Source of the DNA: Candidatus Baltobacteraceae bacterium
GTDB lineage: Bacteria > Vulcanimicrobiota > Vulcanimicrobiia > Vulcanimicrobiales > Vulcanimicrobiaceae
DNA: 64,000 nt
NCBI GenBank assembly: GCA_036489885.1
Contig: DASXEW010000003.1
Coordinates: 248,001 to 312,000, forward strand
Direction: 5' to 3'
The position numbers were made by a program, and so were the translations under genes. The notes beneath the pieces are model-generated. The model searched no databases and was not told the DNA's origin. It saw only the letters and a program-made list of their open reading frames with translations. This document shows, one piece after another, positions 1-64,000 of the stretch; the first letter of the stretch is position 1, and each line of letters begins with the position of its first letter.

Positions 1-1823
1 ATTGCCAACCAATTCTCGACGCGCAAGAGGGTGCGCACTTCATCCCAGAGCACGGCGGCATCAGCGCGCAGATACGGTTCGTTCGCGCCCATCGATAACC
101 GAATCACGACCGTCGAACCGCGAACGCGATAGCGAATAACGAGCGCGCCGTCCTCGATGTCGCTTCCTTCCGGGCGGACGCGCACTGGCCGCTTCACATA
201 GGACGCGTCGATATTCCACGCCTCCCACTCTTTGGGACGGTCGATGTACGCGCGCAAGACGTTGGCGCCGGTCACGAGATTGGGTTCACCCGGCCGGTGG
301 AGGGCGACGATCGTGCCGTCGCGGCGAACGCGCGCGTACACATGAGCGTTCTCGAACACGTACGCATCGTCGTCCTCGCGAGGGGCAAGCTCTGCGCTCA
401 CCGCATTGATGTGCGCACGCGGCAAGAGCGAATAGGCTGCTTCCCGTACGCGCGCGCAGACGCGCCCGACGCGCCCGTAGTCTTGCTCGAGCTCACCGTA
501 GACCGGCCCGATCGATGTCCCGCACACGACGTCGTGAAAGTCGCCGCGCAAGAGCGGCGGCCATGCATTGCGCAAATCTGCCGACAAGGGCGACGTAAGG
601 TTCGAGGAGGCGCGGACCGCAACGCACCATGCCGTCAGCTCTTCTGCTTCGTCGAGCGCGGCTTCGAGTGAAAAGCGGTGCGCTTTGACGTCGTGATGCG
701 TCGTCCAAACACCGCGATGCGTCTCGAGATAGAGCTCACCCTCGACGCGCGGCAACTGATCGGCGTGTGCGGCGACAGTTTCAAGCCACGCGCGGGCGGT
801 CGTCCAGCGCCCGTGCCGTCCGGCTTCCTGTACGATTGCGTCGTTCGGTCCGCCGCCGCCGTCGCCGTATCCGACGACGAGCGCTTCGTGACGTTCGCGC
901 GCTTTCGCCACGCGCTGCGGCGACGCGCCGCCTTCGTAACCATCTATGACTGCGCCGACGACGCCGGAACGATCCGGTCCCATCCACACGAACTGCGGAT
1001 GCGGCCACGGCGTCGTCTCGTTCCATTGCAGCTTCGCGGTGGCGAAAAACCGCACGCCCGCGTGCGCGAGCAACTGCGGCAACGTATTCGGAAATCCGAA
1101 TGTGTCGGGCAGCCACGCCACGCTCGGTACTATTCCAAAGCGTTCGTGCACGTAGTTCATCCCGTGGACGAGTTGACGCAAGAGCGTCTCGCCGCTCGGA
1201 ATGTTGCAATCGGTCTCAACCCAGGGCGCGGCGACGCTCGGATCGATTTGTCCATTGCGCACCGCCTCGCTGATGCGCGCAAAGAATTCCGGTTCGTCGT
1301 GCTCGACGTAGCCGTAGAGCGCCGGCTGGCTTTGTACGAAGACGTAATCAGGATAGCGCTCCACGAGATATAAGGCATTAGCGAACGTGCGGAGCGCTTT
1401 TCGTCTGCCTTCCGCGAACGTCCACAACCAGGCCAGATCAAGATGTGCGTGCGCGATCAGCGGAAGATCCTCCGGCGCTACGCTCGGGATGACAACGGGG
1501 GGATCAACAATCTCGATGCGATCCCGCGGCCGCTCAGCTTTGCGGCGCTGCATCAGCGTCCAGCGCGCGCCGGGACCGCTCGGCAGTCCATTCGTCGGAA
1601 GCGATGCCAGCTCGACGTCGAGCGTCACCGTTCGTTCGTTGCTCGACGCGGCGACCGCGATCGTGTCGTGTTCACGATCGAATGCGCCCACGATCACGCC
1701 GTCAACGCGCAGCAAGGCTCCGGTACGCGTTTGGTACCGGAGCCCGACTGGCTGCGCAGATGACGGCAGCAAACCGCGAAGTTCGCAAACTCCGTCACGC
1801 CGCGCGGATTCGGCGAGACGCAG
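1..1823 (-). CDS. Alpha-mannosidase, glycoside hydrolase family 38 (3' end beyond the window)
   Basis: Retaining alpha-mannosidase of the GH38 family, which cleaves alpha-mannosides with a Zn-assisted Asp nucleophile. Reading the minus strand leftwards gives an N-terminal beta domain, then AHAHLDLAWLW (the HxD zinc-ligand motif), then WLPDTFGFPNTLPQ with the nucleophile Asp, then HRGVWTTHHDVKAHR typical of the helical bundle. The frame stays open to base 1, so about 607 codons are visible and the C-terminal beta domains are missing. No ATG, GTG or TTG precedes the N-domain: after an in-frame TGA at 1848-1850 the first candidates are CTG at 1823 and TTG at 1772, so the start is unsure. A half-copy of the dispersed repeat lies in frame at 1472-1495 and encodes VVIPSVAPED just before the catalytic motif. 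Family call is firm; start is not. Confidence 0.85.
   Translation of the reverse strand, partial: MRLAESARRDGVCELRGLLPSSAQPVGLRYQTRTGALLRVDGVIVGAFDREHDTIAVAASSNERTVTLDVELASLPTNGLPSGPGARWTLMQRRKAERPRDRIEIVDPPVVIPSVAPEDLPLIAHAHLDLAWLWTFAEGRRKALRTFANALYLVERYPDYVFVQSQPALYGYVEHDEPEFFARISEAVRNGQIDPSVAAPWVETDCNIPSGETLLRQLVHGMNYVHERFGIVPSVAWLPDTFGFPNTLPQLLAHAGVRFFATAKLQWNETTPWPHPQFVWMGPDRSGVVGAVIDGYEGGASPQRVAKARERHEALVVGYGDGGGGPNDAIVQEAGRHGRWTTARAWLETVAAHADQLPRVEGELYLETHRGVWTTHHDVKAHRFSLEAALDEAEELTAWCVAVRASSNLTSPLSADLRNAWPPLLRGDFHDVVCGTSIGPVYGELEQDYGRVGRVCARVREAAYSLLPRAHINAVSAELAPREDDDAYVFENAHVYARVRRDGTIVALHRPGEPNLVTGANVLRAYIDRPKEWEAWNIDASYVKRPVRVRPEGSDIEDGALVIRYRVRGSTVVIRLSMGANEPYLRADAAVLWDEVRTLLRVENWLA
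1472..1495 (-). repeat. Half-copy of the dispersed palindromic repeat, inside the GH38 reading frame
   Basis: On the minus strand this reads GTTGTCATCCCGAGCGTAG followed by CGCCGG, the left half of the repeat seen at 23942, 25187, 56166 and 56799. It is closest to the 56166 copy (CGAGCGTAGCGCCG in common). It contributes residues VVIPSVAP without breaking the frame, between the N-domain and the first catalytic motif of the mannosidase. Confidence 0.7.
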
Positions 1824-1833
1824 TGCGTGTGGT

Positions 1834-2034
1834 TTAGGCGGTGGAGTTCACTCCCGCAGGAACGGTCGACGTGAAGACCGTCGTTGCCGCGGCTTGCGCC
1901 GAGGCCTCTGCCGCTTGGGCTTGCTGCTGCTCTTCGGCCTGTTGGTCTTGAGCAGCTTGCTGTGCCGATGCGCTCGAAGCCGATTGCGTGTCGCTCGAGC
2001 CATAGTTGCTGTTAACCTGGCTAATCCCAGACAT
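1834..2034 (-). CDS. Small Gln/Ala/Ser-rich protein of unknown function (66 aa)
   Basis: I do not recognise this protein. It starts MSGISQVNSNYGSSD, has a middle made almost only of Ala, Gln, Glu and Ser, and ends TVFTSTVPAGVNSTA. There is no signal peptide or membrane segment; the low-complexity middle could be helical. It looks real because the ATG at 2034 is preceded by a duplicated ribosome-binding motif (GGGAGGATT twice in a row) and by an extended -10 promoter. It lies 41 bp downstream of the lactamase/cupin gene and just before the mannosidase. Length and composition resemble many short, poorly conserved proteins, so homology may be hard to detect. Confidence 0.6.
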   Translation of the reverse strand: MSGISQVNSNYGSSDTQSASSASAQQAAQDQQAEEQQQAQAAEASAQAAATTVFTSTVPAGVNSTA

Positions 2035-2075
2035 CCTAATCCTCCCAATCCTCCCTGACGGTTCCCAGTATAGCA
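2035..2075 (-). promoter_or_regulatory. Extended -10 promoter and tandem Shine-Dalgarno before the 66-aa gene
   Basis: On the minus strand 2075-2067 reads TGCTATACT, an extended -10 (TGN then TATACT). It is followed about 20 bases later by GGGAGGATTGGGAGGATT and then AGG-ATG. The purine-rich ribosome-binding motif is exactly duplicated with a 9-base period. No good -35 was found, as expected for an extended -10. Confidence 0.5.
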
Positions 2076-3131
2076 CTATTCGCCGTCAAAATAGTCCAGG
2101 GCGGGCTCGCTGCGGACGATTAAATCGGCCCGCTCGACCAGCAGCTTCTTGGAGTCCGGATAGAAACACACGTCGGCGGTGTCGACATTCGAGATCATCA
2201 AAATCGTCGCCAGCGTCGATCCGTCGTTGCGCAGCTTGTGCGCACCGATTTCGCCACACGGAAAGGCAATACAATCACCTTTGCGGAGCCGCACATCGCC
2301 TCGCGGCGTAAGCAGCGTCGGTTCGCCCGACCAGACGATGAACAGCTCTTCCTCGGCCGTGTGCCAGTGCGTCGGACAGAACGACGCGCCGGGCTCGAGC
2401 TGAGCGACGCGATACCCGAGCCGCTCGGCGCCGAGCAAATATCCGATCTCACCTTCGAGCACCGTGTAGTTCCCGGGACCGGCGTCCTCCCGCAGAGGGA
2501 CGTCCTCGAGGTTGATGCGCAGCACGTCCGCAACGCCGCGCGCATCGATGCAGCGGCCAAGTACTGCGCGCGCGTTGCTGTAGACCGGCGCGCCGTCGCC
2601 AACGAGAAGATGGTCGAGACCCCTCACACCGCGCACTCTGCGCATTGAGAGCACGGCGCGCTTCGAATCCTCGAGCTTGGCGTCCGGCATGAAACGCAAC
2701 GAACCGGCCGGATCGCCCAAGAGGGAATCGCCGAGAATCACGGTACGCCGCGTGCTCGAATACAACGCGATCTCGCCCGGCGATTTGAAGCCCTCAAGGC
2801 CGATCACGCGCCAACCGTGGAACATCTCGTCGTCACCGAGCCGCTGCGTAACACCGAGGCTCAATTGGTCCGCATCACCGTCGCCGGCGGCGACTTTTGC
2901 TTCGAAGCGCTCGACGAACAGTTTCGTTGAACGTTCGTGGTCGCGGTTGGTAACAACGACCCAATCGACGCCGCCCATCTCTTCGATCTGCCGCAAATCG
3001 TCCGCATCCGGTTCGAGCGGATCGATTGCGATGTTCACGTCACCCTTGCAAAACCACGAGTTGAAATCCATCGAGCGATCGGGCTGCCAGCGTTTCCACG
3101 TCCAAACGTCCGGGACGACCGTCTTCTGCAT
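2076..3131 (-). CDS. Metallo-beta-lactamase-fold / cupin fusion protein
   Basis: A 351-aa two-domain protein. Residues about 1-200 resemble the metallo-beta-lactamase fold but lack the HxHxDH zinc motif: the matching place reads VVTNRDHERS, keeping only the Asp-His pair. Residues about 230-335 are a complete cupin: GASFCPTHWHTAEEE (motif 1, HxH and Glu ligands) and GDCIAFPCGEIGAHKLRN (motif 2, His and Asn), so a metal site is likely there. The start ATG overlaps the uvrB stop by one base (TGATG), so the two genes are probably co-transcribed and translationally coupled. The substrate is unknown; small-molecule sensing or cupin chemistry is inference. Confidence 0.7.
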   Translation of the reverse strand: MQKTVVPDVWTWKRWQPDRSMDFNSWFCKGDVNIAIDPLEPDADDLRQIEEMGGVDWVVVTNRDHERSTKLFVERFEAKVAAGDGDADQLSLGVTQRLGDDEMFHGWRVIGLEGFKSPGEIALYSSTRRTVILGDSLLGDPAGSLRFMPDAKLEDSKRAVLSMRRVRGVRGLDHLLVGDGAPVYSNARAVLGRCIDARGVADVLRINLEDVPLREDAGPGNYTVLEGEIGYLLGAERLGYRVAQLEPGASFCPTHWHTAEEELFIVWSGEPTLLTPRGDVRLRKGDCIAFPCGEIGAHKLRNDGSTLATILMISNVDTADVCFYPDSKKLLVERADLIVRSEPALDYFDGE

Positions 3132-5185
3132 CAGGAACCGACGAGTTCTTTGAGCGCGTGCGCGAATATCTTCGGGGCTTTGCCTTGGAACAACACGCTT
3201 TCGTTGCCGCCGATCCGGCGCCGCAAGCTAATCAGCTCGTCGCGCAGTGCGGCTGCCTTCTCGAATTCGAGATTTGCGGCAGCTTCGCGCATCTTGCGCT
3301 CGATCTCGTTCGCCATCGCGGCGACGACTTCGCGGGGGAGCTTCTCCGCTGCGACGACATCGCCCGCCGTTTCGATCGGCGTGCCGACGAGATCGAGAAT
3401 GTCGCGCACGGCCTTGCGAATCGACTTCGGCTCGATGCCGTGCTCGGCATTGTGCGCCAGCTGCCGCTCGCGCCGCCGCTTCGTCTCTTCGATCGCGCGC
3501 GACATCGAATCGGTGATGACGTCCGCGTACATGATGACTTTGCCCTCGACGTTGCGCGAAGCGCGGCCGATCGTTTGAATCAACGACGTTCCGCTGCGTA
3601 AATAGCCCTCTTTGTCGGCATCGAGGATTCCGACCAGCGAAACTTCGGGCAAATCCAGCCCTTCGCGCAGGAGATTGATGCCGACGAGCACGTCGAACAC
3701 GCCGTTGCGCAGATCGCGCAAGATCGCGATGCGTTCGAGTGTCTCGATCTCGCTGTGCAGATAGCGCACGCGCAAGCCGTTCTCGAGAAGATAGTCGGTG
3801 AGGTCCTCGGCCATCTTCTTGGTCAGCGTCGTGACCAAAACGCGCTCGTTCTTGGCAACACGCAGCCGGATCTCTTCCATGAGATCGTCGATCTGATGGC
3901 GCGTCGGCCGCACGTCGACTTCGGGATCGACCAGGCCGGTCGGCCGGATGATCATCTCGGCGACCCGCGACGACTTGCTGACCTCGTATGTGCCGGGCGT
4001 CGCCGAGACGTAAACGATCCGATTGATGTGCTTTTCGAACTCGTCGTAGGTGAGCGGACGATTGTCGAGGGCGCTCGGCAGCCGGAAACCGTGTTCGACG
4101 AGAATTGTCTTGCGCGAGTGATCGCCCCCGTACATGCCGTGAACTTGCGGCAGCGTGACGTGCGACTCGTCGACGAAGAGCATCCAATCTTTTGGAAAGA
4201 AATCGAGCAGACACCAGGGCGTCGAGCCGGCTTCACGTCCGGCTAGGTGGCGCGAATAGTTCTCGACGCCGTTGCAATAGCCGACCTCGCGCAGCATCTC
4301 CAGGTCGTAGCGGGTGCGCATCTCGAGACGCTGGACTTCGAGCAGCTTCCCGGCGTCTTTGAAAGCCTTCAGGCGCTCGTCGAGCTCGATTTCAATTGCG
4401 GCAATCGCGCGTTTCAATTTCTCTTCCGGCGTGATGAAGTGCTTGGCAGGAAAGATCATCATCTCGTTCTTGCTCTCGACGTATTCGCCGGTCAGCATGT
4501 TTACGACGTTGATCGCTTCGATCTGATCGCCGAAAAATTCGATGCGGTGAACGAGCTCCTCATCGACGCCGACGAACTCGAGCGTATCGCCACGCACGCG
4601 GAACGTGCCGCGCAGCAAGTTGATGTCGTTGCGGCGATATTGCATGTCGACCAGGCGCCGCAAGAGCGCATCACGGTCGATGTTCTGCCCGATGGCCACT
4701 TTTTGTGAAAGCTCGACGTAATCGGCCGGCGAGCCGAGGCCGTAGATGCACGAAACAGAGGCGACGACGAGCACATCCTTGCGCGTCAGAATCGACTGAG
4801 TCGCGGAATGGCGCAGGCGCTCGATCTCGTCGTTGATCGAGCTGTCTTTTTCGATATAGGTGTCGGTATGCGGGACGTACGCCTCAGGCTGGTAATAGTC
4901 GAAGTACGAGACGAAATACTCGACCGCGTTGTGCGGGAAGAACTCGCGGAATTCGGCACACAGCTGGGCCGCGAGCGTCTTGTTGTGGCAGAGGACGAGG
5001 GTCGGCTTCTGCACGATTTCGACGATCCGCGCCATCGCCAGCGTCTTTCCTGAGCCTGTGACCCCTAGCAGCGTCTGCGCGCGGTCCCCTCGGAGCACAC
5101 CTTCGGCGAGGGCCGCAGTCGCTCGGGGTTGGTCACCGGCGAGTTCATACGGGGTTACGAGCTGGAATCGCTCCGGTTTAGGCAT
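3131..5185 (-). CDS. uvrB: Excinuclease ABC subunit B (UvrB)
   Basis: DNA-damage recognition and helicase-like subunit of nucleotide excision repair, which loads on lesions with UvrA and recruits UvrC. The 684-aa product has Walker [11 protein letters not shown], the DNA-clamping beta-hairpin region around [16 protein letters not shown], the motif [18 protein letters not shown], helicase motif [15 protein letters not shown], and a C-terminal UVR motif (about residues 630-665) that contacts UvrC. The start at 5185 gives [20 protein letters not shown], matching the family N-terminus; an upstream in-frame extension to 5260 has no homologous look. Divergent from prs, with a 98-bp gap holding a GC-rich inverted repeat. 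Confidence 0.97.
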
Positions 5186-5224
5186 CGCATCGCTAAAGAA
5201 CACGTCCCGGCATACAGTGGTTTT

Positions 5225-5240
5225 GGGCGGGAACCCGCCC
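5225..5240. repeat. Perfect GC-rich inverted repeat between uvrB and prs
   Basis: GGGCGGG-AA-CCCGCCC forms a perfect 7-bp hairpin in the 98-bp divergent promoter region, 44 bases before the prs start. It could be an operator or a leader hairpin of the prs transcript. No T-run follows, so it is not an obvious terminator. Confidence 0.4.
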
Positions 5241-5283
5241 CGGCGCCTGGGAAGCACCAACTAGCCCTGCCCGAGGAGCCTCG

Positions 5284-6339
5284 TTGATCCAACAGCCGCT
5301 TTTATTCAGCGGAAATTCGAATCCCAAACTGGCCGCCAAGATAGCCGAACGCATGCAGACTAGAGTCGGCAGCGCGATGGTTGGCCGTTTCCGCAACGAT
5401 GAGTGCCGCGTCGAGATTCGCGAGAACGTCCGCGGCGCAGAAGTCTTCGTTATTCAATCGCTGTGCGAGATACACAAGAGCGCGAGCGTTCCCCAGGGCG
5501 GTAGCGTCAACGATGCGCTCATGGAGCTGCTGTTGATGATCGATGCGCTTCGCCGCGCATCGGCGCAGCGCATTACGGCCGTTATTCCGTATTACGGCTA
5601 CGCAAAGCAAGATAAGAAGACGCGCGGCCGCGAGCCGATTTCCGCGAAGCTGGTCGCCAACATGATCGCGGCGGCCGGCGCAGCGCGTGTCGTGACGCTC
5701 GATCTGCACGCCGCGCAAATTCAAGGCTTCTTCGATCTGCCGGTTGACAATTTGGTCGCCGCGCCGGATCTCTCGAACTATCTCAAGCGCAACGACCTGC
5801 AAGGCGAGTCGATCGTCGTCGTCTCGCCGGATGCGGGCGGGGTTGCTCGGGCTGAGAACTTTGCCAAGCGATTGCGCTCGAATATCGCCGTTATCATGAA
5901 GCGGCGCCCCGAGCCCGACATCTCGGAGGTCTCGCACGTGGTCGGCGAGGTCGCCGGACGCGTGGCGGTTGTGGTCGACGACATGATCTCGACTGGCGGT
6001 ACACTGGTCAAGGCAGCCGAGAAGCTCAAGGAAATGGGAGCGACCGACGTGTATACGCTGGCGACGCACGGCATCTTCGCCGGCGACGCCATCGCACAGC
6101 TCGAGGCGTCCCCGATCAAGAAGGTTGTCGTGACGAATACGATCCCGCGCGAGCCGTCCGGCAAAATCGAGGTCCTCTCGATCGCGCAGATCCTGGCCGA
6201 TGCGATCAAGCGAATCACCGCTAATCGCTCGGTCTCCGAGCTCTTCGGTGACGAAGAGGGCCAGCAAGGCCCTTTTGACGGTCACGCACCGATGGACGGA
6301 GTCGTCACCCCGTCAGAGCCGGTCGTCGCGGGACGCTAA
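5284..6339 (+). CDS. prs: Ribose-phosphate pyrophosphokinase
   Basis: Makes phosphoribosyl pyrophosphate from ribose 5-phosphate and ATP for nucleotide, His and Trp synthesis. Visible motifs are RENVRGAEVFVIQS, the catalytic flexible-loop region YYGYAKQDKKTRGREPI, LDLHAAQIQGFF, VVSPDAGGVARA, and the PRPP-binding loop VVVDDMISTGGT. It is 351 aa, longer than the usual 310-320 because of a Gly/Pro-rich tail after ELFGDEEGQQG. The start is TTG with GAGGAGC a few bases upstream. It is followed within 10 bp by rplY and then pth, the common prs-ctc-pth order, so a shared transcript is likely. Confidence 0.96.
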   Translation: MIQQPLLFSGNSNPKLAAKIAERMQTRVGSAMVGRFRNDECRVEIRENVRGAEVFVIQSLCEIHKSASVPQGGSVNDALMELLLMIDALRRASAQRITAVIPYYGYAKQDKKTRGREPISAKLVANMIAAAGAARVVTLDLHAAQIQGFFDLPVDNLVAAPDLSNYLKRNDLQGESIVVVSPDAGGVARAENFAKRLRSNIAVIMKRRPEPDISEVSHVVGEVAGRVAVVVDDMISTGGTLVKAAEKLKEMGATDVYTLATHGIFAGDAIAQLEASPIKKVVVTNTIPREPSGKIEVLSIAQILADAIKRITANRSVSELFGDEEGQQGPFDGHAPMDGVVTPSEPVVAGR

Positions 6340-6349
6340 GAAAGAGATC

Positions 6350-7003
6350 ATGGCAAAGACTAGTCCAACGCTGAAGCTGGAGCTTCGCGAGAAATCCGGC
6401 ACGATCGGCTCACGCAAAGTGCGCCACGAGGGTCGCATTCCCGGCGTCATCTACGGTCACGGCGAGAAGCCGCTCGCGGTCTCGATTGAAGGTCGCGAAC
6501 TTGGCGAGCTTCTGCACGGCGGCCGCCGTCAGAACATTATCGACATCCAGCTGGACGGCAAGAAAGACACTGCGATGGTGCGCGACATGCAGCTCGATCC
6601 GGTGACGCGCCGCGTCCTGTCGATCGACTTGCAACGAATCTCGCGCAGCGACATCATCACCGCCGAAGTCCCGATCGTCACCGTCGGCATCCCAGCCGGC
6701 GTGCGCGATCAGGGCGGCATGATGGATCTCGTCACGCACGAGATCGAAGTGCGCGGTCCGGCCGACAAGATTCCGGAAGAGATTCGTGTTGACGTTTCGG
6801 AGCTGACGATCGGCGACAACATCAGCGCGGGCGAGTTGACGCTTGCCGAGGGCATTCGTCTGATCACGCCGGCCGATACGACGATCGTTGCGATCGAGCA
6901 GCCGCGTGCTGAGGAAGCGGCTCCGGCAGCGGCAGCGGTTCCTGAAGGCGCCGAAGGCGCGGTACCCGCGGAAGCGCCGGCGGGCGAGGTCGCTTCTACA
7001 TAG
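6350..7003 (+). CDS. rplY: 50S ribosomal protein L25, long form (general stress protein CTC)
   Basis: Binds 5S rRNA in the large ribosomal subunit. The 217-aa product has the L25 domain at about 1-90 (LREKSGTIGSRKVRHEGRIPGVIYG) and the CTC/TL5 beta domain to about 190, ending in an Ala/Glu/Pro-rich tail. The ATG at 6350 is the natural start; in-frame codons upstream lie within prs. The next gene, pth, begins at or just after its stop: the codon ATA overlaps the TAG stop as ATAG. Confidence 0.95.
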   Translation: MAKTSPTLKLELREKSGTIGSRKVRHEGRIPGVIYGHGEKPLAVSIEGRELGELLHGGRRQNIIDIQLDGKKDTAMVRDMQLDPVTRRVLSIDLQRISRSDIITAEVPIVTVGIPAGVRDQGGMMDLVTHEIEVRGPADKIPEEIRVDVSELTIGDNISAGELTLAEGIRLITPADTTIVAIEQPRAEEAAPAAAAVPEGAEGAVPAEAPAGEVAST

Positions 7004-7629
7004 CAGATGCCACCACTCGCGATCTTCGCTTAATCGTCGGCCTCGGAAATCCGGGGACGAAATATGCGAACACGCGTCACAACGTCGGCTTCATGGTCGT
7101 CGACGAAATTGCGCGGCGCCTCGGCGTCGCAGAGAGCGACTGGAAAACCAAAGATCGCGCGCGCCAAGTGCAAGTTGGTGCGCGCGATCTTATTTTGGTC
7201 GAGCCGCAATCCTATATGAATGAAAGCGGTGTCCCGACGCGCCTGGTCGCGAGCTGGTACCGCATTACCGCGGAACGCATGCTGGTGATCTACGACGAGC
7301 TCGACTTGCCGTTCGGACGCTTGCGCGTCCGCGATAGCGGAAGCTCGGCCGGACACAACGGTATGAAGTCGATCATCAGCTATTTCGGGACGGAGATTCC
7401 GCGTTTGCGCGTCGGCATCGGCCGAGATGGTGAGGGCGCAGAAGCGATCGACCGCGTGCTTGGCACCTTCGATCAACGCGAACGTGAGTCGCTGGCCCAG
7501 GTCGTCGGTGCCGCCGCTGATGCTGCGCTCATGTGGCTCGACGATGGTATGACGGCGGCGGCAAATGTGGCGAACGGCTGGCGGCTCCCTGGCGAGGAAA
7601 GCAACCCGACCGAGTCTGCCGAACGTTAA
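7000..7629 (+). CDS. pth: Peptidyl-tRNA hydrolase (no standard start codon)
   Basis: Frees tRNA from prematurely dropped peptidyl-tRNA, an essential recycling step. Conserved blocks in order are LRLIVGLGNPGTKYANTRHNVGF (substrate Asn and catalytic His), VEPQSYMNESG, VIYDELDLPFGRLRVRDSGSSAGHNGMKSI and RLRVGIGR. The catalytic His lies before the first in-frame ATG (7093), so translation must begin earlier. Yet no ATG, GTG or TTG exists in this frame between a TGA at 6943-6945 and 7093. The best candidate is ATA at 7000, overlapping the rplY stop (ATAG), with GAGG ten bases upstream. An ATG at 7007 is out of frame and would need a one-base indel. Function is sure; the start is inference. Confidence 0.9.
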   Translation: MADATTRDLRLIVGLGNPGTKYANTRHNVGFMVVDEIARRLGVAESDWKTKDRARQVQVGARDLILVEPQSYMNESGVPTRLVASWYRITAERMLVIYDELDLPFGRLRVRDSGSSAGHNGMKSIISYFGTEIPRLRVGIGRDGEGAEAIDRVLGTFDQRERESLAQVVGAAADAALMWLDDGMTAAANVANGWRLPGEESNPTESAER

Positions 7630-7653
7630 GTAGGGAAAGACTTCCAAACGAAC

Positions 7654-8322
7654 ATGCAAGATTTCACCGGACGAACGATCGTACTCCGCGTCGACGAAAC
7701 CAGTCTCGGCGGGACTACGCTTGTGTCCGACATCGCGTTTCTTCAACAGCGGAACGTTCGCCCGATCGTCGTTGCGCCGGAAGCCGATCTTGCGCGCGCG
7801 TTCGTCGGGGTGATGAATCGCACCGGTGACGCGGCAGTCGGACTGCGCGGCGCCGACGCAGGGATGATCCCGGCTGCCGGTACGGTGATCGGCTCCGTGC
7901 AGACACGCTTGCTCGAGACCTTGACGCGCTCGGGTTACGTCCCCGTTATCGAGCCGACTGCAATCGGCTTGCGCGGCGACGATATCCAGCTGCCGGTCGA
8001 CGATGTGGCGCGCGCGATCGCGGAAGCCACCGACGCGTCACGCATCCTGTTCTTCGACCCCAACGGCGGCGTCGTCGACGCCGAGACGCAAAAGCTCGTT
8101 GACGAGCTTACGCCGGCGGAAGCCCTGGCGCTGGCTGATTCTGGAAGTTTGTCACCCTCGCTTGCCGCAGCGATTCGCGCGGCAGCGCTGGGCGTTCGCG
8201 GTGGCGTCGAAGCCGCGCAGATCATCGACGGCCGCATCGCGCATGCTGCGATCGTCGAGCTGGTGACGGCGCGTCACCTCGGGACTCAGATCGCCGGAAC
8301 CGTTTTCATCGTTTCGCCCTGA
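7654..8322 (+). CDS. Degenerate amino-acid kinase family protein (acetylglutamate-kinase-like)
   Basis: A 222-aa protein with the layout of the amino-acid kinase fold. The end, QIIDGRIAHAAIVELVTARHLGTQI, matches the acetylglutamate kinase signature (ilDGr-pHalllElft-GtgT), and RILFFDPNGGVVD sits where the family has LTDVpGv. But the N-terminal lysine/glycine loop is altered (IVVAPEA instead of a Gly-rich HGGG), the catalytic GGM-K segment reads LSPSLAAAI, and the chain is about 60 residues short. It is therefore probably not an active ArgB. It follows pth by 24 bp and overlaps the convergent regulator gene by 37 bp. Confidence 0.55.
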   Translation: MQDFTGRTIVLRVDETSLGGTTLVSDIAFLQQRNVRPIVVAPEADLARAFVGVMNRTGDAAVGLRGADAGMIPAAGTVIGSVQTRLLETLTRSGYVPVIEPTAIGLRGDDIQLPVDDVARAIAEATDASRILFFDPNGGVVDAETQKLVDELTPAEALALADSGSLSPSLAAAIRAAALGVRGGVEAAQIIDGRIAHAAIVELVTARHLGTQIAGTVFIVSP

Positions 8323-10862
8323 GCCGCAACTTTGCGGCGCACCGGAAGCTCGACCGTGACGTGCGTTCCGTAACCCGGCAGATATTCGATCGACGTAAAG
8401 ACCGCGAATTGATGGATCAGCCACAAACCGCGTCCCTCTTCGCGTAACAAGTCGATCTCCGCCGGCGGCGTATAGTCGAATCCCTTGCCGCGATCGATCA
8501 CGTGAAGGAGCGCACGTGAGCCTTCCCATTCCAGCGTAACGTCGATTGCGCCGGGTGCGTGACGGACGACGTTTCCAACCAGCTCTCCGAAAATAATTTC
8601 GGCCGCACCGAGATCGCTTTCCGGCCCTGCTTCTGCCTCCAGCCGCGCATAGAACTCGCCGCGCGCGTGCTGCGCCGATCTTGCGTTATCGGCGTCGAAC
8701 TGCCATGCGGTCCCGCGCGGGAAGGTCACAACCAGAACGGCCGCATCGTCGGCGTGCGGACCCTCGGGCAAACAGCTCGCCGCGACCAGCGTCGCCGCGC
8801 TGCCTGCGTACAACATGGCGTCGTTTGCGACCGCAGCCTGTAACGTGCGCTCGCCCTCTTCGACGTCATGGCCGGCTTCGGTGATGCCGTCCGTATAGAG
8901 GACCAACAGCGCTGCGTCTGCGAGTGAGCGCGTCAAGGATTCAGATGGTTCGATCAGCTTGCGCAATCCGACCGGCAATCCGTGCGCGACGATCTGCTCG
9001 ACGCCACCGTTCAAAAAACGCACGAACGGGTACGTGTGTCCTGCGTTTGCATACTGCAGCATTTTCGTTTCCGGATCGAAGATGCCGATGAACGCGGTTG
9101 CAATTGCGTCCGGGTACCGCTGCAAAACAACGTACTCGGTCGCATCGAGAATGCGCGCGGGGTCATCTTCGAAAAGCGCAATCGCATTGATAGCCTGACG
9201 AAGCTTTCCCATGATTGCAGAGGCTTGCAAGCCGCTTCCGGTCACGTCACCGATGCTGAAGACGATGCGGCCGCTGGGAAGCGCAAACGCATCGTACCAA
9301 TCACCACCGATCGGCGCTTCGCTTGTCGTCGCTGTTGCATAGGCACTGCTCAGGAGTAGGCCCGGAATCGTCGGCAGCTGCGCGGGAAGCGCTAATTCTT
9401 GCAACGTTTGCGTCAAACGTCGCTCGCGCCCTACGCTGTGATCGTGCTCGATCGCAAGCGAGATGCGGCGCCCGAGCTCTTCGAACAGCTCACGGTCCGA
9501 CTCGTCGTAGTTACGGCGTCCCATATACACGGCGATCGCACCGAAGTCAAATTCCGTCGTGTAGAGTGGAATGACGAGCAGCGATTGAATTTTCATCTGC
9601 TCGACGATTGGACGCAAGAACGGCTGCAGAATGTCCTTGACGGATTCGACCGTGACGTCGGTTCGAAGCCGCGAGCGATGCTTGGCGACGATCTCGAGGA
9701 AGTGGCGTTCCGCGGCCGGGTGGAACAAGCGCTGTCCGCGCAGCTCTTCGACGAACGAGGTCGCCGGATCGCAGTACGAGACCGATTGCGCGCGCACCGC
9801 GCCCTCGTCATCAATCCGGTAGAGAATCGACCAATCGGCCCAATACCCGACCAGGCTCTTCACGAGCGTATCGAGATTGGTACGCAGCTCGCCCGGAGCG
9901 AAGAGTTGATCGGTCGCGTGCGCGAGATAACGGAACCGTTCCGTGGTTGCACGCTCGCGCGCGAAGATGGACGAATGCTCGATCGCCGTTGCGGCTTGAC
10001 GCGCGACCGCTTCGGCGACGTCGAGATGGCGCTCGTCGAACGGCGAGCCGGGCCGCGACGAGACGAATGCGATCGTGCCGCGCACGTGATCGGCGATCAA
10101 GAGGGGCACCGCAAGAATCGAGTACGTCGGCTCAAAGATTTCGGGAACGTGAACGCCTTCCGCGTTGATCCACCCCTCGTGCTCGGGATCGCGCAGGTCT
10201 CGGATCAAAAGTGATTTCTTCGTGTTGTAGACGCGCGCCGCAACGCTCTGCGGTAAGACCGGAACTCTGCGGGATTTCTCGTGCGCACGTGCCTCGATCG
10301 CCGGATCGCGGTGCGCGACTCCGACGCGCTGGAACTGACGGGTCTCATCCAGCAATGTGATGATGCAGCCGTCCGCAAACCGGCTCTTCGCGACACGCAT
10401 GAAGGTTTCGAGGATACGGCGGCGGTCGAACGACGACGTCAGCGCCGTCGCCGATTCTGAAAGAAAACGCGAGGCTTCCAAATTACGGATCTGGTCGTCG
10501 ACGTCGGTCGCGACGCCGTACCAACCGATCGTGTTCCCATTGTCGACGTACGGTAGAGCGCGGGCGAGAAACCAGCGATAAACGCCGTCACTCGCCGAAC
10601 GCAGGCGGTATGTGATCTCGTACTGCTCGCCGGTCTCGACCGAGCGCTTCCACTTCGACCAGGTGCGATCCAGATCGTCGGGATGTACGATGTCGAGCGG
10701 GGTGCCGCGATCCGCCGTTATTTCGTCGATCGTAACGCCGGTGTAGTCGGCCCAGCGCGAATTGACGCGGACAATACGTCCGCGGGCGTCAGCAATAAAC
10801 ACCAGATTCGGATCGGCCTCGACAACGATGTTGGAGAGGGCATCCGCGTCTCCCCGCGTCAT
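8286..10862 (-). CDS. PAS-GAF-GAF-SpoIIE phosphatase-HATPase regulator
   Basis: An 858-aa cytosolic signalling protein, probably controlling an anti-anti-sigma (partner-switching) pathway. Order: PAS domain about 10-128 (FIADARGRIVRVNSRWADYTG, VHPDDLDRTW), GAF about 150-310, a second GAF about 320-475, a PP2C/SpoIIE Ser phosphatase about 490-690 (GGDWYDAFALPSGRIVFSIGDVTGSG, with metal-binding Asp residues), and an RsbW-like HATPase about 720-845 (ELVGNVVRHA, DRGKGFDY, GRGLWLIHQF). Phosphatase and kinase modules in one chain are known in RsbU/RsbW-type fusions. No partner STAS protein lies nearby. The 3' end overlaps the convergent kinase-like gene by 37 bp. Confidence 0.88.
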   Translation of the reverse strand: MTRGDADALSNIVVEADPNLVFIADARGRIVRVNSRWADYTGVTIDEITADRGTPLDIVHPDDLDRTWSKWKRSVETGEQYEITYRLRSASDGVYRWFLARALPYVDNGNTIGWYGVATDVDDQIRNLEASRFLSESATALTSSFDRRRILETFMRVAKSRFADGCIITLLDETRQFQRVGVAHRDPAIEARAHEKSRRVPVLPQSVAARVYNTKKSLLIRDLRDPEHEGWINAEGVHVPEIFEPTYSILAVPLLIADHVRGTIAFVSSRPGSPFDERHLDVAEAVARQAATAIEHSSIFARERATTERFRYLAHATDQLFAPGELRTNLDTLVKSLVGYWADWSILYRIDDEGAVRAQSVSYCDPATSFVEELRGQRLFHPAAERHFLEIVAKHRSRLRTDVTVESVKDILQPFLRPIVEQMKIQSLLVIPLYTTEFDFGAIAVYMGRRNYDESDRELFEELGRRISLAIEHDHSVGRERRLTQTLQELALPAQLPTIPGLLLSSAYATATTSEAPIGGDWYDAFALPSGRIVFSIGDVTGSGLQASAIMGKLRQAINAIALFEDDPARILDATEYVVLQRYPDAIATAFIGIFDPETKMLQYANAGHTYPFVRFLNGGVEQIVAHGLPVGLRKLIEPSESLTRSLADAALLVLYTDGITEAGHDVEEGERTLQAAVANDAMLYAGSAATLVAASCLPEGPHADDAAVLVVTFPRGTAWQFDADNARSAQHARGEFYARLEAEAGPESDLGAAEIIFGELVGNVVRHAPGAIDVTLEWEGSRALLHVIDRGKGFDYTPPAEIDLLREEGRGLWLIHQFAVFTSIEYLPGYGTHVTVELPVRRKVAAQGETMKTVPAI

Positions 10863-10878
10863 TGAAAAGGTCGTTTAT

Positions 10879-12138
10879 TTAATGACAGGGATCGCCTCCT
10901 CCACGGATCGCCGCAATGCGTGACCCGATCGGCGGATACGAAAGAAAGTATCGCCGGATGATCGGTGAGGGGCAGACTTGGAGCAAGTCGACGTTCGCGA
11001 ACCGCACCATCAGCCGCACCGCCGAGGCGGGGTCGGCCGTCGCCGCGAGCGCGGTATGATCGGCGCGCGCTTCCAAACGTCGCGAATAGGCCGCTTGAAC
11101 CGGCAGCAGCAGCAGGATCGCAAGCCCCAGAAACGTGCCGAGGAGCGCAAGACGCGAAAGCGGATCGTCGTCACGGCGGAATCCGACGCGGTCGGCAAGC
11201 GTCACGGATATGACCGCGGCTACGATCAACCACAGTGAGACGTACAAATCCAGCTTGAGATTGTCGTGCGCGGCGACGTGCGCGCTGAAACGCGCGATGA
11301 GATACTCGAGTTCTCCCGGCGTTGCGGTTTGTAGCGTGGCATCGCTGATGACGATCTCCTGTGTCGAGCCGAGACCCGCGACGCGCGCGGCGTCAGCGCC
11401 CGTGCCCGTTGCGCTCTCCTCGACGATGATGGGGACGTGAACGCCTTGACGCTGCTCGGTCGCGTAGAGCTGCGCGCTCAGCGCCGAGCTGGGGAGCGCT
11501 TGCTGATGATGGATCCACGGCGCAAAGACGACCGGTTCGGCAAAGGCTGCGACCAGCACGAATACAACCATGAACACGGCGCCAAAGACGTACCAAAAGC
11601 GCGTGCGCGACGCGAGCATCAACATGAACGAAAAGATGATCGCGGCCAGCGCTGCGTTCACGACAGCCCCTGAGAGCGATTGGCCAAGCCACTCGGCCGG
11701 TGATTGCTGCGTCAGCCCTGCCTCGGCGACGAGCCGGTACGCAACGATCGCCGCCGGCAGCGCGGCAATCTGCGCGATCATCGCAAGCGACCAGACGTAC
11801 GTCAGCCGCAAGAGGTGCACGTTGCGCAGATTACGCCGAAGCGCGTCGCGTAAGGCGGCGGCACGTCCCGAACGCCACATCCAGAGCAGCGCGCCGATCT
11901 CGAGGAAAGCGGAACCGAAAAACAAGGGCGGCTTACGCGCGTTGAGCGCTTCCGCCAAATGCTGGCGCTGCGCGTCGAAGAGCGTTTCGAGCGGCGCGTT
12001 CAGGACGGCTTGCGCGTGCGCCGCGATGCCGCACGCGGCAATCGCGACGCACAACGCTATCAGAAAACGCTTAGCGAAGTTTACGAAGCTCCTCGAAGAG
12101 CACTTCTTCGTCGGGTTGTTCGCGAAGCTCGTGAACAT
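10879..12138 (-). CDS. M48-type membrane peptidase homologue with a lost HExxH motif
   Basis: An integral membrane protein of the Ste24/HtpX (M48) type with about six hydrophobic segments. The place of the catalytic motif HExxH reads LIARFSAHVAAHDNLK: the first His is Arg and the catalytic Glu is Phe, while the second His and the downstream Glu (RRLEARADHTALAA, third metal ligand) remain. It is therefore probably inactive as a protease. The start is unclear: ATG at 12138 keeps the basic residues ([10 protein letters not shown]) before the first hydrophobic stretch but overlaps the peroxiredoxin by 68 bp; TTG at 12054 avoids the overlap but loses them. It lies in a thyX-peroxiredoxin-M48 gene string. 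Confidence 0.7.
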   Translation of the reverse strand: MFTSFANNPTKKCSSRSFVNFAKRFLIALCVAIAACGIAAHAQAVLNAPLETLFDAQRQHLAEALNARKPPLFFGSAFLEIGALLWMWRSGRAAALRDALRRNLRNVHLLRLTYVWSLAMIAQIAALPAAIVAYRLVAEAGLTQQSPAEWLGQSLSGAVVNAALAAIIFSFMLMLASRTRFWYVFGAVFMVVFVLVAAFAEPVVFAPWIHHQQALPSSALSAQLYATEQRQGVHVPIIVEESATGTGADAARVAGLGSTQEIVISDATLQTATPGELEYLIARFSAHVAAHDNLKLDLYVSLWLIVAAVISVTLADRVGFRRDDDPLSRLALLGTFLGLAILLLLPVQAAYSRRLEARADHTALAATADPASAVRLMVRFANVDLLQVCPSPIIRRYFLSYPPIGSRIAAIRGGGDPCH

Positions 12139-12574
12139 CGATGTAACGGATGACACCTTGCTTGTCGATGATGAACAGCGCCCGTTCGGAAAATCCGGCA
12201 TCTCGGAGGACGCCGTATTTCTTGGCGACGTCACCGTGCGGCCAGAAATCCGAAACGAGTGGGAACGAGAGTCCACCGATTGTTTCCGCCCACGCTTTTT
12301 GCGAAGGTGTCGGGTCGCACGAAATGCCCACAACTTGGGCATTCTCCGCGGCGAAGCGGCTTTGAGCTGCTTCGTATGCCGGGAGCTGCGAGCTTCAAAC
12401 CGGTGTGAATGAAAACGGAAAGAACGCGATCACGACGTTTTTCCCGCGTTGATCTGAGAGCTTCCATGGTGTGTCGCTATTGGTGGCCTTAAGCTCAAAG
12501 TCGGGGGCGACGTCCCCGACCTTCAATGTCGACGTGCGATCCGCAGTCGATGTTCGGCCTTTTGCTACTGCCAT
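12071..12574 (-). CDS. Selenocysteine-containing peroxiredoxin (in-frame TGA at residue 60)
   Basis: Thiol/selenol peroxidase of the AhpC/TSA family (Bcp/AhpE-like), 167 residues. The frame runs from ATG 12574 ([16 protein letters not shown], then [18 protein letters not shown]) to FFPFSFTPV, then TGA at 12397-12395, then [14 protein letters not shown] and on to the family C-terminus with [20 protein letters not shown] and [15 protein letters not shown]. The TGA sits exactly where the family has the peroxidatic Cys (FTPVC), and homology continues on both sides in the same frame, so this is a selenocysteine codon and not a pseudogene. A selD gene in the window supports Sec synthesis. It lies 27 bp downstream of thyX. 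Confidence 0.88.
12353..12397 (-). promoter_or_regulatory. UGA-Sec codon and possible SECIS hairpin of the peroxiredoxin
   Basis: The Sec TGA is at 12397-12395. A short hairpin GAAGC...GCTTC (12373-12353 on the minus strand), extendable by two inner GC pairs, starts 21 bases after it. It is weak and lacks the usual G/U-rich apical loop, so the exact SECIS is uncertain. Confidence 0.35.
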
Positions 12575-12601
12575 GCGCCGCCGTTCGGCCCCGGCGTAGG
12601 C

Positions 12602-13384
12602 CTATCCCGCGGTCGCGGCGGTCTGTTGGTCGGCGACGATTTCCTTGCTCGAGCGGCGCGGACCGCCCTCGTCGATTTTTGCCTTTCGCTTGGCCTCGAC
12701 GGGATTCGCAACCGCTATGTAGCGCGGGCACTCCGGGCCGTTCGGCTCGTTGCAGTAGCCGCGAACGCACGTTGCTCCTGCACGAATAAAAAGATCGGGC
12801 GCAGCCTTCTTCGCCAAACGCAACATCGCAAACGCCAGCTCACGTATCTCCCACTGCGCGTTGTTGCACGTGCGTAACGTGAAGAAATCAAGCAACGCGC
12901 GTGCATTTGCCGTGACGACGATTTGGGTCTCCGCAGCATTTGGGAGCGCAAAACGCGCATCCTCGGGCGGCGTCTCAGCTTCGATCGCGTCGGCATAAAA
13001 TTCGGCGATCTGTCCCATGAGTTTGTCGTATTTCGCTTTTATCTCGGGACGCGCAGCAATCGAGGGCGGCGTGATGTATTCGAATTGCCCTTTGACCGTG
13101 ATGTAGCGCTGGCTCTTCTGTTCGAACGACATGTGCCGGTGACGGACGAGCTGGTGCGTGAGCGCGCGCGAAACGCCGCTGACGCCGAACGTGAACATCG
13201 TGTGCTCGAAGGTCGAGAGATGCCCCGCGTCTCGAACGCGCGCGACCATCTTCTTGATCTCGTCTTCCGACCAATTCCGGTCGATCGACGCGACGTCGCG
13301 CGGGCTGTAGCAGTTGCGAGCCGCGGTCGCGACCGCACGCTCCGGGTCGGGACTGTGCGAAAGGAGCACGACTTTGAGCGCCAT
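12602..13384 (-). CDS. thyX: Flavin-dependent thymidylate synthase
   Basis: Converts dUMP to dTMP with methylene-tetrahydrofolate, FAD and NADPH. The ThyX signature RHRxxSxxxxSxR is present as RHRHMSFEQKSQRY, and the dUMP/FAD contact region NNAQWEIRELA is seen near residue 185. The 260-aa length fits the family. The tail carries Cys residues (CVRGYCNEPNGPECPRY). It heads the thyX-peroxiredoxin-M48 string, and a diguanylate cyclase gene ends 16 bp upstream. Confidence 0.95.
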   Translation of the reverse strand: MALKVVLLSHSPDPERAVATAARNCYSPRDVASIDRNWSEDEIKKMVARVRDAGHLSTFEHTMFTFGVSGVSRALTHQLVRHRHMSFEQKSQRYITVKGQFEYITPPSIAARPEIKAKYDKLMGQIAEFYADAIEAETPPEDARFALPNAAETQIVVTANARALLDFFTLRTCNNAQWEIRELAFAMLRLAKKAAPDLFIRAGATCVRGYCNEPNGPECPRYIAVANPVEAKRKAKIDEGGPRRSSKEIVADQQTAATAG

Positions 13385-13400
13385 GACGACACGTTCGACC

Positions 13401-14342
13401 TCACGCGTAGGAGACCCGGTTTCGTCCGGCCCGCTTGGCTTCGTACATTGCCTTGTCGGCGGCTTCGAGCAGGCTCTCTGCGGTCTGCGCGTCGAGCGGG
13501 AAGGCTGCCACGCCGATGCTTGCGGTTATCGCAACCGTCTCGCCCGAGAACTCTTGCCCGATCGCAAGTCGAAGCTCGTCTGCGCGCATGACGGCGCGTG
13601 ATTTCTCACAGTCGTACCAAACGAGACAGAATTCGTCGCCGCCGTTTCGTGCCACGAGATCTTCCGGACCGGATGCGTGACCGCGCAGCATCGCCGCGAG
13701 CCGCCGCAAGAGCTCATCACCCGCGGCGTGACCAAAGCGATCGTTCCACTCTTTGAAGTGATCGGTGTCCAAAAATAGCAGCGCCAAACGCGGAACGATT
13801 CGCAACCTCGGCGCTTCCCGCAAACTCTGAACGAGGAGCGTGCGAAATGCGCGCGGCGTAAGAAGCCCGGTGAGACCATCGTAGGTCGCGCGGCTTCGAT
13901 CTTCCGCCCGCTCGCGCGCGATCGCAAGTGCGGGCGCGGCAATCGAGCAAATGTCGAGGAATTCTGCGAACGTCGCTTTCGGCGGGTGTTCGGCGAACGC
14001 GACGTACAGCACGAAAGGTAGATTCTCGAGAGGGACTGCAACTGCGATGCGGTCGCCCGGGTGGAGCGGTTGCGTCTCGCCATCGACGAAGAGCGCAATT
14101 CCGCCGGCCTTCGCGGTCGCGAGCGGAGATCGCGCGGCAACCGCGGAGAGCGTCGCCCCATTGAAGTGCGCGTAGCGCAAGCCGCTTGCGAACACGCACC
14201 GAAAGCGGTCGGCATCGAGCTCCCATGCCGTCACGGCATCGACGTCGTCGCACAGCGCGCGCAGGGCACGATCGAGCGCCCCGAATACATGCGGAACGCC
14301 ATCGCGCGCAGCGGCGATCAGCTCGCGAGCAGCCCGCACCAC
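13401..14342 (-). CDS. GAF-like / GGDEF diguanylate cyclase
   Basis: Makes cyclic di-GMP from two GTP. The C-terminal half has the intact active site NGGDEF and supporting motifs DGLTGLLTPRAF, LFLDTDHFKEWNDRFGHAAGDELLR and SIGVAAFP. Residues 1-145 look like a GAF-type sensor and have no membrane segment. The inhibitory I-site RxxD is absent (GPED in its place), so product inhibition is unlikely. GTG start at 14342. Together with the cyclase at 36088 it shows cyclic-di-GMP signalling. Confidence 0.9.
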   Translation of the reverse strand: MVRAARELIAAARDGVPHVFGALDRALRALCDDVDAVTAWELDADRFRCVFASGLRYAHFNGATLSAVAARSPLATAKAGGIALFVDGETQPLHPGDRIAVAVPLENLPFVLYVAFAEHPPKATFAEFLDICSIAAPALAIARERAEDRSRATYDGLTGLLTPRAFRTLLVQSLREAPRLRIVPRLALLFLDTDHFKEWNDRFGHAAGDELLRRLAAMLRGHASGPEDLVARNGGDEFCLVWYDCEKSRAVMRADELRLAIGQEFSGETVAITASIGVAAFPLDAQTAESLLEAADKAMYEAKRAGRNRVSYA

Positions 14343-14367
14343 GCTCGGGTAAGTGCCCGCGGCGCGG

Positions 14368-17300
14368 TTAGGTTAGCTTGGCGAGAAGCTCCCGTGCTTT
14401 GAGCTGCGCACGCGCGACGTTGCCCAGCTTCACTTCTTCGTATCCGCGAATCGAATCCGGAATCTCGAGAACCTCTTGCGACGCTGCGAGGTTCGACGTC
14501 GATAGGCGCGCGAGCACGTCCGCGACGATCTCCTCGTACCACACGATCAGCTCACGCTCGACGCGCCGCACTTTGGCGTAGCCGAAAACATCCCAGGGTG
14601 TTCCGCGCAGTGCTTTTGCGCTCGCCATCATGCGCAACACGGGCGTGAACCACGATCCGATCCGAATCTTGCGCTTGAGGCCGAGGCTCCGAAGAATCGG
14701 CGGATGGAGATTGTACCACATCTTTCGCGGTGACGTGAACAGCGCGCGCGACCGTGCCGCGAAGGCGCCGTCGACGTAGAGGCGCGCCACCTCATACTCA
14801 TCTTTATAGGCCATCAGCTTATGAAGCGAACGAATGACGGCGATGGTAAGCGGTCCGTCTTTGCCGCTGACTGCGCGCTCGTTCTCGGCGACGCGCAGGA
14901 TCGTATCGACGTAACGTGCCGCATACGCAGGACTCTGGTAAGCGCAAAGGTCAGGAATGCGCGTGCGGAGCAGCCGCTGCGCTTGCTCGCCGAGACGTTC
15001 GCAGCGCTGGAGCAGTTTGAGCGAGCCATCCATGTCCCGCCGGCCCGCCAAACGATCCGCCAGCGGTTGCTGCGCGCCGATATGCGCGAACAGCGCGGAC
15101 GAATCGTAGACCGCGAGGCGCCCGTAGTTGAAAGCCAGCAGGTTGTTCTCTACCGCGACCCCGTTGAGACGGATCGCGTCTTCGATACTGGCCGCCGTAA
15201 CCGGAATGAGACCCGCCTGATAAGCCGCACCGAGTGTGACCAGATTCGTCATCATGTGATCGCCGAATGCACCTTCGGCGATTGCGCGTGCCGCCAAGCG
15301 GACGTCGGAATCTTTGCGCGTGACCGCGCGAATTGCTTCGATCAGCAACAGCGGCGTAACAGAGAAGTGGACGTCGCGAATCATCTCACCGCTCGGCAGC
15401 AGCGACGTATTGATGACCGCCAACGTGTTTTCCGGATCGCACCGGTCAAGATTGACCGGATCCGCTGCGGCAAGGAGATCGAGCGCCAGATATAGATCGG
15501 CTTTACCCGCACCGATCTTGTTGGCGGCGAGGTCGTGCTCGGGCTCGGCGATGATCAAGCTCGAGAGCACAGCGCCCCATTTTTGTGCGGCGCCGGTCTG
15601 ATCGTAACTCAACACGCGCTTCCCGTCGAACGCCGCAGCCTGCGCGAGAATCGCATTCAGCGTCAGTACGCCCGTGCCGCCGACACCGGGAGCATAGATA
15701 TGATACGGGCGGCGCAGCGTGCGCGGGTAGTTTGGTTCGGGCAACGCGACGTCGATCGGTTGCGCTTTCGGTTTGTGAATTCCGGTACCGGGCTCAGCCT
15801 CGACGGTAACGAACGACGGACATTCCGCCTTGATACAGCTCTGATCTTGATTGCACGACGATTGGTGAATCTGTGTCTTGATACCGAACTCCGTCTCGAC
15901 TTTTCCGAGCGACATGCAATTCGTCAGCGAGCCGCAATCACCGCAATTCTCGCAAACATCCTCGTTGACGACGACAAAACGCGTCCGCGCCGCGGCTTTT
16001 CCGCGCTTCTGACGCCGGCGCCGCTCGTTCGCGCACGTCCCATCGTAGATGAGTACGGTAACGCCGGGCGTCTCCTGTAGCTCGCGCGAAGCCGCCTCGA
16101 GTTCGTCAACGTCGCAAACTTGCGCGACGGCCGGAAACTGCGCGCGACGATAGGTTTCAGGCGTCTGAGTCAGCACGACGATTCTGCGCACGCCCTCGAG
16201 CGCAAGCAGCTGCACCAACTCTTCGACGGTCTTGGCACCGACCGGCGCTTGTGCGCCCGTATTCGCGACCGCACCGTTGAACAGAATCTTGAACGTAATA
16301 TTTACGTCCGCGGCGAGCGCGAAACGAATGTTCATGTACGAGGAGTGGAAGAGCGAGCCGTCGCCGACATTTTGCACCATGTGCGTGCGCGACGTATAGG
16401 GCGCAAGCCCAATCCACGGAATTCCCTCGCCGCCGAGCTGCGTCATCGCTTCGATATGCCGCTGCGGCTGCTCGATGATCGATGCGAACGAGTGACAACC
16501 GGGGCTTCCCCACGCAATCTGATCTTCGAGTAAGACCGTCGACGTATTATGCGGACAACCCGAGCAATAATTGGGTGTGCGCTTCGGTAGCTCTTTATAG
16601 GTACGGTTGCCGATCGCGGTCAGCGTCTCGGCACGTTTCCCGAGCCGCGGCGCGAGGATGCGCGCGATCGTGTCGGCATCCATGCCGCCCTCGACCGGAA
16701 ACAGCGGCGCGCCGTGTTCGTCGTCTTTGCCGACGACGCGAACCCGGCGCTCGACATTGCAGAGCGCAGCCTTGAGCGCGGCTTCAACGACGCCGCGCTT
16801 TTCTTCAACGACGATGACGTCGTCGAGTCCGTCCGCGAATTCGCGCAAGAAATCCTCATCGGCGGGATAGATGACGCCCAGCCGTCCGAGACGGATCCCG
16901 GCTGCCCGCAGTGCGTCGTCGTCAAATCCGAGATCGAGCAAGGCTTGACGCAGATCCGAAAAGCTCTTCCCTGCCGACAGCAATCCGATCCGGTCGTTCG
17001 CCGTGCGCATGTGGATACGATCGAGCTTATTTGCGCGCGCGTAGGCGCGTACGGCGAGATGCCGTTCGCGATATAAACGCCGTTCGGGATCGATGTTGAG
17101 CCCCGGGAAGAAGCGAAAATCCGTGTACTTGCGGAACGACTCGCCGCCGATCGTCAGCTCGGGAATGACGATCTTCGGAAAGTCGGGTGTGATGGCGAAC
17201 GTCTCGCCGCCGTCACACAGCTGCCCGATCAGCTTCATCGCGATCCAGCATCCCGAATAGCGGGAGAGCGCGATCGCGTGCAAACCGTACTCCAAGAACT

Positions 17301-17850
17301 CGGCGACCGAGGACGGATACACGATCGGTATCCCGGCGCTCATAAACGCGTAGTCTTCCTGGAATGGGAGCGTCGAGCTCTTGCTTTCGGGATCTTCACC
17401 GCCGAGCACGACGACCGCGCCGAGCCGGCTCGTCCCCGCGAAGTTGGCGTGCTTGAATGCGTCGCCGGAGCGATCGACCCCCGGACCTTTTCCGTACCAA
17501 ATGCCGACGACGCCCTCGATACCGTCGCGCGAAGGATGGTCGTCGAGCATTTGCGTTCCCATGAGCGCCGTAACGCCGAGCTCTTCGCTCTGCGCGGGGA
17601 CATGCATGATCCCGCTCTCGCCGACGATTGCACCCGCCGCGCGCAACGAGATATCGTAGCCGCCGAGCGGCGAGCCCGGATATCCCGTCACGAACGTGCG
17701 CGTGTTCAAACCGCTCGCAACGTCACGCCTGTGCTGATCGATCGGCAAGCGAATCAACGCTTGAACTCCGCTCAAATACAGCGTCCCTGATTCGAGCGTA
17801 TAACGATCGTCGAGCGAACGGCGTACGTGTGTACGCGGTGGTGAGATCAC
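14368..17850 (-). CDS. Fused indolepyruvate ferredoxin oxidoreductase (alpha-gamma-beta type, 1160 aa)
   Basis: Oxidises aryl or branched 2-oxoacids to acyl-CoA with CoA and ferredoxin, using thiamine diphosphate. Seen in order: pyrimidine-binding half (TFVTGYPGSPLGGYDISL), the ThDP-binding half with NYCSGCPHNTST and NVGDGSLFHSSYMNIRFA, a cysteine-rich stretch (VCENCGDCGSLTNC ... CNQDQSCIKAECP) able to hold Fe-S clusters, and the gamma-type domain (GVGGTGVLTLNAILAQAA). This is the long one-chain form found in aerobes. Its GTG start overlaps the stop of the periplasmic binding protein gene (GTGA), tying it to the amino-acid importer upstream; aryl- or branched-chain amino acid catabolism is a reasonable inference. 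Confidence 0.92.
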   Translation of the reverse strand: MISPPRTHVRRSLDDRYTLESGTLYLSGVQALIRLPIDQHRRDVASGLNTRTFVTGYPGSPLGGYDISLRAAGAIVGESGIMHVPAQSEELGVTALMGTQMLDDHPSRDGIEGVVGIWYGKGPGVDRSGDAFKHANFAGTSRLGAVVVLGGEDPESKSSTLPFQEDYAFMSAGIPIVYPSSVAEFLEYGLHAIALSRYSGCWIAMKLIGQLCDGGETFAITPDFPKIVIPELTIGGESFRKYTDFRFFPGLNIDPERRLYRERHLAVRAYARANKLDRIHMRTANDRIGLLSAGKSFSDLRQALLDLGFDDDALRAAGIRLGRLGVIYPADEDFLREFADGLDDVIVVEEKRGVVEAALKAALCNVERRVRVVGKDDEHGAPLFPVEGGMDADTIARILAPRLGKRAETLTAIGNRTYKELPKRTPNYCSGCPHNTSTVLLEDQIAWGSPGCHSFASIIEQPQRHIEAMTQLGGEGIPWIGLAPYTSRTHMVQNVGDGSLFHSSYMNIRFALAADVNITFKILFNGAVANTGAQAPVGAKTVEELVQLLALEGVRRIVVLTQTPETYRRAQFPAVAQVCDVDELEAASRELQETPGVTVLIYDGTCANERRRRQKRGKAAARTRFVVVNEDVCENCGDCGSLTNCMSLGKVETEFGIKTQIHQSSCNQDQSCIKAECPSFVTVEAEPGTGIHKPKAQPIDVALPEPNYPRTLRRPYHIYAPGVGGTGVLTLNAILAQAAAFDGKRVLSYDQTGAAQKWGAVLSSLIIAEPEHDLAANKIGAGKADLYLALDLLAAADPVNLDRCDPENTLAVINTSLLPSGEMIRDVHFSVTPLLLIEAIRAVTRKDSDVRLAARAIAEGAFGDHMMTNLVTLGAAYQAGLIPVTAASIEDAIRLNGVAVENNLLAFNYGRLAVYDSSALFAHIGAQQPLADRLAGRRDMDGSLKLLQRCERLGEQAQRLLRTRIPDLCAYQSPAYAARYVDTILRVAENERAVSGKDGPLTIAVIRSLHKLMAYKDEYEVARLYVDGAFAARSRALFTSPRKMWYNLHPPILRSLGLKRKIRIGSWFTPVLRMMASAKALRGTPWDVFGYAKVRRVERELIVWYEEIVADVLARLSTSNLAASQEVLEIPDSIRGYEEVKLGNVARAQLKARELLAKLT

Positions 17851-19013
17851 CTGATCAAGACGAAGTGGCCGTCGACGACTTTGGTAACGACGTCGGCATC
17901 GGCGGCGAGGCCATTGTGATCTTGCGACGACGTGTGAAATACGCCGGAAACTCCAGCATAGCTGATGTGCTCGAGCGCGTCACGCAGCTTTGCCGTATCG
18001 GGCCCGGATTTCGCCAGAGCTTGCTTGAGCCAATATACGGCATCGTACCCGAATCCGCCGAACATGTTCGCGGGCTTGTCCTTCGCATACGCCGACTCGA
18101 ATGCGCCCACGTAGTGCAGCGCGATCTTCTTCGACGGATCCGAATTGGGGAGTTGGCTCGCGACCGAGGCGCGTGACGTGGCGATGAACGCACCGTTTAG
18201 CGCAACGCCGCCTTGGTTGAGGAAGCGCTGATCGGCTGCTCCATCGGAGAAATAGAGCGGCAGGTTGCCCATCGCAAGCTGACGGTAACCCTTGGTGACG
18301 ACATAGACCGACGGCAGCGTGCTCCACACCAAGACCGCTTGCGGATTCGAGGCACGCACTTTTGTGAGCTGCGTCGTCGCATCGGTTGCCGTAGCATCGA
18401 TCGCTTCCGAATCGGTCACCGAGAAGCCCTCGGATTTGCCGGCCTCCAGGAAATGCGCGACGCCGGTCTTACCGTAGTCGTCGTTACGATACACTGCGCC
18501 GACCTTTTCGATTCCGGCCGCTTTCATGTGTTTCTGCAGAATGCGCGCAACGGCCGTATCGGTGGGGGGAATCTTGAAGACGTAAGCGTGGTCGCTCACG
18601 GGTTCGATGACGCTCGCCGACGATGCAAGCGAAATCATGGGCACTTTTGCCGCCTGCGCTACCGGCACCATCGCGAGGCTGCCCTGCGTTATCGACGTGC
18701 CGATGATTGCGAGCACATGCTGATCGAGAAGCCTGCGCGTCCCGTTTACCGCGTTTGCAGGCGACGTCTCGTCGTCGATGATCGTCACTTGCAGCGGGTG
18801 ACCGTTCACGCCGCCGGCTTTGTTGATCTCGTCGACGGCGAGCTGAATGCTATCAGCCTCGGGTCTTCCGAGCGTCGATGCCGGTCCGCTTTCGCAGACC
18901 ACCGCACCGATTACATACGGTTCGCTCGCGGCGTCACCGGCGCGTAGCGAAACGCCCCCCAAAACGAACGCAAAAGCAACAGCGATAATACCGAGTCGCA
19001 CAAATCCCCTCAC
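17847..19013 (-). CDS. Branched-chain amino-acid-type ABC transporter substrate-binding protein
   Basis: Periplasmic or surface binding protein of the LivJ family, 388 aa. An N-terminal signal sequence (MRGFVRLGIIAVAFAFVLGGVSLRA) is followed by two-lobe binding motifs (YVIGAVVCESGPASTLGRPEADSIQLAVDEINKAGGVNG; GTSITQGSLAMVPVAQAAKVPMIS; AVYRNDDYGKTG). The ligand may be an amino acid, a peptide or another carboxylate. The GTG start overlaps the livF-type stop by 4 bp, so it is coupled to the transporter genes. Confidence 0.9.
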   Translation of the reverse strand: MRGFVRLGIIAVAFAFVLGGVSLRAGDAASEPYVIGAVVCESGPASTLGRPEADSIQLAVDEINKAGGVNGHPLQVTIIDDETSPANAVNGTRRLLDQHVLAIIGTSITQGSLAMVPVAQAAKVPMISLASSASVIEPVSDHAYVFKIPPTDTAVARILQKHMKAAGIEKVGAVYRNDDYGKTGVAHFLEAGKSEGFSVTDSEAIDATATDATTQLTKVRASNPQAVLVWSTLPSVYVVTKGYRQLAMGNLPLYFSDGAADQRFLNQGGVALNGAFIATSRASVASQLPNSDPSKKIALHYVGAFESAYAKDKPANMFGGFGYDAVYWLKQALAKSGPDTAKLRDALEHISYAGVSGVFHTSSQDHNGLAADADVVTKVVDGHFVLIR

Positions 19014-19738
19014 GAATTCTCCTTTTCAGCTTGTCCCATGAAGTACGTCCGTCCGCTACGGACCAAATCCTCTGCCGTTCCGGTCCCGACGATCCGCCCG
19101 CGTTCCATAAAATAGGCGCGGCGGCAGATACGCGCCGCCATGCGGAGGTTCTGCTCGACCAAAACGATCGTCGCTGCGCCCTCCGCCAGGCGGCCGAGAG
19201 CGGCGAAGTTCTCGGCGCGAACGCGCGGAGCGAGGCCGAGACTCGGTTCGTCGAGCAGCAGCAGCTCCGGCTTTGCCATCAGCGCGCGTCCGATCGCGAC
19301 CATCTGCTGCTCGCCGCCCGAGAGCGAGCCGGCCGGCATGCGCAGCAGCTTGCGGAGCGGCGGAAAGAGGTCGAGAACCTCGTTTACGTCGTCGTCGAGA
19401 CTGCTTCGGTCGGCACGCGCGTAGGCGCCAAGCACGAGGTTCTCACGAACGGATAGGGGTCCGAACAGCTGGCGGCGCTCCGGAACGACGGCGACGCGGC
19501 GGCGCGCCATCGCTTCGGGCGCCGAGCCGGTAACATCCCGACCGAGCACCCGAACGCGTCCATTGGCGGGGGGAAAGAGACCGATGATCGAGCCGAGCAG
19601 CGTCGTCTTTCCCGCGCCGTTTGGACCGACGACGGCAACCGTTTCACCACGTGCGACTTCGAGACTGACGTCCCACAAGATTTGCACGCGGCCGCGATAC
19701 GTCGCAACGCCGTCCAGCTCGAGAACGTTTTCGCTCAT
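19010..19738 (-). CDS. livF: LivF-type ABC transporter ATPase
   Basis: Second ATPase of a LivFGHMJ importer, 242 aa. Walker A GPNGAGKTT, signature LSGGEQQ, Walker B LLLLDEPSLGLAP and the H-loop region are all present; the sequence VPERRQLFGPLSVRENL is typical of LivF. Its ATG overlaps the preceding livG stop by 4 bp. It energises uptake by the permeases at 20451 and 23002. Confidence 0.93.
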   Translation of the reverse strand: MSENVLELDGVATYRGRVQILWDVSLEVARGETVAVVGPNGAGKTTLLGSIIGLFPPANGRVRVLGRDVTGSAPEAMARRRVAVVPERRQLFGPLSVRENLVLGAYARADRSSLDDDVNEVLDLFPPLRKLLRMPAGSLSGGEQQMVAIGRALMAKPELLLLDEPSLGLAPRVRAENFAALGRLAEGAATIVLVEQNLRMAARICRRAYFMERGRIVGTGTAEDLVRSGRTYFMGQAEKENS

Positions 19739-20454
19739 GCCGAAAGCTCGTCGCCGATGTACGCGTCGAGGACGACCGGATCGTTGCAGATCGCATCGGG
19801 CGAACCTTCGGCGATTTTACGGCCGTGATCGAGCACGACGAAACGGTCCGCAGCTGTCAGCAGCCGGTGCAAATCGTGCTCGACGAAAAGAATGCTGACG
19901 TTGCGCACGCGCGCCGAATGCACGAGTTCAAGAACGGCGTCGATCTCATCGCCGCTGAGGCCCGAAAGCGGTTCGTCGAGCAGCAACACTTTGGGCTCGA
20001 CCGCGAGCGCGCGCAGCATTTCGAGCACCCGCTCTGCTCCGAATGATAACGATTCGGTCAGCGTGCCGGCATGCGGTTCGAGCGGCGTTCGCGCAAGCAG
20101 CGCGCACGCCGCTTCTTTGGTGGCTTTTGCACCGCGCACGTTTGCGTCGAGCGCGACCATCAAACTCTCGCAGACGCTAAGTCCCCAAAACATGACCGGA
20201 GTCTGAAAGGTGCGCGTCACGCCGAGCGCGGCGATGCGGTGCATCGGAAGATTCGTCAGCTTGCGATCGTCGAGCGTCACGATCCCCGCGCTTGGACGCT
20301 GCAGGCCGCTGATCACGTTGAAGAGCGTTGTTTTCCCAGCGCCATTTGGACCGATGACGCCGAGTACTTCGCCCGGCTGCGCTTCGAAGCTGACGCCGTC
20401 CAATGCTACGACGCCGCCGAAGCGGACGGTGACGTTCTCGACGCGCAGGCTCAT
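19735..20454 (-). CDS. livG: LivG-type ABC transporter ATPase
   Basis: First ATPase of the importer, 239 aa, starting MSLRVENVTVRFGGVVALDGV. It carries Walker A GPNGAGKTT, GVTRTFQTPVMFWGLSVCESL (LivG-type Q-loop) and Walker B VLLLDEPLSGLSG. The ABC signature is unusual: it reads LSFGAERV where LivG proteins have the canonical LS-x-GxQ(R) block, so the helical signature is weakened. Start at 20454 because it makes the ATGA overlap with the permease stop; a longer in-frame upstream extension lies in the permease gene. Confidence 0.9.
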   Translation of the reverse strand: MSLRVENVTVRFGGVVALDGVSFEAQPGEVLGVIGPNGAGKTTLFNVISGLQRPSAGIVTLDDRKLTNLPMHRIAALGVTRTFQTPVMFWGLSVCESLMVALDANVRGAKATKEAACALLARTPLEPHAGTLTESLSFGAERVLEMLRALAVEPKVLLLDEPLSGLSGDEIDAVLELVHSARVRNVSILFVEHDLHRLLTAADRFVVLDHGRKIAEGSPDAICNDPVVLDAYIGDELSA

Positions 20455-21332
20455 GCGCGCCGCAACGTTCGTCCGAGCAACCCTTGCGGACGCGCTATCA
20501 AAACCACAAGCAGGATCACGAATGCGATGCCCTGCTCCCATCCGCTCGAAAAGAGTCCGCCGCACATCTTCTCTACGATCCCGAGAACGAACCCGCCGAC
20601 GAGGGCACCTGTGAGACTATCGAGTCCGCCGAGAATGGCCGCGACAAAACCGTTGAGTCCGAGGTACAGGCCCATGTCGTAGGTCGCGCTCGTGATCGGT
20701 GCGATCACGACGCCGCCGACGGCGCCGATCATAGCGGCGGCAACGAAACTCCAAAACGCGAAGTGTGCGAGCGGCATGCCGAAGACGCGCGCGATGTTCG
20801 GATTTGCCATCGCCGCACGAACCGCCGCGCCGGTGTACGTCTTGCGAAAGAACAGATATAACGCCAGCACTATGATGACGTCGGCGCCGAAAACCCAGAG
20901 GGCTTGCGGCGGAATCGTCCCAGGTCCGAGCGCGAGCGACGCGCCGGCCGAAAACGGCGGCAGCAATACGGGATTCGTCCCCCACACGAAGAGCGCAGCT
21001 CCGCGAATCGCCACGTCCAGTCCAAGGGTAATGAAAATCAACGTAACCGTGCCGCTTCGACGCGCCGGCCGCAATGCGACGAGCTGTGCGAAGCCGCCGA
21101 CTGCGCCGGCGACGATGACTGCAGCGATCGCTGCGGCGGCTACGGGCCAGCCTTTGCTCGCAAGTGATGACGACGTCATCGCGCCGATCATGGCGAACTC
21201 ACCCTGCGCGAAATTGATGATCCCTGAAACTTGATAGACGAGAGCGAAGCCTGCCGCAATCAGCGCGAAAATTCCGCCGACCACAAGGCCGGCGAGAAAA
21301 AATTGCCAGAGCTCTGCGACGATAGGCGTCAT
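20451..21332 (-). CDS. livH: LivH-type ABC transporter permease
   Basis: Integral membrane permease, 293 aa, about eight hydrophobic segments. Typical LivH start (FFLAGLVVGGIFALIAAGFALVYQVSGIINFAQGEFAMIGA) and the cytosolic EAA-like loop near ALVGGFVLGIVEK. The ATG overlaps nothing upstream but its end overlaps the LivG start (ATGA). The partner permease LivM is encoded on the other strand at 23002, with two enzyme genes between them. Confidence 0.93.
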   Translation of the reverse strand: MTPIVAELWQFFLAGLVVGGIFALIAAGFALVYQVSGIINFAQGEFAMIGAMTSSSLASKGWPVAAAAIAAVIVAGAVGGFAQLVALRPARRSGTVTLIFITLGLDVAIRGAALFVWGTNPVLLPPFSAGASLALGPGTIPPQALWVFGADVIIVLALYLFFRKTYTGAAVRAAMANPNIARVFGMPLAHFAFWSFVAAAMIGAVGGVVIAPITSATYDMGLYLGLNGFVAAILGGLDSLTGALVGGFVLGIVEKMCGGLFSSGWEQGIAFVILLVVLIARPQGLLGRTLRRA

Positions 21333-22027
21333 GCGGCCGGCAATGCCAGCCCGAGATCCTCGACGACTCGCTTCACGCGCGCGAGATAATCCTCGCGCAT
21401 CTCACTATTGGTGCGGAATTTAATCCCGAATTGGCGGTACGTCTCGTTGTTCTTCGAGCGATCCGACCCGAAGAAGGCCGGCATCGACGGGAAGATCGCA
21501 TCGAGCGCGGCCTGCGCGCGTTCTCTGCCTTCCGGCGTCTCGATGATCTCCTGGACCGATTGCTCGCCGAACTTGGCGTGAAATTTCTCTTCGGGTAAGG
21601 TCGCCTTCGCAGCATTTCGGAGCGGAATATAGCTGCACTGCAAGAGGTCTTCGACTTGAATGATCTCCGCGAGATCCGCAACCAGCTTGATGACCGCGAA
21701 CTCTTCCCAACTTCGCAGCGGGAAGTCGAAGATCGAGAGGGTGCGCTTCGCCGACGTGTCGGGGAGCATCGCATCTTCCGGCACACCGATCTCACGTCCG
21801 AGCCGAAAGAACCGAACGTGATGCCCGTACTCTTCCATCGCAACGCGGCACGTCAGCCACTTCCAATACGGCGTCGGCGCAAATGCGACGGCAACCTCAT
21901 CGAACACGCGCGCGCCATGGAGCTCGTTGATCGCATGACTCACGACGATCTTTTCGACTGCATGGCGATAATCGGCGGGCTCGTCGGCAAGTGCTTTCGG
22001 AGTCTTGACGTCAGGATACGCCGGCAT
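21329..22027 (-). CDS. PaaA-like ferritin-type di-iron protein (phenylacetyl-CoA epoxidase family)
   Basis: A 232-aa helical protein similar to the phenylacetyl-CoA 1,2-epoxidase subunits (Paa family). Two ExxH iron-ligand motifs are visible, EEYGHHVRFF and EEKFHAKFG, along with further acidic helices (LADLAEIIQVEDLL). PaaA is the catalytic di-iron subunit in the known five-part complex, but no paaBCDE partners occur here, so the substrate and reductase are open. Start at 22027 (MPAYPDVKTPKA) overlaps the SDR stop by 17 bp. Its place between importer genes and next to the indolepyruvate oxidoreductase suggests a role in arylacetyl-CoA breakdown. Confidence 0.75.
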   Translation of the reverse strand: MPAYPDVKTPKALADEPADYRHAVEKIVVSHAINELHGARVFDEVAVAFAPTPYWKWLTCRVAMEEYGHHVRFFRLGREIGVPEDAMLPDTSAKRTLSIFDFPLRSWEEFAVIKLVADLAEIIQVEDLLQCSYIPLRNAAKATLPEEKFHAKFGEQSVQEIIETPEGRERAQAALDAIFPSMPAFFGSDRSKNNETYRQFGIKFRTNSEMREDYLARVKRVVEDLGLALPAA

Positions 22028-22946
22028 GCGAGAACGCCTCCAAGTCGGTTTCGAGCGGAGTAAACGCCGCGGAAAGCTTCTGAACCTCGCGCGCCATATC
22101 GCCGTGCGAGGCGTTGCCGTCAAGCGTGAAGCGCGCAATCGGCCGCGGCTGCGAAAACAACATAACCTCGGCGCCGCGGACGCAGAAAAGCTGTCCGGTG
22201 ATCGACTCTGCTTCATCCGAGGCGAGAAACGCCACGAAGCGTCCCACGAACGCCGCGTCGATTCCAAGTGCCTGTTTCTTGTACGCATTTTGCGCGTCGT
22301 TCTGCGGCTGAATCGATTCCGTGACGCGCGTCGCGCCGAACGGAGCCACGGCGTTTACGGCGACGACGCTGCGCGCCATGTCGTGCGCAACCACGCGCGT
22401 AAGCCCGAAGAGCGCAGCTTTGCTGCTCGCGTACGCCGCTTGTCCGAAGTTTCCGTAGAAGCCCGCGGTCGAGACGATGTTAACGATGCGCCCCCACCGA
22501 TAACGCTCGCCGCCACGCCCCGCTTTCGCTTGGTCCCGCATGAGCCCGGTTGCGGTGCGAATCGCTTCGAATGCGGCGGTCACGTTGTTTTCGAGCACGT
22601 CTTCAAAATCTTCGAGCTGGGCTTTGAAGGTGAACGCGTCGCGAATGATCGCGGCGTTGTTGACGAGGATGTCGATCCCGCCGAATGAGCTTACCGCGAG
22701 CTCGACGGCATGCCGCGGTGCGCCGGCTTCCGCGAGATTCGCGGTAAACGCGACGACACGATCGTCGAAGCTTGCGGCAAATTCGTTTGCGAGGTTTGAA
22801 TCCTCGCCGCGTCCGTCGATCTCGGTTCCGTTGTCCGCCACGACGACGCTCGCGCCGTGCTCCCACAACGCGCGAACGATCGCCGCGCCGATTCCTCGTG
22901 CCCCACCCGTGACAAGCGCCACGCGCCCTGCCAAGCCGTCGCTCAC
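22011..22946 (-). CDS. Short-chain dehydrogenase/reductase
   Basis: NAD(P)-dependent oxidoreductase of about 311 aa. The Rossmann motif TGGARGIGAA, NNAAI, and the catalytic Ser-Tyr-Lys set (IVNIVSTAGFYG ... YASSKAALFG) are present. It has a C-terminal tail of about 50 residues beyond the usual 250-260. GTG at 22946 (VSDGLAGRVALVTGG) is preferred over TTG at 22997. It resembles beta-oxidation-type (3-hydroxyacyl-CoA) SDRs by general layout only. Confidence 0.85.
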   Translation of the reverse strand: MSDGLAGRVALVTGGARGIGAAIVRALWEHGASVVVADNGTEIDGRGEDSNLANEFAASFDDRVVAFTANLAEAGAPRHAVELAVSSFGGIDILVNNAAIIRDAFTFKAQLEDFEDVLENNVTAAFEAIRTATGLMRDQAKAGRGGERYRWGRIVNIVSTAGFYGNFGQAAYASSKAALFGLTRVVAHDMARSVVAVNAVAPFGATRVTESIQPQNDAQNAYKKQALGIDAAFVGRFVAFLASDEAESITGQLFCVRGAEVMLFSQPRPIARFTLDGNASHGDMAREVQKLSAAFTPLETDLEAFSHAGVS

Positions 22947-23001
22947 GCCACGGCCTTCGCCGCAAGGCTCGCCACCGCTTGCCGGGAAGCGAGTCAAGGC
23001 G

Positions 23002-23958
23002 ATGCAGCTACGTTTCGCAATCCAGAGCGTCGTGATCTTCGTCCTCGGAGCGTTGCTTGCGCTCGTCTTGCCCCCGTTTTACGCGGGACTCTTGACCTTG
23101 TGCGGACTCTACGCGCTCGTCACGCTCGGCCTCAATCTGTTTATGGGCTACGCCGGCCAAGTCTCGCTCGGACAAGCTGCGTTTGTGGGAATCGGCGCGT
23201 ACACGTCTGCAGTTTTGGCAACGCGCTACAGCATCAGTCCCTGGATCGGAACGCTGGCCGGCGCGCTCGTCGCAGGCGTCGTTGCTTACGCGATCAGCTT
23301 TGTTGCGCTGCGCTTACGCGAGAATTATCTCGCGCTCGCGACGCTGGCGCTCGGCATCGTGATCAACGTCGTCTTCACGCAGTGGGATTTCGTGGGTGGA
23401 ACATCGGGGATCAGTGGCGTTCCAGGCTTCGTCTTCTTCGGACGCACGTTCGATACACGCAGTTATGCGGTGCTTACGTGGGCGCTGGTCGCGATCGGCG
23501 TGTGGTTTGCCAACCGGCTCGTGACGTCGTCGTACGGACGCGCACTGATCGCGCTCGCGTCCGGCGAACTCGGCGCGCTCACACTCGGCATCGACGGCGA
23601 TCGCTTGCGGCGCCAAGTTTTCGTGCTCAGCGCAATCTACGCCGGTGTGAGTGGCGGTGTGTACGCGTCGTACTTCAGCTACATCGATCCGACGTCGTTC
23701 GGCTTCTTGCTCTCGGTGAATTTCGTCTTGATGTCGGTGATCGGCGGGCTGCGCAGCGTCTGGGGCGCAATCATCGGCGCCGCTGCGGTCGTTGCGCTCG
23801 GGCAATTCCTCTCGATCGAAGTGCCGAAAATCTTACCGAGCGCGCGCGGCGACTTTCAAGCGTTCTTCTTCGGAATAATCTTGGTCGCGATTCTCGTCAA
23901 CATGCCCGAAGGCTTGATCAGCGGATTACGCCGTTTCAAATTGTCATCCCGAGCGTAG
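23002..23958 (+). CDS. livM: LivM-type ABC transporter permease
   Basis: Second permease of the branched-chain-type importer, 318 aa, about nine hydrophobic segments. Typical features: GYAGQVSLGQAAFVGIGAYTSA, LRLRENYLALATLALGI, and the loop GVSGGVYASYFSYIDPTSFG. ATG 23002 has AAGG close upstream. The last five residues (LSSRA) and the TAG stop are encoded by the dispersed repeat that begins at 23942, so the original C-terminus was replaced or extended. It lies divergently from the rest of the importer operon. Confidence 0.92.
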   Translation: MQLRFAIQSVVIFVLGALLALVLPPFYAGLLTLCGLYALVTLGLNLFMGYAGQVSLGQAAFVGIGAYTSAVLATRYSISPWIGTLAGALVAGVVAYAISFVALRLRENYLALATLALGIVINVVFTQWDFVGGTSGISGVPGFVFFGRTFDTRSYAVLTWALVAIGVWFANRLVTSSYGRALIALASGELGALTLGIDGDRLRRQVFVLSAIYAGVSGGVYASYFSYIDPTSFGFLLSVNFVLMSVIGGLRSVWGAIIGAAAVVALGQFLSIEVPKILPSARGDFQAFFFGIILVAILVNMPEGLISGLRRFKLSSRA

Positions 23959-24005
23959 CTCTTGTCATCCCGAGCGTAGGCGCGAAGCGCCGTAGTCGAG
24001 GGACA
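23942..24005 (+). repeat. Dispersed palindromic repeat: half-copy plus full copy
   Basis: A half-copy TTGTCATCCCGAGCGTAG (23941-23958) is followed directly by a full copy (23962-24004): GTCATCCCGAGCGTAG, then GGCGC-GAA-GCGCC, then GTAGTCGAGGGAC. The half-copy supplies the livM stop. Related copies are at 1472, 25187, 56166 and 56799. Confidence 0.85.
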
Positions 24006-24018
24006 GCCGAAGTGCCGG

Positions 24019-25164
24019 CTACTCGCTCCAAACGAACGCGGTAGCAACACCGTTATAGGTTCCGATGCCGACGATCGAGCCATCGTGAGCGATCGCGTAG
24101 GCCGACTCGAACCGCCAACCGCGTGGATGCGGTAAGTCATCGAGTCGCTCCAACCGCCCGTTCTTCCATCGGAATGCGTAGTGCTTTCCATCCTTGAGCT
24201 GTTCCATTCCGACAATTGTTCCGTCTTCGGAAACATCCCACGCCGAGCTGCGCTCGTCGTTTCGAACTAGTCGAACCTCCCGGCCGTTGGGTAGCCAGGC
24301 AGTCGCGTGCGGGTGTGCGTATCCATAGCGGCCCGCTGGTCCCAACATGTTACCGTAGACCACTTCCTTCGCGTGTCCCGGCAAAGCACTCGCTCCCGCA
24401 GTGAGCCCGGTTCGCGAGATTGCGTACGGAACTCCAGCACCAAGCGTAATCTGTTTTTTGCCGATCCAACGGAAAGCGACCATTTTTTGCACCATGACGT
24501 CGACTGATGCCGGGGCAGCTTTCCCGTCCAAGAAGCCGAGATAGCCCGCGGCAAATTTGCCGTCGACGGCCATCAGAATCGCATTACCAAGCACGGTACA
24601 CTTCTGTTTTTGCACAATTACTGCGATTGGAAGATTATCGCGGACGGACGCGGGGTTCTCGAGGTCGATGCCCGCGGATTCGTAGCTCGGATCGAACGTG
24701 ACCGCGATTCGACCCTCATTGTCAATGCCCAAAATGTATGTCCCGGTAAAGCGGCTCTCACCGCACGGTGGATTCTTCCATGTCGTAGTAGACGTTGCCG
24801 ACCAATGTTGGACCCTATAATACATGCGAATAGTGGCACCGTCGGCAACTTGGCCGACCGTCATGAACGCGGAGTCGAACATTGATGCCGCCACTGCATC
24901 GGGCCCTGGACCCCGAAGTTTATCGTGCCCGCCAAAGAGGTCGAGGGGTTCGAACGTGTCGGCAGCGTCGGAGTCGCGCCAGCGAATTGCAATCGCACGG
25001 AGGTTACTGCGTTCATCGATTACCGAAGCGATCGCAAAAACGGAACCGTCACGCGCTACAACGACTGCCTTCCGTTCTGCCTCGGGCCGTATCGTGTAAC
25101 CGTCTGGAAGGTGCAGTGCGCGAACCGTTGCCGCTTCTGCAATTCCGTTTGCTGCAATGAGCAA
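24019..25164 (-). CDS. Secreted HAF-repeat-type protein of unknown function
   Basis: About 381 aa. The N-terminus is a hydrophobic export signal (LILVLLLLIAANGIAEA, with the part before the annotated TTG also hydrophobic). The body has recurring blocks of the kind AFRWKNGRLERLDDLP ... AYAIAHDGSIVGIGTYNGVATAFVW and TAWLPNGREVRLVRN ... AWDVSEDGTIVGM, as in extracellular HAF-repeat beta-propeller-like proteins. No enzyme motif is visible. No ATG/GTG exists before the signal; TTG at 25164 would cut it short, and an in-frame TAG lies in the upstream repeat. The repeat array at 25187 may thus have replaced the original start. Confidence 0.6.
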   Translation of the reverse strand: MLIAANGIAEAATVRALHLPDGYTIRPEAERKAVVVARDGSVFAIASVIDERSNLRAIAIRWRDSDAADTFEPLDLFGGHDKLRGPGPDAVAASMFDSAFMTVGQVADGATIRMYYRVQHWSATSTTTWKNPPCGESRFTGTYILGIDNEGRIAVTFDPSYESAGIDLENPASVRDNLPIAVIVQKQKCTVLGNAILMAVDGKFAAGYLGFLDGKAAPASVDVMVQKMVAFRWIGKKQITLGAGVPYAISRTGLTAGASALPGHAKEVVYGNMLGPAGRYGYAHPHATAWLPNGREVRLVRNDERSSAWDVSEDGTIVGMEQLKDGKHYAFRWKNGRLERLDDLPHPRGWRFESAYAIAHDGSIVGIGTYNGVATAFVWSE

Positions 25165-25186
25165 CAGGAGAACAAGGATGAGCGCT

Positions 25187-25286
25187 GTCCCTCGACTACG
25201 GCGCTACGCGCCTACGCTCGGGATGACAAGCTGCGCGCCTACGCTCCGGATGACAAGCTGCGCGCCTACGCTCCGAATGACAACGT
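25187..25286 (-). repeat. Dispersed palindromic repeat with three 27-bp tandem units
   Basis: The minus strand carries one full copy of the palindromic repeat (GTCATCCCGAGCGTAGG...GTCGAGGGACAG) preceded by two more half-units. On the plus strand three tandem units of 27 bp (25206-25232, 25233-25259, 25260-25286) share GCGCCTACGCTC and GATGACAA. Units 2 and 3 differ by one base in the core. The array fills most of the 179-bp gap between glmU and the HAF gene. Confidence 0.8.
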
Positions 25287-25343
25287 GGCGCGACCCGCGT
25301 CCTAATCCCAATGCCGCGGTGCGCGGCGCGCGAAACACGGCGG

Positions 25344-26735
25344 CTACTTCGCTGGTGTCTTTTTAATTGACTTAGCGGGGACGCCGGCGACGCGGTCGCC
25401 GGGTGCGACGTCGCGCGTTACGACCGAGCCCGCGCCGGTCACCGAATCGTCGCCGACTTCGACCGGGGCGACGAGCATCGTGTCCGAACCAATCTTGACG
25501 CGCTTGCCGATCTTCGTCTTGTGTTTCTTCGCACCGTCGAAATTACACGTGATCGAGCCGGCGCCGATGTTCGAACCTTCGCCGATCTCCGCATCGCCCA
25601 GATACGCAAGATGCCGCGCTTTTACGCCCCGCTCGAGCTTCGAGTCTTTGACCTCGACGAAATTGCCGATCGCGACGTCAGGCTCGAGACGCGCACCGTC
25701 GCGCAGATGCGAGAACGGACCGACGACGGCGTGCGCGCCGACCGTACTGTCGAGTACGACGCTCTCGGTGATTTGTGCCGACTCGCCGATCGTCGCACCG
25801 TAAATCCGGCAATTGGGCCCGATGCGCGTTCCGCTTCCGATGACCGTCGATCCCCCGATCGTGGTATTGGGCGCGACGACGACATCGTTTCCGAAGACGA
25901 GATCGGGCTCGACGTACGTGCGCGCCGGATCGACGATCGTCACGCCGCCACGCATGTATTCCTCACACAGGCGCAGATTGATCACCGCCCGCACGCGCGC
26001 AAGCTCGGCTCGATCGTTCACGCCCATGACGGTCGCAGCGTCGCTTTGGACCGGCACCACACGATCGCCACGCAGGGCGAGCATCGCGATCGTATCGGTG
26101 AGATACAACTCGCCTTGCGAATTGTCGGTGTTCAGATTTCCGATCACGCTTCGCAATGAGACTTCATCGTACGCGTAGATTCCGGCATTCATCTCATCGA
26201 CCAGCAGCTCGTCGGGACTGCAATCGCGCGCTTCGACGATCCGCATCACCAAATCGCCATCACGGATGACGCGTCCGAAATTCGACGGCAAGGGCATCTT
26301 GGCGGTCACCATCGCCAACGCCGTTAGCGTGTCGCAAGCTGCGACGACGGAGCGAAACAGTGGACCGTCGACCGCCGGCATGTCGCCGTACGCGATCAGA
26401 ATCGTGCCCTCGCGCGGCTTCATCGCTTGGAGCGCGATCTGCACAGCGTGACCCGTGCCTTTTTGTTCGCTCTGAATGACGGTGTCGATCTTTACGTCCG
26501 GAATGACGTCGGCGACGGCGGCGATCGCCGCGTCGTTTTCGGGACTTGTGACGACGACCACGCGTGTAACGCCGGCGTCGCGCAGCGCGCGCAGCACCCA
26601 CCAAATCATCGGGCGTCCGCAAATCTCGTGAAGGACTTTGGGCGTTGTGCTTTTCATGCGCACGCCCTTGCCGGCCGCCAGTACGATCGCGGAGCTCGTG
26701 CTCGCGGTCACCGGCGCAGTGCCGTTCGTCGTCAT
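25344..26735 (-). CDS. glmU: Bifunctional GlcNAc-1-phosphate uridyltransferase / GlcN-1-phosphate acetyltransferase
   Basis: Makes UDP-GlcNAc for peptidoglycan. The N-terminal uridyltransferase domain has LAAGKGVRMKS, YGDMPAVDG and QGELYLTDTIAML; the C-terminal left-handed beta-helix acetyltransferase has many hexapeptide repeats (NTTIGGSTVIGSGTRIGPNC) and NFVEVKDSKL...HLAYLGDAEIGEGSNIGAGSITCN with the catalytic His. Length 463 aa is normal. The ATG overlaps the gltX stop by 4 bp. Confidence 0.96.
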   Translation of the reverse strand: MTTNGTAPVTASTSSAIVLAAGKGVRMKSTTPKVLHEICGRPMIWWVLRALRDAGVTRVVVVTSPENDAAIAAVADVIPDVKIDTVIQSEQKGTGHAVQIALQAMKPREGTILIAYGDMPAVDGPLFRSVVAACDTLTALAMVTAKMPLPSNFGRVIRDGDLVMRIVEARDCSPDELLVDEMNAGIYAYDEVSLRSVIGNLNTDNSQGELYLTDTIAMLALRGDRVVPVQSDAATVMGVNDRAELARVRAVINLRLCEEYMRGGVTIVDPARTYVEPDLVFGNDVVVAPNTTIGGSTVIGSGTRIGPNCRIYGATIGESAQITESVVLDSTVGAHAVVGPFSHLRDGARLEPDVAIGNFVEVKDSKLERGVKARHLAYLGDAEIGEGSNIGAGSITCNFDGAKKHKTKIGKRVKIGSDTMLVAPVEVGDDSVTGAGSVVTRDVAPGDRVAGVPAKSIKKTPAK

Positions 26736-28213
26736 GCGGTCACCTTGGACGGATTCGCGCGCAGAAATGCGTCGATTCGTCCGAGCGTAATCTCACGTCC
26801 GAGAACTTCGGCGGTCTCGAACAATCCGGCCGAGACTGCCGCACCGGTGATCGCGACGCGCGTCGCGCCGATGTATTCGCCGGCCTTAATGCTTTTGCGC
26901 TCCGCAAGCCCGCGAATCGCTTCTTCGATCGACGTGCGCGTCCACTCAGCCTGAATGCCGCGCAACGCCTCCGCAACATCGTGCAGGCGTTCACGGGCTT
27001 CCGGCGTTCCGGCGCGCTTGGCAATGGCTTGCTCGTCCCACGGAATCACCACATCGGTCGTGAAGATGTACCGCGAGCCCGAGACGAGATCATCGATCGT
27101 CTTGATGCGTTCGCGCAGCAGCGTGCAGGCGGCTTCGACGTGCGCACGGTCCGTTCGAAGCGCGGCCGCATCCGGCGCATTCGCGAGCATTTCGATCGTC
27201 AAATCGACGAACGCTGCCAGCGGCACGGTGCGAATGTACTCGCCGTTCATCCACGCGAGCTTGACGACGTCGAAGATCGCGCCGTGCTTTTGCACGCGAT
27301 CGAGACCGAACAAGTCGATCATCTGCTCGCGCGCCATGATTTCGAGCTCACCACCGGGCGGCGACCACCCGAGCAGCGCCAGAAAATTGACGAGCGCATC
27401 GGGAAGATAGCCGAGTCCGCGATATTCGGAGACCCCCGTTGCGCCATCGCGTTTCGAGAGTTTCTTGCGCTCCGCGTTGAGGATGATGGGCAGATGGGCG
27501 AATTGTGGAATTGGTTCGCCGAGCGCTTCGTAGAGGGCGACTTGCTTTGGCGTATTTGCAAGGTGCTCTTCGCCGCGAATCACATGCGTAATCTTCATCG
27601 CCGCGTCGTCGACGACGGCTGCGAAATTGTAGAGCGGTCCGCCGCCGCCGGCCTTGACGACGATGAAATCTTCGACCTCGCCCGGCGGAAACTCGACCTC
27701 GCCGCGAATGAGATCGTTAACGCGATACGTTCTGGCTGCGTCGACCCGAAAGCGCATTGCGGGCGACGTCCCGAGCGCGGCGGTACGCGACACGACTTCA
27801 GCCGGAGAGAGCGACGAGCATTGACATGCTGTGCTCTTCTGCAGGGGCTCGTCATCCTGCGCGACTTCGTCGGCGCGCGACGCGCAAAAACACGGATAGA
27901 CGCGCCCGGCTTGCACGAGCCGTTCGAGCGCAGCCCGATACCCTTCGAGTCTTTCGCGCTGATTGTAGGGTCCGTATTCTCCGCCGACGTCGGGTCCTTC
28001 GTCGTGCTGCAACTCGAGCCAATTCAGCGCGCGAAAAATTTCCTCGCGATACTCGGGACGCTCGCGCGCGACGTCGGTGTCTTCGACGCGCAGCACGTAT
28101 GTGCCGCCGGTCTTGCGCGCGTAGAGATAATTGAAGAGGGCCGTACGCGCGCCGCCGACGTGCAAGAATCCCGTCGGTGAGGGCGCAAATCGTACGCGCG
28201 GTTTGACAGACAC
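26732..28213 (-). CDS. gltX: Glutamyl-tRNA synthetase
   Basis: Charges tRNA-Glu (class I synthetase), 493 aa. HIGH-type motif PSPTGFLHVGGARTAL, the KMSKS-type motif KLSKRDGA, and a Cys-rich insert (CFCASRADE...CQCSS) like the zinc site of proteobacterial GluRS. GTG 28213 gives VSVKPRVRFAPSPTG and sits 2 bp after the preceding stop; longer in-frame starts lie in the upstream gene. Co-directional with glmU (ATGA overlap). Confidence 0.96.
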   Translation of the reverse strand: MSVKPRVRFAPSPTGFLHVGGARTALFNYLYARKTGGTYVLRVEDTDVARERPEYREEIFRALNWLELQHDEGPDVGGEYGPYNQRERLEGYRAALERLVQAGRVYPCFCASRADEVAQDDEPLQKSTACQCSSLSPAEVVSRTAALGTSPAMRFRVDAARTYRVNDLIRGEVEFPPGEVEDFIVVKAGGGGPLYNFAAVVDDAAMKITHVIRGEEHLANTPKQVALYEALGEPIPQFAHLPIILNAERKKLSKRDGATGVSEYRGLGYLPDALVNFLALLGWSPPGGELEIMAREQMIDLFGLDRVQKHGAIFDVVKLAWMNGEYIRTVPLAAFVDLTIEMLANAPDAAALRTDRAHVEAACTLLRERIKTIDDLVSGSRYIFTTDVVIPWDEQAIAKRAGTPEARERLHDVAEALRGIQAEWTRTSIEEAIRGLAERKSIKAGEYIGATRVAITGAAVSAGLFETAEVLGREITLGRIDAFLRANPSKVTA

Positions 28214-28215
28214 GC

Positions 28216-29679
28216 TCAGACTCTTACCCGCCCCATCACCATATCCTTGAACGCGTTCAAGATTGCGGTGACTGCAGGGCGCCGATAGTCCCAACGGGCA
28301 TCGGCTCCCGGCTGTGCAACGACCATCGTCGCATTCGCTTCGAAAAGTAACACGCGGCCTTGCGCATCGACCGCAAAGTCGATGCCGGCGTAATCGAGGC
28401 CGAGCGTCCGTTCAATCCGTTCGAGCGCAGCGATCGCGACCGGCCCGAGTGCGCCGTGCATGTCGGCGAGAAAGCGTTCGTCCTCGGCGCGATTTGCCGC
28501 GTTCTCGGTCATGTCGGCTGAAAAGTAATGTATCTTCCAGTGCGGCGAAACCGCAAGGTGCAACGGATACATCTTTCCGTCGACGAACATGACGCGATAC
28601 TTGCGGGCTTGTCCATCCACGCCGCGCGCATCGAGATACTCGATTACAAAGAATTCGTCGCCCGGCAGCTGTGCGATGGCCGCGGCGAGATCGTCGGATT
28701 TTTCGACGAGAACGAAATGGCGGCCGGTGTGCTGTCGCGGTAAACGCAAGAGCACGGGAAAGGTGAAGCCGAGCGCTTCGAGAGAGGCAGTGCCCTCGCG
28801 TTCGAGTACCTCGCGCGCGATCACGCACGTATGCGGTGCAACGACGTCTTGGAGTGACTGCAGCCGCTCTGCATTGTCGGCACGTCCCGTCGGCATGACC
28901 GCGTGGGGAGCGTTGATCAGCGGCGCGCCCGTCGCGAATTCACGTGCGCGTTGCAGGGCGTCGGCCGCGACGTCCGCATCACTGATGGCGTTGAAGATGA
29001 GATCGTGCCGCGGTAAGGGTTTGGCCGGATCGGCGTATTCGATGTAGAGCTTCGTCGTCGCAAAGACGTGTTTGTCGAGCAGACTCTCCGCATCGAGATT
29101 TCCGCCGGTCGACGAAACCAGGACGAGCACTTCGGTTGGTTTTCCCTCACCGAGATACGGCAGCACTTCGATGGGTTCGGCGCCGAAGCCGAGCTTGCGA
29201 TGACGATCCGCTGCGGCCTCATCGCCGGTACGGCTGAACAGATAGACGAGGCCCTTATGCGCGGCGGCATTGGTCGCATCGAGCGATAGCGCCGTTTCGA
29301 ACGCGTGGCGCGCACCTTCGAACTGCTCAAGCTCGAGCATGCAGATGCCGAGGCTCACGTGTCCGACCGGATTTTGCGAATGCTGGCGAACCGCTTCCTC
29401 ATACGCGGCTTGCGCCGCGCGCCGCTTTCCGGAACGGGTCAGGACGTTGCCGAGATTGTTGAGTCCCCCGAAATGCGACGGCGCAACCGAAAGCAATGCG
29501 AAATAGGCCTCGCGCGCATCGTCGTTGCGGCCGAGCATTTCGAAGAGCTGTGCGCGCGCGAACAAATCCTCGACCGCGTGCGGCGGACGGGCCAAACGCT
29601 TTTCGATCTCGGCAAGTTTTCGCTGGGCGTCTCGCGGCGAGAGCGTTGTTAGCCGACCAATTCCCGCCGCTTGCCGCAC
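28216..29679 (-). CDS. TPR protein with C-terminal ATP-grasp-like domain
   Basis: A 487-aa protein. Residues about 15-160 form four tetratricopeptide-like helical repeats ([58 protein letters not shown]). Residues about 185-480 resemble an ATP-grasp fold of the RimK/GshB kind, with lysine-containing [45 protein letters not shown] and the metal-binding end [23 protein letters not shown]. Such enzymes ligate a carboxylate to an amine or thiol; the substrate is unknown. GTG at 29679 overlaps the mutase small-subunit gene by 31 bp. Confidence 0.75.
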
Positions 29680-30068
29680 TCGCGTTCGATGAATTTAATG
29701 ATATCCGAGAGCGGCGCTCCCGGCGTGAAGATTTCGCGGACGCCGAGACGCTTGAGCTCGACGGCGTCATCCGGCGGAATCGTTCCACCGCCGAAAAAGA
29801 CGATGTCGCCGGCGCCCTTCTCTTTGAGCTGCTCGACGACGAGCGGGAAGAGCGTCATGTGCGCGCCCGAGAGTATCGAAAGCCCGATGCCGTCGGCATC
29901 CTCTTGAATCGCCGTATTCACGATTTGTTCGGGTGTTTGGAACAGTCCGGTGTAGATCACTTCCATCCCGGCGTCGCGCAACGCACGCGCGATAACTTTC
30001 GCGCCGCGGTCGTGTCCGTCCAGACCCGCCTTTGCGACGATGACGCGCAGCGGGCGTTTCTTTTCCAT
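29649..30068 (-). CDS. Methylmalonyl-CoA mutase, cobalamin-binding subunit
   Basis: The B12-binding part of a split acyl-CoA mutase, 139 aa. The signature [14 protein letters not shown] (His is the lower axial cobalt ligand), [30 protein letters not shown] and [11 protein letters not shown] matches the family. It pairs with the catalytic subunit encoded 126 bp upstream at 30195. The two together rearrange methylmalonyl-CoA and succinyl-CoA, or a related acyl-CoA. Confidence 0.93.
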
Positions 30069-30096
30069 TTTAAAGGCGCTCCGCCCCAGGCTGCGC

Positions 30097-30123
30097 GCCC
30101 CCCAACCGCTTTGCGGTCGGGGC
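30097..30123 (-). repeat. Strong hairpin between the two mutase genes
   Basis: Arms GCCCCCCAACCGC and GCGGTCGGGGC around a TTT loop form a GC-rich hairpin in the 126-bp gap. No T-run follows on the minus strand. It may set the ratio of the two mutase subunits by RNA processing or partial termination; that is inference. Confidence 0.45.
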
Positions 30124-30194
30124 CCCCGGTTGCGCTCGGCCCATCACCGTATCAAACATGCGACGGTGATTTCGCCGGCCTCGCAACAACATAC

Positions 30195-31838
30195 CTAGTA
30201 ACGTGGGGTTTCCGTGTAGCGGCCATAGACCGAGACCATCGCCTCGACAATCTCGCCTTCGGTTGCCATCGCGTTCACCGCGTCGATGAGCGGCGGCATG
30301 ACGTTGATCGATGAATCGGCGCAGGCGCGTTTGAGCGCGGCCAGCGCCTTCTCGACGCCGGCAGCGTCGCGATTCGTTCGCGTGCTCTTGACGCGCTTCG
30401 CCTGCTCCATTTCAACCTTCGGCTCGATGCGCAGCAGCTCGATGTCCTTTTCGGAACCTTCGCGTTCAAACGCATTGACGCCGACGATGATACGATCTTG
30501 CGTTTCGAGCGAGCGCTGATAGCTGTAGGACGCGTCCGCGATCTCTTTCTGCAAGAACCCGGCCTCGATGGCCTCGATGCAGCCGCCGAACTCCTCGATG
30601 CGGCGAAAATAATCTTCGGCTTGCCGCTCCATCTCGTCGGTCAATGACTCGATGAAGTACGATCCGCCGAGCGGATCGACGACGTTCGTCACGTTGGTTT
30701 CGTAAGCGAGAACCTGTTGCGTGCGCAACGCAACCTCGACGGCACGCTCGCTCGGAAGCGCGAGGACCTCGTCCATCGAATTGGTGTGCAGCGACTGGGT
30801 GCCGCCGAGTACGGCGGCCATCGCTTCGAAGGCAACGCGCGCGACATTGTTGAGCGGCTGCTGCGCGGTTGCGCTGCAACCGGCCGTCTGTGTGTGGAAA
30901 CGCAGCTGCCAAGAACGCGGATCCTTTGCACCGTATTTTTCACGCATGTGCCGCGCGTAGATGCGGCGCGCCGCGCGGAACTTGCAAATCTCCTCGAAGA
31001 AGTCGATATGCGAGTTGAAGAAAAACGACAGACGCGGCGCAAAGCTGTCGATGTCCATTCCGGCTTTCGTCGCGGCCTCGACGTACGCGAATCCGTCGGC
31101 AAGCGTGAACGCAAGCTCTTGCACGGCGGTCGACCCGGCTTCACGGATGTGATAACCCGAAATCGAGATCGTGTTCCACTTGGGCATCTGCTCCGTGCAG
31201 AACTTCATCATGTCGACGATGATGCGCACGTGCGGGCGCGGCGGAAAGATCCACTCTTTCTGCGCGATGTACTCTTTGAGAATGTCCGCCTGAATCGTGC
31301 CACCCAGCGAACGGCGTGGGATCCCTTTCTTCTCCGCGGCCGCAACGTATTGCGCGAGCGCGATGCAGGCCGGACCGTTGATCGTCATCGAGGTCGTTAT
31401 CGCGCCCATGTCGATGCCGTCGAAGAGCTGTTCCATGTCGGCGAGCGAGTCGATCGCAACGCCGCATTTGCCGACTTCACCGAGCGACTGCGGGGCGTCG
31501 GAGTCGTAACCCATCAAGGTCGGCATGTCGAACGCGACCGAGAGACCCATCTGACCTTGCGCCAATAAGAAATGATAGCGCTCGTTCGTTTGCTTCGCGT
31601 TTCCGAAGCCGGCGAATTGACGCATCGTCCACAAACGTCCGCGATACATCGACGGATGGATGCCGCGTGTGTACGGATACTCACCCGGCTTACCGAGATC
31701 GCGCTCCAGATCGAGCGCGGCGGTATCCTCCGGGCCGTACAGCTCTTTTAACGGTATGTCGGAGATCGTCCGGTCGGTCGCACCGGAGCCGGGTCCGCTG
31801 CGCTTGAGGGGCGTTGCCCGTTCGATCATTTTGGCCAT
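30195..31838 (-). CDS. Methylmalonyl-CoA mutase, catalytic subunit
   Basis: Acyl-CoA mutase alpha part, 547 aa. Seen: [39 protein letters not shown] (substrate channel), [36 protein letters not shown] (catalytic His), and [22 protein letters not shown]. The B12 domain is on the separate gene at 29649, as in archaeal and many bacterial split mutases. Its residues fit methylmalonyl-CoA mutase best, but other 2-carbon-branched substrates cannot be excluded. Role: propionyl-CoA from Val, Ile, Met or odd fatty acids into the TCA cycle. Confidence 0.93.
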
Positions 31839-31855
31839 GGCTGCTCCTGGCTTCG

Positions 31856-32845
31856 TCAGACCTTGACGATCAGCTTTCCAAAGTTCTCCCCGCGAAGCAT
31901 CCCGATCAACGCGCGCGGCGCGTTCTCGAGGCCCTCGACCACGTCTTCCCGGTACCGTATCTTCCCCTCACGCAGCCATCCGGCGACGTCACGCTCGAAG
32001 GCCGCCACATGCGCCTGATGGTCGCTGACCAGAAAGCCCTGCATCGTTGCGCGCATCGTCAGCATCGGACGCGGGTTCGGTCCGGGCGGAGGGACGAGGG
32101 CATTGTACTGATCGATCATCCCGACGATCGCGATGCGTGCGTGAAGGCTCAGCTGTCCCATAACTGCATGCAAAATCGGGCCGCCGGTGTTATCGAAATA
32201 AAAGTCGATGCCGCCCGGGCAGTGCGCCGTTAGCGCGGCGCTGAGGTCTTCGGTACGCCGGTTGATGCACGCATCGAAGCCAAGCTCCGCCGTCACGTAA
32301 GCGCACTTTTCATCGCTGCCCGCGATGCCGATCACGCGGCAACCTTTGATCTTTGCGATCTGTCCCGCGACGCTGCCGACCGCTCCGGACGCGGAAGAGA
32401 CGACGACTGTTTCGCCGGGTTGCGGCTTGCCGATATCGAGCAGCGCACAATACGCGGTTTGACCGGGCATACCGAGAACGCCGAGCGCGTAAGTAACCGG
32501 CGCGGCTTTCGGATCGAGCTTACGAAGTCCGTCGCCCAAGCTGACGTGCTCCGTCTGCCATCCGGTGTAGCCAAGAACGAAATCACCTTTGCGAAACGAC
32601 GCGTCCTTGGACTCGATGACTTCACTCACGGCGCCGCCGACCATCATCTCGCCGATTTCGACCGACTTTGCATACGAGCGCGCGGCGCTCATCCGTCCGC
32701 GCATGTACGGATCGAGCGAAAGATAGCGCGTTCGCAGCAGCACTTGTCCGTCGCCGAGCGCCGGAACCGGTTCCTCGACGAATCGGAAATCGGAATCGAC
32801 AGGTTCGCCTTGGGGCCGCCTGGCTAGCAAGACGCGCTTGTTCAT
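31856..32845 (-). CDS. NADP-dependent zinc-free MDR oxidoreductase (CurA/leukotriene B4 dehydrogenase-like)
   Basis: Medium-chain reductase, 329 aa, of the group reducing activated C=C bonds (curcumin reductase, 15-oxoprostaglandin reductase). Seen: the N-terminus [28 protein letters not shown], the nucleotide-binding [34 protein letters not shown], and [16 protein letters not shown]. Zinc ligands are absent. ATG at 32845; only 21 bp separate it from the divergent pxpA start, so the promoters must overlap coding DNA. Confidence 0.9.
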
Positions 32846-32866
32846 GGAGAGAACTTCGTTCCCACG

Positions 32867-33619
32867 ATGGATCTGAACTGCGACATGGGCGAGAGCTACG
32901 GCGTCTACAAGCTCGGCGACGACATGGCGATGCTCGAAGTTATCACGACGGCAAACGTGGCCTGTGGATTTCACGGCGGCGATCCCGAGGTGATGGCCGA
33001 AACGATGAGCGCCGCCAAGAAAAACGGCGTCGCGGTCGGCGCACATCCGGGATTTCCCGATCTGTGGGGATTTGGGCGTCGGCGCATTCCATATTCGACC
33101 GATGAGATCATTCGGTTTGTCGCGTATCAAATCGGCGCCGCGGCCGCAATGGCAACGCTTGTCGGACACAAGCTCACGTCGGTGAAAGCACACGGCGCCC
33201 TCGGCAATATGGCAGCCGAGGAAATCGAGATCGCTCGCGCCGTGGCGCGTGCAACAAAGGCGGTCGATCCATCGCTCGCGCTTCTCGTCATCGGCGGCTC
33301 GCAGCTGCAGCGCGCCGGCGAAGAAGCCGGACTGCGTTTAGTTCACGAAATCTACGCCGACCGCGCGTACGGCGACGATGGACAGCTCGTGTCACGCAAG
33401 ATCGAAGGTGCCGTCATTCACGATCCCGATGTGGTTATGCAGCGCGTCGTCGACATGGTGGCGGAATCCGCGGTGATCTCGACGAGCGGTAAGCGGCTTC
33501 ACACCAAGATCGAAAGCGTGTGCGTGCATGGCGACACGCCCGGCGCCGTCGCAATCGGACGCAAGGTGCGTGCAGGTCTCGAACGTGCCGGAATCAAGCT
33601 CAAACCCTTCGCCGCCTAA
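32867..33619 (+). CDS. pxpA: 5-oxoprolinase subunit A (LamB/YcsF family)
   Basis: Part of the PxpABC ATP-dependent 5-oxoprolinase, which opens pyroglutamate to glutamate. The start MDLNCDMGESYGVYKLGDD, NVACGFHGGDPEVM, GAHPGFPDLWGFGRR and VKAHGALGNMA are family hallmarks; 250 aa is normal. It is the first gene of pxpA-pxpB-pxpC, all overlapping. Confidence 0.95.
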   Translation: MDLNCDMGESYGVYKLGDDMAMLEVITTANVACGFHGGDPEVMAETMSAAKKNGVAVGAHPGFPDLWGFGRRRIPYSTDEIIRFVAYQIGAAAAMATLVGHKLTSVKAHGALGNMAAEEIEIARAVARATKAVDPSLALLVIGGSQLQRAGEEAGLRLVHEIYADRAYGDDGQLVSRKIEGAVIHDPDVVMQRVVDMVAESAVISTSGKRLHTKIESVCVHGDTPGAVAIGRKVRAGLERAGIKLKPFAA

Positions 33620-34295
33620 ATTCCTCGACGCCGGTGACTCGGCGGTCATCGTCGAGTTCGGCCGTGTCGTCGACGTAGCGCTGCACGATCGCGTGCTGGC
33701 GCTCGATGCCGCCGTTACGGCAGCGAAGATCGATGGCGTTACGGAAACTGTACCGACGTATCGCTCGCTGATGATTTACTACGATGCACGGAGCATCGAA
33801 CGGGACCAGATCATTGCTCGCGTCGAGAAGCTGCTCGCGCAAACAAGCTCGGTACTTATCGAGCCGAAGGTGCGCACGATTCCGGTTTGCTATGCGCCTC
33901 CGCACGCGGAAGATCTCGCCGAGGTTGCGCAGCACTTGAACTTGAGCCAAGACCGCATCATCGACATCTTCACGAACACGCCGTATCGCGTCTACATGTT
34001 CGGATTTCTCCCAGGCTTTGCGTACCTCGGCCGCTTGCCGGAGGCAATCGGGATCCCACGCCGCGCAACACCGCGTTCACCGGCCCAGACGGGCGCCGTG
34101 CTGATCGCTGCCGAGCAAGTCGTCATCACCGGCGTTACGATGACGACCGGATGGTACATGATCGGCCGCACGCCGCTGCGCATCTTCGATCTCGCACGCG
34201 AATCGCCGTTCATTTTCGACGTCGGCGACGAAGTGCGATTCGAGCCAATCGACAACGCAACGTTCGAGAGGCTCCAATCGGGCCACGCAAAATGA
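33585..34295 (+). CDS. pxpB: 5-oxoprolinase subunit B (KipI family)
   Basis: About 236 aa. FLDAGDSAVIVEFG, YRSLMIYYDA, the central PFGFLPGFAYL-type loop seen as YMFGFLPGFAYLGRLPEAI, and PRRATPRSPAQTGAVLIAAEQVVITGVTMTTGWYMIGRTP match the family. The start is not certain: GTG at 33585 overlaps the end of pxpA by 35 bp, and no start exists after the pxpA stop before the conserved N-terminus. Confidence 0.93.
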   Translation: MPESSSNPSPPKFLDAGDSAVIVEFGRVVDVALHDRVLALDAAVTAAKIDGVTETVPTYRSLMIYYDARSIERDQIIARVEKLLAQTSSVLIEPKVRTIPVCYAPPHAEDLAEVAQHLNLSQDRIIDIFTNTPYRVYMFGFLPGFAYLGRLPEAIGIPRRATPRSPAQTGAVLIAAEQVVITGVTMTTGWYMIGRTPLRIFDLARESPFIFDVGDEVRFEPIDNATFERLQSGHAK

Positions 34296-35287
34296 ACGGA
34301 CGCTTGCGCATCCTGCGTGCCGGACCCGGCGAGACCATTCAGGATGCCGGACGATTCGGGTATCTCCGTTACGGCATCGTTGCATCGGGGCCGATGGATT
34401 GGATCGCGTTCAGCCTCGCGAATCAGGCGCTCGCAAATCCACCGGACGCTGCGTCGATCGAGATTTCGATGGCCGGAATCGAAGTCGTGTGCGAAGGTGC
34501 GCCGCTCATGATTGCATTCGCCGGCGGCGGATTCTTGTGGGACCGCGACGGCACACGCTTGCCGCCTGCAGCGGCGATCGCGCTGCAGCCCGGCGAGCAA
34601 CTGCGCGCAAGCGCAGGCGCGTGGGGCACATGGACGTATCTCGCGGTCGCAGACGGCATCGACGTTCCGCCGGTGCTCGGCAGCCGCTCAACGTATGCGC
34701 GATTTGCGATCGGCGGACTCGAAGGCCGTGCGCTTCGTGCGGGGGATGTTCTGAGTGTGCGTGCCGGCGCGACCCGGAGCTTAATGGAAGGAACGCTACG
34801 CACGCCCTTACTCGAACGCTCGAGTGCGCCGGTCCGCGTGGTGCTGGGGCCGCAAGATGATTACTTCACGAGCGTTGCGCGCGAAACGTTCTTCTCCGAA
34901 AGCTACACAGTCAGCGGACGCTTCGATCGTATGGGCTATTGGCTTGAAGGTCCAAAACTGACGCACGAAGCCGGCTTTGATATCGTCTCGGACGGTATTC
35001 CGCTCGGCGCGATTCAGGTGCCCGGCGCGGGCCAACCGGTGATCTTGATGGCCGATCATCAAGCGACGGGCGGCTATCCGAAGCTCGGCACATTGACGCA
35101 CGCCGATGTCGGACGCTTCGCGCAGCATCGTCCGGGCGAACGCGTGCGTTTCTTGCCGTGCGCAGTTGAGGCTGCGCATCGCGCACTACGCGACGTGTAT
35201 GCGGCGCTCGATCAAACGACGCTGCGCGCAGGCGACGAGATTCTCAGCTCGAGCAATCTCATCGGCGGGGTGGTCGACGGAACCTAA
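34292..35287 (+). CDS. pxpC: 5-oxoprolinase subunit C (KipA family)
   Basis: About 331 aa, starting MNGRLRILRAGPGETIQDAGRFGYLRYGI. The biotin-carboxylase-like urea amidolyase domain is seen in FDRMGYWLEGPKL, IPLGAIQVPGAGQPVILMADHQATGGYPKLGTL. The ATG overlaps the pxpB stop (ATGA). The three-gene set is complete, so 5-oxoproline recycling is likely functional. Confidence 0.95.
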   Translation: MNGRLRILRAGPGETIQDAGRFGYLRYGIVASGPMDWIAFSLANQALANPPDAASIEISMAGIEVVCEGAPLMIAFAGGGFLWDRDGTRLPPAAAIALQPGEQLRASAGAWGTWTYLAVADGIDVPPVLGSRSTYARFAIGGLEGRALRAGDVLSVRAGATRSLMEGTLRTPLLERSSAPVRVVLGPQDDYFTSVARETFFSESYTVSGRFDRMGYWLEGPKLTHEAGFDIVSDGIPLGAIQVPGAGQPVILMADHQATGGYPKLGTLTHADVGRFAQHRPGERVRFLPCAVEAAHRALRDVYAALDQTTLRAGDEILSSSNLIGGVVDGT

Positions 35288-36091
35288 CTAGGCGGGAACG
35301 CTGATATATGCGTCGAGCACACGCATGTACTCGTCGAATCCCGTCCGGTGGAGGCTGTGGCTTTGCCCGGGGAACACACGCATCGTCACGTTCGAGCCGC
35401 CGTGCTCGCGAATGAACTTGACGTCATCGCGATGGACGACGGAGTCGGACTCGTCGGCAAGCATAAACAACAGGGGCTTGGGATAGTTCACGATACTCTC
35501 GCGCAGATCGAGCTTGCCTTCGTCGGCTCCGTTCTCGACGCCGATGCCGATTAGCGGATCGATCGTCATATGCTGCAGAGCATGAATTTTGGCCTGAACC
35601 TCGATGTCCGGAAGACCCTGGTATTCTTCCATGATCTTCCGTTCACGGTCGGCGCCGTGCAGATTCAGAATCGGATCCATTTCCTCATGCCAATGCTCGG
35701 TCCACGACGTGCGTCCCCACGGACGAAACATCGGATCGATCGCGACGATGCGCGAGACCCCCATCTGCAGACCCGCGAGTATGGCAACGGCCCCTCCCCA
35801 CGAGTGCCCGATGATAGTGTCGATTCCGCCCGGGATCGCATCTTGCACTTCGATACAATCGCGCACGATGCGTTTGAAGCTCATCGGTCCTTTGATCGCG
35901 GCCGAATCACCGTGTCCACGCTGATCGTACGCGTGCACGCTGTAAGCAAGCTCGAGTGCGCCCGCAGTGCGGTTCCAGGACTTGCGCGAGCTCGTCATGC
36001 CGTGGATGCACAAGATGTTCGGACCGCCCGAACCCCACGTCTCCAGCGTCGTCGTTTTGCCGTCGTCGAATGTTATCTGTTGTTGACTCAT
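35288..36091 (-). CDS. Alpha/beta hydrolase
   Basis: A 267-aa alpha/beta-hydrolase fold enzyme. Oxyanion-hole motif CIHGMTSSRKSW, nucleophile elbow IIGHSWGGAV (Ser), acid near ADESDSVVHRDD and the catalytic His in PGQSHSLHRTG. The substrate is unknown. Its ATG overlaps the stop of the diguanylate cyclase by 4 bp; with the dehydrogenase at 37434 it forms a tightly coupled three-gene string. It ends one base after the convergent pxpC. Confidence 0.88.
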   Translation of the reverse strand: MSQQQITFDDGKTTTLETWGSGGPNILCIHGMTSSRKSWNRTAGALELAYSVHAYDQRGHGDSAAIKGPMSFKRIVRDCIEVQDAIPGGIDTIIGHSWGGAVAILAGLQMGVSRIVAIDPMFRPWGRTSWTEHWHEEMDPILNLHGADRERKIMEEYQGLPDIEVQAKIHALQHMTIDPLIGIGVENGADEGKLDLRESIVNYPKPLLFMLADESDSVVHRDDVKFIREHGGSNVTMRVFPGQSHSLHRTGFDEYMRVLDAYISVPA

Positions 36092-37437
36092 AATGCTTCG
36101 AGGGCCGTCTCTTCGTCGAATGCGACGCGATTCCGGCCATCGGATTTTGCCCGGTACAGCGCCTCGTCGGCGCGGCGCACGAGCTCGGCCGTATCTTCAC
36201 CCGGCAAGAATGCCGCGAGGCCGATGCTGACCGTAATCGACGCGCCGGCTTCCTGAGCCGGAATAGCGAGGTCCGAGACGGCGCGGCGGATGCGTTCTGC
36301 GACATGGATCGCGTCGTCGAGATCGATGTCGTGCAAGATCGCCGCAAACTCGTCGCCGCCGTAGCGCGCGATCAAATCTTCGGAACGCAGCACGTTTGCC
36401 GCGAGCGCACGCGCGACGCGGCGAATACAATCGTCGCCGGCACGGTGACCTTCGAGATCGTTATAGTTCTTGAAGTGATCGATGTCGATGATCAGCAAGA
36501 CCGCACTGCCTTGCAGCCCTTCGATGTGCACGTCGAATGCACGGCGATTTGCGACGCCGGTCAATGGATCGACCATCGCAGCACGAGCCAGACGTCGATT
36601 CTCGGTCGTAAGCTGGCGATACAGCAGATTGACGTGCCGGATCATCACAAACGCGACCGTCGCAGAAACGATCAAAACCTCAAGCCGTGCGCCGATGCGT
36701 CCGAATGAAAAACGCTCCGAGCCAACTTGTAGCAGGTACGCATCCGCGACGAGTCCGGAAAGGAACAGCGCGGCGTACACGTCGATCGACCGCTTGAGGC
36801 GCGTCGCGGCGACGACGGCTATGAGCGTCGCCACGCCGATCAAGAGCGTGATCGGGTGCCACACGAACTGATTGATCGGCGTGAAGTGCCCGTTGACTGC
36901 CAGCAGCGGCAGAGCCGGACCGTCGAAAACGACCAACAGCACGAGCCCGATGGTTAAAGTTCCGGCCGTGCCGGCCGTTATCCAAATGACGTTGTCGAAT
37001 GGGCGCAGCCGTTGCGACGTCGCTGCGAAAATGCCGAGCAGCACGTACGTGCCGAGCTGCCATCCAAATGCAAAATACCCGACGGTGCTCGGAACGACCG
37101 GGACGACGCCGCTGGCCGTCACCAAGTTGGGATACTCGATGACGAAGATCGCCGTCACGATTGCGCTGAACGCGAATGCGATCGCAAGAAACCCGGTCGA
37201 CGGATGGCGCCCGGAGCGCCATTGCCCGTAGAGAAGCAGGGCGGTCGTCAGCTGAAATGCGATCGACGCGACTTGGCAAAACCCGATGACGTCGTCGCTG
37301 ATGCCGGTCTTTATCGCGGCGTACGGAGCAATCGCGCCCGCGATAACGAGAACGATGAAGAATACGGAACCCGCACCGAGATAGTCGCGCGGAGAAGCCG
37401 GACGCGTCGCGAGGAACGGCGTCCGCGGCGTCCTCAT
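36088..37437 (-). CDS. Membrane-bound GGDEF diguanylate cyclase
   Basis: 449 aa. About eight hydrophobic segments in residues 20-260 form a membrane sensor; the C-terminal GGDEF domain has the intact active site RYGGDEFAAIL and the inhibitory I-site RSED five residues before it. Other motifs: DPLTGVANRRAF, IDIDHFKNYNDLEGHRAGDDCIRR. Unlike the cyclase at 13401 it should be product-inhibited. Its ATG overlaps the dehydrogenase stop (ATGA). Confidence 0.92.
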   Translation of the reverse strand: MRTPRTPFLATRPASPRDYLGAGSVFFIVLVIAGAIAPYAAIKTGISDDVIGFCQVASIAFQLTTALLLYGQWRSGRHPSTGFLAIAFAFSAIVTAIFVIEYPNLVTASGVVPVVPSTVGYFAFGWQLGTYVLLGIFAATSQRLRPFDNVIWITAGTAGTLTIGLVLLVVFDGPALPLLAVNGHFTPINQFVWHPITLLIGVATLIAVVAATRLKRSIDVYAALFLSGLVADAYLLQVGSERFSFGRIGARLEVLIVSATVAFVMIRHVNLLYRQLTTENRRLARAAMVDPLTGVANRRAFDVHIEGLQGSAVLLIIDIDHFKNYNDLEGHRAGDDCIRRVARALAANVLRSEDLIARYGGDEFAAILHDIDLDDAIHVAERIRRAVSDLAIPAQEAGASITVSIGLAAFLPGEDTAELVRRADEALYRAKSDGRNRVAFDEETALEAL

Positions 37438-38408
37438 TTCGGAGCTGCGGTTGGTACCTTTTGTTCCGGCGCGGGCTGGATGTAGCGCTTGCGACGTTCC
37501 GCAAACGTAAGCTCGGAGATGCCGGATTTATCGATGTGGCCGAGTCCGACCTCAACCATCGTGTCGTACTGCGCTTTGGTCGCTTCCGCGAGCGGCAGCG
37601 TCAGCTTCGCTTCCTTCGCCATGTCGAGCGCGATGCCCGAATCCTTGCGCGCGTGTTCGGCGGCAAAGTACGTCGTGTGCTCGCGCTTCTGCATATCTTC
37701 GCCGTCGCTCAGCAGCACGCGTGACGCGGCGCCAGTGCGTGAGAATATCTCACGCAGCTCGTCGAGGTTGATGCCGAGCGCGCTTCCGAGCGCAAGCCCT
37801 TCGGCAAGCCCCGCGGTGTTGATGTTCATCACCATGTTGACGAGAGCTTTGATTTCCGCTGCGCGCGGAATCTCGCCGACGTAAACTTGCGTGCGAGACA
37901 TCATACGCAGGATCGGCGCGAGCTGATCGACGACGAATTTGTTGCCGCCGAGAATCAAGTAGAGCGTTCCGTCGTGCGCTTGCGGCGCGGAACCCGCCAT
38001 GCACGCTTCGATGAATCGTCCGTTGCGCGCAGCGACGCGCTTCGCAACTTCGAGATGCAACTTCGGTGAAACGGTACTGCACTCGATGAACGACGTTCCG
38101 CCGGCACCCAGGAGCAGGCTGTCGCCGCTCTCCGAGTAGATTGTATTTACGGCTTCGTCGTCGCTTACGACCGTGAAAACGATCTCGGCGTTGGCATTGA
38201 CCTCAGCGAGTTTTTGCGCGTGATAGCAGCGCAGCTCGCGCGCAAGTTGCGCAGCGAGCGCGGTGTTCTTATCGTAAACAACGCCGATCGGAACGTGTGC
38301 ATGGAAAAGCCGCTTCGCGATGTTCGAACCCATGCGACCGAGTCCGATGATCCCGACTTTTTTGTCAAAACGTGGAGGCTGTTGCGGGCTTTGTGGCGTT
38401 CCGGCCAT
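37434..38408 (-). CDS. Beta-hydroxyacid dehydrogenase (3-hydroxyisobutyrate dehydrogenase-like)
   Basis: 324 aa NAD(P)-binding enzyme. Rossmann motif VGIIGLGRMGSNIAKRL, substrate loop STVSPKLHLEVAKRV, EACMAGSAPQAHDGTLYLILGG, and the catalytic lysine in the helix AAEIKALVNMVMNIN (K with N, as in the family). A short proline-rich N-terminal tail precedes the domain. It could be a valine-degradation step or a tartronate semialdehyde reductase; the sequence does not decide. It sits 109 bp from the divergent tricorn-like gene. Confidence 0.88.
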   Translation of the reverse strand: MAGTPQSPQQPPRFDKKVGIIGLGRMGSNIAKRLFHAHVPIGVVYDKNTALAAQLARELRCYHAQKLAEVNANAEIVFTVVSDDEAVNTIYSESGDSLLLGAGGTSFIECSTVSPKLHLEVAKRVAARNGRFIEACMAGSAPQAHDGTLYLILGGNKFVVDQLAPILRMMSRTQVYVGEIPRAAEIKALVNMVMNINTAGLAEGLALGSALGINLDELREIFSRTGAASRVLLSDGEDMQKREHTTYFAAEHARKDSGIALDMAKEAKLTLPLAEATKAQYDTMVEVGLGHIDKSGISELTFAERRKRYIQPAPEQKVPTAAPK

Positions 38409-38517
38409 TAACTACCTGGCCTTCCAGATAACCGGCGGCGAAGCGATGAGGTCCATTGGCACCTTGTAGGTCGCGGCCGCGGGAACTCCTCCCCTTAAAG
38501 CCAAGGCTCAGGGTCCG

Positions 38518-41500
38518 ATGGACCCTGGATATTATCGTTACCCTACGGCTTTTCGCGAACATGTTGCATTCGTAAGTGAAGATGATCTCTGGCTCGCCGC
38601 GCTAAGCGGCGGAATAGCACGAAGACTGACGACAAGCGTCAGTGAGATCTCGTTCCCACGCTTCTCACCGGACGGTCGTTTGCTCGCTTTCGTGGGACGT
38701 GAGGAAGGCCACCCCGAGGTCTATCTCATGCCCGCCGAAGGCGGCCGGGCGCGCAGGCTCACCTTCATCGGTGCGAGCGTTTGCGTCGTCTGCGGCTGGA
38801 GCGCCGACGGCAGCGAAATTTACTTCACATCTGACCACGGCTCGCCGTTCGAGCGCGAAACACTGGCGTTCGCAGTGTCGACGGAAGGGGGCGCGCCGAG
38901 ACCATTGCATTTGGGCCACGTCGCCACAATCTCGGTCTCACCGAACAACGCGACGCTGATCGGACGCAACGCGATCGACGCCGCGCGCTGGAAACGTTAT
39001 CACGGCGGAACCGCGGGAGACTTGTGGATCGATCCGTCGGGTGCGGGAACCTTCCGGCGACTGATCACGCTACGCGGAAATTTGGTGTGGCCACTCTGGA
39101 TAGGCGAACGCGTCTTCTTCGTCTCCGATCACGAGGGCATCGCCAACATCTACTCCTGTGCGAATGACGGCAACGATCTTCGCAAGCACACCGACGAGCG
39201 TGAGTACTACGTTCGCTACCCGTCGACTGACGGACGTTTGATCGTCTACGGGGCGGGCTCCGAGCTACGCGTCCTCGATACTGTCGACAGCAGCGTGCGT
39301 ACGATCGACGTCTCGACACCATCGACCGCACCGCAAACGGTTCGGCGTTTCGTTGAGAGCTCCGATCGCCTCGAGCACTTCGCGCCGTCGCCCGACGGCA
39401 CGCAAGTCGCGCTCGTCTCGCGCGGACAGCCGTACACGATGCCGCTCTGGGAAGAGGCCGTGACGCATCACGGACGCGGAAGTCGCGTACGCTACCGCCT
39501 CGCAGAGTGGATGCCGAACGCCTCGCGCCTCGTTATGGTCGACGACGCCGAGGGTTACGAGCGCATCATCGACGTCGATCTCAGCAAGGACCAGACTGAA
39601 AAACCGCACGTCCTCACCGACTCGCGCATCGGGCGTGTGGTCGAGCTCACAGTTTCGCCGGCGAACAATTTGGTGGCGTTCACGAACCACCGCCGCGAGC
39701 TTTTCATCCTCGATTCCGAGAATCGCGACCTGCGCAAAATCGACGAGAGTCCGGGCGACGTAACGTCGCGCCTGGCATTCTCTCCGGATGGGCGTTTTCT
39801 GGCATACACGTGGTCACCGCAGCATGACGTCGGAATCATTCGCGTCTGCAAAGTGAAGTCGGGCGAAAAGCACGACGTCACGTCGCCGTTGCGCGTCGAT
39901 GCCAATGTCGCGTGGGATCCCGACGGCGACTATTTGTATTTTCTTTCGACGCGCGATTTCAACCCGGTCTACGACGCGCTGCAATTCGATCTGAGCTTTC
40001 CGTTTGCGATGCGTCCATTCGCGGTCGCACTCCGTAAAGACGTGCCCTCGCCGTTCGTCCCCAAGCCGGCGCCGCTACATCGCGAGCATCGTTCCGACGA
40101 CGAGATCGGAAAGAAGCCCAAGGCGGAAAAAATCGAGATCGACTTCGACGACATTACGGGACGTGTCATTGCGTTTCCGGTCGAAGAAGGCCGCTACGAC
40201 GATATCGTTGCGGTTCGGCGGCGCCTACTCTTCACGCGCTTCCCACTCAAGGCGATCAAGGTACCAACGAAACGCTGGAGTGACGAAGAAGCGCAGCTCG
40301 GCGACCTGCTCGCCTACGATTTCGATTCGCAACGTCTGGTCACGCTCGCGCACGAAATGGATCAAGTGCGCCTCGCGTCCGACTATCGTACGCTCGTCTA
40401 TTCGTCACACGATCGGCTGCGTGCAATCGACGCCGGCGGCGATCTCCCCGAAGACGACGCCGACGAGCAAAAGCCCGGCGCCGAACCCGGCAGACGCTCG
40501 GGCTGGATCGACTTGGCGCGCATCAGCGTCCTCGTCGAACCGCGCGACGAGTGGGCGCAAATGCTGCGCGAAGCATGGCGCCTGCAGCACGAGCATTTTT
40601 GGGACGAGCGAATGTCAGGCGTCGATTGGGACGTCGTCTACGAACGCTATGCGCGAATTCTTCCGCGCGTTCGCGCGCGCGGCGAGCTCTCGGATCTCAT
40701 TTGGGAGATGCAAGGCGAGCTCGGAACGTCGCACGCGTACGAAATCGGCGGCGACTATCGCATTGCACCCAGCTACAAACGCGGCTTTCTCGGATGCGAC
40801 TTGGCGTGGGACGATCGCCTCGAAGGTTGGCGCATCGAGCGGATCTATCGCGGCGACTCGTGGGAACGCAACTTCGATTCACCGCTGGCAGCGCCGGGAC
40901 TCGAAATCGAAGTCGGTGACGCGATCGTCGCCGTCGGCGGACACCCGGTCGAGCGAACCATTAGTGTCGACGAGCTTCTGACCAACGCGGCGGATCGTGA
41001 CATCACGTTGACGATTCTGTCCGGCAAGAAACGCGAACGGCGCCGAGTTCTCGTCAAGGCGCTCGAGAACGAAACGACGTTGCGCTATCGTGCATGGGTC
41101 ACCGCCAATCGCGAGTACGTGCACGCACGCACCGGGGGTGCCGTCGGATATCTCCATATTCCGGACATGGGGCCGTGGGGATTCTCGGAATTTCATCGCG
41201 GCTTTCTCACCGAGTTCAATCGTAGCGGCTTGATCGTCGACGTCCGATACAATCGCGGCGGTCACGTCTCACCACTGCTGCTCGAGAAACTCGCACGCAA
41301 ACGCATCGGCTACGACGTCATGCGCTACGGACCGCCGGTTCCGTATCCGCCGGAATCCGTCGGCGGCCCGATGGTCGCGCTCACGAATCAGTTCGCAGGC
41401 AGCGACGGCGACATTTTCTCGCACGCGTTCAAGCTTTACAAGCTCGGGCCGCTCGTCGGAAAGCGAACGTGGGGCGGCGTCATCGGGATCAATCCGTCCC

Positions 41501-41757
41501 ACCATCTCGTCGACGGCACGATCACGACGCAGCCGGAGTTTTCATTTTGGTTCGTCGACGTCGGTTGGGGCGTCGAGAACTATGGAACCGATCCGGATTA
41601 CGACGTCGACATCGCACCGCACGACTCGCGCGCCGGGTACGATCCGCAGATGGAGAAAGCGCTCGAGCTTATCGGGTCGTTGCGGGCGCAGACGAACGGG
41701 AAGCCGAGCTTTGAACCACGGCCGTACTTGCCGCTCCCGTTTGTACCGGTGCGCTGA
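38518..41757 (+). CDS. Tricorn-like peptidase with S41 domain
   Basis: 1079 aa homologue of the tricorn protease, a large self-compartmentalising serine peptidase that trims peptides coming from other proteases. The N-terminal half is built of WD/TolB-like beta-propeller repeats (ISFPRFSPDGRLLAF; FAPSPDGTQVAL; LAFSPDGRFLAYTW). Then comes a helical core domain (WRLQHEHFWDERMSGVDW), GTSHAYEIGGDY (catalytic His), a PDZ domain about residues 760-850, and the S41-type catalytic half with QFAGSDGDIFSHAFK (nucleophile Ser) and GVENYGTDPDYDVD (Glu). No signal peptide, so it is cytosolic. The 3' end overlaps a convergent small gene by 89 bp. Confidence 0.92.
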   Translation: MDPGYYRYPTAFREHVAFVSEDDLWLAALSGGIARRLTTSVSEISFPRFSPDGRLLAFVGREEGHPEVYLMPAEGGRARRLTFIGASVCVVCGWSADGSEIYFTSDHGSPFERETLAFAVSTEGGAPRPLHLGHVATISVSPNNATLIGRNAIDAARWKRYHGGTAGDLWIDPSGAGTFRRLITLRGNLVWPLWIGERVFFVSDHEGIANIYSCANDGNDLRKHTDEREYYVRYPSTDGRLIVYGAGSELRVLDTVDSSVRTIDVSTPSTAPQTVRRFVESSDRLEHFAPSPDGTQVALVSRGQPYTMPLWEEAVTHHGRGSRVRYRLAEWMPNASRLVMVDDAEGYERIIDVDLSKDQTEKPHVLTDSRIGRVVELTVSPANNLVAFTNHRRELFILDSENRDLRKIDESPGDVTSRLAFSPDGRFLAYTWSPQHDVGIIRVCKVKSGEKHDVTSPLRVDANVAWDPDGDYLYFLSTRDFNPVYDALQFDLSFPFAMRPFAVALRKDVPSPFVPKPAPLHREHRSDDEIGKKPKAEKIEIDFDDITGRVIAFPVEEGRYDDIVAVRRRLLFTRFPLKAIKVPTKRWSDEEAQLGDLLAYDFDSQRLVTLAHEMDQVRLASDYRTLVYSSHDRLRAIDAGGDLPEDDADEQKPGAEPGRRSGWIDLARISVLVEPRDEWAQMLREAWRLQHEHFWDERMSGVDWDVVYERYARILPRVRARGELSDLIWEMQGELGTSHAYEIGGDYRIAPSYKRGFLGCDLAWDDRLEGWRIERIYRGDSWERNFDSPLAAPGLEIEVGDAIVAVGGHPVERTISVDELLTNAADRDITLTILSGKKRERRRVLVKALENETTLRYRAWVTANREYVHARTGGAVGYLHIPDMGPWGFSEFHRGFLTEFNRSGLIVDVRYNRGGHVSPLLLEKLARKRIGYDVMRYGPPVPYPPESVGGPMVALTNQFAGSDGDIFSHAFKLYKLGPLVGKRTWGGVIGINPSHHLVDGTITTQPEFSFWFVDVGWGVENYGTDPDYDVDIAPHDSRAGYDPQMEKALELIGSLRAQTNGKPSFEPRPYLPLPFVPVR

Positions 41758-42076
41758 GGATATGACCTGAGCCGGCGAGCGATCGCAGCGAGGCAATAAC
41801 TTGCTGCGCACCGTCGATCGGCGGAAGTGACGGAATCTCGGGCGGGGCGCCGCCCGGCCGCGTCAGCGCCGAAGCGTAGATGTCGTTTTCGAGCACCGAA
41901 CCGGAACTCACACCGTTAAGGTAGACGGCGTAAACCTCGGGAGAGTACGAGGCGGCGAAATCACTCGCGCTCGACGGACTCGCAATCGGGCTGGAAGCAG
42001 CGGACGTGCTCGAACTGACCGGCGCAACGTACGTCAGCTCGTGAAGCCAAATCGAAACAGGCGAGAGCAGGCTCAA
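41669..42076 (-). CDS. Small protein of unknown function, paralogue B (135 aa)
   Basis: I do not recognise the family. It shares with its neighbour at 42073 the pattern Y(S)xxVYxVxLNGxxx and the block QVIASLRSLAGSGHIL (neighbour: QVMASLRSLAGNGQIF), so the two are paralogues. A Ser/Ala-rich middle and tail flank the shared blocks. It begins with TTG overlapping the neighbour's stop (TTGA), which implies coupled translation. It runs 89 bp into the convergent tricorn-like gene. Coding is supported by the paralogy, not by known domains. Confidence 0.55.
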   Translation of the reverse strand: MSLLSPVSIWLHELTYVAPVSSSTSAASSPIASPSSASDFAASYSPEVYAVYLNGVSSGSVLENDIYASALTRPGGAPPEIPSLPPIDGAQQVIASLRSLAGSGHILSAPVQTGAASTAVVQSSASRSSAPATTR

Positions 42077-42486
42077 TGCTTCTTTGAATTCTCCGTTTGG
42101 AAGATCTGTCCGTTGCCGGCCAGCGACCTCAGCGACGCCATGACCTGAGCCGCATAGTCGTTATGGTTGGCCCCCGGTGCATAAGGTATACCCGCCGCGG
42201 TGCCCGCCGGTGGGGGTGGAGTCCCAAAAGGTCCCAATAAATTTTCGCGGGCGATGGCCCCACCGACCGATGTCCCGTTCCCACCCAGCTGGGCCGTCAG
42301 GCCGTTGAGCAGCACGGAGTAGACATTCTTCGAGTACTGCGCGACCTCGGATTGCTGGAGGGAGTAGGCCGGGGGCGCGGACGGCTGGCTCAGCACCACG
42401 TGGGGAAGGCCGGAAACGGCCGTTGCCCCGAGGGTGGTGTCAAGTGCGGCGCCTAGGGAACCGATGGTTGGGATGCTCGAAATCAT
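42073..42486 (-). CDS. Small protein of unknown function, paralogue A (137 aa)
   Basis: Start ATG 42486 (MISSIPTIGSLGAALDTTLG) with AAGAAG just before it. The product has a Pro/Ala linker (SQPSAPPAYSLQQ), then YSKNVYSVLLNGLTAQLGGNG, and ends with DYAAQVMASLRSLAGNGQIFQTENSKKH. No signal peptide or membrane segment. It is divergent from infC, whose leader fills the gap, and precedes paralogue B in a two-gene unit. Function unknown. Confidence 0.6.
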   Translation of the reverse strand: MISSIPTIGSLGAALDTTLGATAVSGLPHVVLSQPSAPPAYSLQQSEVAQYSKNVYSVLLNGLTAQLGGNGTSVGGAIARENLLGPFGTPPPPAGTAAGIPYAPGANHNDYAAQVMASLRSLAGNGQIFQTENSKKH

Positions 42487-42612
42487 CTTCTTAAGTTTAC
42501 GGCTGCTTGGCCGTCCTTCACTAGTGTTCGCGACCGCAGCCGGTTTGACCCCAGGGGCGGCCTCTGGTATGCTCGGGGTCGCCGAAGTAGGGGCCGGGCC
42601 CCTCACCGGATG

Positions 42613-42694
42613 CCTGCGGGCGATCCGGTCCGCGAACGGACCGTCGGCAGGTTCGATTTGTGGGGATGCTTTCGGCATCGCCACTTTGTTTTTT
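42613..42694 (+). promoter_or_regulatory. Structured infC leader with attenuator-like hairpin
   Basis: In the 222-bp leader (42487-42708) a hairpin CGGTCCG-CGAA-CGGACCG (42626-42643, tetraloop CGAA) is nested within CCTGC/GCAGG (42613-42617 with 42647-42651). Next, GATGC-TTTCG-GCATC (42665-42679) is followed by a T-rich run at 42684-42694 that ends just before the ribosome-binding site. This looks like a regulated leader, as known for infC-rpmI-rplT operons controlled by L20. Confidence 0.5.
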
Positions 42695-42708
42695 CTGGGA
42701 GGTCCTTC

Positions 42709-43380
42709 ATAGCAGCTCGACCACTTCGCATAAACGAGCAGATTCGAATTCGCCAAGTGCGCGTCATCGATGATGACGGTTCGCAGCTCGGCGTGATGCC
42801 GACGGAAAACGCGCTCGACCTAGCGCGCCAACGCGGACTCGATTTGATCGAAGTCTCACCGACTGCGGTTCCACCCGTCTGCCGAATAACCGATTACGGA
42901 CGACTGAAGTACGAGCAAGCAAAAAAAGATCGAGACGCACGCAAGAAACATCGCGGCTTTGAGCTCAAAGAAGTCAAACTGCGTCCCAAAATCGAGACGC
43001 ACGACTACGAAGTCAAAGCACGAATGGCCGAGCGGCTACTCCTGGACGGCGGAAAAGTCAAAGTAACGATCATGTTCCGCGGGCGCGAAATCACATACAC
43101 CTCTTTCGGACGCCGTCTACTCGATCGCATGTCTGAAGATCTCAAGAACCTCGCAATCGTCGAACGCGAGCCGCGGCTGGAAGGCAAGAACATGTTCATG
43201 ATTCTCTCGCCGCGACAGTCGCCGCTGGGACCGCCGAAGTTCACACACCACGATAAACACGAAGCCGAAAAACAAGCCGCGGCTGATAAGCAACACGAAG
43301 CCGAGCAGCAAGACGCCGACCACGAAGAAGACATCGAAGAAACACCCACGCCGCAAATAGAAAGTGCCTCCAGTGCCTAA
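42709..43380 (+). CDS. infC: Translation initiation factor IF-3 (AUA start)
   Basis: Keeps ribosomal subunits apart and proof-reads start codons. 223 aa: N-domain RPLRINEQIRIRQVRVIDDDG, linker KKDRDARKKHRGFELKEVKLRPKI and C-domain RGREITYTSFGRRLLDRM. A His/Glu-rich tail of about 40 residues (KHEAEKQAAADKQ and on) is not typical. No ATG/GTG/TTG fits: GGGAGG at 42697-42702 is followed after six bases by ATA (42709), giving IAARPLRINEQ. Rare start codons in infC are known to allow self-control through IF-3's own discrimination. Confidence 0.93.
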   Translation: MAARPLRINEQIRIRQVRVIDDDGSQLGVMPTENALDLARQRGLDLIEVSPTAVPPVCRITDYGRLKYEQAKKDRDARKKHRGFELKEVKLRPKIETHDYEVKARMAERLLLDGGKVKVTIMFRGREITYTSFGRRLLDRMSEDLKNLAIVEREPRLEGKNMFMILSPRQSPLGPPKFTHHDKHEAEKQAAADKQHEAEQQDADHEEDIEETPTPQIESASSA

Positions 43381-43579
43381 GATCAAGACCCATCGCGGAA
43401 CCGCCAAACGCGTTAAGGTGACCAGCACCGGTAAGGTGTTGCATCGCCATCAGTTCAGCGGGTGCGGTCACATTCTCAGCAAGAAGTCGCGCAATCGCAA
43501 ACGCAAGTTTCGCAAAGATCAGCAGACTTCGCCGAGCGATCTGCAGCGTTTTCGCCCGCAGATCCCCTATCTGTTTTAG
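43373..43579 (+). CDS. rpmI: 50S ribosomal protein L35
   Basis: 68 aa, very basic: PKIKTHRGTAKRVKVTSTGKVLHRHQFSGCGHILSKKSRNRKRKFRKD. GTG at 43373 gives the normal N-terminus and overlaps the end of infC by 8 bp; an in-frame GTG at 43364 would add three residues. Second gene of infC-rpmI-rplT. Confidence 0.96.
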   Translation: MPKIKTHRGTAKRVKVTSTGKVLHRHQFSGCGHILSKKSRNRKRKFRKDQQTSPSDLQRFRPQIPYLF

Positions 43580-43599
43580 GCCGGAGGTAGACGTAAGAA

Positions 43600-43965
43600 A
43601 TGGCTAGAGTAAAGCGCGGCGTCAACAAGATCAAAAACCGCCGCAAGGTCATGAAGCTCGTCAAGGGCTTTCGGGCGTCGCGCCGGCGTAACTATCGCGT
43701 TGCGAACGAAGCGCTGCTGCATTCACTGGCGTACGCATTTCGCGACCGCCGCACGCGCAAGCGTGATTTTCGTTCGCTGTGGATCGCGCGCATCAACGCG
43801 GCGGCCCGGCGCGAGGGGCTTTCGTATTCACGCCTGATGGCGGGCCTCAAGAAAAGCGGCGTTGCGGTGAACCGCAAGGCGCTCGCCGAGCTTGCGGTCA
43901 GCGACCAGAAAGCGTTCGCACGTCTGCTCGCTCTCGCGAAGGACTCGCTCGGGACGGCGGTCTAG
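43600..43965 (+). CDS. rplT: 50S ribosomal protein L20
   Basis: 121 aa; MARVKRGVNKIKNRRKVMKLVKGFRASRRRNYRVANEALLHSLAYAFRDRR is diagnostic. A GGAGG-type ribosome-binding site (GCCGGAGGTAG) lies 9 bases before the ATG. L20 is the autoregulator of this operon in other bacteria, which fits the structured infC leader. Confidence 0.97.
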   Translation: MARVKRGVNKIKNRRKVMKLVKGFRASRRRNYRVANEALLHSLAYAFRDRRTRKRDFRSLWIARINAAARREGLSYSRLMAGLKKSGVAVNRKALAELAVSDQKAFARLLALAKDSLGTAV

Positions 43966-43972
43966 CAAGCGC

Positions 43973-43995
43973 GCTCGCCGGGGAAAAAGGCGAGC
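43973..43995 (+). promoter_or_regulatory. Hairpin covering the ribosome-binding site of the small secreted protein gene
   Basis: GCTCGCC (43973-43979) pairs with GGCGAGC (43989-43995) around GGGGAAAAA; the second arm ends directly before the ATG at 43996. The only ribosome-binding motif (GGGGA or AAGG) lies in or next to this hairpin. It lacks a T-run, so translational control or end of the rplT mRNA is possible. Confidence 0.4.
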
Positions 43996-44340
43996 ATGAA
44001 AACGATCCTCAGCGTGGCAGCCCTGACGCTCGCCTTCGGCCCCGTCCTCCTCAACGGCCAGACAACGTACACGCCGCCGAGTCTGTCGGACGGTCAATCC
44101 GTTACGGTCAGCGCGTCGCAAGGCACGGTGCCGTCCGGAACCTACTTCATCGCGGGCGGGAGCCCGCAGTGCATTCGCACATTGCAAATCGTCGGAGGCG
44201 GACAACCCGGTGCGCCGCCGTTTTCCGGCTACATCACGTCCAGCGGAAAATTCACGTTCTATCATCTCGGCAATACCGCCGGCTGCGTCGTGACGATCAC
44301 GTCCAGTGCCGGAGGCGATGCGGCTACGATCGCATTTTAG
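43996..44340 (+). CDS. Small secreted protein of unknown function (114 aa)
   Basis: A clear export signal (MKTILSVAALTLAFGPVLLNG) is followed by a compact, Gly/Ser/Thr-rich domain with two Cys (PQCIRTLQIV and AGCVVTITS) that could form a disulfide, as expected for an exported beta-sandwich. I do not recognise the family. It overlaps the convergent Nudix gene by 17 bp. Confidence 0.6.
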   Translation: MKTILSVAALTLAFGPVLLNGQTTYTPPSLSDGQSVTVSASQGTVPSGTYFIAGGSPQCIRTLQIVGGGQPGAPPFSGYITSSGKFTFYHLGNTAGCVVTITSSAGGDAATIAF

Positions 44341-44848
44341 CCCACGCAATCGCAATTTGCGTTTTCGCATCGGGAAGCTCGTCGCGCTCGACCATGGCCC
44401 AGGCCTCGTCGAGCGTGAACGTTTTTACGACCATGTCTTCTTCGCCGAGATCAGGCGCGCGCTTACCGGCCGTGAGCTCTTCGGCCGCATAAAAATGTAA
44501 GAGCTCGGTACAAAAGCCGGGTGCCGAATACGCGGACCACAAGCGGCGGATGCGTTTGGCAGTGTAACCCGTCTCTTCGCGCAGCTCGCGCACCGCGCAC
44601 GCATCCGGACCTTCATTCGGATCGATCGAACCGGCCGGGACTTCCCAATTCCGCTTTCCGATCGGATAACGATACTGCTCGACAAGCACGATCGAATCGC
44701 GCGTGGGCTGCGCTGCGATGACGACGGCGCCCCGATGCTCGACGATTTCGACCACGTCGCGACGCGATGGAAACTCAAGCTCCTCGATGCGCAAGCTGAC
44801 GACTTTGCCGCGATAGACGTAGCGCGACCACAACGATTTGAGCGTCAT
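44324..44848 (-). CDS. Nudix hydrolase, ADP-ribose pyrophosphatase-like
   Basis: 174 aa. The Nudix box GSIDPNEGPDACAVRELREETGY fits Gx5Ex7REUxEExGU. The N-terminal part (VVEIVEHRGAVVIAAQPTRDSIVLVEQYRYPIGKRNWEVPAG) is typical of ADP-sugar pyrophosphatases, which split ADP-ribose to AMP and ribose 5-phosphate. Sugar specificity is not decided by sequence alone. Confidence 0.93.
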   Translation of the reverse strand: MTLKSLWSRYVYRGKVVSLRIEELEFPSRRDVVEIVEHRGAVVIAAQPTRDSIVLVEQYRYPIGKRNWEVPAGSIDPNEGPDACAVRELREETGYTAKRIRRLWSAYSAPGFCTELLHFYAAEELTAGKRAPDLGEEDMVVKTFTLDEAWAMVERDELPDAKTQIAIAWAKMRS

Positions 44849-44864
44849 GTGCGCGGCTTAGAGA

Positions 44865-44895
44865 AACGGCCCGCGAGTCTTTCTCGCGGGCCGTT
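44865..44895 (-). terminator. Strong hairpin terminator
   Basis: AACGGCCCGCGAG (44865-44877) and CTCGCGGGCCGTT (44883-44895) form a perfect 13-bp stem with a 5-base loop, lying between the lipoprotein gene end and the Nudix gene start. A short T-rich TTTCTC follows on the minus strand. It most likely ends the lipoprotein transcript. Confidence 0.8.
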
Positions 44896-44918
44896 CTGTG
44901 CTAGGCGTTTTGTCGTGT

Positions 44919-46559
44919 CTAGAGGTTGGCGATGCAGAGCCAGTTGCGAACCGTTTCGGCACCCGCGGTTGCAACGGGCCAAGCCAACTTCCCGTCCGGA
45001 AGTTGAATCATTCCGTTGCCACCGCCGGTGTTGAATCCGACTTCGCACTCGCCGGCATTCGAGGCTCCGCTGCCGGCGCTTAGTGCTAGGGTTGCCGTGA
45101 GAGTTGCGCGCGTCGAGGATGCCCACGATGCGTGCATGTCGAGATCCATCTCGTCCGATGCACCGAACACCACAGTGCTGCCGAGTATGCCGTCTTGTAC
45201 GAGACCGCCGCCGCCTTGCGAGAAGACGAACTTCGTCCCCGGTGCGGCCGGACTTGTGAAGGACGTGTTGGCCGAAATTTGATCGACTTCCGAGTACAGG
45301 TTCGAGCCGATCATCGTCAAGCTTCCGCGGCCGAGGAATGGCGCGTTTCCTAGGTTGGATTCGAAGATTGCGCCGCCGCACGGACTACCCGACGTCGAGG
45401 TTGGAATTGAAACCCAGTCGCCGTCTCCGCCGCCCGCCGTCACTTCTTCCGAGTACAGCGTGCCGTTGGAGTAGACTGCGCCGTTTCCGAACGCGCTATA
45501 CGTCGTCGGAACGTTGCAGGATGCAATCGTCGTGTTCCCCGGCGTGATGCGATTGAGCCAGTTGTGGAGATTGTCGTGCGTTCCGGTGTTGCCGCACAAC
45601 GCCCAGACGAATCCGCCACCGGAAACAATGCCGGTTTGCGCGTTTCCGCCCGTGCACGTGATCGCGTATTCCGTTACGAGACCACCGGCGGGCGCGACTT
45701 CAAACACCTTGCTCGCGTTTTGCTCGGTGCCCCACAGGTTTCCATCGGGCCCGATTACGAGACCGCCGGCCGGCGCATTGCTCATACCGGCTGCAACCAT
45801 GTTCGCAACCGAAGTGCCGGCCACGCCGTTGGCGTACGACACCATGCCGATCGGGTTGATCGCATTATTCTGCGTATAGTAGATCTCGCCGTTCGCGTAC
45901 GCGACGCCGCCGCCCCACGGTAAGATGCCGGCATTATTTGCCGTGTGCCCAATCCCGACTGCGGGATTGCTCATCGTTACCGCTGCCGGTTGCTGACTCG
46001 CTCCCGGCGCATTGCCGTTGATGCTGAACGTTCCGCCCGGTGCGCTCGGTCCGTCATTGTACTGAACCGCGACACCGTCGCCGACACGCGCGATCGTTAC
46101 CGGCGGAGGCGTCGAGTTGACTGCCGGATACGTGCACGCAGTGCCGGTCGAAGCACCGTTTGCGACATAGATGAGGCACGTGGTGCCGCTCTTGTCACTG
46201 CTGGTGACCGAAACGTTGATGGGCGCACCGGTCGCCATCGGCGTACCATTTTGCGTCGCAGTGATACGGCCGACCGTGCTGATCACTTGCGTCACGCCGT
46301 TTGCCAGCGTGTTGACTTGACTCTTGGTGATTGCTCCCGGACTGCCGATCGTAACGACCGTGCTTGCCGGATTTTGTGATTGTGATGGTGTTGGTGTCGG
46401 TCCCGGAGTCGGAGTTGAACCGCCGCCGCCCGGCGGCGCAGTTGGTGCACCGGGACCACCTGGATTCGAAGGTGCAGATGGCGACGTACCGCCTCCACCG
46501 CCGCAACCAATCAAAAATGCCGTTGCGACGACACCTATGGCGAGAAATATTCGTTTCAT
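44919..46559 (-). CDS. Predicted lipoprotein with beta-propeller-like repeats
   Basis: 546 aa. Signal with lipobox (FLAIGVVATAFLIGC, Cys at residue 19), a Gly/Pro/Thr-rich linker, then repeats such as GPDGNLWGTEQNASKVFEVAPAGGLVTEYAI that resemble virginiamycin-B-lyase/NHL propeller blades. An exported, membrane-anchored protein; no catalytic residues can be named. Start ATG 46559. A strong terminator follows its stop. Confidence 0.8.
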   Translation of the reverse strand: MKRIFLAIGVVATAFLIGCGGGGGTSPSAPSNPGGPGAPTAPPGGGGSTPTPGPTPTPSQSQNPASTVVTIGSPGAITKSQVNTLANGVTQVISTVGRITATQNGTPMATGAPINVSVTSSDKSGTTCLIYVANGASTGTACTYPAVNSTPPPVTIARVGDGVAVQYNDGPSAPGGTFSINGNAPGASQQPAAVTMSNPAVGIGHTANNAGILPWGGGVAYANGEIYYTQNNAINPIGMVSYANGVAGTSVANMVAAGMSNAPAGGLVIGPDGNLWGTEQNASKVFEVAPAGGLVTEYAITCTGGNAQTGIVSGGGFVWALCGNTGTHDNLHNWLNRITPGNTTIASCNVPTTYSAFGNGAVYSNGTLYSEEVTAGGGDGDWVSIPTSTSGSPCGGAIFESNLGNAPFLGRGSLTMIGSNLYSEVDQISANTSFTSPAAPGTKFVFSQGGGGLVQDGILGSTVVFGASDEMDLDMHASWASSTRATLTATLALSAGSGASNAGECEVGFNTGGGNGMIQLPDGKLAWPVATAGAETVRNWLCIANL

Positions 46560-46840
46560 TTTTGCTCTCGATATCACGCGCTAGAGAAGAATTGAGAGCT
46601 TGACGGGTTCTTCGATCTCTGCCAAATCTAGAACGACAAGCACGGCGGCTATTTTCCCGTCGCTTTATCAATAAAACGTACTCTCGCATGAAATAGAGAC
46701 GATGAGACACTCGATCGTTAGTACGCTTGTACATCGTGCGCGCGCTCGTTCTCATCTGCAATTCAGAAACTGGTCGTTTGTATGGGCGCAACGACTGCGC
46801 GCGTTGGTACGCGCGAACTAATGGGAATGGGCCGAAGGTC
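46560..46840. other. 281-bp intergenic region
   Basis: Between the lipoprotein gene (start) and the small membrane protein gene (end), both on minus. It should hold the lipoprotein promoter. A GCGCG...CGCGC hairpin (about 46796-46815) could be the end of the membrane protein transcript. No credible gene or RNA was seen. Confidence 0.5.
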
Positions 46841-47173
46841 CTAGCTCGAACGTGCGAAGCGGGTGAACAAATCGAAAACAATCGCGATATCGACCATTGC
46901 GATCGATGATCCGGAGCTCCAGCGCGCCGGAAAAATAACCGCGAGGAACGCGAGAATCACGCCAGTCAGATACGCTGCGCGAACGGTTATCGCAAGACGC
47001 GTGTTGACGCGGCGCATCGATGCGGCGAGCGCGATGACCGTGAGCCCGAGCAGCACGAACGCCGGAATCTCGAAGAAGTGCAGCTCGGCCAGCAGCGACC
47101 GGCCGCCGGCGGTAATGCCGATCGCGATCGCGACCAACGCGAGGCCTTCGATCAAATCCGCGCTAAGCCGCAT
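46841..47173 (-). CDS. Small membrane protein of unknown function (110 aa)
   Basis: Three hydrophobic segments (IEGLALVAIAIGITAGG, IPAFVLLGLTVIALAA, AAYLTGVILAFLAVIFPA), basic residues between. No family recognised. ATG 47173 chosen; GTG at 47182 would overlap the divergent methyltransferase gene, whose start is only 2 bp away from this one. Confidence 0.55.
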   Translation of the reverse strand: MRLSADLIEGLALVAIAIGITAGGRSLLAELHFFEIPAFVLLGLTVIALAASMRRVNTRLAITVRAAYLTGVILAFLAVIFPARWSSGSSIAMVDIAIVFDLFTRFARSS

Positions 47174-47175
47174 GC

Positions 47176-47949
47176 GTGCCACTGTCGCCCGACGTTGTCC
47201 GGAGCCTGCTTAGAAGGAAGAGCCGCCGCGAACACGGCCTTTTCCTGATCGAGGGTCCCTCGCTGCTCGAAGAGGCCCTCAACAGCCGGCTCTCCATCCT
47301 CGAGGTCCGGGCTACGGCCGAGGCCGGCGAGAGCGCCGGCTCGCTGATGCGACGCGCCGAGATTGCCGGGGCCGAGCTCATCGAAGTCTCGACCCGAGCC
47401 CTTGACCGGCTTTCGGATCTGGATTCGCCGCCGGGAATCGTCGCCGTGGCGCGGATGCAGGGCTGCCCACTCGCCGAGCTTTTGGAGCGGCCGGGATTGT
47501 TGCTGTTGCTGGCCGGGGTCTCCGATCCTGGGAACGCCGGGACGCTCGTGCGGACCGCGGAGGCCTTCGGGGCCGCGGGGATCATTTTCGGAGAAGGCGG
47601 CGTCGATCCGTACAATCCTAAGGTCGTCCGCGGCGCGATGGGATCTCTTTTCCGCCTTCCGCACGGCATATCGCCCGCCGCCGAGCTCGTTCTGGGGGCC
47701 GCGAGCGGCCGCCGGCCGATCATCGCCGCCGACCGTGACGGGACCCCGCTTCCCGAGTTTACGTTCCCCCCGAACCCCATCATTGCCGTTGGGTCTGAGA
47801 GAGGCGGGGTGGGGGCTTGGCTGCCCCACTGGGATGCAAGCGTCGCCATCCCGCATGCGGGGCCGACCGAGAGCCTCAATGCCGGGATCGCGGGCGCGAT
47901 CGTCCTCTACGAATGGTCCTTTTCGCCCCGTTTTCGCCCCAAAATTTGA
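47176..47949 (+). CDS. SpoU/TrmH-family RNA 2'-O-methyltransferase
   Basis: 257 aa. N-terminal substrate-binding half (RRKSRREHGLFLIEGPSLLEEAL) and the knotted SPOUT domain with VSDPGNAGTLVRTAEAFGAAG, VRGAMGSLFRLP, IAVGSERGG and ESLNAGIAGAIVLYEW. Similar to RlmB-type enzymes that modify rRNA or tRNA; the exact nucleotide is not known. GTG start. The spoU-pheS order is seen in many bacteria. Confidence 0.92.
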   Translation: MPLSPDVVRSLLRRKSRREHGLFLIEGPSLLEEALNSRLSILEVRATAEAGESAGSLMRRAEIAGAELIEVSTRALDRLSDLDSPPGIVAVARMQGCPLAELLERPGLLLLLAGVSDPGNAGTLVRTAEAFGAAGIIFGEGGVDPYNPKVVRGAMGSLFRLPHGISPAAELVLGAASGRRPIIAADRDGTPLPEFTFPPNPIIAVGSERGGVGAWLPHWDASVAIPHAGPTESLNAGIAGAIVLYEWSFSPRFRPKI

Positions 47950-47975
47950 GGTCATGTCAAGCCTCTTGTCAAGTC

Positions 47976-48004
47976 TTGGCGGCCCACAAGTCCGGTGATA
48001 CAAT
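47976..48004 (+). promoter_or_regulatory. Sigma-70-type promoter before yqzL-pheST
   Basis: TTGGCG (47976-47981), 17-bp spacer, TACAAT (47999-48004). It lies 27 bp after the methyltransferase stop and would start a transcript at about 48010. Confidence 0.55.
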
Positions 48005-48041
48005 CCACGTCAGTCTCGGAAACAACTACGGGGTACCGCCC

Positions 48042-48143
48042 TTGCGAACGTCCGAATTTTTCTGGAAACTTTTCGCCAATACGGGTTCCGTAAACGCGTA
48101 CTTGATGTACAGAAAACTGAACCCTTCACCGGTTACCGTCTGA
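48042..48143 (+). CDS. YqzL-like small protein (33 aa)
   Basis: TTG start; the product RTSEFFWKLFANTGSV then NAYLMYRKLNPSPVTV fits the YqzL-family pattern (FtWklF-TG-YLlykel). Too short for most gene finders. Because it is a short Phe-rich peptide (EFFWKLF) just upstream of a terminator and pheS, it could instead or also act as a leader peptide for phenylalanine attenuation. The family pattern extends well beyond the Phe residues, so I favour a true YqzL. Confidence 0.6.
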   Translation: MRTSEFFWKLFANTGSVNAYLMYRKLNPSPVTV

Positions 48144-48171
48144 CCCTCGAGACAATCTCTATCTGATGTTT

Positions 48172-48204
48172 GACGCTCGGCAAAAGGCCGAGCGTCTTGT
48201 TTTT
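48172..48204 (+). terminator. Rho-independent terminator/attenuator before pheS
   Basis: GACGCTCGGC (48172-48181) pairs with GCCGAGCGTC (48187-48196) around AAAAG and is followed by TTGTTTTT. Perfect 10-bp stem. It ends 16 bp before the pheS ATG and after the yqzL stop, so it can control read-through into pheST. Confidence 0.85.
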
Positions 48205-48220
48205 GCGTAAGACCGCTGCA

Positions 48221-49258
48221 ATGAGCCTTAGCGAAAGCTTAACGACACTTGCGTCGGAGCTTGGCGCCGCCCTGAAAGACGTGCGCGATGAACGGACGCT
48301 CGAAGATCTACGCGTAACGTACCTCGGACGCTCCGGAAAAATAACCGAAATCCGGCGCGGCATCGGCAAATTGCCGCCGGAGGAACGTCCTTCGGCCGGT
48401 AAGGCAATCAACGACGCAGTCACGGGACTCGAGGCGCAACTCGAGTCGGCTGCTCTAAAACTCGGCGCGCTCAAGCTCGAGCGCGAGCTCGAGAACAACG
48501 TCGACGTCACGCTGCACAACGTGCCGGCGCAAATCGGCTCGCTGCATCCGATTCGTAAAACGATTCAGGCCGCGTGCGCGTATTTCGAGTCACGCGGATT
48601 CGCGGTGCTGCTCGGGCCCGAGGTCGATACGACGCGTCACAACTTCGACGCGCTCAACATTCCGCCCGATCATCCGGCGCGCGAAGGATTTGATTCGTTT
48701 TATTTGCGTCCGGATTTGCTACTGCGTCCGCACACATCGCCAATGCAGATTCGAGCCATGGAGAAACATGGTCCGCCGATTGCGATCGTCATCCCCGGAA
48801 AATGCTATCGCCGCGATGCCGTCGACGCGCGCCATCTGTATCAGTTCAATCAAATCGAAGGCCTGATGGTCGGCGAGGGCATCCACTTCGGCCATCTCAA
48901 GGGCATGCTAATCGGAATGTGCCGCGAGCTTTTCGGTCCGGATCAAGACGTACGGTTCCAGCCCTCGTTCTTTCCGTTCACCGAACCATCGGCGCAAATC
49001 GACACGACGTGCCCGCGTTGCGGTGGCGCGACCGCCAGCTGCGCCACATGCGGCGGTTCAGGTTGGATCGAAATCGGCGGTTCGGGGATGGTGCATCCGA
49101 ACGTGCTGCGCGCAGTGGGGGGAGGGTACGACCCCGATGTCGTCAGCGGCTGGGCCTTTGGTGTCGGCATCGAGCGCCTCGCGATGATCCGGTACGGGAT
49201 CGGCGACATCCGCGAATTCATCTGGAACGAGCCGTCGTTCTTGGAGCAGCTGGCGTGA
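48221..49258 (+). CDS. pheS: Phenylalanyl-tRNA synthetase alpha chain
   Basis: Class II catalytic subunit, 345 aa. N-terminal coiled coil (LRVTYLGRSGKITEIRRGIGKLP), HPIRKTIQAACAYFESRGF, motif 2 region KCYRRDAVDARHLYQFNQIEGLMV, and GWAFGVGIERLAMIRYGIGDIR (motif 3). A CPRCGG...CATCGG zinc ribbon is inserted near residue 275, where many PheS have a shorter loop. Stop overlaps the pheT GTG start (GTGA). Confidence 0.96.
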   Translation: MSLSESLTTLASELGAALKDVRDERTLEDLRVTYLGRSGKITEIRRGIGKLPPEERPSAGKAINDAVTGLEAQLESAALKLGALKLERELENNVDVTLHNVPAQIGSLHPIRKTIQAACAYFESRGFAVLLGPEVDTTRHNFDALNIPPDHPAREGFDSFYLRPDLLLRPHTSPMQIRAMEKHGPPIAIVIPGKCYRRDAVDARHLYQFNQIEGLMVGEGIHFGHLKGMLIGMCRELFGPDQDVRFQPSFFPFTEPSAQIDTTCPRCGGATASCATCGGSGWIEIGGSGMVHPNVLRAVGGGYDPDVVSGWAFGVGIERLAMIRYGIGDIREFIWNEPSFLEQLA

Positions 49259-51603
49259 GAACACCGCTTGCTTGGCTGCGCGACTACGTCGATTTGCCCG
49301 CCGACACCGACACGATTGTCAACCGCTTGGCGATGCTCGGCTTTCCGGTCGAAGAAATCATCACGCGCGAACCGATGTCGGGTGTCGTCGTCGGCAAGCT
49401 CGAGCGCGTCGAGAAACACCCCAACGCCGATCGTTTGCAAGTCTGCACCGCGAATATCGGCAACGGCGCCACGCTCCAAATCGCGACCGCGGCCGAAAAC
49501 GTCGCCGCCGGACAGATCGTCCCGGTTGCGAAGATCGGCGCGGAGCTTGCGGGCGGTCTCGTCATTGCCCCCCGCAAGATGCGCGGGCTCGACTCGGAGG
49601 GGATGCTCGGTTCTGCCAACGAGCTTGGGCTCGACGGCGAGTGGTTTGAAGATGGGATCTTGCAGCTCGACGCGGACACGCCGCTCGGCGCGGACGTCAT
49701 CAAACTCTTCGGTCTCGATCAAGACATTTTGGAAGTCGAGATCACCTCGAATCGCGTCGACGTGATGTCGATGCTCGGCCTCGCGCGCGAGCTGGCGGCG
49801 TCGTTCGGCACGACGGTGCGTGAACCGGATAGCGTCGTCACCTATGCGTCCGGCGGCGACTTCACGGTTACGCTCGAAAGTCCGGACGTCCATCGCTTTG
49901 TCGCGCAACGCGTCTCCAATGTCACGGTGCGAACCGCAAAGACGGCCGTCCGCATACGCCTGGCGCTTGCGGGGCAGCGTCCGATCAACAATTTGGTCGA
50001 CATCTCGAATTTCGTCATGCTCGAGACCGGGCAACCGCTGCACTTCTACGACTACGACAAACTGGCGGGCCACCGCCTGATCGTGCGCGACGCGCGCGAT
50101 GGCGAGCAGGTGCGAACGCTGGACGGCATCGATCGCACGTTAACTCCCCGCGCACTCGTCATTGCCGACGAGCGCGAGACGCAGTGCCTCGCGGGACTCA
50201 AAGGCGCAGCGGCAAGCGAAGTGACGGCGGCCACGCGTGAGATCGTGATCGAGGCCGCGAATTTTTCCGGGCCACGCGTGCGGCGAATGGGCGCGGAACT
50301 GGCGTTACGTTCCGATGCGTCGTCCCGGCACGAACGGAATCTTCCGCTCGCGCTTACCGATGCCGGCGCCGCGCGCGCCGCAAAGCTGCTCTCCGAGGAA
50401 GGCGCGACGATTCACGCCCCGCACGGCTTCGGTGTCCCTGTACCGGCGCCGGCGATCATCGCGTTGCGTAAGCGCGAAATCCCGCGCTTGCTCGGATTCG
50501 AGCTCGAGGATGCCGAGATCGTTCATGCTCTTGGCGCGCTGGGATTCGAGAGCGTCACCTCGCGTGCAAACGACGAGACCACCTTCGAAGTGCAGGTCCC
50601 GCTTTGGCGAAGCGACATCGCAATCGAAGCGGACCTGGTCGAGGAAGTCGCGCGCCTGATCGGCTACGATCGCGTCGCGGTCGCGACGCCGCCGGTTGCA
50701 GAGCAACATATTGCCAGCACCGCATACAAGCGCCAAGAACGTGTCGCGAGCGCCCTCGCAATGCTCGGTTATCATGAGGTCGTCACGCTTGCGCTACAGC
50801 CGGGTTCGATCCACGAACGCTGGCGCGAAAGCGGCGCCGCACTCGACATGAAGGTCGTCGAAATCATGAATCCGCTTTCGGAAGATCAGCGCTTCATGCG
50901 ATTCTCTCTACTGCCTGCGCTGTTGGCACTCGGAACCGACAAGATTTTCGAGATCGGCGACGTGTTTGGCGAAGCCAGTGAGATCGTCGAACGGACGCAT
51001 GCGACGTTCATGCGTCGCACGACGCAACCGCAAAGCGATTCGTGGAGCGACGAGCAGTTCGTCGCGCTCAAGGCCGACGCGCTCGCCTTCGTGCGCGCCG
51101 TAACGGGACGCCATGCAAGCGTACGCGTCACCGGGCACGCCGGTTGGCATCCGGGCATCTGCGCCGAGCTGGTCCTCGACGGCGCACCCATCGCGATCGT
51201 CGGCGCGCTCGATCCACGTTTAACGTTCGCACTGGGAGTCGAGGGCCGCGCGCACGCCGCGCAAGTCGATCTTGCCACGCTCCCGGATCCGGTGATTCCG
51301 CGCTATGTCGCGCCGTCGCGCTATCCGACCATCTCACGCGATCTCGCGCTCGTCGTCAATCTCGACGTCAGCGCCGCGCAAATCGAGAACGTCATCGGTG
51401 GCGCGCTCGATGGGCTGGCGCGCACGATCGGCGCGTTCGATGAATATCGGGGGCCGCAAGTCGGTGACGGCAAAAAGAGTCTTGCCGTGCGCGTCGTGCT
51501 GCAGCGCGATGATACGACGATGACGGACGCCGAAGCCGACGCAGCGATCGGCAAAATCCTCGGTGCGCTACGCTCCGAGCTAGGCGCGACGATACGCAGC
51601 TAA
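49255..51603 (+). CDS. pheT: Phenylalanyl-tRNA synthetase beta chain
   Basis: Editing and tRNA-binding subunit, 782 aa. Order: EMAP-II-like tRNA-binding domain (KLERVEKHPNADRLQVCTANIG ... PVAKIGAEL), B3/B4 editing domain (ITSNRVDVMSMLGLARELAA; MLETGQPLHFYDYDKL), B5 domain, and C-terminal ferredoxin-fold anticodon domain (PTISRDLALVVN). Normal length. GTG start at 49255. Confidence 0.96.
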   Translation: MRTPLAWLRDYVDLPADTDTIVNRLAMLGFPVEEIITREPMSGVVVGKLERVEKHPNADRLQVCTANIGNGATLQIATAAENVAAGQIVPVAKIGAELAGGLVIAPRKMRGLDSEGMLGSANELGLDGEWFEDGILQLDADTPLGADVIKLFGLDQDILEVEITSNRVDVMSMLGLARELAASFGTTVREPDSVVTYASGGDFTVTLESPDVHRFVAQRVSNVTVRTAKTAVRIRLALAGQRPINNLVDISNFVMLETGQPLHFYDYDKLAGHRLIVRDARDGEQVRTLDGIDRTLTPRALVIADERETQCLAGLKGAAASEVTAATREIVIEAANFSGPRVRRMGAELALRSDASSRHERNLPLALTDAGAARAAKLLSEEGATIHAPHGFGVPVPAPAIIALRKREIPRLLGFELEDAEIVHALGALGFESVTSRANDETTFEVQVPLWRSDIAIEADLVEEVARLIGYDRVAVATPPVAEQHIASTAYKRQERVASALAMLGYHEVVTLALQPGSIHERWRESGAALDMKVVEIMNPLSEDQRFMRFSLLPALLALGTDKIFEIGDVFGEASEIVERTHATFMRRTTQPQSDSWSDEQFVALKADALAFVRAVTGRHASVRVTGHAGWHPGICAELVLDGAPIAIVGALDPRLTFALGVEGRAHAAQVDLATLPDPVIPRYVAPSRYPTISRDLALVVNLDVSAAQIENVIGGALDGLARTIGAFDEYRGPQVGDGKKSLAVRVVLQRDDTTMTDAEADAAIGKILGALRSELGATIRS

Positions 51604-51680
51604 CCTCTCCACGCACGGCCCAGTATTGGACATATTTATTCCTGGTATGGCTCGTCGGCGTCGATTTACGTCTGACGATT

Positions 51681-52766
51681 TTGGCCGTCCCGCCGGTCTT
51701 GCCGGCTATTCATCAAGACCTCACGCTCAGCGAAGCGGCCGTCGGTGCGCTCACGGGATTGCCGATTCTCATCATGAGCGTCGCGGCAATCGCCGGTTCG
51801 GCGCTGATCGCGCGCATCGGCGCGCGACGCGCGTGGATCGTGGGGTTGCTACTCATCGCAGTCTGCGGTGCAGCGCGCGGCGCCGGTCCGTCGATTGGCA
51901 TGTTGTTCGTGATGACGGTTCTCATGGGAATCGGCGTGGCCATCTGTCAGCCGGCATCGCCGACCATCGTCGGAGAATGGTTTCCAAGCTCGATCGGTTT
52001 CGCAACGGCGATCTATGTCAACGGTTTGCTGGTCGGCGAAACATTGAGCGCCGCGTTCACGATTCCGTATGTTCTCCCGCTCTTGCACTCGAGCTGGGAA
52101 TGGAGTTTTGTCTTCTGGTCCCTGCCCGTTGCGCTCTCGGTCGCGCTGCTCGCACTGTTCTCGCGCGAACGGCTTGCGGCGCGCACGGCCTCCGCCCAGT
52201 GGTGGCCGAATTGGCGCGACGGTTTGCTATGGCGCCTGGGGATCATCCAGGCCGGCGCGTCAATCGCGTACTGGGCGGCAAATGCGTTCATCCCCGATTA
52301 TCTGCACGCAATCGGCCGCCACGAAATGATCGCGCCGAGCTTGGCCGTCATCAACCTCGGACAGCTACCCGCATCCTTTGCGACGCTTTTCTTCGCGCAG
52401 CGTCTGGCCGGACGGCGTGACGTCTTCTTCTATACCGGTGCGATCGCGATCGCCGGGCTCGGATTATTCATCTTCGTCCCGAACTGGTCCGGAATCGTAG
52501 GAATCGGCTTGGTCGGCGCCGCGACTTCTTTTACAATGGTGATGGTGCTCGCGATTCTGCCGATGGCTGCCAAACAAGACGACGTGCATCATCTCACGGC
52601 CGGCGTGCTGACGATCAGCTATGGAGCCACGTTCATCGGAAACTTCTTGAGCGGCGTACTGTGGGATACGACGCACGCACCGCTTGCTGCTTTTCTCCCG
52701 ATCTTCGCCGGCATGCTCGTGCTCGTGGCCGGCGCGATGGGTAAGTGGAAAGTTGCAGTAACATGA
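51681..52766 (+). CDS. MFS transporter (CynX/NarK-like), paralogue 1
   Basis: 12-segment-type major facilitator, 361 aa from the TTG at 51681. It aligns along its full length with the carrier at 62746 (VPPVLPAIHQDLTLSEAAVGALTGLPILIMSVAAIAGSALIARIGARRA in this copy). The first membrane helix seems to begin upstream (YWTYLFLVWLVGVDLRLTIL), where the frame has no ATG/GTG/TTG, so the true start may be a non-standard codon between 51603 and 51681. The ATGA overlap joins it to the broken phyH gene. Substrate unknown. Confidence 0.82.
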   Translation: MAVPPVLPAIHQDLTLSEAAVGALTGLPILIMSVAAIAGSALIARIGARRAWIVGLLLIAVCGAARGAGPSIGMLFVMTVLMGIGVAICQPASPTIVGEWFPSSIGFATAIYVNGLLVGETLSAAFTIPYVLPLLHSSWEWSFVFWSLPVALSVALLALFSRERLAARTASAQWWPNWRDGLLWRLGIIQAGASIAYWAANAFIPDYLHAIGRHEMIAPSLAVINLGQLPASFATLFFAQRLAGRRDVFFYTGAIAIAGLGLFIFVPNWSGIVGIGLVGAATSFTMVMVLAILPMAAKQDDVHHLTAGVLTISYGATFIGNFLSGVLWDTTHAPLAAFLPIFAGMLVLVAGAMGKWKVAVT

Positions 52767-53325
52767 ACGCTCTCGAAGAGCAAGGGTATCTTGTCATCCC
52801 GGGTTTTAAGTCCTCAAAAGAGGTTCACAATCTTCGGACACACGCCGAGGCGATCGTCGATGCGTTCGATGAAGCGGGCCGGCTGCGGCAACCCAAAGCC
52901 CTCTCGATCAACAAGATCGGGCACGCGATGCACGATCTCGATCCGGTGTTCGAAGACTTCTCGCACGGCAGCGCGCTTGCCGGCGTCGCCCGCAGCGCCG
53001 GCGGCGGCGAAGTTCGCTGGCATCAAGACGCGACGTACTTCTGGACGGATCCAATTTCGGTGACGACGTTCTGGTTCGCGCTCGAGAGCGCCGACCGCCA
53101 GAACGGTTGTCTCTGGGCGCGTTTCGTCGTCGAGAATGGCAATACGCGCGTTCCCAAGCTCGATCAAACGCCGTGGCCAACGGAAGAATCCGCGGTACCC
53201 CTCGAAACCGTTCCGCATCGTCGCGGCACGCCTACACGCTGCACGCCGTCGAGGCCAATGCTGAATACTCCGCGCTGAATTGGCTTCAACGTGGACCGAA
53301 ACTACCGGTCGCAGGTTTTACGTAG
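52763..53325 (+). pseudogene. Phytanoyl-CoA dioxygenase family gene, broken by deletions and a frameshift
   Basis: Fe(II)/2-oxoglutarate dioxygenase homologue. The 5' part has the metal motif VRWHQDATYFW (HxD) and runs to NGCLWARFVVENGN, where homologues have an inserted PGSH-type segment; after VPLETVPHRRGT the frame is lost. The C-terminal part follows in another frame (SRHAYTLHAVEANAEY ... LNWLQRGPKLPVAGFT, ends 53325) and is clearly the family tail. The second iron-ligand His and the 2-oxoglutarate Arg region are missing or disrupted, so it is not functional. It starts by ATGA overlap with the MFS gene. Confidence 0.8.
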
Positions 53326-53369
53326 TTTCGAGAGCATCGGCGCTTGGGGAAGGAGAAGCTTATGCGTCG

Positions 53370-53900
53370 ATGACGTGGCCTGATATCCTGATCCTCGCCG
53401 TTCTCCTCATCGGAGCCCTCAAAGGGTTCAAGCGCGGACTCGTTTCTGAGATCGGCGGTTTCATCGCAATCATTCTTGCGTTCTGGGCCGGACTGCACTA
53501 CAACGGCGGGTTCGACGATCTGGTGCAGCACGTCACGAGGACGACGCAAGGCTCCGCGCACGTCATCGCTGCGATCGCGTTCGCGATCACGATCTACATC
53601 GTCTTGCTCGTGCTGTCCAATGTGCTCTCGGTGTTTGCGAAACTTCCGGTGCTCGGTCTCGCAAATAATCTGCTCGGGATTCCGATCGGAATCTTGAAAG
53701 CCGCCATTTTGGTATGGGCCGTCATCTATGTTGCGTTGCTATTTCCGCTGCCGCCTGACGTACGCAGCGATCTGCGCCACTCACAGCTCGTCGCGATGGC
53801 GACGCAGCCCAACGCACAGGTCGACGCGACGATCGTCGAATCGCTGCCGTGGTTCGCGCGGCCGTTCGTTCAGGGTTTTCTAAAGAGCAACCGAGTTTAG
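53370..53900 (+). CDS. CvpA family membrane protein
   Basis: 176 aa, four membrane segments, starting MTWPDILILAVLLIGALKGFKRGLVSEIGGFIAIILAFWAG, which matches the CvpA (colicin V production) family. Its molecular role is unclear in most bacteria, perhaps in envelope processes. ATG 53370 fits; AAGGAG lies about 15 bases before it. The end overlaps the convergent aminotransferase gene by 21 bp. Confidence 0.88.
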   Translation: MTWPDILILAVLLIGALKGFKRGLVSEIGGFIAIILAFWAGLHYNGGFDDLVQHVTRTTQGSAHVIAAIAFAITIYIVLLVLSNVLSVFAKLPVLGLANNLLGIPIGILKAAILVWAVIYVALLFPLPPDVRSDLRHSQLVAMATQPNAQVDATIVESLPWFARPFVQGFLKSNRV

Positions 53901-55061
53901 GCCGTGTTTGAAGGCCTCGCGCGCGGCTCCGACGCCGGCGCCGAGGTCGACTGGGAATCCTTGCCGATCGACTGCGTCCTCGAATGCGCCCAGCATCGAG
54001 AGCACGTTGTCGCGCGTGATGTCGCCCATCGTGCCGATCCGGAAAATCTTGCCCTTGAGCTGCTGCTGACCGCCGGAGAGCACGTACCCTTGATCGCGGC
54101 ACGTCTGAAGCACGGCCGACGCATCGACGCGCTCCGGGGAATGGATGGCAACGACCGTATTCGAGTGATGCGGCGAATGCGAGAACGGACGCAAGCCGAT
54201 CGCGGTGCAAAAGGTATGTATCGCGTGCGCGTTCAGCGAGAGCCGCTGATGCACTTTCTTATCGCCTTCACGTTCGTAGAGATCGAGTGCACGTTCGAGC
54301 GCGTATACAATCGAAATCGGCGGCGTCCACGGCGTCTGTCCTATTTTTGCGAATTCTCGTGCGCGGCGCAAGTCGAAGTAATAACGCGAGCTGCGTGTCT
54401 TCTCCATCTTCTCCCAGGCACGATCCGAAACCGCGACCATGGCAAGGCCGGGAGGTGCGGCAAACGCTTTTTGCGACGCAGCGACAACGATGTCGAAACC
54501 CCAGTCGTCCATCATGAACGGCGTCGCACCCATTCCGCTGACGCTGTCGACGATGATGAGTGCGGGATGCTTGCCGATCGCGGTCGCGAGCGCGTGCATG
54601 TCGTTGGCAACGCCCGTCGACGTCTCATTGTGCGTCAGCAGGATGCCTTTGATTTCGGAATTCTCGTCGGCACGCAAACGTTCCGCGAGCAACCGGTGAT
54701 CGACGCCGCGTCCCCACTTCGTGTCGAAGATCTCGACGTCGGCGCCCCACATCTTTGCAATCGATGCGATGCGATTGCCGAACACGCCAACCGGAGCGGC
54801 TAAAACTTTTTCGCCGGGGCCGAACAGATTTGCGACTGCGGCCTCGAGGCCGCCCGTCCCCGATGCGCCCAGCATCAGAATGTCGTGGCGCGTTCCGAAG
54901 ATCGGACGCAACCGCGAATTCATCCGCTCGAGCGTCCGTTTGAATTCCGGACCACGGTGATCGACGAGCGGACGCGTCATCGCCGTCAGTACGGGCTCGG
55001 CTACGGTAACCGGGCCCGGTAGGAACAAAAGCTGCTTGCCGCTCGTGGTACGACGCTCCAT
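53880..55061 (-). CDS. Class V aminotransferase (alanine/serine-glyoxylate aminotransferase type)
   Basis: PLP enzyme, 393 aa. LFLPGPVTVAEPVLTAMTRPLVDHRGPEF, GTGGLEAAVANLF, and the PLP-lysine in VAASQKAFAAPPGLAMV. The C-terminal RIGTMGDITRDNVLSMLGAFE fits the serine-glyoxylate or phosphoserine-like subgroup. Start ATG 55061 has AAAGGA upstream. 66 bp separate it from the divergent selD, so a link to serine (donor in Sec-tRNA synthesis) is possible but only suggestive. Confidence 0.9.
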   Translation of the reverse strand: MERRTTSGKQLLFLPGPVTVAEPVLTAMTRPLVDHRGPEFKRTLERMNSRLRPIFGTRHDILMLGASGTGGLEAAVANLFGPGEKVLAAPVGVFGNRIASIAKMWGADVEIFDTKWGRGVDHRLLAERLRADENSEIKGILLTHNETSTGVANDMHALATAIGKHPALIIVDSVSGMGATPFMMDDWGFDIVVAASQKAFAAPPGLAMVAVSDRAWEKMEKTRSSRYYFDLRRAREFAKIGQTPWTPPISIVYALERALDLYEREGDKKVHQRLSLNAHAIHTFCTAIGLRPFSHSPHHSNTVVAIHSPERVDASAVLQTCRDQGYVLSGGQQQLKGKIFRIGTMGDITRDNVLSMLGAFEDAVDRQGFPVDLGAGVGAAREAFKHGLNSVAL

Positions 55062-55127
55062 GGCAATTCCTTTCCTCTTAAGGCTGCAGGCATCCCGCGA
55101 ACCACCGGCACAACTTGGCCCTTGCAA

Positions 55128-56153
55128 ATGGCATCACAGATTCGGCTGACTTCGCTGTCCTCAACCTCGGGTTGAGCTAGCAAAGTCGGAGCCGCCGACC
55201 TGGCGCAGGTCCTGCGCCGCATACCCGCTACTCAAGATGAGAACGTCCTCGTCGGTATCGAGACGAAGGATGACGCTGGCGTTTACCGTTTGCGCGACGA
55301 CCTTGCGCTGGTACAAACGGTCGACTTCTTCACGCCGATCGTCGACGACCCGTTCGACTACGGACGCATTGCCGCGGTCAATTCGCTGTCTGATATCTAT
55401 GCGATGGGCGCGACACCGTTAACGGCTCTTAACATATGTGCGTTTCCGGTTGAGGAAGTCGATGCTGAGATTCTTGGACGCATTCTGGAAGGCGGCTCCG
55501 CGATCGCGAAGCAAGCCGGCGTCTCATTGCTGGGAGGCCACACCGTCAAGGATGCCGAGCCCAAGTACGGATGGGCCGTAACCGGCACCGTTGACCCGAA
55601 GAAAATGGTCACCAACGCCGGCTCGCGGCCCGGCGATTTGTTGATTCTCACGAAGCCCATCGGCACCGGAATCCTGACGACCGCGCGCAAGCGCGATCTG
55701 ATCGATGACGCTGCACTCCAACCTGCGATCGATTCGATGCTGACGCTCAATGCCGACGCAGCGCGCGCGATGGTCGAGGTCGGGGTCAACGCGGCGACCG
55801 ACATTACCGGCTTCGGGCTGCTCGGCCATGCCGGCGAGATGATGCAAGCCTCGCACGTCGGGTTCGCGCTCGATGCGGTCTCGATTCCGATCTTCGACCG
55901 CGTCCTCGACTTGATCAAGAGCGACTGCATTCCGGGCGGAACGAAGGACAACGCCAAGGCGCACGCAGCGTTCACGCGCTTCGCCGACCATATCGATCCG
56001 GCCGTGCGTATGGTGCTCTCCGACGCGCAGACGTCGGGGGGACTGTTGATCTCAGTACCGCGCGAGAACGCGAAGAAACTACTCGGCGCAATCGGACCCT
56101 CGGCTCAAATCATCGGCGTGGTCCTGACGGGCGACGGAATCAGCGTCGGTTAA
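55128..56153 (+). CDS. selD: Selenide, water dikinase with a selenocysteine (UGA) in the active site
   Basis: Makes selenophosphate from selenide and ATP for Sec-tRNA and other selenium uses. From ATG 55128 the frame reads MASQIRLTSLSSTSGU then ASKVGAADLAQVLRRIP, with TGA at 55173-55175 as residue 16. The UASK context (Lys three residues later) matches the catalytic CGxK/UGxK of SelD. The rest (QTVDFFTPIVDDPFDYGRIAAVNSLSDIYAMGATPLTALN ... TDITGFGLLGHAGEM) is normal. Sec-containing SelD proteins are known in some bacteria. No selA/selB or tRNA-Sec in this window. Confidence 0.92.
55173..55218 (+). promoter_or_regulatory. UGA-Sec codon and SECIS-like hairpin of selD
   Basis: The TGA (55173-55175) is followed by GGCGCAGGTCCTGCGCC (55202-55218), a 7-bp perfect stem with a loop containing GGTC, much like the loop of the E. 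coli fdhF SECIS (GGUCU). A second stem GTCGG-AGCCG-CCGAC (55185-55199) lies between. Bacterial SECIS elements lie just 3' of the UGA, so position and loop fit. Confidence 0.65.
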
Positions 56154-56165
56154 GAGCGCGACCCC

Positions 56166-56207
56166 TTGTCATACCGAGCGTAGCGCCGAAGGCGCGTAGT
56201 CGAGGGA
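56166..56207 (+). repeat. Dispersed palindromic repeat copy
   Basis: CTTGTCATACCGAGCGTAG, then CGCC-GAA-GGCGC, then GTAGTCGAGGGAC. It lies between selD and the convergent DUF3501 gene and has one base change (ATACC) from the main copies. Confidence 0.85.
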
Positions 56208-56213
56208 CAGAGA

Positions 56214-56795
56214 TTATCTGATATCCTCGAGCAAACTCTTTGCTAAATCCACGCCGATCGTCGCCTTCGCGGACATGGAGGGATGATCGACTTCGATTGC
56301 GAGCTTGCCAGCTGTGGCGAGCTCGACGAGTTTTTCGCCGAGTCCGCGCGGTAGCGGAAAGCGCACGAACTGCACCGCGCTGACCGCGTCGGTTGCGATC
56401 TGCGCCTGAGCAAATATCGGAGAAATTTTGCGATCGCCGGCGATCAAGTGAACGTGACGCTCGAACCCGACGAGTGTTTTCAGAGCGGCGTCGCGCTCGG
56501 CGGCATCTTCGTATTCGATGAGCATCGTCGCTGAAAGCTCATCTTCACGCGGAAGGAGATCGTTGTATGTCTCCAGCTCGTGCTCGATCGCATCTTGCGC
56601 GGTGATGCGTTCGACACGCAGCATCTCTTCGACCTGATACCAAACGCTCAGCGCGTTTTCGAACAAGAACGTTAAATGCTCACCGACGCGGAGCCGGCGG
56701 CGTTCTTTCTCGTGAATGAACAGCGGCCGCAGCACGGGACGCAAACGCTCCCACTGCGCGAACGGCATGATTTGCTCGATCGTGATCGGTTTTAT
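56214..56795 (-). CDS. DUF3501 family protein
   Basis: 193 aa by the chosen start. The pattern KPITIEQIMPFAQWERLRPVLR, HEKERRRLRVGEHLTFLFENALSVWYQVEEMLRVERI matches DUF3501, which in many bacteria is next to rubrerythrin and a heterodisulfide-reductase-like Fe-S gene, as here. No ATG/GTG/TTG precedes the family N-terminus except TTG at 56852, which would translate the dispersed repeat into an 19-residue tail; ATA at 56795 gives the expected length. Function unknown; an oxidative-stress link is inferred from the operon. Confidence 0.82.
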   Translation of the reverse strand: MKPITIEQIMPFAQWERLRPVLRPLFIHEKERRRLRVGEHLTFLFENALSVWYQVEEMLRVERITAQDAIEHELETYNDLLPREDELSATMLIEYEDAAERDAALKTLVGFERHVHLIAGDRKISPIFAQAQIATDAVSAVQFVRFPLPRGLGEKLVELATAGKLAIEVDHPSMSAKATIGVDLAKSLLEDIR

Positions 56796-56798
56796 GAC

Positions 56799-56846
56799 CT
56801 TGTCATCCCGAGCGTAGGGACCCGAAGGGCCCGTAGTCGAGGGACC
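56799..56846 (+). repeat. Dispersed palindromic repeat copy at the 5' end of the DUF3501 gene
   Basis: TTGTCATCCCGAGCGTAGG, then GACC-CGAA-GGGCCC, then GTAGTCGAGGGAC, on the plus strand. The copy sits between the Fe-S gene and DUF3501 and would be translated if TTG 56852 were the start. The inner arms differ from the other copies but still pair. Confidence 0.85.
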
Positions 56847-56866
56847 GCTCAAATCCTACCACCGCC

Positions 56867-58168
56867 TTAGTCGAACCCATCGTCTTTATACGCGCGAGCC
56901 AGGACCTCGATCGGATGAATCGGCTTCACGCCGGTTGCCTGCTCGATCTGGACGGCCGAGAGCGGACAATCCGTCGCCATGATATTTGCGCCGGCGTCGG
57001 TCAATCCGTCGAACGCCTTCTTTCCCCATTTCATCGAAAGCTCGAAATACTCACGCTTCATCGCCCACGTGCCGTCGTGCGCCGTGCACGCATCGACGGT
57101 CGTAACCTCCGTCTCCGGTATCAGACGCATGAGATCGCGCGAACGAAAACCGATCTGCTGATACTTCAGATGGCACGGCACGTGATACGCGACCGACTTC
57201 GGCGAGCTGCGGAAATCACGTGAAAACGTATTGGCCAGCTTGAGCGACCACAACAGCTCGTGAACGTCCACGACGGCAGCAGAGAATTCTTGCGTTTCTT
57301 CCGGTGTGAGGATGTCCGGATATTCCATCTTCATCGTCATCGAGCACGTGGGGTTAATGGCTGCGATCTTGTAGCCTTGCCGCACGTACGGCATGAACGT
57401 TTCAATGTTTTGACGCGCCTGTTTGCGCGCGAATTCGACGTCACCGCCGTCGAGCGCCGGCATGCCGCAGCAATTTTGCTTCGGACACGTGATCGTGCAC
57501 GAGTTCTTGGCGAGCACGTCGACGGCTGCTTTGCCCGGTCCGGGATTGTAGTAGTTCACGAAGCACGTCGGAAAAAGTACCACCTTGGCGGCGGGAGACG
57601 GTGGAGCTGCCGGAAGCGGATTGCGGCTCAGCCACTTCTCGAAGCTCTCGTTTGCAAAGTCCGGCAGCTTCTTGTCGCGGTGAATCCCGAGAAATTTTTC
57701 CATCATGATCCGCTGCGCGCGATTATGGCATGACGCGTTCGCGAGTGCCGGCGTGAGCGAGCCGGCTTTCCCGAGCAAATCGGGATTGCCCAGCATTTTG
57801 TCACGCAGCTTGATGCCGTGTTGCTTTGCGCGCACGGTCTTGGCGCGCATCATCAAGCGCGCGAAGTCAAGCTTAAACTCGTGTTTGTCGCGTGTCGTGT
57901 ACGGGCAGCGAACCTCGCACATCTTGCAGTTGTAGCAGAGATCGACGACCTTCTCGCGCTCCTCCGGCGCCACTTTTGCCACGTCGCCGTCGACGCGGTC
58001 CATCGATTCGAACATCGCCGGAAACGAGGGACACTGATTGAAGCACAAACGGCATCCGTTGCAGATGTCGAACGCGCGCTCGACTTCAACCTCGAGCGCG
58101 GACGGGTCCCAGTACTTCGCTTCGGTCGCGTTATAACTGAGCCCGTCCGTGGGCTGCTGAGATTTGAT
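56867..58168 (-). CDS. Heterodisulfide-reductase-related Fe-S oxidoreductase (GlpC/HdrD-like)
   Basis: 433 aa if begun at ATC 58168. Two ferredoxin-type cluster motifs ([15 protein letters not shown] and [14 protein letters not shown]) are followed by two CCG-type domains ([12 protein letters not shown] ... [23 protein letters not shown] ... [12 protein letters not shown]) that bind a noncubane or [4Fe-4S] cluster. No ATG/GTG/TTG lies between the TAG at 58186 and the first cluster; TTG 58048 would remove the first two Cys. ATC at 58168 follows the rubrerythrin stop by 15 bp. Likely electron carrier for rubrerythrin. Confidence 0.87.
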
Positions 58169-58183
58169 GGCGGTTAGCTCGCG

Positions 58184-58603
58184 CTACGCGATCGTTGCCA
58201 GCGCTTTTTCGAAACGTCCGGCGTGCGACTTCTCAGCCTTAGCGAGCGTTTCGAACCAATCCGCGATCTCGGAGAACCCCTCGTCGCGCGCGGTCTTGGC
58301 CATACCGGGATACATGTTGGTGTATTCGTGCGTTTCGCCGTGCACGGCCGACTTCAGATTCAGCGACGTGTCGCCGATGCGCTGATCTGTGGCGGGATCG
58401 CCGACGATCTTCAGATAGTCGAGGTGACCATGTGCGTGGCCGGTCTCACCTTCCGCCGTGTCGCGAAAGAGTCCGGCGATATCGGGATGGCCTTCGACGT
58501 CGGCGACCTTGGCGAAATAGAGATAACGCCGATTCGCTTGGCTTTCGCCGGCGAATGCGTCTTTGAGATTGCCGTGAGTCTTTGTGCCCTTGAGGTCTTT
58601 CAT
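58184..58603 (-). CDS. Rubrerythrin (short form, ferritin-like domain only)
   Basis: 139 aa. Four-helix di-iron domain with [37 protein letters not shown] and [14 protein letters not shown] carrying the Glu/His ligands. It lacks the rubredoxin tail, so it needs an outside electron donor, perhaps the Fe-S protein encoded next. It reduces hydrogen peroxide. ATG at 58603 with AAGGAG about 13 bases upstream; 16 bp after the fur-type gene. Confidence 0.93.
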
Positions 58604-58619
58604 GTGTAACGAACTCTCC

Positions 58620-59099
58620 TTACCGGTTGGAAGCTTTGCTGCAATCGGCGCACACCGCCTGAATCTCGACGGAAGCGCCCAATACCTGAAAGTCACCGAT
58701 GCTTTGGCACGCATTCAAAAGCCGCTCGTCGGCATCCGGAATGCTGACGTCTGCGATCCGGTGGCAACGCACGCACACGACGTGGTGGTGTGGCGCGACA
58801 TTTCCGTCGTACCGCGCGCTGTCGTGGAGCAGCGTTACCTTGCGAGCCTCGCCGGCATCGCATAGCACCTCGAGCGTCCGGTGAACGGTCGCGCGGGAGA
58901 TGTACGGATGCTCCTGTCGCACGGTCTCATAGACGGCGTCGGCCGTCGGATGTTGTGCCGAGGAGAGCAAGGCCCGGATGATCGCAAGCCGCTGCGGCGT
59001 GATCGCAAGACCCCGCTCGCGGCAGCGTTCCGTGAATTCGGCCAGGCGGGAGGCGGCGTAATCTTCGTGCCGGCTTTTCTCGATGAGCTCAGGTTTCAT
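58620..59099 (-). CDS. Fur family regulator (PerR-like)
   Basis: 159 aa. Winged helix (RGLAITPQRLAIIRALLSSAQHPTADAVYETV, YISRATVHRTLEVLCDAGEARKV) and metal sites: NVAPHHHVVCVRCHRI and the second CxxC (CADCSKASNR) of a structural zinc site. Its place first in a rubrerythrin operon suggests peroxide sensing (PerR) over iron sensing, but Fur is not excluded. ATG 59099 is only 2 bp from a perfect inverted repeat, so it is probably self-controlled. Confidence 0.9.
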   Translation of the reverse strand: MKPELIEKSRHEDYAASRLAEFTERCRERGLAITPQRLAIIRALLSSAQHPTADAVYETVRQEHPYISRATVHRTLEVLCDAGEARKVTLLHDSARYDGNVAPHHHVVCVRCHRIADVSIPDADERLLNACQSIGDFQVLGASVEIQAVCADCSKASNR

Positions 59100-59101
59100 T
59101 A

Positions 59102-59142
59102 GCGTGTGATAACGATTATCACACGCAAATGGTAAGCGTCAA
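59102..59142 (-). promoter_or_regulatory. Promoter and Fur/PerR-type operator of the rubrerythrin operon
   Basis: A perfect inverted repeat, arms GCGTGTGATAA and TTATCACACGC with centre CGA (59102-59126), contains the Fur/Per-like core GATAA..TTATC. On the minus strand TTGACG (59142-59137), a 16-bp spacer and GATAAT (59120-59115) make a promoter whose -10 is inside the operator. Transcription would start about 10 bases before the ATG, leaving almost no leader and no ribosome-binding site. Confidence 0.75.
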
Positions 59143-59173
59143 GCGGGTGGCCCCAGCTCGCCTGCTTGCTCGG

Positions 59174-60187
59174 CTAGCCGATCTTGCCCGAGTACTTCTC
59201 CATGAGGCTCCACGCCGGGTCGCCATACTCGGCTTTCGTGTGGACGTAGAAATCCTGGGACGCGAGCTTCGTTCGAAACGAGGCGACGTCGCATTCGTTA
59301 AAGGCGAGCCCCTGGCGCTTGAGCTTGTTGGAGACGGATGCATCCAGAATTTCTTCGTCTCGCCGCTGGAGCAACGCATACTTTTCGGCATTTTTCTCGA
59401 TGACTGCCTGTACGTCGCCCGGCAATGACTTCCACGCGTCTCCGTTTGCAATGAGGAAGTACGAACCCCAAATATGGTTGCTCACGCTCAGGTACTTCTG
59501 GACTTCGTATAAACGCCCAAGCTCGATCGTCGAATACGGACCTTCCTGGCCGTCGACAACGTGCGTTTGCATCGCCGTATAGCTCTCGGAGAAATTGAGC
59601 GGCACGGGCGAAGCTCCGAGCGCTCTGAACGTGTCGAGGATAATCCGCGAAGCCGATACGCGAATCTTGAAACCGACCAAGTCTTCTGCAACTCGGATCG
59701 GGTGATTTGACGACGTAATCTGCCGAAATCCGAGAAGCCACTCGTGGCGCATCGATACGAGTCCCGTTTTGGCTCGCAGCTCCTTACGGACATAGTCGCC
59801 AAGATCGTTGTCCATGGCTCGCAACGCGTCTGCATTGGTTCGCCATACAAACGGCGTCTCTTCAATCGCGCAAAGGTTGTGGAGCGACGAAAGCGGGCCA
59901 CTTCCCGCAAACATGAACTGCAGTGCGCCGGAACGCACCTGCGACAGCATCGCGCTGTCGCCGCCGAGCTGATTGTTGGGGAAGATCTGTACGTCGAGCT
60001 GCCCAGCGGTCTCTTTGCGAACCGCATCCCACATTTGGACCGAGCGCACGTTGACGGGATGATCGACCGGAAGATTGTGTCCGATCTTCATTTGAAACTG
60101 AGCTGCACGGGCAGGTGCACGGATCACGGCAATGCTCGAGAGTGCGCTCACGGCGCTCGTGGCGAAAACTTTGCGGGAAACCTTCAC
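59174..60187 (-). CDS. TRAP transporter substrate-binding protein (DctP family)
   Basis: 337 aa. Export signal (VKVSRKVFATSAVSALSSIAVIRAPARA) then the DctP fold: MKIGHNLPVDHPVNVRSVQMWDAV, QIFPNNQLGGDSAMLSQVRSGALQF, GFRQITSSNHPI, GFKIRVSASRIILDTFRALGASPVPLNFSESYTAMQT. Binds an organic acid for the DctQM permease, but no dctQM genes are in view. GTG 60187 overlaps the amidohydrolase stop (GTGA). Confidence 0.92.
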   Translation of the reverse strand: MKVSRKVFATSAVSALSSIAVIRAPARAAQFQMKIGHNLPVDHPVNVRSVQMWDAVRKETAGQLDVQIFPNNQLGGDSAMLSQVRSGALQFMFAGSGPLSSLHNLCAIEETPFVWRTNADALRAMDNDLGDYVRKELRAKTGLVSMRHEWLLGFRQITSSNHPIRVAEDLVGFKIRVSASRIILDTFRALGASPVPLNFSESYTAMQTHVVDGQEGPYSTIELGRLYEVQKYLSVSNHIWGSYFLIANGDAWKSLPGDVQAVIEKNAEKYALLQRRDEEILDASVSNKLKRQGLAFNECDVASFRTKLASQDFYVHTKAEYGDPAWSLMEKYSGKIG

Positions 60188-61020
60188 TTGTGGCGAGTCC
60201 TTTCCAAAAGCCCGAGTAGCGTGCCGCCCATGATTGCCGGCCGTTCGTCTTTGCCTATGAAGTCCAAGTTGCGAAAGAACTCCATCGATTGAGGCAGCGT
60301 GCAAGAACGGTGACAATTGGGAAAGTGCGAACCCCAAATCATGCGCTCGCCGCCGACCTCTTCGTAGAGACGTCGAAACCGCTCATGCGAGGTCGGGAAC
60401 GGAAATTTCTCGCCTGGCGGCGCCGATTCAGGAAAGAGCGTCGTCTTGAGCCACACGTTCGGGAGACGCGCAAGTTCCGGCAAGTGCTGCCAATGACGAT
60501 CCCACTGCTCGTTCGTCATGAAAAGGGTGAATGTCGAATGGTCGGCCGTAATCAAGACGTCCGGATGGCGTCTTGCAACGGCCGCGAGCGCCTTCGGATC
60601 CGGTAGATAGATTCCGACGAGAGGCGAGTACTTCGGAGCCAGCTTCAAAAAAGCATCGAGCTTACCGTCGGTAACCCACTCTTCTTTTTCGGGCTCTTCC
60701 ATTGTAATCCGAATGCCGTTCATCGACGGTTGCGACATCAGCTCGACAAGGCGTTCTTCTAATCGCGGCTTTGTTATGTCGAAATAGCCCAGCACGCCGA
60801 TGACGCGATCCGGACGTTGTGCGGCGGCCTCGAACGAGTATGAGTTGTCGTAACCCATGATGCCGGGTGTGACTTGGAGGACACGATCGATACCGACCGC
60901 GTCCGTAGCCGCGAGCAGCTCATCAATCGGCCAAGGCTTTCCTTCGAGGACCTCAAGCTCGGTGCGTTCGTATCCGGGTGGAAACTCGGCGCGCGTATGA
61001 ACGTGGCAATCGACGATCAC
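60184..61020 (-). CDS. Amidohydrolase, paralogue 1 (metal-dependent TIM-barrel hydrolase)
   Basis: 278 aa. Starts IVDCHVHTRAEFP (HxH metal motif) and has MNGIRITMEEPEKEEW, VLITADHSTFTLF and MIWGSHFPNC near the end. It resembles the amidohydrolase-2 family (lactone hydrolases such as 2-pyrone-4,6-dicarboxylate hydrolase). It aligns with the gene at 61880. GTG start overlaps the aldolase stop by one base. Confidence 0.88.
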   Translation of the reverse strand: MIVDCHVHTRAEFPPGYERTELEVLEGKPWPIDELLAATDAVGIDRVLQVTPGIMGYDNSYSFEAAAQRPDRVIGVLGYFDITKPRLEERLVELMSQPSMNGIRITMEEPEKEEWVTDGKLDAFLKLAPKYSPLVGIYLPDPKALAAVARRHPDVLITADHSTFTLFMTNEQWDRHWQHLPELARLPNVWLKTTLFPESAPPGEKFPFPTSHERFRRLYEEVGGERMIWGSHFPNCHRSCTLPQSMEFFRNLDFIGKDERPAIMGGTLLGLLERTRHK

Positions 61021-61892
61021 TACGAGCGTCCCGTCATTTCGCGAACCCGATCGCCGATCGGCTTGAACTCAGAACCCAGTTCCGCTTTCGCGACTGCGAA
61101 GATACTCTGCATCATGAACTGCAGCATCGCGCCGTCGGTCTGGATCAAGATAATCTTCAGTCCGTGATCGACCATCCGTTTGATGCGCTTTCCGATCGTC
61201 TCCGCCGTTTGAAACGCGTGTCCCGTTCCCGAACCGAGAACGATCCCACGCCGCTCGCAAATCTTCACAACCTCATCGATGCGATTCCAAAGCGTCGGAT
61301 GCTCGTAGTTTAAACCTAAGCCAAGCACGCGGCTTCCGTCCGAGCCCGCAAACATTGCGGCTTCGAGCCCTTCGACCTCGAGCATGCGCTCGAATTGATC
61401 GAGCGTGGTCTGCGATTCGAAGAGCGGCACGATCATGGTGCGCTCGCGGACGGCGGCTTCATGTTCTGGCCACGTCGTAACTTCGCCGTTTTGCGGCGTT
61501 CCCGCAAAAGGCACGACGTGATGCTGCCGGTGCCAATCCTTACCTGATTCCAGCATCGCTTTTAGCTCGTCGGGGCTGTGAACCGACGCGCATACTCCCG
61601 TTGCTCCGACTCCAAGAGCCCGGATTGTTTCGGAGGCGATCTGTCCCGCGTTGCCGCCCGCGCCTACCCAAGGATTCGCCTCAGGCCGAATCAAGGTGCT
61701 CATGCCCCTCGCCTGCGCCGCACGAATCATATTCGCAGTCGTCATCCAGTCGGTCGATGTGTACATTTGATCGATCAGCGTGAAATCGAGTCCGCTCGCA
61801 GCCAGGACCTCGACCGCCTCGGGACTCGACAATGCTGCGCAGACGCCCATGGCAACTTGTTTATTTCGAATTTTGTAGATTAGCTTGTCCAT
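61020..61892 (-). CDS. HpcH/HpaI family aldolase
   Basis: 290 aa. Class II pyruvate-type aldolase: LIYKIRNKQVAMGVCAALSSPEAVEVLAASGLDFTLIDQMYTST, ARGMSTLIRPEANPWVG, ALGVGATGVCASVHSPDELKAML, and VPLFESQTTLDQFERMLEVEGLEAAMFAGSDGSRVLG with the metal Glu and Asp. Cleaves 4-hydroxy-2-oxo acids to pyruvate and an aldehyde in aromatic catabolism; the exact acid is unknown. It overlaps the upstream amidohydrolase by 13 bp. Confidence 0.88.
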   Translation of the reverse strand: MDKLIYKIRNKQVAMGVCAALSSPEAVEVLAASGLDFTLIDQMYTSTDWMTTANMIRAAQARGMSTLIRPEANPWVGAGGNAGQIASETIRALGVGATGVCASVHSPDELKAMLESGKDWHRQHHVVPFAGTPQNGEVTTWPEHEAAVRERTMIVPLFESQTTLDQFERMLEVEGLEAAMFAGSDGSRVLGLGLNYEHPTLWNRIDEVVKICERRGIVLGSGTGHAFQTAETIGKRIKRMVDHGLKIILIQTDGAMLQFMMQSIFAVAKAELGSEFKPIGDRVREMTGRS

Positions 61893-62725
61893 GAGGCCCC
61901 GCTAACTGTGCCGAATGCGGCGAGCGCGCTTTCGCCGAGAATTTTTCTGCGATCGTCGCCGCTAAGAAAATCCAACGCACCGACATAATCGATTGCCTGT
62001 TTCAAGGTGCACGCTCGCTGGCAGTTCGGAAAATTCGATCCCCACATGAGCCGCTCAGGCCCGAATGTCTCAAAAGCCTCACGTATGCGAGCATGCAGCG
62101 AATCATAAGGAAACGGATCGCGTGCTACTTCCGGAAAGTTCGACATTTTCATAAAAAGATTCGGCGCCGATGCCATGCCGAGAATTTCGTGCCATTGGCG
62201 GAACGGCTCGGAATCACCGTGAAACAGCAGCATGTGATCGACAAGAATTCGTACGTCCGGATGACGCCGCGCTAACGAGATCACCTCATTCGGCGCGTGC
62301 GGAGCATAGATTGCAACGATGGGCGAATATTGCTCCGCGGCCGTGAAGAATTCGTCAAGGATTCCATCCGAAAACCACGCGCGTTCCTCCGGTGACATCG
62401 GCGTAACCCGAACTCCGTTGAGTCCCGGCATCGTCATAAGCGTTCGTAATCGTCCGGCGATATCCGGCATCGTGATATCGAAACGCGCGAACGCCGCAAC
62501 CACACTGTCATTCTCCGTCGCAATCTCGGATGAGTAGCGATTGTCCCACCCCATGATTCCGGGAGTTACCTGGGTTATGCGGTCTATACCGCAATCATGC
62601 ATCTCAGCCAAGATGTCTTCTACCGGCCATGAACGACCCGCGAGCTTCTTCTGGTCGAAGCTGCTATCCCAAGGACGATCTGCGCTCGACGCTTGAGAAC
62701 AATGAACGTGTGTATCAACGATCAT
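61880..62725 (-). CDS. Amidohydrolase, paralogue 2
   Basis: 281 aa. Starts MIVDTHVHCSQASSADRPWDSS and follows the same course as the gene at 60184 (DRITQVTPGIMGWDNRYS; IRITPM-like GVRVTPMSPEERAW; RLMWGSNFPNCQRACTLKQAIDYV). The aldolase between them and the two duplicates suggest a gene duplication with different substrate steps. First gene after the MFS carrier on the same strand. Confidence 0.87.
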   Translation of the reverse strand: MIVDTHVHCSQASSADRPWDSSFDQKKLAGRSWPVEDILAEMHDCGIDRITQVTPGIMGWDNRYSSEIATENDSVVAAFARFDITMPDIAGRLRTLMTMPGLNGVRVTPMSPEERAWFSDGILDEFFTAAEQYSPIVAIYAPHAPNEVISLARRHPDVRILVDHMLLFHGDSEPFRQWHEILGMASAPNLFMKMSNFPEVARDPFPYDSLHARIREAFETFGPERLMWGSNFPNCQRACTLKQAIDYVGALDFLSGDDRRKILGESALAAFGTVSGASWTS

Positions 62726-62745
62726 GTTGATCGTGATGCGGCGTT

Positions 62746-63915
62746 CTAAGTCGCCGCACCTCGACGTTCCATCTTCAAGGTGCCGCCCGCGAACGCAACC
62801 AGTATGGCTCCAATGGCGACCGGGACGAACGCAGTCGCAGGAATGTGCGTTGCATCCCAGAGTACGCCGCCGAGCAGCGTCAAGACAAACGAGCCGAGGT
62901 ATGCGATCGTGAACATGCCGGCCGAGAGACGGTGCACGTCGCCGTGGTGCGTGAGCATCGGCGGCAACGCGACGATCATCGTAAGTCCGACTGCAGACGA
63001 GAGTCCCAAGAGCGAGACGCCGACGATGACAAGCGTATCGTTGCCCGCGATCAACATCGCAATCGCGGGCAACGCGAAGACGAGAATGACGAAAAAGAAA
63101 CGCGGCTTTCCGGCAAGCTTCTGCGCGAAGAATAGCGTTGCGATCGAGCCGGGGACCTGCGCGGTGTTAAGCGCGCCGATCGCGATCGGTGAGAGCCACG
63201 GACGGCCGAGCGCGTGAAAGTAGTCCGGGATGTACGCGTTGAGTGCGAAATAGAGCACCGATATTCCGGCTTGTAAAATTCCGAGCCGCCACGTAAGAAA
63301 CTTATGCCAATCGGGCCACCATGCGACCGAACGCGGTTCGCCGTGCGCGCCGACGTCCGTAACCCACACGCCGAACACGACGGCCGTTAGAATAACCGGG
63401 ATCGACCACAGCGCGAGATTTAACTCCCAGCTGTTGCCGATGTGCGCAAGTATCAGGGGAACGAAATCGGCGGGAATCGCTTCGCCGACCAGGATGCCGT
63501 TGACGTAGACCGCGGTCGCTAGTCCGATCCGCGCCGGAAACCATTCGCCGACGAGCGTCGGCGCCGCAGGCTGACAAATCGCGACGCCAGCGCCCATGAT
63601 GAAGGTCATCGCGAACAATATGGCTTCGTTCGGGCCGACGCCACGCAAGGCGCCGGCTACGGCGATGATCGCGAGACCGACGATCGTTGCACGGCGCGCA
63701 CCAAGGCGCGCGATCAACAGCGATCCGCCGATGGCTGCAACGCTGAGCAACAGCACCGGTACCGAAGTCAGAGCCCCAACGGCTTTCTCGTCGAGCGAGA
63801 GATCGTGGTGGATCTGCGTCAGTACCGGCGGTACTGCCAGCATGGTGAAGCGCAAGTCCATCCCGACGAGCCACAACAGCCCGAGATGGAACCAGTCGCG
63901 CCGCTTCAGCGCTAT
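62746..63915 (-). CDS. MFS transporter (CynX/NarK-like), paralogue 2
   Basis: 389 aa from ATA 63915; 376 from TTG 63876. Twelve hydrophobic segments; WLVGMDLRFTMLAVPPVLTQIHHDLSLDEKAVGALTSVPVLLLSVAAIGGSLLIARLGARR aligns with the carrier at 51681. The basic stretch KRRDWFHLG before helix 1 lies upstream of the TTG. There, ATA overlaps a TAG stop as ATAG, directly after an in-frame TAA; CTG at 63909 is another choice. First gene of the catabolic cluster, so it likely imports the aromatic or acid substrate. Confidence 0.83.
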   Translation of the reverse strand: MALKRRDWFHLGLLWLVGMDLRFTMLAVPPVLTQIHHDLSLDEKAVGALTSVPVLLLSVAAIGGSLLIARLGARRATIVGLAIIAVAGALRGVGPNEAILFAMTFIMGAGVAICQPAAPTLVGEWFPARIGLATAVYVNGILVGEAIPADFVPLILAHIGNSWELNLALWSIPVILTAVVFGVWVTDVGAHGEPRSVAWWPDWHKFLTWRLGILQAGISVLYFALNAYIPDYFHALGRPWLSPIAIGALNTAQVPGSIATLFFAQKLAGKPRFFFVILVFALPAIAMLIAGNDTLVIVGVSLLGLSSAVGLTMIVALPPMLTHHGDVHRLSAGMFTIAYLGSFVLTLLGGVLWDATHIPATAFVPVAIGAILVAFAGGTLKMERRGAAT

Positions 63916-64000
63916 CTCTTACGTGAGATTTGCCGCGCGCGTTTACCGTTGACGCGCACGCGCTTTGCCACGGAACGTGGCCGTAGTGCAACGACGTTGC
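63912..64000 (-). CDS. Possible C-terminal end of an upstream gene
   Basis: The frame ending TAG at 63912-63914 gives about 29 basic residues ending RVNGKRARQISRKR. Only the window edge is seen; it is low-confidence and may be chance. Confidence 0.3.
   Translation of the reverse strand, partial: NVVALRPRSVAKRVRVNGKRARQISRKR

Follow-up and report, generated by a model that had tools for sequence, protein, structure and literature searches.

A UGA-containing AhpE-type peroxiredoxin gene with a probable two-part, hairpin-bridged SECIS in a Candidatus Baltobacteraceae genome

The window analysed here, a stretch of 64,000 nucleotides from a Candidatus Baltobacteraceae genome (3.48 Mb, 4 contigs), carries on its minus strand a gene for an AhpE-like peroxiredoxin of 167 residues (12071-12574) with a putative selenocysteine (Sec) at residue 60. 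Immediately upstream lies thyX, encoding a flavin-dependent thymidylate synthase (12602-13384, minus strand; TIGR02170, 180.9 bits), and downstream an M48-family peptidase-like gene with a provisional start (10879-12045, minus strand; PF01435, 43.8 bits). Both neighbors are conserved, flanking the peroxiredoxin in at least four genomes (they were also found at loci L018, L025, and L036), and no functional link is claimed. The same window contains selD, the gene for selenophosphate synthetase, on the plus strand (55128-56153; TIGR00476, 375 bits), which itself has one in-frame TGA, a putative Sec codon at 55173-55175.

The earlier note on this DNA had described a single in-frame TGA at the position of the catalytic Cys, with peroxiredoxin homology in one frame on either side of it, and both observations held. 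Between the ATG (12574-12572) and the TAA (12073-12071) there is exactly one internal stop, the TGA at 12397-12395 on the minus strand, which forms codon 60 within FTPV-U-SSQ. When this TGA was read through, a profile search gave an AhpC-TSA match (PF00578, 127.5 bits) across residues 19-145, and structures of Mycobacterium tuberculosis AhpE were matched across residues 16-160 (E 2e-29); both matches span the two sides of the TGA, which falls opposite the peroxidatic Cys in a PxxxTxxU motif. The protein has the features that define an AhpE-like peroxiredoxin, namely the AhpC/TSA domain, the Pxxx(T/S)xx(C/U) motif, and a conserved Arg. Across the family, Pro53 was found in 40 of 42 Sec proteins and Thr57 likewise in 40 of 42 (Ser in the other 2), while Arg131 was invariant. 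A second Cys five residues past the catalytic position occurs in 39/68 homologues; since the Sec proteins have Pro there in place of the extra Cys, a selenenic acid formed at Sec60 would be expected to be reduced by an external thiol.

Aligning the gene with Cys and Sec homologues, a check proposed in the earlier note, showed that the peroxidatic codon is TGA in 42 loci (this count includes the window gene itself and a few loci recorded more than once for one organism), TGC or TGT in 66, and AGC in 2. Because the same aligned codon is TGA in 42 loci, the TGA is not attributable to chance, mutation, or read error, and the close relatives keep TGA at this codon rather than placing a Cys codon elsewhere. 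Compared with a relative of the same genus, the gene has dN 0.087 and dS 1.72 upstream of the TGA and dN 0.217 and dS 1.27 downstream of it, and purifying selection thus acts on both sides. The conservation already refutes, for the window gene, a nonsense mutation, a sequencing error, or a pseudogene, an explanation with next to no probability given that dozens of species keep the TGA, that the sequence on either side of it is under purifying selection, and that the RNA described below covaries. A broken copy of this kind does appear to exist in one relative (G075, 99% complete), where the locus L130 (G075:C188:4005-4328) keeps the TGA and continues out of frame after it; selB was not found in that genome at E 1e-60, yet a TGA-containing selD is present.

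The one-TGA peroxiredoxin was found in 32 of the 117 genomes of the window's class, 30 of which also carry selB; the two in which selB was not detected are G058 (63% complete) and G112 (91%). The TGA loci come from this class (Eremiobacterota-type) and from Acidobacteriota, Chloroflexota, Bacillota, and Gemmatimonadota, and the nearest relative (L047) is 79% identical. In a tree with weak support at many forks, the Sec forms cluster, and two Cys forms (L035 and L037) fall within the family of the window gene, the pattern that replacement of Sec by Cys would produce. The two AGC loci belong to Terriglobia MAGs (L069 and L080); their AhpE-like proteins have Ser as the peroxidatic residue and Glu where Thr is usual, and are probably not peroxidases.

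Sec decoding requires its own machinery, and selA, selB, selD, and a tRNA-Sec were all found in the genome. The tRNA-Sec scores 74.8 bits (cut-off 47) and was assigned the anticodon TCA (UCA) by ARAGORN; selB lies directly downstream of selA, scores above its curated cut-off, and encodes a protein ending in a SelB winged-helix domain. The presence of selD in the window, on which the earlier note had drawn, was likewise confirmed. It is conceivable that a UCA tRNA inserts Cys, the residue found in homologues at this position, or another amino acid at the TGA. We consider this very improbable, as the UCA tRNA that was found scores as tRNA-Sec, and the full set of selA, selB, and selD, together with SelB-type hairpins, argues against Cys decoding. 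The reading of UGA 60 in the 12574-12071 frame as selenocysteine, the interpretation offered in the earlier note, is strongly supported by this machinery and by an in-frame UGA that aligns with the catalytic Cys of homologues and recurs at the same codon across the TGA loci.

We found that unusually conserved nucleotides about 54-74 nt past the UGA in the aligned TGA genes form a distal hairpin, HP2 (12323-12343, minus strand; UGA +54 to +74), with the sequence AAUGCCCA-AGUUG-UGGGCAUU in the window gene and the pattern [AG]AYRCCCA-RGUYN-UGGGYRUN across the TGA genes. At least 7 of its 8 pairs form in 38/40 TGA members compared to 3/66 Cys members. In a count over the individual pairs, 95% of cells were paired and four pairs have changed on both sides; the covariation score was reached by no shuffle, and pairing reached at most 46% when the partner strand was slid. 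Given the TGA set, RNAalifold called HP2; given the Cys set, it called no structure. Because the hairpin region is coding, folding was assessed against synonymous-codon shuffles, which gave a mean z of -2.64 in TGA members versus -0.29 in Cys members.

The apical loop of HP2 (AGUUG, 12331-12335, minus strand; consensus RGUYN) resembles the loops of fdhA and selD in the same genome. In the window gene, HP2 has 9 bp, a 5-nt loop, and a folding energy of -11.6 kcal/mol, which agrees with the bacterial SECIS (bSECIS) model in its apical loop of 3-9 nt, the G in the first two loop positions, the stem of 4-16 bp, and a minimum free energy of at most -7.5. The exception is spacing, since the loop lies 59 nt after the UGA and the current model places 16-37 nt between the UGA and the apical loop (PMC13188914). 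No Rfam family matched at gathering score, and a permissive E-value returned only one sub-threshold miRNA match. A search of the window's genome with a model of the 81-nt element (R1) returned this gene as the only convincing hit, along with three weak matches that have no corresponding coding frame.

Between the UGA and HP2 lies a proximal hairpin, HP1 (12344-12385, minus strand; UGA +12 to +53). This region folds with a mean z of -2.5 in 40 TGA members versus -0.14 in 66 Cys members under the same shuffles, and the Cys homologues therefore have neither the HP1 nor the HP2 signal. HP1 was seen in the fold of each individual TGA member; its sequence and register vary, and RNAalifold called no single-register consensus for it. 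Two further arrangements were examined and rejected: a SECIS directly after the UGA, where the first 40 nt fold no better than shuffles, and a three-way junction through a stem closing HP1 and HP2 together, which gave no signal (z 0.05).

With HP1 lying at the ordinary SECIS position and strongly folded in all TGA members, SelB might bind there, leaving HP2 an accessory role such as slowing the ribosome or limiting RF2. A stable G-loop hairpin does occur within 16-37 nt in 17/40 TGA members, and some HP1s of Chloroflexota and Acidobacteriota have a G-first loop at a spacing of 27. However, such a hairpin also occurs in 12/66 Cys members, and the window gene has no perfect-stem G-loop hairpin at 16-37. 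The loop of HP1 is unconserved, whereas that of HP2 keeps its GU in 40/40 aligned TGA members and is like the loops of fdhA, selD, and E. coli fdhF. Binding of SelB to HP1 accordingly appears unlikely, and HP2 is the better candidate for the SelB-binding element, with HP1 as a putative spacer.

Comparison with other Sec genes bears on how a loop at 59 nt might be used. In the same genome, fdhA has GUCGUC-GGUCU-GACGAC at a spacing of 18, and a second fdhA has, as read from the sequence, an AGUUU loop at 18; the E. coli fdhF control gave UGCA-GGUC-UGCA, also at 18. The two formate-dehydrogenase-like genes of the window's genome, each with a Sec-TGA and a SelB-type loop at 18, are the loci L169 (G000:C1:749754-751619) and L170 (G000:C3:776838-777632). 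A distant TGA homologue from a Gemmatimonadetes MAG (L111), the only one without any HP2, has an E. coli-like hairpin, CCGCUC-GGUC-GAGCGG, at 17. The window's selD offers an intermediate arrangement on the plus strand, with a proximal hairpin of 15 nt (GUCGG-AGCCG-CCGAC, 55185-55199) followed by a distal one (GGCGCA-GGUCC-UGCGCC, 55202-55218) whose loop lies at a spacing of 32. The distal hairpin has a z of -2.8 here and -2.38 among the class's Sec-selD genes, versus -0.5 to -0.9 in Cys selD; the proximal hairpin is less clear, with a mean z of -1.33 among Sec-selD genes and a non-significant -0.06 in the window's copy. It was also noted that in four Cys-type selD genes (L140, L141, L149, and L150) the site of the proximal SECIS hairpin still resembles a hairpin, which may be left over from a Sec ancestor or may simply follow from the encoded peptide.

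If the intervening hairpin is collapsed, the effective spacing becomes about 17 nt both for selD and for the peroxiredoxin (42 nt removed), near the 18 nt of E. coli fdhF, and it ranges from 16 to 27 in the 39 TGA members other than L111. This measure does not discriminate alone, as 52/66 Cys members also give 16-28 when folded. The arithmetic is suggestive only, because many folded Cys sequences yield similar numbers. The idea of a bridge was both formed and tested on the same alignment, with selD and fdhA as the only outside checks.

Taken together, we propose that the mRNA signal of this gene is a two-part bacterial SECIS composed of HP1 and HP2. HP1 would begin about 12 nt past the UGA, near the mRNA entry of the ribosome, and fold away some 32-43 nt; HP2 would follow directly and offer its RGUYN loop to SelB. 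Because HP1 folds away the intervening RNA, SelB would sit at its normal spatial distance despite a loop 59 nt away along the sequence. Ribosomes would then read UGA 60 as Sec by means of the genome's SelA, SelB, SelD, and tRNA-Sec, yielding a one-Sec AhpE-type peroxiredoxin that reduces peroxides at Sec60. On the sequence evidence we hold this combined reading, a Sec60 AhpE-type peroxiredoxin decoded through an HP1-bridged SECIS with SelB at HP2, to be quite probable, although the binding of SelB to HP2, the bridging by HP1, the insertion of Sec, and the peroxidase role are each what we infer from it. The wider proposal, of a bacterial SECIS class whose SelB-binding hairpin is placed well downstream of the UGA while another hairpin, variable in sequence, restores the distance, with spacing being spatial at about 17-20 nt when folded RNA is left out of the count, seems likely.

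The locus adds a putative AhpE-type selenoperoxidase from little-studied bacteria, a kind of gene that routine annotation would probably cut short or overlook. A single genome also provides a natural series, with loops 18, 32, and 59 nt from the UGA and a hairpin lying in between in the latter two cases, in which one could test directly whether the distance that SelB measures runs along the RNA or through space. If it runs through space, the standard SECIS search window of 16-37 nt would be too narrow, and selenoproteins would have been overlooked in several phyla. Our literature search, which covered mainly open papers, found nothing on AhpE-type selenoproteins, Sec in Eremiobacterota, or hairpin-bridged bacterial SECIS elements; for this reason no priority is claimed for the bridged SECIS.

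Among known proteins, the closest solved sequence relative is the 1-Cys peroxiredoxin AhpE of M. tuberculosis (Rv2238c), with which the PxxxTxxC motif and the active-site Arg align; the window protein differs in having Sec in place of the peroxidatic Cys. Sec-peroxiredoxins with a TxxU motif are an established selenoprotein family (PMC1794560, PMC1088965, PMC13188914), and the window protein shares this motif with PrxU and the Sargasso Sea peroxiredoxin. It belongs to a different subfamily from the PrxU model, scoring 72.3 bits against NF040737 (cut-off 270) and 50.8 bits against the Prx-SUH model NF045827 (cut-off 298), the two NCBI models for peroxiredoxin selenoproteins. The protein is a new member of the known Sec-peroxiredoxin family, within the AhpE subfamily. 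The displaced recoding signal is the less expected and more unusual part of the locus. Some elements that misfit the bSECIS model have been noted as possible distinct classes (PMC13188914). Like bacterial SECIS elements of the E. coli fdhF type, HP2 has a stable stem and a small loop with G followed by U (GGUC there, AGUU here), but unlike them its loop lies 59 nt from the UGA, with a conserved hairpin in between.
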